Of a stretch of DNA of 21,248 nt, positions 1 to 21,248 are shown piece by piece. Each line of letters starts with the position of its first letter. The first letter of the stretch is position 1. The stretch lies in IMG/VR virus record IMGVR_UViG_3300032263_000006, positions 1-21,248 of that record, one strand, 5' to 3'. Made by a program: the position numbers and the translations under genes. This stretch comes from a virus. The notes below the pieces were generated by a model, which ran no database searches, was not told where the DNA came from, and was given only the letters and a program-made list of their open reading frames with translations.

Positions 1-2
1 AC

Positions 3-788
3 CAGCTCAACGCCGAGGCCGAGGTGGCGGCTCAGAAAGCTCGTGAAGCGGCGGCCAAGCGTTCCAAGCGAAGGGTGCGTCGCTGGCAGTGGAAGTCTCC
101 CGACGAAATCCGGGCCGAGATATGGCATGTTCCCGAGAATGAGGTCCAGGAGGCGACAGAGACGGCTCTGTTGCGTATCTGCACGTCCGAGATGCCAGGG
201 TCAGTCAACGACTGCGTGGGGATTTGGCAGGTGATAGGGAATATTCGCTCGCGGACCTGCGACCGGAGCTATACGAATCTCATCACGGAATGTGACGAGC
301 ATGGTGAGACGGCTCTGTCGGCTATGAGGCGGGCTTCTAGATACGTGGTGGGTGTGGCTCCGCCGAAACACCGGCGGCACCGGTGGATATCCAGGCTAAA
401 ATTGGATTGCGAGCGGCCAGAAAACTTTCCTCGGGACCAGCAGTTCTGGGAGCGGCACCATCGGCATGATTGTGAACAGACGGTGAGGCTTGTCCGGGCC
501 TTGGTAGCCGGTGAGCAGAGAACCATCACGAGGGCGCCTATCATTGCCTGGGGTGGCAAGTGCGAGGTCAAGGGAGGGGCCTGTGATGACCCGCTGGCAT
601 GTGCGAGGGGATTGGCCAGGGTTCCTGGTCTCCAGACCGGGAACGGGTTCTGGTGTCGCGTGGGAGCCAGGAGGTGTCGGCAGGAGGCTGACCCCATATG
701 CGTGAAGCTCGGGTATGGCGAGGTCCACAAACAGCAAAAGGCTTCGGCCCAGGCTGGCGATGGTCGGGACGGTGACCCGGGGGCCTGA
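3..788 (+). CDS. Probable cell-wall hydrolase, 5'-truncated
   Basis: The reading frame is open to the left edge, so the gene probably starts upstream. A GTG at 24 is only the first possible internal start. The visible part begins with an Ala/Lys/Arg-rich helix, followed by a Cys-rich globular domain. That domain has a CVGIWQVIGNIRSR segment, an RRASRYVVG segment, a WISRLKLDCERP segment, and a C-terminal IIAWGG...GNGFWC pattern. This order (an IWQV/NR helix, a W-x-x-x-L segment, then a WGG and an N-x-FW near the end) resembles SleB-like and phage lysin hydrolases as I remember them, but no catalytic residue can be assigned securely. The many Cys residues could form disulphides in an exported enzyme. 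A lysis role is inference. Alternatively it is a virion-associated protein of unknown function. Confidence 0.45.
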   Translation, partial: QLNAEAEVAAQKAREAAAKRSKRRVRRWQWKSPDEIRAEIWHVPENEVQEATETALLRICTSEMPGSVNDCVGIWQVIGNIRSRTCDRSYTNLITECDEHGETALSAMRRASRYVVGVAPPKHRRHRWISRLKLDCERPENFPRDQQFWERHHRHDCEQTVRLVRALVAGEQRTITRAPIIAWGGKCEVKGGACDDPLACARGLARVPGLQTGNGFWCRVGARRCRQEADPICVKLGYGEVHKQQKASAQAGDGRDGDPGA

Positions 789-791
789 CTC

Positions 792-820
792 TTGTTGGCA
801 AGTTGTTTTTACGATATGAA
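792..820 (+). promoter_or_regulatory. Candidate sigma70-like promoter, leaderless type
   Basis: TTGTTG (792-797), a 17-base spacer and TATGAA (815-820). The ATG at 827 follows after exactly 6 bases, so transcription would start at or next to the start codon. No Shine-Dalgarno is visible before 827. Confidence 0.4.
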
Positions 821-826
821 TTGGCC

Positions 827-1249
827 ATGCTGTACTTCCAGGCCGATGAAGTCCTCGTAAACGAAAAAAAACGATTCTGTCGACTTTGCTTGGACCGCAA
901 GGCGTCGTGGCGGACCAAGCTGAAAAACGGCCACGACCAGGACCATGCGGAGGATTGTGAGGTGGGGTCTGTTTGTGCGTGGTGTCTTCTCTATTCGGGG
1001 AAGACAGTCTGGGGGCACGATAATCGAAGGGAGCTTCAGGAAGTGGGCCGGGCGGCGGTGGAGCAGGCGGCGAGGTATCAGAAGAGCGTCCCGGAACTTG
1101 ATGAGCGCGGGCGTCTTGACCCTGTGTCTGCCGAGCGGTTCGTCAGAGGGGTTCTCTTCACCAGTCGCGTGTTGGTCGGCAGGCTCGTAACGAGGGCAGC
1201 GAATTGGACATCCGAGAGCAATACCAGCGACCACAAGTCGGTCAAGTAG
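827..1249 (+). CDS. Small Cys-rich protein of unknown function
   Basis: I do not recognise the family. The ATG at 827 is preferred over an in-frame TTG at 803 because the TTG lies inside the candidate promoter. The 140-residue product has CRLC near residue 20, then a DCEVGSVCAWC segment near residues 44-54. This spacing could hold a zinc ion. The rest is mostly helical and charged. The gene has no clear Shine-Dalgarno and may be translated from a leaderless transcript. Its 3' end overlaps the next gene by about 46 bases. Role unknown; a small nucleic-acid-binding or regulatory protein is one possibility. Confidence 0.6.
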   Translation: MLYFQADEVLVNEKKRFCRLCLDRKASWRTKLKNGHDQDHAEDCEVGSVCAWCLLYSGKTVWGHDNRRELQEVGRAAVEQAARYQKSVPELDERGRLDPVSAERFVRGVLFTSRVLVGRLVTRAANWTSESNTSDHKSVK

Positions 1250-1476
1250 TCCGGCTGGACAATGGACAGACAGCGGCGGTGGTCACCGTGATGCAGGCCA
1301 ACGCGGTCCTGAAGATGATGACCGAGGCCCAGGCGATAGCGTTGGCGACGAGAGCCAGGGCGCGATTTGGCCACCGTTGGAGAGAAATCTACTATCATGC
1401 TGATGTGATGTACCCTTCGGGGCAGATGGACACGGTGGACCCCTCGAAGGTGAAAGAAGTATTAGACCCTCCTTGA
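1204..1476 (+). CDS. Small protein with SH3/KOW-like N terminus
   Basis: A 90-residue product read from a TTG start that follows a GAGGG ribosome site (1192-1196) at 7 bases. It starts inside the preceding gene, so the two are probably translationally coupled. Residues 11-30 (VGQVVRLDNGQTAAVVTVMQ) look like a short beta-barrel of SH3/KOW type. The rest is helical, with a YYHADVMYPSG segment. Function is unknown. An ATG at 1291 is a later in-frame alternative but would remove the barrel-like part, so it is less likely. Confidence 0.55.
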   Translation: MDIREQYQRPQVGQVVRLDNGQTAAVVTVMQANAVLKMMTEAQAIALATRARARFGHRWREIYYHADVMYPSGQMDTVDPSKVKEVLDPP

Positions 1477-1500
1477 CTATCTCTTTCCATGATATAATGT
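1473..1500 (+). promoter_or_regulatory. Candidate promoter, leaderless type
   Basis: TTGACT (1473-1478), a 16-base spacer and TAATGT (1495-1500); a perfect TATAAT also lies at 1493-1498 with a 14-base spacer. The ATG at 1508 is 7 to 9 bases downstream and has no Shine-Dalgarno. The first 14 bases (TTGACTATCTCTTT) recur exactly in the promoter at 10000. Confidence 0.6.
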
Positions 1501-1507
1501 TCCCTCG

Positions 1508-2008
1508 ATGGGCTCGAAGACCTCGACACTTGCGTCCCTAGTGGCGCAGCAGCGGGACAAGGGGCAAAAGGCGAGGGCGCGAAAAGTGCAGCGTCGCCAC
1601 CAAAGAAGCCCTGTGAAATGGCTCGAAAGAGAGTGGAAGGCATTGATGTCAAGACACTTTCCCGAGTCGTCGATAGAATGGACCGGGGCCGAGTCTTCGT
1701 TGGTAAAAAAGCTGGTTGACGAGCGCGGGTTTGACGAAGTGCTAAAATTATTCAACCACTTTTTTGAGACGTGGGGCGGAAGGAAGGTGTCTCGCAGTGG
1801 GACACCTGGGGTCAAGCTCTTGTGGGTCATGAGGGGGCAGTTGGACGCGGAGCTGGCGGGCCGGCTGAAGGCTCCAGAATTGCGCGAGACAAGGATGAAT
1901 TCCGGAGAGTTCTCCGAGGAGGCAGCCAGCGTCAGCCCAAGCCATGGATGGGGGGATTTTGAAGAGTCTGCTGATGAATCCTACGAGGGAGGGGGCCATG
2001 GCTGGTAG
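1508..2008 (+). CDS. Unknown protein upstream of helicase loader, possibly replication-related
   Basis: A 166-residue basic protein that I do not recognise. The N terminus is rich in Lys, Arg and Gln. A central helical region (residues about 38-118) contains paired Trp and Phe residues and ends in GTPGVKLLWVMRGQLDAEL. The tail is acidic and Gly-rich. Helical pieces of this kind occur in phage replication initiators and replisome organisers, and the gene sits directly before the helicase loader. A replication role is therefore an inference from position. The start follows a strong promoter by 7-9 bases and has no ribosome site. The 3' end overlaps the loader gene by 11 bases. Confidence 0.6.
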   Translation: MGSKTSTLASLVAQQRDKGQKARARKVQRRHQRSPVKWLEREWKALMSRHFPESSIEWTGAESSLVKKLVDERGFDEVLKLFNHFFETWGGRKVSRSGTPGVKLLWVMRGQLDAELAGRLKAPELRETRMNSGEFSEEAASVSPSHGWGDFEESADESYEGGGHGW

Positions 2009-2669
2009 GCTAGAAGTAGGCAGAGCGATGCGAATCGTTGGGCAAAGAATCAAGCTCACGAAGGCTCACATGGAGCTGATGGGTATTCCCCGTCGGTTCT
2101 GGAACGTGCATTTCGATGAAATCCCCGAGTGCGAGGGCAAGGTTTATTTGCGTTCGTACATGAGGGACATCGAGACCATGCTGGACCGTGGAGTTGGGTT
2201 GCTCCTGTGGGGAGCCAATGGGCATGGCAAGACGTCGGCGGCGATTATCGCGGCCATGGAAGCCAGGCGGAGAGGGGCGTCTGTCCTGTTCGCCCAGGCA
2301 GAGACCTTGAGACAAGCTGTTATCGAGAAGACGATGTTCTCGACAGACAAGACGCTTGTGGAGAGGGCGAGGGAAGTTGACTTTCTGGTGCTCGACGACC
2401 TGGGAAAGGAGCACAGAGGAGAGTCAGCCTTTTCGGAGCGGTTTTTTGAGAACCTGCTGCGGGAGAGGTGCGCTCAAAAACGAGTGACTTTCATCACTAC
2501 GAATCTTCCGATAAGCACGACGGGCAAGTCTGGCGAGCCGTCGTTGCGAAATCGCTACATCGCTTCCATGCTGGAGGTGATGAGAGAAGCCATGTACCCT
2601 GTGCATTTGAAGGCGCACAACTGGCGTGACCGGGCGCAGGAAGACATGGCGGCTCGGCTCACTGGATAA
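1998..2669 (+). CDS. DnaC/IstB-like AAA+ ATPase, probable helicase loader
   Basis: This 223-residue protein probably loads the DnaB-like helicase encoded just downstream onto DNA, using ATP. Visible motifs are the Walker A GANGHGKT (residues 72-79), Walker B FLVLDD (129-134), sensor 1 FITTN (165-169) and an SLRNRY segment (182-187) that may carry the arginine finger. The size fits the DnaC/IstB group. The ATG at 1998 is chosen because a strong GAGGGAGGGGG ribosome site ends 2 to 3 bases before it. Two earlier in-frame ATGs at 1944 and 1974 lie inside the previous gene without such a site. The DnaC role, rather than an IstB transposition role, rests on the neighbouring helicase and primase; no transposase is present. 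Confidence 0.88.
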   Translation: MAGRLEVGRAMRIVGQRIKLTKAHMELMGIPRRFWNVHFDEIPECEGKVYLRSYMRDIETMLDRGVGLLLWGANGHGKTSAAIIAAMEARRRGASVLFAQAETLRQAVIEKTMFSTDKTLVERAREVDFLVLDDLGKEHRGESAFSERFFENLLRERCAQKRVTFITTNLPISTTGKSGEPSLRNRYIASMLEVMREAMYPVHLKAHNWRDRAQEDMAARLTG

Positions 2670-2670
2670 A

Positions 2671-2692
2671 CTCAGGCCATGACCATCCTGAG
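2671..2692 (+). other. Short stem-loop between loader and helicase
   Basis: CTCAGG (2671-2676) pairs with CCTGAG (2687-2692) around a 10-base loop, right after the loader stop codon. No U-tract follows, so it is not an intrinsic terminator. It could be incidental. Confidence 0.25.
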
Positions 2693-2726
2693 ACCCTGAA
2701 TATGGGGGTGTAGGGGGATATTTGCC

Positions 2727-4067
2727 GTGGACCTAGACGCAGCCGCCATTGGCTTGGCGACCAAGAACGAGACTGGCTTTCGTAAAGCAAAGGAATTACT
2801 GAACGATGTTTTGCTGCGCAAGCCGGGAAAGAGGGCCTGGGCATTTGTCCAGGAGTATTACAAGGAACACGGCCAGCTACCCCCGCCGTCCGTCGTCAAA
2901 GAACAGACTGGATTTCGTGCCGAGGCCGAGGAAGGTACTGCCATTGATTGGGTGGTGGACCAGCTCTTGGACCGCCACAAATTCCGTTCAATAGAACATG
3001 GCCTATCCGCTGGGCTGGAGGCCCTGGAGCAGGGAAACAAGGCTCTGGCGGAGGAGGAGGTCCATAAGCTCTCAGAGCATCTCCGAGGGCTGTCTCTCAG
3101 CAAGGGGCGTATCCATACCCTGGCCGACGTGGCTCCGGAGGTCCTGGCGCTGTACGAGCGGGCGAAGCGCGGGGAGACGGGCATCGAGTTCCCCTGGCCG
3201 ACGATGACCCGGACGACGATGGGGATGTGGCCCGGCACCCTCACTATGTTCGTTGCTCGACCCAGCGTTGGGAAGAGCTGGACGATGGTCCTGGTCTGCA
3301 TGTGTGCGGCTTTCGAGCAGAAGTTGAAGGTGCTCCTGGTCAGCCCGGAGATGAACCGGGTGGAACTGGGAGAGCGGTTCGTGGTGAAGCACGGAAGCTA
3401 CAACTACAGCAACGTGGTCTCGGGGCAGCTCGGCATCTACGCGGAGCCACATTTTATCAACACGGTCGATGAGCTTGGAAAATCACAAGAGGCAAAAAGT
3501 CTCTACATCTTGGACGACGAGGACAAGCTAGAGCCGAGTTTCATCGAGGAGGCCATTGACGCGACGGAGGCCGACCTGGTGGGGATTGATTCGGCCTACA
3601 TGCTGAAGGTCGCGCAAGGGGGCGTGAAGAGCGGGGCAGGCTCACGCGGCGACCGTCAGGAGCGTATGGTCGCAACGGTTGATTGGATGCGCTCCACGTC
3701 CAGGCGGAAGCAAAAGGCTATCTGTGCCATCAGCCAGTTGGCCAGGACAGGACGTGTCAAAAAAAGTGCGAAGGAAACGCTTAAGAAAGGGCTTGGGACA
3801 GGGGGGCTCGAAGACACCTTGGCCTTTTCGGATGCGCTCTATCAAGATTGCCACAATCTTTACGCTCTCTATCAGGACGAGGACATGAAGCTGGACCGCC
3901 AGATGTTGTTCGTGCCGCTGAAGGCCCGGCGGCAGGCGGCCTGGTCGGCGGTGGTGACCCGGTGGGACATGGAGGAGATGGATTTCGAGGAGCTGGGCAC
4001 TAGCGTTCTCATGGAAAACTCGGAAGAGGAGGAGTTTGACGACAAGGGCCACGATTTCATTTACTAA
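2727..4067 (+). CDS. dnaB: DnaB-like replicative helicase
   Basis: A 446-residue hexameric-type RecA-fold helicase that would unwind the replication fork 5' to 3' with ATP. The N-terminal region (residues about 1-125) is helical and resembles the DnaB N domain. The C-terminal motor has Walker A ARPSVGKS (177-184), the LLVSPEM segment (203-209) carrying the likely catalytic Glu208, Walker B DLVGIDS (283-289), an AICAISQLAR segment (motif H3 with Gln) and a late RRQAAWSAVV region. It begins at a GTG with AGGGGG about 9 bases before it. The primase is a separate gene rather than a T7-style fusion. The protein ends in an acidic tail. It lies 57 bases after the helicase loader. Confidence 0.9.
   Translation: MDLDAAAIGLATKNETGFRKAKELLNDVLLRKPGKRAWAFVQEYYKEHGQLPPPSVVKEQTGFRAEAEEGTAIDWVVDQLLDRHKFRSIEHGLSAGLEALEQGNKALAEEEVHKLSEHLRGLSLSKGRIHTLADVAPEVLALYERAKRGETGIEFPWPTMTRTTMGMWPGTLTMFVARPSVGKSWTMVLVCMCAAFEQKLKVLLVSPEMNRVELGERFVVKHGSYNYSNVVSGQLGIYAEPHFINTVDELGKSQEAKSLYILDDEDKLEPSFIEEAIDATEADLVGIDSAYMLKVAQGGVKSGAGSRGDRQERMVATVDWMRSTSRRKQKAICAISQLARTGRVKKSAKETLKKGLGTGGLEDTLAFSDALYQDCHNLYALYQDEDMKLDRQMLFVPLKARRQAAWSAVVTRWDMEEMDFEELGTSVLMENSEEEEFDDKGHDFIY
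4036..4065 (+). promoter_or_regulatory. Possible leaderless promoter inside end of helicase gene
   Basis: TTGACG (4036-4041), an 18-base spacer and TTTACT (4060-4065); the ATG at 4073 follows 7 bases later without a Shine-Dalgarno. The -10 match is modest, so this call leans on its likeness to the sites before 827, 1508 and 16941. Confidence 0.3.
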
Positions 4068-4072
4068 GTGAC

Positions 4073-4261
4073 ATGCCTCCGAAAAACCAAAAGAGCTGGA
4101 AGAAGCTGCAAGAGGGTGACCTGGTTGACCTCGGCAAGTATGGTTCCGGTGTCGTGAAGGGGTGGCTTTCTTCGTCTATCATCACCGTGAAGCTGGACGA
4201 GGGGAGTATCATCCACGCTCATTACTCCATAGCAAAAGAGCGCGACGAGGAGTGCAAGTGA
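4073..4261 (+). CDS. Small SH3-like protein
   Basis: A 62-residue basic protein. Residues 14-52 (EGDLVDLGKYGSG..., then IITVKLDEGSIIHAHY) form an alternating pattern typical of a small SH3-like beta-barrel. The N terminus is Lys-rich, which could suit nucleic acid binding. It starts 5 bases after the helicase stop codon, and no ribosome site is seen. Its TGA stop codon is the 3-base loop of a perfect palindrome (4252-4268). Function is unknown. It may be an accessory replication protein because of its place between helicase and primase. Confidence 0.5.
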   Translation: MPPKNQKSWKKLQEGDLVDLGKYGSGVVKGWLSSSIITVKLDEGSIIHAHYSIAKERDEECK

Positions 4262-4268
4262 CTTGCAC
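4252..4268. repeat. GTGCA palindrome, copy 1
   Basis: GTGCAAG-TGA-CTTGCAC, a perfect 7+7 bp inverted repeat with a 3-base loop that is the stop codon of the preceding gene. The arms are identical to copy 3 at 16870. It lies 17 bases before the next ATG. It could be a protein-binding operator or an RNA hairpin; there is no U-tract. Confidence 0.7.
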
Positions 4269-4285
4269 AATGGAAGGCGAAGGCG

Positions 4286-4801
4286 ATGGGAGTTCACTGG
4301 TGGGAGATTGTCGGGCTGATAGGCATGACCTTGGTTTTGTCTGTGGGGCGTATTTTTGCGCCGCTGAGGGCGTGGCTGCTTGGATTTGAGAACCCTTTCA
4401 ATGTTTTGCGTCTAGGAGGGGAGCTTCTTTCTTGCTCGATGTGCTGTGGCGTCTGGGTTGGCTTCCTGTGGGGGTTCTTCGTCGAGGGGTTCGCGGTGTC
4501 TCATGCCCTGGCGTTGGGCGGCGTTATCAGCATTTCGTCGCTGGTGGTCGATGAGGTGGTGGGCGTCGTGGCGCTGTACCGTTTGAAAGGCAGGCAGCGA
4601 ATGGGTCTGCCTGAGAGGGGTGGCAAGCCTCTTCAGCGGGCACCTGTGCGGCAAGGCGAGCGGCCGGCGGACCTCATGCGGCAAGCTCGACAGCAGCGGT
4701 CGGGGATGCGAGGTATGACGGAGGAAGAGGCGGACGCCTTGGCTGATGCTCGGGAGGAGGCAAATGACTCGTTGGTGCTGGGCGAGCTGCCCCAACGATG
4801 A
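4286..4801 (+). CDS. Small membrane protein with C-x-x-C-x-G motif
   Basis: A 171-residue protein with three likely membrane segments at about residues 8-28, 52-68 and 74-96. A CSMCCGVWVGF motif (starting near residue 50) falls at the start of the second segment. A hydrophilic tail of about 70 residues rich in Arg, Gln and Glu follows and would lie in the cytoplasm or bind nucleic acid. The CxxCxG-W pattern recalls small phage and bacterial DUF1360-type membrane proteins; this is from memory and not verified. A GGAAGG ribosome site precedes the ATG. Its end overlaps the GroES-like gene by 38 bases. A membrane protein inside a replication operon is unusual; it might tether replication or alter the envelope. 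Confidence 0.6.
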   Translation: MGVHWWEIVGLIGMTLVLSVGRIFAPLRAWLLGFENPFNVLRLGGELLSCSMCCGVWVGFLWGFFVEGFAVSHALALGGVISISSLVVDEVVGVVALYRLKGRQRMGLPERGGKPLQRAPVRQGERPADLMRQARQQRSGMRGMTEEEADALADAREEANDSLVLGELPQR

Positions 4802-5366
4802 AGTCGTCGAATGGACTCCCGAGTTGATTGCTCATTTGTTCAGGACGAAGGAGAAGGTGGTGGTGGAGATAGAAGCGGGGCCCGGCTTGATAGACGGGAT
4901 GAATGTCATCAGTCGCGGGGCGAAGATGGACGGGTTTCCTGTCCAACCCATGCACGACTTTGTTTATGTTGCTGATTTGGGTCAGCCGAATTTGAGCCAG
5001 GGGGGTGTGTGGCTGCCTGATGAGGCGTTCAAGTTTGCGCGGTACAAGCATCTCAACGAGCGATATGGCATCGTCTGTGCTATCGGGCCCGGGAGATTGC
5101 GGTGGAACCGGAAGCATCGACGGGACATGCTGGACCCCGAGCTTCCGGGACTGCTCGAAGAGGGGTTGGAGCTGGGCAGTACGGTGATGTTCAACCGGCG
5201 GTTTGGGTCGCGGTTGGGCCTGATGTTCCAGCCGCCTGAATTCTCCCACCCTCTCTACATCCGAATTCTTGACCCCCAGAAGACGCTCTGCCTGGTGGAG
5301 GACTTCGAGCCCTGGTGGGATATCGAGCATGGGGTACTCCATCCTGACCTCGTGATGAGTGGCTGA
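4764..5366 (+). CDS. GroES-like co-chaperonin
   Basis: A 200-residue protein with a Cpn10 fold pattern. Visible pieces in order: PMHDFVYV (residues about 62-69, like the PLHDRVIV strand of GroES), a loop leading to GGVWLPD (79-85, like the mobile-loop GGIVL), RYGIVCAIGPGR (98-109, like GxVxAVGPGR), LGSTVMFNRRFG (136-147, like VGDxVxF) and a final LCLVED strand. GroES is about 97 residues; here an N-terminal extension of about 60 residues and an extra segment between the GPG and the GS strand add length. T4 gp31 is the known phage precedent, where it helps the host GroEL fold the capsid protein. The start at 4764 follows GGAGGAGG; an upstream ATG at 4746 has no such site. The stop codon abuts the primase start. 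Confidence 0.75.
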   Translation: MTRWCWASCPNDEVVEWTPELIAHLFRTKEKVVVEIEAGPGLIDGMNVISRGAKMDGFPVQPMHDFVYVADLGQPNLSQGGVWLPDEAFKFARYKHLNERYGIVCAIGPGRLRWNRKHRRDMLDPELPGLLEEGLELGSTVMFNRRFGSRLGLMFQPPEFSHPLYIRILDPQKTLCLVEDFEPWWDIEHGVLHPDLVMSG

Positions 5367-6575
5367 GTGACTCCTCACCGGCTGCAGTCCATTCTGATGG
5401 CTCTCGGCGCTCGGAATGTTTCGCTGGGCAACAACCGGGTGACGTGCTCGTGTTTGCTGGCCCAGTGGACACATTCGGGGGGGCGTGATAGCCGGCCGTC
5501 GATGGTCGTCTTCGCCGAGGGGCGTCATGGCGACCCTATCTATTCATGCCAGGGCTGTCATCGCCAGGGGGCGCTCCGGGACCTGGTGTGTTTCCTCTGG
5601 TACAAGACGCGACGCAACTTGATGTTCGCCATTGAAGCTCTGGACGGGACCGAGGGCGTGTCGCTGGACCAGCTCAAGGGGGAGCCGTTCGATGAAGCAC
5701 TGCCGGTCAAGAACCCAATTCTGCGCGAGAAGGCCAACCGGGCGGCGCGGCTGATTCAGGACGGGGGAGCCCATGAGATTTACCGGCGGAAGCGGCAGGA
5801 GAATGACGCACCGTGGCACGACAAGTACGCGGTGGCGGCGAGCGACAAGGTGCCGGAGATACCGTGGTCGGAGTACGAGGGCCACCTGACAGACGAGCCC
5901 CACCCCTATGCGGCGCAGCGCGGGGTCAGCGTGGAGACCTGGCAGACCTGGGAGCTGGGAGTGGACCCGAAGATGCGACGGGTGCTGTTTCCCATGCGGG
6001 ACCATAGGGGGCGCTTGGTGGCCATTAGCGGGCGTCTCTATGAGGAGGAGGTCTGTCTGAGGTGCCGGGGGAAGATGATAACGACCCAGGCCGAGGGGAA
6101 GAAGCGGACGCTGTGCGGTCAGTGTGGCAAGGCCCCCCCACCGAAATATCTCCACAGCAAGGGATTCAAGCGGAACGTCTTTTTGTATGGGGAGCACTTG
6201 CTCCCGCATGACAGCGGGGTGAAGCTCTACGTCGTGGAGGGGCACCTGGATACTCTTCTCATGTGGCAGGCCGGGTACCGTCCAGTGGTGGCGACGCTGG
6301 GGACGAAGGTGGGGGAGAGCCAGGTCGAGCGTATCGTCCACTACGCTTCGGTCCCCGGGCGCCCCTTGCGGGTGGTCCTGGTGGTGCATGATGGTGACGA
6401 TGCGGGGAGGGAGATGGGGACTCGTCTCAAGTCGATGGTGGCTGGGCGTGTGCCCGTGTTTTCTCGGCCGGCGCCAGACGGGTCAGACCCGGCCCAGATG
6501 TCCCCACTTGAGCTGAGGTCGTTACTCGGGCCGCCTGTTAGAGAACCTGTTGACACACCGCTTTTCATGCCTTAG
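5367..6575 (+). CDS. dnaG: DnaG-type primase
   Basis: A 402-residue primase that makes RNA primers for the replication fork. The N-terminal zinc module uses Cys27, Cys29, His36, Cys61 and Cys64. The primase core holds LGVDPKMRRVLFPMRDHRGRL (197-217). The TOPRIM domain has the VVEGHLD Glu (Glu291) and the HDGDDAG acidic cluster (Asp342, Asp344, Asp345), which would bind metal ions. A second Cys pair set (Cys230, Cys233, Cys250, Cys253) lies between core and TOPRIM and looks like an added zinc ribbon. It starts with a GTG directly after the TGA of the GroES-like gene and has no strong ribosome site, so coupling is likely. No helicase domain is fused to it. Confidence 0.88.
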   Translation: MTPHRLQSILMALGARNVSLGNNRVTCSCLLAQWTHSGGRDSRPSMVVFAEGRHGDPIYSCQGCHRQGALRDLVCFLWYKTRRNLMFAIEALDGTEGVSLDQLKGEPFDEALPVKNPILREKANRAARLIQDGGAHEIYRRKRQENDAPWHDKYAVAASDKVPEIPWSEYEGHLTDEPHPYAAQRGVSVETWQTWELGVDPKMRRVLFPMRDHRGRLVAISGRLYEEEVCLRCRGKMITTQAEGKKRTLCGQCGKAPPPKYLHSKGFKRNVFLYGEHLLPHDSGVKLYVVEGHLDTLLMWQAGYRPVVATLGTKVGESQVERIVHYASVPGRPLRVVLVVHDGDDAGREMGTRLKSMVAGRVPVFSRPAPDGSDPAQMSPLELRSLLGPPVREPVDTPLFMP

Positions 6576-6578
6576 CTT
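6550..6578 (+). promoter_or_regulatory. Candidate promoter for the SSB gene
   Basis: TTGACA (6550-6555), a 17-base spacer and TAGCTT (6573-6578), overlapping the end of the primase gene. Transcription would start near 6585, immediately before the hairpin at 6588. The -35 is perfect; the -10 matches only the key T, A and final T. Confidence 0.45.
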
Positions 6579-6587
6579 GTAGAAGAG

Positions 6588-6604
6588 GTGCAGCGGTGCT
6601 GCAC
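6588..6604. repeat. GTGCA palindrome, copy 2
   Basis: GTGCAGC-GGT-GCTGCAC, a perfect 7+7 bp inverted repeat with a 3-base loop, 36 bases before the SSB ATG. It shares the outer GTGCA/TGCAC with copies 1 and 3 but differs at the two inner bases of each arm. If the promoter at 6550 is real, this hairpin is the 5' end of the SSB mRNA. Confidence 0.7.
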
Positions 6605-6640
6605 GTTTGAGGTGCTCCACGAGAGCAAGGAGGAGATTGA

Positions 6641-7402
6641 ATGGGTTGGTTCAATACCGGGTACGAATCCACAGAAAACGCCTATGACTTCGATTCAGGA
6701 GCGAGGGGGCCTCGGCGGTTTTGGATGCCGGCGGACACGGAGAAGAGGGTCCTGTTTCTGGACGACAATCCAGTGACCTACTGGGAGCACAACTTCCGGC
6801 ACGGGGGAAACTGGCGCAACTGGGAGCCGTGCAAGCATAGGAACAAGATAAGCGACACCTGTGCGGTGTGCGAGCGGTATCCCGACCGCAAGCCGTCGTT
6901 TATCGGCATTCACTCGGTCATCAATCTGACCCCATGGACAAGCCAGAAGGGCTTCGAGTTTTGCTACGGTCGCGAGCTGTTCGTGGCCAAGCTGGGCGGC
7001 AAAGACAAGCCGGGCGTACTGAAGAAGCTGGAGCGGCTGAAGAAACAGCACGGCGGCCTGAATGGGTGCATCTTCGACATCTATCGCAGCGGAGGCAAGA
7101 CCGAGAGCGTAGGCGACGAATTCACCTTCATCGAGAAGATTGACCCGAAAAAAATCGTGGCATACGGCAAGCAGCAACTGAAGGAGTGGGTCGTTAGGGT
7201 CAACGAGAACATCGAGGACCCGGAAAACTACGTGACCTTGGACAAATTGTGGGAGCGTGCGCCGTGGGAGCCTTTCGATTACAATGAGATTTTGGAAGTT
7301 CGTTCCAACGAAGAGCTGCGAGCGATGTTTGGAGCGGCAGGGGCCGCTGAGGATGAGTCTGGCGACGGAAACTCTCGCTTGGACGATGACATCCCTTACT
7401 GA
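6641..7402 (+). CDS. Phage single-stranded DNA-binding protein
   Basis: A 253-residue protein that would coat single-stranded DNA during replication and recombination. It resembles T4 gp32 in three ways. A putative zinc site CKHRN...CAVC (Cys64, His66, Cys74, Cys77) lies within the N-terminal third. An aromatic and basic core follows (for example FCYGRELFVAKLGGK and TFIEKIDPKKIVAYG). The C-terminal tail is acidic, with a DESGDG...DDDIPY ending, the kind of tail that recruits partners in SSB and gp32. The ATG has a strong AAGGAGG site. The gene sits on what looks like its own transcription unit, with a promoter and hairpin in front and a terminator behind, which fits a protein needed in large amounts. 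Confidence 0.82.
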   Translation: MGWFNTGYESTENAYDFDSGARGPRRFWMPADTEKRVLFLDDNPVTYWEHNFRHGGNWRNWEPCKHRNKISDTCAVCERYPDRKPSFIGIHSVINLTPWTSQKGFEFCYGRELFVAKLGGKDKPGVLKKLERLKKQHGGLNGCIFDIYRSGGKTESVGDEFTFIEKIDPKKIVAYGKQQLKEWVVRVNENIEDPENYVTLDKLWERAPWEPFDYNEILEVRSNEELRAMFGAAGAAEDESGDGNSRLDDDIPY

Positions 7403-7426
7403 CGAAATGCTTATTGTTTCATCAGT
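7398..7426 (+). other. Stem-loop over the SSB stop codon
   Basis: ACTGACGAAA (7398-7407) pairs with TTTCATCAGT (7417-7426) with one mismatch around a 9-base loop. The TGA stop is in the 5' arm. Only a short CTTT follows, so it is a weak terminator at best and may protect the mRNA end. Confidence 0.35.
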
Positions 7427-7476
7427 CTTTAGATAGCAGACACGAGTTCCCCCCGTCCGTGGCCTACGCTGACCTG

Positions 7477-7519
7477 TCCCCCCCAGGCAGACATGGTGGC
7501 GGGCGGGGGGATTTTTTTT
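7477..7519 (+). terminator. Rho-independent terminator after the SSB gene
   Basis: TCCCCCC (7477-7483) pairs with GGGGGGA (7505-7511) and is followed by eight T residues (7512-7519). The loop is large (21 bases). It lies in the 129-base gap between the SSB gene and the helicase gene, where no further gene is seen. Confidence 0.7.
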
Positions 7520-7531
7520 GGGAGAGGCAGT

Positions 7532-9385
7532 ATGCGCCCACGAGTTTCTGGAATGGTTTGGTTGCGAAAGGATGAGCTAACTCCTTCTATAGTTTCCTTT
7601 TTTCGCAAAGAGCTAACAATCGTCCCGCGCAAGGCTTGGGGGTATGATGACGTGCCGGCCGAGCCGATTCGTTGTTACCAGGAGACCCCTTTCGAGATTG
7701 GCGTGCCCCGTGCCTTTTGGTTCGGTACAGCGACCAAAGAGTATGAGTACGATTGGGACGTTTGGTTCGGTCATGACTGGCAAGACCCCCCAGAGTGTCT
7801 TTTGAGGCATGAGGGGAACTATGCGGAGCAGGGGAAGGTCGTCAGTCTGTTTGCCGACAGGTTCTTGCGGGCCAGTCCGCAGTGCCCGGAGAGCGAAGAG
7901 CCCAGCGACCGGGAGGCCGGCATGCTGATGGGGGGCGTCTTCCAGGCTGCAACGGGGGCTGGGAAGACTGCTACCACCCTGAGTCTCATTCACCAGCTAC
8001 AGACGTCTGCCCTGGTCGTCGTCCACAAGGACTTTCTCCTGACTCAGTGGGTGGAGCAGGCGGAGAAATGGCTGCCCGGGGTGCGGGTAGGCGTTGTGCG
8101 CGAGAAGAAATGTGACTTCGAGGACAAGCATATCGTGGTCGCAATGGCCCAGAGCTTGGCTTTGGAGACGGGCGACCGCTACCCCAAGGAGCTGTACGAC
8201 TGGCCTGGCTTGCTCGTGTTTGACGAATGTCATCGTGTGTCAGCGCCGACTTGGGCGCCGACTCCACCGAAGTTCTCTGCTGCCTGGCGGTTGGGTCTGA
8301 CGGCCACGCCTCGACGCAAGGATGGTGCCGACAACGTGTTCTGGTGGCACATTGGCCCCATTGCCTACAAGGCCAAGACCGAGACGCCGAAGCCTTCTGT
8401 CCGGATGGTGAAGGTCAAGCCGTCGGTGCCGGACGTGGCCAGGCGTGACGACGTGAAAGCCCCGCTCGTCATCAATATTTTGGCCCGGCTGAAGCGTCGC
8501 AACCAGGTTTTGGTCGCTGAGATGGTCAAGGCGCTCAAGGCCCCAGCCAAGCGCAAGTTGTTCGTGTTGTCTGAACGGCTGGAGCACCTTCGTCTCCTGG
8601 AGTCGTTGCTGAGGGAGGCCTGGGAGGCCCAGGGGGGCGGGGAGCTGACGACGGGGTTCTACACTGGCGAGTGGTTCACCGGCGAGGTGAAGCCGAAGCT
8701 GGCCCACCGGACGTGGCCCATGAAAGACGGGGGCCGGGAGCGAGCTATCGAGGCCATCTACAGGTCTATGGCCAGGAAGTGGTCATCCTTTTTTGATTTG
8801 TCGCCGTTGGGCGAAGAGGTCGTGGAGGAGCTGAAGCCTCGGGTTATCACGAACGAGGAGACCAAGGAGAAGGTCCACAGTCTTGTCTTGAAATGGGGGG
8901 ACATGGCGGCCATCCAGGGCATCGTGACGGACTCTGCAGAGGACAGGGAGCCGGTCCATGTGGTGCTGGAGGACTTGGAGGACCGTCACCTGTACGAGAT
9001 GGCCAGCTATTTCAATATCTCGCAGAAGAAGATGGAAAAGAAGCGGCGGCAGACCAGGGAGGAGCTTCGAGAGGCAGAGCGGGCCCGGGTTATTTTCGCG
9101 ACCTACCAGATGACGGCCGAGGGGGTGGATATCCCGGCGGTGGACACGGAGTTTCTGGTCACGCCTATCGCGGACGTGGAGCAGGCGGTGGGGCGTGTCC
9201 GTCGGTTCTGTCCGCCCGAGCCGGAGAAGTGTGCTCACCTATGCCCCTGGAGGGCTGGAGAGTGCCAGGGCAAGCCTGGGCCCATAGTGTGCGACCTCGT
9301 GGACGTGGGGATACCCCTGGCGTCGAGGAGGGAGCGATACAGGCGTGAATTCTACGAATCGCTGGGGGCCACTGTAGCAGGGTAG
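7532..9385 (+). CDS. SF2 DNA helicase, UvsW/XPB-like
   Basis: A 617-residue superfamily 2 helicase that probably remodels branched DNA in replication and recombination. Motifs: Walker A ATGAGKT (residues 140-146), Walker B DECH (231-234), motif III TATPRR (257-262), then in the second RecA lobe TAEGVDIPAVD and QAVGRVRR (motif VI). About 60 residues from the C terminus lies a Cys cluster (FCPPEPEKCAHLCPW...GECQG...VCD) that could bind zinc or an Fe-S cluster. A long segment between the motor lobes is insertion-like. The ATG at 7532 is chosen because the in-frame ATG at 7493 lies inside the terminator; GGGAGAGG precedes 7532. How it escapes the terminator is unclear: read-through or a promoter in the gap. 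Confidence 0.82.
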   Translation: MRPRVSGMVWLRKDELTPSIVSFFRKELTIVPRKAWGYDDVPAEPIRCYQETPFEIGVPRAFWFGTATKEYEYDWDVWFGHDWQDPPECLLRHEGNYAEQGKVVSLFADRFLRASPQCPESEEPSDREAGMLMGGVFQAATGAGKTATTLSLIHQLQTSALVVVHKDFLLTQWVEQAEKWLPGVRVGVVREKKCDFEDKHIVVAMAQSLALETGDRYPKELYDWPGLLVFDECHRVSAPTWAPTPPKFSAAWRLGLTATPRRKDGADNVFWWHIGPIAYKAKTETPKPSVRMVKVKPSVPDVARRDDVKAPLVINILARLKRRNQVLVAEMVKALKAPAKRKLFVLSERLEHLRLLESLLREAWEAQGGGELTTGFYTGEWFTGEVKPKLAHRTWPMKDGGRERAIEAIYRSMARKWSSFFDLSPLGEEVVEELKPRVITNEETKEKVHSLVLKWGDMAAIQGIVTDSAEDREPVHVVLEDLEDRHLYEMASYFNISQKKMEKKRRQTREELREAERARVIFATYQMTAEGVDIPAVDTEFLVTPIADVEQAVGRVRRFCPPEPEKCAHLCPWRAGECQGKPGPIVCDLVDVGIPLASRRERYRREFYESLGATVAG

Positions 9386-9400
9386 GGTGTGGGCGCATTC

Positions 9401-9428
9401 TTGACAATGCCATCCTAGATGTTAGTTT
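9401..9428 (+). promoter_or_regulatory. Candidate promoter for the MerR-like gene
   Basis: TTGACA (9401-9406), a 16-base spacer and TAGTTT (9423-9428), in the 60-base gap after the helicase gene. A GGAGGG ribosome site follows at 9436-9441. Confidence 0.5.
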
Positions 9429-9445
9429 GACTGCAGGAGGGCAAA

Positions 9446-9997
9446 ATGATGGTAGAAAAGGCGAGCCCGCGAAAAAGCTATTATGCCAAGTGGTATGGCC
9501 AGAATAAAGAGCGTATCTCACAAAAGCGCAAGGAGGCCTACGCCCAAGACCCGGAGTATCGCGAAAAGGTGCTGAGCCAGTCCGCTCAAAATCGGGCTCG
9601 GCGTCGTCGCGTGCCTCGGGTGAAGGTGCCGCGCCACCAGGTCCCGAAAAAGTACAAGACGGGAGATGGTGGTCACGTCGTTCTGTACAGCATCGGCTTT
9701 TTCTCGATTTTCATCGGCCGGTCGGTCCAGTCGATTACTGAGTGGGAAAAGGCGGGGATGCTGCCCAAGACGCCCTATATTCAGGGGACGCGAAAGTTCC
9801 GGTTCTACACGCAGAGAATGATGGAAGTGGTCCGGGACATCGTTGGCGAAAAACTGCGCCTGTATCCGGTCGACCCACTGATGCACGAAAAGATAACAGA
9901 AGCATGGAGAGAGTCTGGTGTGCCGGTGGACTGCGAGGATGGTCTGGAGGAGGCCGTTCGGCTGACTCGCTCCGTGCCGGAAAAAGCGGACAGCTAG
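9446..9997 (+). CDS. MerR-like helix-turn-helix DNA-binding protein
   Basis: A 183-residue protein. The basic N terminus (residues 8-60, YYAKWYGQNKERISQKRKEAY...) is a positively charged helical region. Residues 82-130 (SIGFFSIFIGRSVQSITEWEKAGMLPKTPYI...RFYTQRMMEVVRDIV) follow the MerR pattern: a recognition helix, a WEKAGMLP turn and the wing with RFY and the next helix. There is no obvious effector-binding domain with metal-binding Cys. It is preceded by its own promoter and a GGAGGG ribosome site. A role as a phage transcription regulator is inferred; it is a candidate for binding the GTGCA palindromes, without direct evidence. Met2 is an equally possible start. Confidence 0.7.
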   Translation: MMVEKASPRKSYYAKWYGQNKERISQKRKEAYAQDPEYREKVLSQSAQNRARRRRVPRVKVPRHQVPKKYKTGDGGHVVLYSIGFFSIFIGRSVQSITEWEKAGMLPKTPYIQGTRKFRFYTQRMMEVVRDIVGEKLRLYPVDPLMHEKITEAWRESGVPVDCEDGLEEAVRLTRSVPEKADS

Positions 9998-9999
9998 TG

Positions 10000-10027
10000 T
10001 TGACTATCTCTTTTTGATGCATAAGAT
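10000..10027 (+). promoter_or_regulatory. Promoter of the recombination operon
   Basis: TTGACT (10000-10005), a 16-base spacer and TAAGAT (10022-10027). It begins with the same 14 bases as the promoter at 1473. AGGAGG (10034-10039) serves the ATG at 10045, so this transcript has a normal short leader. Confidence 0.6.
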
Positions 10028-10044
10028 GGCAAAAGGAGGTAGTC

Positions 10045-10365
10045 ATGGCGAAAGAGGCTGCTGTTGCTTTTATTGATGGCCGGTTCCTTCATCGGGGCAA
10101 GGAGTACAAGGCCACGGCCAAGGAAGAAATTGTGCAGGTTCACAATTTTGACCGCCCGGTTGCCCGGGTGAAGCGCGGGTACGGGCTCACGCTGAATCTG
10201 GGCAACTATGAGTCGGCCCGGTTCGATGTGTCTATTGAGGTGCCCTGCTACCTCGAAGACGTGGACCTGGCCGACCAGTTCGCTCGGGATTGGGTCGAGG
10301 AGCGGTGCGAGGCTGAAGTCGCCGAGGTTCGGGGTCTCGGCGGCGGCGAGAAACTTGGATACTGA
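10045..10365 (+). CDS. Conserved-looking phage protein of unknown function
   Basis: A 106-residue protein. The middle (residues 34-68, RPVARVKRGYGLTLNLGNYESARFDVSIEVPCYLE) is a run of beta-strands, followed by a helix (VDLADQFARDWVEERCEAEVAEV). This strand-rich core with a long C-terminal helix resembles small phage proteins I have seen near recombination genes, but I cannot name a family. It has a strong AGGAGG ribosome site and is the first gene of the recombination block; the recombinase starts one base after its stop codon. An accessory role for the recombinase is inferred only from position. Confidence 0.65.
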   Translation: MAKEAAVAFIDGRFLHRGKEYKATAKEEIVQVHNFDRPVARVKRGYGLTLNLGNYESARFDVSIEVPCYLEDVDLADQFARDWVEERCEAEVAEVRGLGGGEKLGY

Positions 10366-10366
10366 A

Positions 10367-11644
10367 ATGCCGGAAAAGATAGGCCTGGCGACCGCCAAGG
10401 CTGCTTTGCGCAAAAAATACGGGGACAAAGTGGTCGGGGCAGCGGGGCGCGTTGCGACTCGTGACGTCCGGGTGTCATCGGGGTCGCTGCTGCTGGACAT
10501 GGCCCTGGGGGGCTCCCTTGACGGGGGGTTCGGGGTGGTCGTCGGTCGTCCCCATGCGTTCTGGGGGGACAAGTCGGGGGGGAAAACCACTACGTCAATG
10601 CGAATTGCTGGCATTTTCCAGGGGATGTGTCGCAACTGCTGGAGGCCGGCAAGGAACGTTCAGGCCGTCCCGCCGACGGAGAAGGAGCTGGAGGCAGACC
10701 CCGAAGCCAGGTGGAGCGCGACGGGGGAGTGTGACTGCTATGCCAGGGGGCTGATGGACCACGATTGGACACCGTCACCGAAGGAGCCCAACGAGAAGGC
10801 AAAGGCGTATGCGGAGCGTGTGACGGCCGAAAAGGAAGCGTTCCTGGCCAATTCCTACGAAGAGACGGTCGTCGTGTGGGTTGACGCTGAGTTTGCCTTC
10901 GAGGAGCGGTATTTCGCAAATTTCGGAGACCCCCGACGGTTGATGCTGGTCCGGCCCGAGGTCGGAGAAGACGCGGTGGACGTGGCCCATGTGCTGGCGT
11001 CCAGTGGATGCGTCGACCTGATGGTGCTCGATAGCCTGGCTCATTTCGCGCCGAAGGATGAGGTGGAGGCCAGCGCCCACGATTGGCAGCAGGGGCTCCA
11101 GGCCCGTATCGTGAACAAGGGTGTGCGGAAGTTCATTTCCAGCGCGCATCGGGCACACCAGTCCGGGCGGCGGTTGACTCAAATCTGGATAAATCAGACC
11201 AGGATGAAAATAGGCGTCCTGTTCGGTGACCCGTCGGTCAAGCCGGCGGGCATGGGCCAGGACTTCGGGGCGCACATAGAGATTCGGTTTCGCGGCTCCA
11301 AAGGGGAATACAGCACGGAGCAGTATGGGGACAAAAGTAAAAAGGAATTCATCACTTCCATGGTCAGCGAGCGATTCAACTTCGAGGTGGTGAAAAACCG
11401 GAGCTGTGCGACGAAGGGGCGCAAGGGGTTCTACGAACAGACGGCGGACGGCAAAATCATGGAAGACGGAGCCTACTTCAAAATGGCCCAGAAGTATCTA
11501 CTCCAGGCGAACGGCAAAGGGTTCGAGGGAGGGGGGTACCAGTTCCCGACACAGAAGGCGCTCATGGAAGCTATCCAGAATGACCCAGAGGTGAGGGCGG
11601 GCTTCCGTGCAGCCATCCTTGCCCGATTCGTTCCGGGGGCGTGA
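10367..11644 (+). CDS. RecA-like recombinase with Cys-rich insertion
   Basis: A 425-residue RecA/UvsX-type protein that would form filaments on single-stranded DNA and drive strand exchange. It has Walker A GDKSGGKT (residues 67-74), a WVDAEFAFEERYFANFG segment (171-187), Walker B LMVLDS (218-223) and the typical IWINQTRMKIGVLFG segment (273-287) near the DNA-binding loop. Between Walker A and the WVDAE strand lies an insertion of about 75 residues with CRNC (Cys88, Cys91) and CDC (Cys122, Cys124), absent from bacterial RecA; it could bind zinc. The ATG at 10367 is chosen because the longer open frame from 10208 overlaps the previous gene and its start is not RecA-like. No strong ribosome site, so translation may be coupled. 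Confidence 0.88.
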   Translation: MPEKIGLATAKAALRKKYGDKVVGAAGRVATRDVRVSSGSLLLDMALGGSLDGGFGVVVGRPHAFWGDKSGGKTTTSMRIAGIFQGMCRNCWRPARNVQAVPPTEKELEADPEARWSATGECDCYARGLMDHDWTPSPKEPNEKAKAYAERVTAEKEAFLANSYEETVVVWVDAEFAFEERYFANFGDPRRLMLVRPEVGEDAVDVAHVLASSGCVDLMVLDSLAHFAPKDEVEASAHDWQQGLQARIVNKGVRKFISSAHRAHQSGRRLTQIWINQTRMKIGVLFGDPSVKPAGMGQDFGAHIEIRFRGSKGEYSTEQYGDKSKKEFITSMVSERFNFEVVKNRSCATKGRKGFYEQTADGKIMEDGAYFKMAQKYLLQANGKGFEGGGYQFPTQKALMEAIQNDPEVRAGFRAAILARFVPGA

Positions 11645-12078
11645 TGGCCCTTCCTCGCTTCATGCAGGAGGAGGTTGACGGGCGGGCGGCCCGCAACCGC
11701 AAGCCCCGGAAGCATGAACGCGACACGGCGCGGGCCTTGGGCGGTCGCGTCCAGCCGGGCAGCGGGGCCAAACAGGGGTTCAAAGGGGACGTGCGTGATG
11801 TCTCTACGCCGTTGGTCGAGTTTTTGCTAGAGTGCAAGCGGACCGAGGACCAGTCCATACGGATACAAGCCAGGTGGCTGAACAAAATCACGACTGAGGC
11901 GGGCCCGGACCGCGAGCCGGCCCTGGCGATTCAGTTTGAGCCTTCGGTGTTGCAGCGCCTGGCCGGCCCGGACCAGATGACGGCGGAAGCCGATTGGGTG
12001 GCTGTTCCCCGGAGCGTGTTCAGGCGTTTGCTTGATTCGGCGAACGCACAGGAGTTGCAGTGGGTATCGGAAGTTTGA
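11644..12078 (+). CDS. Hjc-like PD-(D/E)XK nuclease, possible Holliday junction resolvase
   Basis: A 144-residue nuclease. Visible pieces are KHERDTARALGGRVQPGSGA (residues 23-42, with Glu25 and the GSGA turn), KGDVRD (Asp49) and FLLECKRT (Glu63, Lys65), followed by PALAIQFE. This E...GSGA...D...ExK layout is that of small PD-(D/E)XK enzymes such as archaeal Hjc and phage relatives. It could cut branched DNA produced by the recombinase. Its start ATG overlaps the recombinase stop in TGATG, which suggests translational coupling; a GTG at 11641 is an alternative. A different single-strand or restriction-like specificity cannot be excluded. Confidence 0.68.
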   Translation: MALPRFMQEEVDGRAARNRKPRKHERDTARALGGRVQPGSGAKQGFKGDVRDVSTPLVEFLLECKRTEDQSIRIQARWLNKITTEAGPDREPALAIQFEPSVLQRLAGPDQMTAEADWVAVPRSVFRRLLDSANAQELQWVSEV

Positions 12079-13007
12079 TTCGGAAAGGTCGCACTTCGGC
12101 GAAGCCTACGTCGGCCACCAAAAAGAAGCGCGAGCCCCAATGGGTTGCGACTCTCGTGGCCGAGTCACTGGTCAGCACGCGGGAGGTGCAGGTCTCGCCG
12201 GGGATGTGGCTGTCGCCGTCGGTCCTGTCGAGCTGGTGCCCGCGAGCGTGGGTGATGGCCTATCGCATGGGGGTGCCCCTGTTGGACGAGCTGGGGCCCG
12301 ATAACCGATGGTGGATGGACGGGGGGACGGCTCTGCACAGGATGTTTCAGGAGCAGTGGCTGGCGCCCACGGGGGTCATCAAGGGGGGGTGGCGTTGTCC
12401 GGCCTGTGCCCGCGTCATGGGCATTGACCTGGAGGATGACGTGCTGGTCCGGTCTCATGGCAACGACATCGTGGCCAAGGTGACAGTGGGGGCGGCTATA
12501 TCACACCCCGGGAGCTGTCTATTTTGTGGATACAAGCCGAATTGGCACGCTTCGTTTTCGTATGTGGAGCCGTTGCTTTACGACAGCGAGTTGCTTGTTT
12601 GCGGGTGGACTGACGGGCTCCTCGACTGGGGAGATGACGACCAGGAGCTGTGGGACCTGAAGACGAAGGTGTCGTCCGATAGCATGGGATGGATTCGCGA
12701 GGCCCCTGACGGCCATCACGTCTGCCAGCTCAACTGGTACATGGGTATGGCGGGCGTGGAATACGGACGAATCGTGTATTTCGATAGTTCGGCGAAACAC
12801 TTAGCAGGTGCATTTGTTGAGCATTTGGTGGAGTATGACCCCCAACTGATGGCGAAGGAGAAGGAGAAGGTCATTGCCTTCCGCGAAGCGGCCGAAAACC
12901 CCGAATCCAGCCTCCCAGCCTGCCCAAATGGCGGCGAAACTAGGTTCGGACCTTGCACTTGTCGAGAGTTATCGCGCTCCTGGAAGGATTATAGGGCTCG
13001 ACCTTGA
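12060..13007 (+). CDS. Cas4/RecB-family nuclease with added zinc ribbon
   Basis: A 315-residue PD-(D/E)XK exonuclease. Residues: Cys60 in SSWCPRAW, His93 in GGTALHRMF, Asp185 in VCGWTDGLLDW, Asp199 and Lys201 in LWDLKT, and the QLNWY motif (223-227). Cys288, Cys299 and Cys301 at the end pair with Cys60 in a way that resembles the Fe-S site of Cas4 and AddB, though with different spacing. Inserted after the His motif is CPAC (Cys113, Cys116) and CLFC (Cys153, Cys156), a likely zinc ribbon. It starts with a GTG inside the previous gene, with AGGAG before it. The probable role is DNA end resection for recombination. No cas1 or CRISPR array is near, so an adaptation role is not supported. Confidence 0.75.
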   Translation: MGIGSLIRKGRTSAKPTSATKKKREPQWVATLVAESLVSTREVQVSPGMWLSPSVLSSWCPRAWVMAYRMGVPLLDELGPDNRWWMDGGTALHRMFQEQWLAPTGVIKGGWRCPACARVMGIDLEDDVLVRSHGNDIVAKVTVGAAISHPGSCLFCGYKPNWHASFSYVEPLLYDSELLVCGWTDGLLDWGDDDQELWDLKTKVSSDSMGWIREAPDGHHVCQLNWYMGMAGVEYGRIVYFDSSAKHLAGAFVEHLVEYDPQLMAKEKEKVIAFREAAENPESSLPACPNGGETRFGPCTCRELSRSWKDYRARP

Positions 13008-13488
13008 GCCGGTGAACACAGGGGTGATGGTCTTGACTGACCGAGGTCTCGTACTGCGGTCAGCAACGTTCAATTATCCGCTCGTTTCAAAAAAAGGACA
13101 GCCTCCGGTCTCTGAGAGGGACCGGGTGGACCGTATCCTTCACCTTGCCAACGACATCATAGGAATCATCAGAAAGTTCCGAGTGAGGTACGTGGCCATG
13201 GAGGGGAAGGGGGCTTCTTACGGGTCCCGGGGGCAAGCCCAGACATTCCAACGCGGGGGTCTGGCCTACGTCGTCATGACGCAGATATGGCTTGCCTGTC
13301 ACCTGTTCCCCGAGGTGGTCGCGGCCAGCACGGCCCGCAAGGTTGTGCTGGGGTATGGCCATGCGAAAAAGCCGGACGTCATGGCGGCCCTGACTGCCAA
13401 CCGTGTCGAGCTAGGCTCGGACCATGAGGCGGACGCTTACGTCGTGGCTCGTTGGATGTTTGAGCAGGTGAAGGAGGGTAAAAAATGA
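12928..13488 (+). CDS. RuvC-like Holliday junction resolvase
   Basis: A 186-residue RNase H-fold nuclease. The acidic residues fall where RuvC has them: Asp25 in IIGLDLEPVNTG, Glu92 in YVAMEGKGA, and Asp165 and Asp169 in SDHEADAYVVA. The GYGHAKKPDVMAAL segment (142-155) resembles the RuvC G-K-x-Q/V-x-x-M helix. It would cleave four-way junctions symmetrically. The ATG at 12928 lies inside the previous gene; the open frame extends to a TTG at 12874, which would add an 18-residue tail with no family match. With the Hjc-like gene this gives two candidate resolvases in one operon. Confidence 0.78.
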   Translation: MAAKLGSDLALVESYRAPGRIIGLDLEPVNTGVMVLTDRGLVLRSATFNYPLVSKKGQPPVSERDRVDRILHLANDIIGIIRKFRVRYVAMEGKGASYGSRGQAQTFQRGGLAYVVMTQIWLACHLFPEVVAASTARKVVLGYGHAKKPDVMAALTANRVELGSDHEADAYVVARWMFEQVKEGKK

Positions 13489-14537
13489 GGGTGGCCAAGC
13501 GGGGCGGTGGGTATCGAGACATGGACGCGAAGGTCGATAAGGCAGTGAACATGGTCAATCTGGAGGGGCGGGCAAATCTTGTCTCCCTGTCCGGGGCGCC
13601 AGGCGGGGTTGAGCTACTCACGTCGGACGAGACGGAGGCTAACAAGGTCCACCTGAAGATTGTCGAGCTGAAGAGACGCTACCAGGAGACCCAGTTCGAG
13701 CTGGCGGCGCTCCTGTGGCGCGTCAATGAGGAGCGGCTGTTCACGGCCAAGAGCTTGGGGGGCTACGGTTCGTTTGGCGAGTACGTCGAGTCTGAGCTGG
13801 AGTTTTCGATTCGCAAGGCCCACATGCTGATAACGATGCACTGGTGGTACAGCATCGAGCAGCATGGCGACCAGAAGCTGTTACAGGGGGCCCGGGAGAT
13901 AGGCTGGACGAAGGCCTATCACCTGGTCAAGGTGATAGACCCGACCAACGCTGACCAGTGGTTGATGCTGGCAAAGAAGTCGACCGAGCGGAGCTTGGCT
14001 CAGCAGGTTCGGGCGGCGCTCAACGCGGCCGGCAAGACGAAGGGGCGGCGAGTCCGGGCGACCAAGCCGACGATGAACCCGTTGCCTGGCATGAATCCAG
14101 ATGACCCGGAGCCCGAGACTCCCACGACAGAAGAGGCTGATGCCCGAGGGTTCGTGGTCCAGGACCTGTCGGACAAGCCAGACGCCTCCGAAGGCGTTCC
14201 CCCTCCCAGCGAAGAGCAGGTGAGTGAGGTGATGGCTCAAGACGAGAAGTGGACGACGTGGTCGGCTCGCATTCCAAAAGAGAGCAAGGGCGTTGTCGAC
14301 GAGGCAATTGAGCTGGCAAAAAAGCTAGCAAAAACGCAAAACTCGGGCTGGGCGCTCAGTTTGATGGCCCAGCATTTCCTATCGTTCAGCCACGACAAAA
14401 AGACAGTGATGATAGGCGAGTGGCTGGCGACATTTGAGCGAAACACCGGCCTGAAAGTCATTGCGGTGGACCCCCAGGACGAGCAGGTTGTGTATGGCCA
14501 GGAGTTGCTGAAGAGCGTGGAGGAGGAGGAGAAATGA
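13485..14537 (+). CDS. Putative DNA-binding protein with HNH-associated helical domain
   Basis: A 350-residue protein. Residues about 65-185 (R-YQETQFELAALLW, YGSFGEYVESELEFSIRKAHML, REIGWTKAYHLVKVIDPTNADQWLMLAKK, LAQQVRAAL) match, from memory, a helical domain that in many bacteria stands in front of an HNH nuclease, with the pattern 'YxxxxLGxSxRxAxxL ... GxIGWxKAxxVxxVxTPxxxxxW'. No HNH motif follows. A Pro/Glu-rich linker leads to a C-terminal helical region (250-350) of unknown type. It overlaps the RuvC-like gene by ATGA and has a GGAGGG site, so it belongs to the same operon. DNA binding is inferred; I do not know its task. Confidence 0.6.
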   Translation: MRVAKRGGGYRDMDAKVDKAVNMVNLEGRANLVSLSGAPGGVELLTSDETEANKVHLKIVELKRRYQETQFELAALLWRVNEERLFTAKSLGGYGSFGEYVESELEFSIRKAHMLITMHWWYSIEQHGDQKLLQGAREIGWTKAYHLVKVIDPTNADQWLMLAKKSTERSLAQQVRAALNAAGKTKGRRVRATKPTMNPLPGMNPDDPEPETPTTEEADARGFVVQDLSDKPDASEGVPPPSEEQVSEVMAQDEKWTTWSARIPKESKGVVDEAIELAKKLAKTQNSGWALSLMAQHFLSFSHDKKTVMIGEWLATFERNTGLKVIAVDPQDEQVVYGQELLKSVEEEEK

Positions 14538-14788
14538 ACGTGAGGCGAGAGACGGCGGCGAACATGTTTGCTCAGGCCAGAAAGCTGTTGGCGGGGTGGG
14601 AGCGGTCTTTGCGCAATCCCCCGACTGTCCCCGGGCAGGTAGACGGGCGCGGGGTGCCTGTGGGCGACGATTATGAGGTCCCCGAGGGGGCGAGCGTGCT
14701 GGAGACGCTTGGTAACGAAGAGACTGTCAAGCTACGGGCAGAGCTTGCCGCAATTGCTTCGACTCTGGAGGGACTTGCAGGGACGTGA
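14534..14788 (+). CDS. Small hypothetical protein
   Basis: An 84-residue product with no family I recognise. It has two helical stretches (residues 1-27 and 60-82) around a Gly/Pro/Val-rich middle. The ATG overlaps the preceding stop as ATGA and is preceded by a GGAGGAGGAGG ribosome site, so translation is well supported. It is the last gene of the recombination operon. Confidence 0.55.
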   Translation: MNVRRETAANMFAQARKLLAGWERSLRNPPTVPGQVDGRGVPVGDDYEVPEGASVLETLGNEETVKLRAELAAIASTLEGLAGT

Positions 14789-14790
14789 TA

Positions 14791-14816
14791 GTCTGGCCTT
14801 CTAGTGGAGGTCAGAC
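14791..14816 (+). promoter_or_regulatory. Hairpin covering part of the ribosome site
   Basis: GTCTGGCCT (14791-14799) pairs with AGGTCAGAC (14808-14816) as RNA, 9 pairs with one G-U, around an 8-base loop. The ribosome site GGAGG (14806-14810) is half in the loop and half in the 3' arm, 5 bases before the ATG at 14822. Confidence 0.45.
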
Positions 14817-14821
14817 AACCA

Positions 14822-16858
14822 ATGAAAACTGCAAGCCAGTTTGCCGAAGAAATCAGCGCCATCGCTGCGGACCTTTCAATCGTCCCCGGGGAGCCGGTGG
14901 CCGAAGAAATCGCAGACTGGCGGGGGCCCCTGCAAGGTATCCAGGTCGACCTCCGCCGCATGATTCAGCAAGACATCGACAAGTTCATGGAGTCGGCCCA
15001 GAAGATAGTCCAGCGGGCCGAGGAGTCGGGCTGGTCCAAGCTCGTCATTCAGAACGAGGTCAAGCGGTGGTCGGGCGACGTCAACCGCGTCTATGCCAAG
15101 TTCAAGAATGCGACTCAAGGGTTCACGGACCTGGTCAAGATGATGGGAATCCCGACCCGTCGTCACAGTACCAAGGGCAAGGCCCCGGGCAAGGGGCGCG
15201 GCAAGATGGACTGGGGGAGTCTCTCCCAACCCCAGCTCAAGAAAGAGGTGAAGGACCAGCTCAATCGTCTGAGCCATGGCATTCACAGCCTGGCCGACGA
15301 CGGGGCCTACATGCTTCACCAAATCGACCGGATTCTGAAGTACAAGGCGCCGAAAGACGAGACCATCGTCGAGGAGATTGGGGCCCTGTTCCAGGACTTC
15401 GTCGACTTCCGCAACGCCTTCGGGTCGAAGGTGTGGGGCCCGTACAAGGGTCTGATGGGGCGGCTGGACTCAATCAAGGCCCCGCCGCTGAAGGCCCAGG
15501 GCCAGGAGTACCGCAAGACGATGCGCAAGCGTCCCATGAAGACCATGCCCCCCACGCCGCAGTTCCCCGCGTCGATGGTGGCCAGCCGGCTACCGGTGGA
15601 CTGTCCGGAGCTTCGGGAGGCCATTGCCAGGGACGAGGAGCGGGCCAGGCGGGCGGTCATGGGCATCACTTCGGACGAGGGGCAGGGGCTTGTCGAGTCC
15701 ATCGAGCGCGAGCTGCTGGGCGAGGCCGACGAGCTGGAACAGGCGTCTCTCTTCGAGGAACCCATGGAGGAGGCCGAGGCCAGCAAGATGAAGGCGAAGG
15801 GGTACAAGTTCAAAATCCTGCTCAAGGACAAGCCTCCCCTGTACGCCAAGACCGAGAAGGGGGCCAAGGAAGTCCAGGCGGACTACCCGGGCTCGAAGGT
15901 CGTGGCCAACGAGAGCGGCGAGATTGACGACCCCGAGCTGGTGGAGTCGGTCGAGGGCGTGGACCTGCTGGAGAGCTTCGAGGACTTCGACGAGCTGTTG
16001 TATGGCGAAGGCGAGGAGCCCGAGCCGCGCCCTTTTGACGAGGCGGGCCCGGAGGAGGAGCTGAGTGAGCGGCAGAAGACGACGACGGCGGCCATTGGGC
16101 AGGAGTTTTATCCGGGGACGACGAAGCCTGTGATGACCCGTCAGGGGGCATTCAAGCTGAGCGACAAGGAATTGCAGATGTTCTCCAAGGAGGGCATCAC
16201 GCCGGACAAGATGTTGTTTTCGGGCCAGCAGAAGGTCTTCATGGACATCCCCCGGGACAAACTGCCAGAGGTCATCGGAGCGGTGGATATCCCGGATGCA
16301 CAGGATGAGTTGAATCGGAACCCCAAGGGGGCGATTCAAAAATTCATGCTGAACATTGGCAAGGTGTCTCCCAAAGCAGGCAAAATGTTGCGTGCAGTGC
16401 CTGAAAATGCGGCGTTGTATTTTTATCTTTATGCCATGCGGGTGAGTGGCCGGGACATGGCCAACATTCTTTTGAAGCGGTACCTCACGACGCACCAGGC
16501 GTTCAAACCGGTCAAGCGTGAGGACGTTGAGGAGCCCGAGGAGACCTCCCTGGAGGAGATGTCCTCCATCGTCAAGACCATCTACCAGCAGTTTGGTGGC
16601 GGCCGGGCCATGGCGATGATAGGCGGTCAGGTGCATGACGTGGACGCCAACACGCTGGGCATCAAGTGGCCCAACAAAAAGCGCAGCAAGGGCAACTACG
16701 TCGAAATCCGGTACAACGCCGGCAAGGACCTGTACGACATGGAATTTTTCAACGTGTCTGTTCAGGCGAAGAAGTCGGTCAAAAAGTACAAAGACGTCGG
16801 CTGGGAGCAACTTGCTGATATCTTTGAGAGACAGACTGGCTGGTACGTCCGCATGTAG
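14822..16858 (+). CDS. Large phage protein of unknown function with a recurring C-terminal domain
   Basis: A 678-residue protein with no family I can name. Regions: an N-terminal helical part (residues 1-260, including FAEEISAIAADLS), a highly acidic middle rich in Glu and Asp (about 260-450), a second globular part (about 465-560), and a C-terminal domain (597-678, MAMIGGQVHDV...RSKGNYVEIRY...GWEQLADIFERQTGWYVRM). The last piece resembles an about 80-residue module that I recall from many unrelated phage proteins; this is unverified. The ATG is 12 bases after the GGAGG site. Lying just upstream of the terminase genes, it may be an internal head or scaffold-like protein, but a regulatory or enzymatic role is also possible. 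Confidence 0.6.
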   Translation: MKTASQFAEEISAIAADLSIVPGEPVAEEIADWRGPLQGIQVDLRRMIQQDIDKFMESAQKIVQRAEESGWSKLVIQNEVKRWSGDVNRVYAKFKNATQGFTDLVKMMGIPTRRHSTKGKAPGKGRGKMDWGSLSQPQLKKEVKDQLNRLSHGIHSLADDGAYMLHQIDRILKYKAPKDETIVEEIGALFQDFVDFRNAFGSKVWGPYKGLMGRLDSIKAPPLKAQGQEYRKTMRKRPMKTMPPTPQFPASMVASRLPVDCPELREAIARDEERARRAVMGITSDEGQGLVESIERELLGEADELEQASLFEEPMEEAEASKMKAKGYKFKILLKDKPPLYAKTEKGAKEVQADYPGSKVVANESGEIDDPELVESVEGVDLLESFEDFDELLYGEGEEPEPRPFDEAGPEEELSERQKTTTAAIGQEFYPGTTKPVMTRQGAFKLSDKELQMFSKEGITPDKMLFSGQQKVFMDIPRDKLPEVIGAVDIPDAQDELNRNPKGAIQKFMLNIGKVSPKAGKMLRAVPENAALYFYLYAMRVSGRDMANILLKRYLTTHQAFKPVKREDVEEPEETSLEEMSSIVKTIYQQFGGGRAMAMIGGQVHDVDANTLGIKWPNKKRSKGNYVEIRYNAGKDLYDMEFFNVSVQAKKSVKKYKDVGWEQLADIFERQTGWYVRM

Positions 16859-16869
16859 CCACCCTCAAA

Positions 16870-16886
16870 GTGCAAGCCGCTTGCAC
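16870..16886. repeat. GTGCA palindrome, copy 3
   Basis: GTGCAAG-CCG-CTTGCAC, perfect 7+7 bp inverted repeat with arms identical to copy 1. It lies 12 bases after the preceding stop codon and 19 bases upstream of the -35 at 16906. No U-tract follows, so it is unlikely to be a terminator. Confidence 0.7.
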
Positions 16887-16905
16887 ACTCTCGCACAACC
16901 CGTTC

Positions 16906-16934
16906 TTGACGCATAAAGAGGCACTGTCCACAAT
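16906..16934 (+). promoter_or_regulatory. Promoter of the packaging genes, leaderless type
   Basis: TTGACG (16906-16911), a 17-base spacer and CACAAT (16929-16934); the ATG at 16941 follows after exactly 6 bases. No Shine-Dalgarno at useful distance. Confidence 0.55.
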
Positions 16935-16940
16935 TGGGGC

Positions 16941-17639
16941 ATGGGTGATGTGACCCCTATCCGACGGGGCAGAATGACGTTGGACGAAAGAGTCTCGACG
17001 CTTCCCATCGTGGAGGACGTCGATGAAATGCTGCGCGAGGGTATGACGGCGGCCGACGTGGCGAAGCATATCCAGGAGACGTTTGAGCTGTTGCAAGACG
17101 TGTCGGGCGAGACACTGCAAAAGGCGCTCCAGCGGCGGCGCAAGGCGCTCCCCCCTCCCCCACCGTCGCCGGAAGATTGGCCGGCCGTCTACAGCCCGGA
17201 AGAGGATAGCAGCGAGGCGCGGACGCCAGGCAAGCTGGCGAGGGCTCAGTACCAGCGGGCGGTCATGGGTATCGACCTCTTGCTGGAGACGGAGGGCTTG
17301 TACCTGGCCCAGCGGGACCGCATAGACAGGATGATGCGAGCCGAGTCGCGGTCAGGGACTCACTACGAAGAGATGCCCCGAGAGATGGGGGCGGCCCTGG
17401 ACATGCTCAAGACTCATGCGAAGCTGCAGGAGCAGTTCGGACCGGCGACGGCTCGGTTGAAAATGAATCTCGAAATTCAAGGTGGCGCAACGACAGGGCT
17501 CGGCCAGAAGGTATCATCGACAATGCAGAACCCTGGAAGCCGGCACAAAGTATTGAGTTTCTTCAAAAAACTGTCTCAGGTCGCTGACCTACCGCCCGCA
17601 ATTATTGACGGGGAGGCTGAGCCTGTCGGTGGTGTCTGA
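16941..17639 (+). CDS. terS: Probable terminase small subunit
   Basis: A 232-residue protein directly before the large terminase. Its stop overlaps the large-subunit ATG in TGATG. The N-terminal part (residues about 24-72, VDEMLREGMTAADVAKHIQETFELLQDVSGETLQKALQRRRK) has a helix-turn-helix pattern of the kind used by small terminases to recognise viral DNA. Helical segments at about 110-180 would form the oligomerisation region, and a basic Gly-rich tail follows. The call rests mainly on position, size and the HTH; no signature residue is visible. It could otherwise be a regulator. It lies just behind a promoter with no ribosome site, so leaderless expression is possible. Confidence 0.65.
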   Translation: MGDVTPIRRGRMTLDERVSTLPIVEDVDEMLREGMTAADVAKHIQETFELLQDVSGETLQKALQRRRKALPPPPPSPEDWPAVYSPEEDSSEARTPGKLARAQYQRAVMGIDLLLETEGLYLAQRDRIDRMMRAESRSGTHYEEMPREMGAALDMLKTHAKLQEQFGPATARLKMNLEIQGGATTGLGQKVSSTMQNPGSRHKVLSFFKKLSQVADLPPAIIDGEAEPVGGV

Positions 17640-19702
17640 TGGCCATCGAGTTCGTCAATGGCCGGCCTCGGTCTGTTCGCACAGAGGACGAGCTGGCTCA
17701 GGAGCTGGAGGACGCTCTTGAGGCGATGTCTCCCGAGGAGCAGGAAGCGGTCTTTCACTACCTGCAAAGAATGGAGCAGGGCGAGAGAGACGTGCTCGAT
17801 TCGTTCGTGCGAGCGGACTATTCGGAAGAGCCGGTCGACCCGCTGACATTCCTTCAGGACGAATACTATCTGGGCGAGGTGGGCAACAATATGTGGCCCA
17901 AGCTGCAACAGGACTTCGTCGAGTTGTTTCAAGGAGGGTATTCCGAGGCAATCCTAAGTGGCTCAATTGGCTGGGGAAAATCGTTTTTTGCCACTTGTGG
18001 TCTGGCTTACGTTTTGTACCAGATGTCCTGCCTGGTCAATCCCCAGCAGGCCTATGGGCTGTCACCAGGGACCAGCCTGGCCATTGCGGTCATGAGCGCG
18101 ACGAGGGAGGCGGCCCGGCGCGTGCCCCTCGCTGAGCTGGGTAACAAGCTCCAGCTCTCCCCCTATTTCAAGGAGCGGTGCCCGTTCAAAATCGCCACGA
18201 CGATGTATGAGATTCGCTTCCCCACGAAAAAGATGATGGTGATAGCGGGCTCGACCAGTAGCGCGGCCATCGGTACGAACGTGTTCGCTGGGTTCGTGGA
18301 CGAGATGGCATTCATGGGGGCCAAGCGGCAGGCTGACACGATGGGCCGGATGGTGTCGGTCGACAAGTCGGAGGTTCTGACCAAGGCCATCGTCAGACGA
18401 ATGAAGAGCCGGTTCATGAAGGCGGGCAAGCTGCCTGGGCTGATGTTCCTGGTCAGCTCGAAGGAGCGGCCGGTGGCGTACATCGAGCAGAAGATAGAGG
18501 AAGCCCGGGAGACAAATGACCCCTCTGTCTTTATCAGGGAATACAGCACCTGGGACGTCCGGCCCAAGGAGGATTTCACGGGGAAGACCTTCCAGGTGGC
18601 GGTGGGTAACGAGACCGTCCGGAGCAAGCTCGACCCCACCCCGGAAGACATCGCCTGGTACGCTGAGACCCAGCTTCGTATCATCGACGTTCCCGAAGAG
18701 TACCGGCCGGACTTTGAGAGCGACTTAGAGGGGGGGCTCCGTGACATCGCTGGTATTGCAACCGAGTCGGTCAGCCTGTTCATTCACCGGCGCGAGAAAA
18801 TAATCGAATCCACTGACACGCGGCTCAAGAGCCCCCTTGACGTTGAGGAGTGGATGAGCGGCGACCCGCTGGAGTTTTGGTGGGAGCGGGTAGCGGTTCC
18901 TTTTGAGCGTCCAATCCCGGGTGGCTTCACAGAAAAGGCCTGGCGTCCTCTCAGGCACCCTGGGGCTCCTCGGTACGTTCACATTGACGTGTCATTGGTT
19001 GGCGACTGTGCGGGGCTGTGCATTGCTCACACGGCGGGGCACGTCGAGGTAGTCCGGCGGGACTTCCATGGCGAGACCTACTCCGAGGTGGCCCCGGTCA
19101 TTGAGACGGACTTGCTTCTCAGAATTCACCCGCCGCCCGGTGACGAGATATTCTTGGGGGACCTCAGAGGTATCGTCTACGAATTTCAAAGCCATGGTTT
19201 CGTTGTGTCTTATGCGAGTTTAGATGGCTGGCAGTCGGCTGATACCAGGCAGCAGTTCCGGCACCGTGGTATCGAGTCGGACGTGCTTTCGGTCGATAAG
19301 ACGGTGGTCCCTTACGAGTCGATGAAGACGGCGCTGTACGAGGGCCGGCTCAGATTGCAGCCCCATGAAGCTGTGCAGAAGGAGCTGCGGGAGCTACAGC
19401 GGATACAAAAGACAAAGGGCATCATTCCGAAGTTCATGGTGGACCACCCCCCTCGTGGCAAGAAAGACGTTTCGGACGCCTTGGCCGGCGTGGTTCACAG
19501 TCTGATGGTCCGTCAGCCCGGTATGCCGATTGTCCCGATGATGAGCGAGCGCAATGCAATGGGCGAGCAACGACAGGACGATTCCTGGGTAACGGGCGGT
19601 AAGGTAATGGTCCCACCTTCGGCTAGCGTCAGGGGGGCGTCACGCGGTATGGTGGGCCAAAAGGTATCGCAAAAACAACCGATGCCGTTCGTGAGGGGTT
19701 AG
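17639..19702 (+). CDS. terL: Terminase large subunit
   Basis: A 687-residue packaging motor. The ATPase part has Walker A SGSIGWGKS (residues 107-115), Walker B VFAGFVDE (215-222) with the catalytic Glu, and a coupling segment FLVSSKER (near 272). The RNase H-like nuclease part has Asp450 in HIDVS, Asp529 in SLDGWQS, and Asp610 and Asp613 in KKDVSDALAG, which fit the metal-binding acidic residues of terminase nucleases. It would pump DNA into the prohead through the portal and cut it. The length is on the high side for the family. The ATG overlaps the previous stop. No intein is seen in this gene. Confidence 0.9.
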   Translation: MAIEFVNGRPRSVRTEDELAQELEDALEAMSPEEQEAVFHYLQRMEQGERDVLDSFVRADYSEEPVDPLTFLQDEYYLGEVGNNMWPKLQQDFVELFQGGYSEAILSGSIGWGKSFFATCGLAYVLYQMSCLVNPQQAYGLSPGTSLAIAVMSATREAARRVPLAELGNKLQLSPYFKERCPFKIATTMYEIRFPTKKMMVIAGSTSSAAIGTNVFAGFVDEMAFMGAKRQADTMGRMVSVDKSEVLTKAIVRRMKSRFMKAGKLPGLMFLVSSKERPVAYIEQKIEEARETNDPSVFIREYSTWDVRPKEDFTGKTFQVAVGNETVRSKLDPTPEDIAWYAETQLRIIDVPEEYRPDFESDLEGGLRDIAGIATESVSLFIHRREKIIESTDTRLKSPLDVEEWMSGDPLEFWWERVAVPFERPIPGGFTEKAWRPLRHPGAPRYVHIDVSLVGDCAGLCIAHTAGHVEVVRRDFHGETYSEVAPVIETDLLLRIHPPPGDEIFLGDLRGIVYEFQSHGFVVSYASLDGWQSADTRQQFRHRGIESDVLSVDKTVVPYESMKTALYEGRLRLQPHEAVQKELRELQRIQKTKGIIPKFMVDHPPRGKKDVSDALAGVVHSLMVRQPGMPIVPMMSERNAMGEQRQDDSWVTGGKVMVPPSASVRGASRGMVGQKVSQKQPMPFVRG

Positions 19703-19703
19703 C

Positions 19704-21248
19704 GTGGCTTCACTCTGGGAAGGCTTCACAACCAGTGTCAGCTCGGCACTGAGGTCGTATTTTTCGCGGACCCCTCAGCGTCAAGCAGCCGAGCTTCAGC
19801 GCGGGGGTATCCCGGCGGTCTCCCTGGCGGGGATGCCGTACAACCTGGTCACTCAGTTTGGCTACGACGCACTGGCCAACTATCTGCGAATCGACCAGGA
19901 CTTGCAGCAGCGGTACACGGACGTGGAAGAGATGGACGAGTATCCCGAGATTTCGGTGGGGCTCGACATCTACGCGGACGACGCGACCAGTCCGGACCTG
20001 GACCGGGAGCAGTCTATCTGGGCGGTCAGCCAGGACAAGAAAGTCGCTGACGAGCTGAACCACATGCTCCACAAACAGCTCCTGGTGGAGGATGACTCCT
20101 GGGGCGTGGTCCGGACCCTGTGCAAGTACGGGTCGGTGTTTGGCGAGGCACTGGTGACGGACCAGGGGCTGGTGGGCATCAACTACCTTCCCCCGCCGAC
20201 GGTTCGGCGCGTGGAGGGACCTCGGGGCCAGCTTCTCGGTTTCATCCAAGACATCAGGGGGGAGTTCAATATCAGCCTGGAGGACTTCTACACTCTGGCG
20301 GCGCAGCAGCAGATGTCCAGGGAGGGCAACGGGGCAGATATTCCGTCGGCGATGGGGAGGCCGCCGGGCGAGCTGACCGTCTTCGAGGACTGGGAGCTGA
20401 TTCACTGGCGGCTGCGTGGGAAGCACCTGCGGTCGGTCTACGGCAATGGGGTGGTCGACCCGGCCCGATGGATATGGAAGCGGCTGGCGCTATTGGAAGA
20501 CGCTTTGCTTATCTACAAGCTGGAGCGAGCCCCGGCCCGATACGCTTTCTACATCGACGTAGGCGAGCTGGACGCCGAGCGCGGTTTGGCCTTCGTCAAT
20601 CGGGTCAAGAACAGCTTTACCCGCCAGAAGTTCGTGAACCCCAACACGGGCAAGCTGGACATGCGGTTCAACCCCTTGCCAGTTGCTGCCTCGACTCCGG
20701 TCCCTCAGTTGGACGGACGGAGCATCACCATCGAGCAGATGGCGAGGGAGTATGACAAGGGCGCGAAGCATTGGGTCTACTCTGTTGACCGGCAGACGGG
20801 TCATGTTGTCCCCGGGGAGGTCCTGTGGGTCGGCAAGACGAGGGAGAAGGCCAAGACGGTCCGGGTGACGTTCGACGATGGTAACTGGGCTGACATGGCG
20901 CCTGACCATCCTGTGATGCGTCGTGACTGTACCTATGCCAATGCGGAGGACCTGAAGCCTGGCGACCGCGTGATGCCTCTTTATCGTCGCACCTCAAGCA
21001 AGGCCAAGGGCGACTCCATGGAGGGGTATGAGCTGGTCTATGACCCAGAGGACCAGGTATCGAGGTACACCCATCGGGTCGTGACGGGTGTGCTGGGGCG
21101 TCATGCGCCGGGGATGGTCGTTCATCATCAGGATTTCGACAAGAGGAACAACGACCCATCGAATTTGTTGGACATGGCGTTAGAGGAGCACCTCCGATTA
21201 CATCTCGATGCAGGGCATTCAGGTGGACGTGCGGTTGCGGAGAAACGG
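19704..21248 (+). CDS. Portal protein interrupted by an intein, 3'-truncated
   Basis: The frame stays open to the right edge (515 codons). Residues 1-325 are a portal protein of the T4 gp20 type: YPEISVGLDIYADDATSPD (about 81-99), a CKYGSVFGEALVTDQG segment, LERAPARYAFYIDVGEL and the end DMRFNPL (319-325). The remaining portal is missing because an intein begins near residues 326-330. The GTG start follows the terminase stop codon by one base and has GAGGGG before it. The portal is the DNA channel at the capsid vertex. The C-extein lies beyond the window. Confidence 0.85.
   Translation, partial: MASLWEGFTTSVSSALRSYFSRTPQRQAAELQRGGIPAVSLAGMPYNLVTQFGYDALANYLRIDQDLQQRYTDVEEMDEYPEISVGLDIYADDATSPDLDREQSIWAVSQDKKVADELNHMLHKQLLVEDDSWGVVRTLCKYGSVFGEALVTDQGLVGINYLPPPTVRRVEGPRGQLLGFIQDIRGEFNISLEDFYTLAAQQQMSREGNGADIPSAMGRPPGELTVFEDWELIHWRLRGKHLRSVYGNGVVDPARWIWKRLALLEDALLIYKLERAPARYAFYIDVGELDAERGLAFVNRVKNSFTRQKFVNPNTGKLDMRFNPLPVAASTPVPQLDGRSITIEQMAREYDKGAKHWVYSVDRQTGHVVPGEVLWVGKTREKAKTVRVTFDDGNWADMAPDHPVMRRDCTYANAEDLKPGDRVMPLYRRTSSKAKGDSMEGYELVYDPEDQVSRYTHRVVTGVLGRHAPGMVVHHQDFDKRNNDPSNLLDMALEEHLRLHLDAGHSGGRAVAEKR
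20679..21248 (+). other. Intein with HNH homing endonuclease (within portal gene), partial
   Basis: The Hint part starts at about residue 326-330 of the portal frame with ASTPVPQLDGRSIT, followed by HWVYSVDRQTGHVVPGEVLWVGKTR, the block-B-like MAPDHPVMRRD (His402) and DLKPGDRVMPLYRR. An HNH module follows: VHHQDFDKRNNDPSNLLDM and EEHLRLHLD (His474/475). The first residue is not an evident Cys or Ser, and the usual Thr of the T-x-x-H motif is replaced by Ala. The C-terminal splice block (His-Asn) is beyond the edge, so splicing cannot be judged. Confidence 0.8.

Follow-up and report, generated by a model that had tools for sequence, protein, structure and literature searches.

The portal gene at the end of the analysed DNA, a window of 21,248 bases that makes up an entire linear IMG/VR record, is interrupted by an intein, one of a large and overlooked family of viral inteins that start with proline. 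Its residues, and those of its relatives, argue with good confidence for an active HNH-type homing intein in the portal of a T4-like phage, one that would splice by a class-3-type route without the WCT signature. We found no description of a Pro1/Cys F:4 portal family in the literature searched, which took in only a minority of the subscription journals.

The last gene of the window is an open frame on the forward strand (19704–21248) that encodes a T4-type portal protein, as judged by matches to Portal_T4 (PF07230; 7.3e-28) and to the portal family phrog_213 (6.5e-22). Upstream of it on the same strand lies the gene for the terminase large subunit (17639–19702; phrog_2 terminase, 5.7e-6), in which the intein site REY↓STWDV (near 18545–18560) is empty; this site is interrupted by a class 1 intein in contigs L002 and L012. 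The N-extein of the portal, residues 1–325 (19704–20678, forward strand), was delimited from the same two profile matches and from intein-free homologues that are 87% identical to it. It ends in RFNPL. Directly afterwards, at 20679, the match to portal homologues breaks and gives way to Hint blocks A and B and to an HNH module. A sequence-only reading of this DNA had proposed an HNH intein inside the portal gene and had remarked that its frame has no stop in the window. Both points are borne out: the first by Portal_T4, the Hint blocks, HNH_3 and a continuation in another contig, and the second by the gene running off the end of the record.

Since the window is the whole of its linear record, we sought the rest of the intein in other records. 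Scanning viral contigs at the protein level brought up L001, which agrees with the window at 100% of 2854 shared bases and contains the remaining intein down to its final Asn, then Ser+1 and the continuing portal, all in the same frame (RFNPL↓P1...YCMNV...GVFVKN↓SMDEDFF). With this continuation to N↓S, the first 190 of the 399 intein residues lie at 20679–21248 (forward strand), where the record ends inside the intein, and residues 191–399 at positions 2855–3481 of L001. The lack of a resumed portal frame downstream had been named in advance as the finding that would speak against an intein. Instead, the frame resumes in L001 and is taken to a stop codon by L071, which overlaps L001 by 844 of 844 bases.

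Alignment of the exteins with intein-free portals, a check that had also been proposed, fixed the boundary. The empty site reads RFNPL-A-MDEDFF in L002–L007 and RHNPL-S-MDEDFF in L013; the intein is therefore 399 aa long, with Pro first and Lys-Asn last before Ser+1. The exteins sum to about 591 residues (325 + 266), compared with 598 in the intein-free protein of L004. The left boundary at 20679 is exact, as first placed. The codon there is CCA (20679–20681, forward strand), and the Pro that it encodes falls on the block A Cys1 column of same-site inteins. Because two independent lines, the extein alignment and the block A register, agree on this assignment, Pro is residue 1. Thus, among the four junction candidates originally listed (Pro, Val, Ala and Ala), the first stands and starts at Val2, Ala3 or Ala4 are ruled out. 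Two expectations from the same source do not hold in the completed sequence: the C-terminal dipeptide is Lys-Asn instead of His-Asn, and the insertion site, thought to mark the end of the portal domain, is internal, since 266 residues of C-extein follow.

The insertion, then, is in frame, carries Hint blocks A, B, F and G, has an intein-free homologue, and ends in N399 followed by S+1 in L001, where an intein has Asn (or Gln) followed by Cys, Ser or Thr. Block A (PVAASTPVPQLDG; 20679–20717, forward strand) and block B (APDH; 20898–20909, forward strand) were placed by alignment with related inteins. Set against aligned inteins of classes 1 and 3, the window intein has Pro at residue 1, Ala at B:7, His77 at B:10 and Val79, not Trp, at B:12. 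The absence of Cys or Ser from the start of block A and of Thr from B:7 had both been spotted correctly from the window. Blocks F and G were invisible to that reading because both lie past the end of the record; in L001 they show Cys369 at F:4, His376 at F:13, Val397 at G:5, Lys398 at G:6, Asn399 at G:7 and Ser at +1. The HNH motif of the putative homing endonuclease (HHQDFDKRNNDPSNLLDMALEEHLRLH; 21123–21203, forward strand) matches PHROG HNH families at 1e-7. Against HNH_3, for which the cut-off is 24.8 bits, the window protein scores 25.3 bits and the longer protein of L001 24.1 bits. For the splicing domain, the Pfam score was 20.0 for the half intein and 32.3 for the whole, both below the cut-off of 35.8.

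These residues do not fit class 1, in which residue 1 is Cys, Ser or Thr; nor do they fit class 2, which comprises KlbA orthologues with Ala1, Asp F:4 and Cys+1, as the window intein has Pro1, Cys F:4 and Ser+1 and sits in a portal. An operational definition of class 3 (no Cys1, and Cys at C2:4, equivalent to F:4) has been used for 1701 inteins (PMC7891396). Judged by P1 and C369, the window intein is class 3 by this definition. It is not so by the WCT definition, having Val79 in place of Trp at B:12 and Val397 in place of Thr at G:5. With no nucleophile at residue 1 and Cys at F:4, it also gives support to the earlier suggestion of a non-standard splicing class. With the WCT inteins of class 3 (MP-Bethlehem DnaB, Msm DnaBi1, Mch DnaB1 and Dra Snf2) it shares the lack of Cys, Ser or Thr at residue 1, Cys F:4, His B:10, a terminal Asn, Ser, Thr or Cys at +1 and the Hint fold, but it lacks their Trp B:12, Thr G:5 and penultimate His. 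Block F also differs (DxYCMxV...HNF in the Pro1 type, (V)xCI.V in class 3 WCT inteins), as does the endonuclease, which is HNH rather than the LAGLIDADG type found in about 82% of class 3 inteins (PMC7891396). The AceL NrdHF split intein (class 3, MCT) likewise has neither Trp B:12 nor a penultimate His (PMC7891396). However, it keeps Thr G:5 and has no His F:13, whereas the window intein is without both Trp and Thr and keeps His F:13 (H376).

Scans and profile tallies yielded 93 distinct Pro1 inteins which, as far as their extein flanks show, are confined to two phage-portal sites, an NPL/M-type site before (S/C/T)xxED and an RNL/M-type site before CKYGD. Cys F:4 was present in 93 of 93, and no Pro1 member lacked it. 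Some of the family scans had used block F motifs as search patterns. We therefore counted again, taking only members matched by patterns that lie elsewhere than in blocks A and F; since Cys F:4 was found in 32 of 32, the association is not produced by the search, and an artefact of this kind is ruled out. We aligned 62 Pro1 inteins, the most distant of which are 31% identical to each other; P1, P9, W50, H77, D366, C369, M370, V372, H376, F378 and N399 are among the positions that do not vary. All 62 aligned relatives thus have Pro1, His B:10, Cys F:4 and Asn G:7, and no Cys, Ser or Thr other than Cys369 is invariant. The +1 residue is Cys in 40, Ser in 19 and Thr in 3. Trp B:12 occurs in 8 of the 62 and Thr G:5 in 1, the two together in none; no penultimate His was found in this set, and Ser is common at G:6 in the family. 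Deviations from WCT are reported to be rare (4.6 and 6.1%; Hoffmann et al., PMC7891396), yet there are at least 93 Pro1 members, and Trp and Thr never occur together in the 62 checked, which marks the family as distinct.

At least 15 of the 93 are shorter than 260 aa and keep the splicing residues; from their length, the endonuclease has probably been mostly or wholly lost. The natural mini-inteins start at 157 aa. Scans of genome contigs found no relatives. In the isolate and phage collection the matches listed were weak (<60% identity), and L164 and L165, read as DNA, were not Pro1. A proline at residue 1 is not in itself unprecedented: the TerL intein of Mycobacterium phage Lopton (L077), a WCT class 3 intein, also begins with Pro.

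The window intein has no block A nucleophile, no Thr B:7 and no penultimate His, and its Pfam intein score is under the cut-off. Inactive class 3-like inteins are also known (PMC3196547). These features would suit a degenerate intein that lost Cys1 and no longer splices, or one that only cleaves, an alternative that the sequence-only reading had entertained. Several results make it improbable. The same residues are common to all 93 distinct Pro1 members, and the relatives that have shed the endonuclease keep those needed for splicing. Synonymous differences between the window intein and L015 have reached saturation (pS 0.86), yet the N-terminal splicing domain has a pN/pS of 0.13, equal to that of the exteins (0.13 and 0.12), revealing purifying selection. 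The ratio is 0.37 for the endonuclease region; that of the short C-terminal splicing part, at 0.40, is no lower, which weighs on the other side. Furthermore, every aligned member has Cys, Ser or Thr at +1, whereas Ala is frequent there in intein-free portals close to the window. Finally, the portal gene, which should be essential, keeps its reading frame open, and mini-inteins have been retained. A dead element in the portal gene is hard to reconcile with this conservation, the pN/pS values, the mini-inteins and the +1 nucleophile, and on the family-wide conservation and pN/pS we reject degeneracy.

A second possibility is the class 2 route, in which the +1 residue attacks directly. It would agree with the lack of a nucleophile at residue 1, a feature shared with the KlbA inteins, with Ser, Cys or Thr at +1, and with the frequent Ser at G:6, which is also seen in KlbA inteins. 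However, class 2 inteins have Ala1 and Cys+1 and require Asp F:4 (PMC4031507), whereas F:4 is Cys throughout the Pro1 family and +1 is often Ser or Thr. The route is disfavoured by Cys F:4 in particular, and we regard it as very improbable.

Predicted structures are in keeping with a Hint fold. The 171-aa mini-intein of L049, which exceeds the Pfam intein cut-off (43.0 versus 35.8 bits), gave an AlphaFold2 model of a Hint domain with a pLDDT of 89.5; the window intein, completed through L001, likewise gave a Hint domain (pLDDT 87.9; Foldseek). Among solved structures the L049 model is nearest to those of class 1 (NrdJ-1, Z 21.1; RecA, Z 20.5), compared with Z scores of 16.4 to 15.7 against the class 3 structures 6zgq, 6riy, 6bs8 and 6rix. 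Complete in its relatives, the window intein is probably a functional HNH-type homing intein.

The portal site NPL↓ is also occupied by Cys1 inteins, in L009, L012, L018 and others. These share with the window intein the insertion site, the HNH lineage and Ser+1, at no more than 48% identity over the whole intein. They differ in starting with Cys, in carrying Thr at B:7 as well as at F:4, where the window intein has Cys, and in lacking the additional stretch that the latter has between blocks F and G. A tree built from the endonuclease region alone unites Pro1 group A and the same-site Cys1/Thr F:4 inteins in one supported clade (98/98). Given this clade and the shared site, a single homing lineage at a single site holds two active-site types. 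Across the Cys1 relatives, F:4 is Thr, Asp, Cys, Asn or Ala, and a further set of inteins at the same or nearby portal sites has both Cys1 and Cys F:4. Two inteins of this last kind occupy the CKYGD portal site, L109:4001–5257 and L111:2026–3288 (intein starts one codon upstream). In the portal of L056–L058, a same-site Cys1 intein has Ala at F:4 and falls among the Cys1/Cys F:4 inteins.

A tree rooted on class 1 Asp F:4 inteins placed L109 and L111 within the Pro1 clade (96/86) and grouped the holders of Cys F:4 at 85/90, with one Ala F:4 row among them. Placing all Pro1 inteins in one clade without L109 and L111 cost 36 log units, although the AU test did not firmly reject it (p-AU 0.098). 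Nested as they are, L109 and L111 may be natural intermediates or revertants. The tree suggests an order of events, dependent on the root, in which Cys F:4 was gained with Cys1 still present and Cys1 was then replaced by Pro1.

Class 3 inteins have been held to be monophyletic with a WCT signature (PMC3196547, PMC4031507), and a structural study by Beyer et al. (PMC7664689) argues that class 3 cannot evolve directly from class 1. The Pro1 family might accordingly be a divergent part of the classical WCT clade from which Trp and Thr were lost. A grouping of WCT with Pro1 inteins was unrejected in topology tests (p-AU 0.245) and appeared at 74/88 in a smaller tree, and the Lopton intein shows that Pro1 can occur alongside WCT. 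However, a grouping of WCT with class 1 Asp F:4 inteins was equally unrejected (p-AU 0.353), and the WCT inteins from phages form a clade of their own (100/100), separate from the Pro1 family (96/90). Moreover, the Pro1 family shares its site, its HNH lineage (98/98) and a long segment between blocks A and B with the Cys1 portal inteins, whereas WCT Hint domains are shorter and do not have this segment. We consider WCT descent less likely than not, while noting that the AU tests do not support an independent origin of the Pro1 lineage as a firm claim. The class 3 references were inteins found with a consensus probe, which served as bait only; Corynebacterium phage P1201 was discarded as a reference since it carries Cys1 inteins.

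We tentatively put forward, at somewhat less than an even chance, that splicing initiated by Cys F:4 arose twice, the second time within the HNH portal inteins by way of Cys1/Cys F:4 and then an obligatory Pro1. Class 3 chemistry would then have more than one origin and could be reached from class 1, and Pro1 would actively weaken or twist the scissile Xaa-Pro bond.

In the class-3-type route that we favour for the window intein, the Hint fold would set the Leu(-1)-Pro1 bond beside His77 (B:10) and Cys369 (F:4). Cys369 would attack this bond directly to form a branched thioester, and the N-extein would pass to Ser+1. Cyclisation of Asn399 would free the intein, with an acyl shift joining RFNPL to SMDEDFF. 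The HNH domain would presumably drive homing into intein-free portal alleles. Cys F:4 is the established class 3 nucleophile (PMC3196547, PMC4031507). There is a precedent for doing without Trp B:12 and without His at both F:13 and G:6: the natural MCT variant AceL NrdHF lacks all three and is a good class 3 splicer, and a T-to-A change at its G:5 slows it about tenfold, making Thr G:5 helpful but not essential (PMC7891396). Counting against the class-3-type route are the absence of Trp B:12 and Thr G:5 (Val at both), Ala in place of Thr B:7 and the penultimate Lys. When WCT and C1A were grafted onto a class 1 intein, no splicing resulted (PMC7664689). Since class 1 inteins also carry Cys F:4, this residue alone is no proof of the route.

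A strict Pro1 poses a chemical puzzle, in that splicing would have to begin by attack on an Xaa-Pro bond. Pro is invariant in the family, in contrast to the sampled WCT inteins, in which residue 1 is A, D, P, G, S or C. On these grounds we conjecture that Pro1 itself helps, perhaps through a more easily twisted Xaa-Pro amide.

The family bears on the evolution of the rarer splicing chemistry that uses an internal Cys. One site and one endonuclease lineage hold both the Cys1/Thr F:4 and the Pro1/Cys F:4 types, with Cys1/Cys F:4 intermediates nearby, and a transition from class 1 to class 3 thereby becomes testable with natural sequences. The mini-inteins, whose two catalytic nucleophiles both lie towards the C-terminus, are possible practical tools.

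Lastly, some portals are interrupted repeatedly. The portal genes of L047 (segment from nt 2), L042 and L043 each carry at least three inteins of different types, and the portal fragment of L047 contains parts of five, including one Pro1/Cys F:4 and two Cys1/Cys F:4 inteins.
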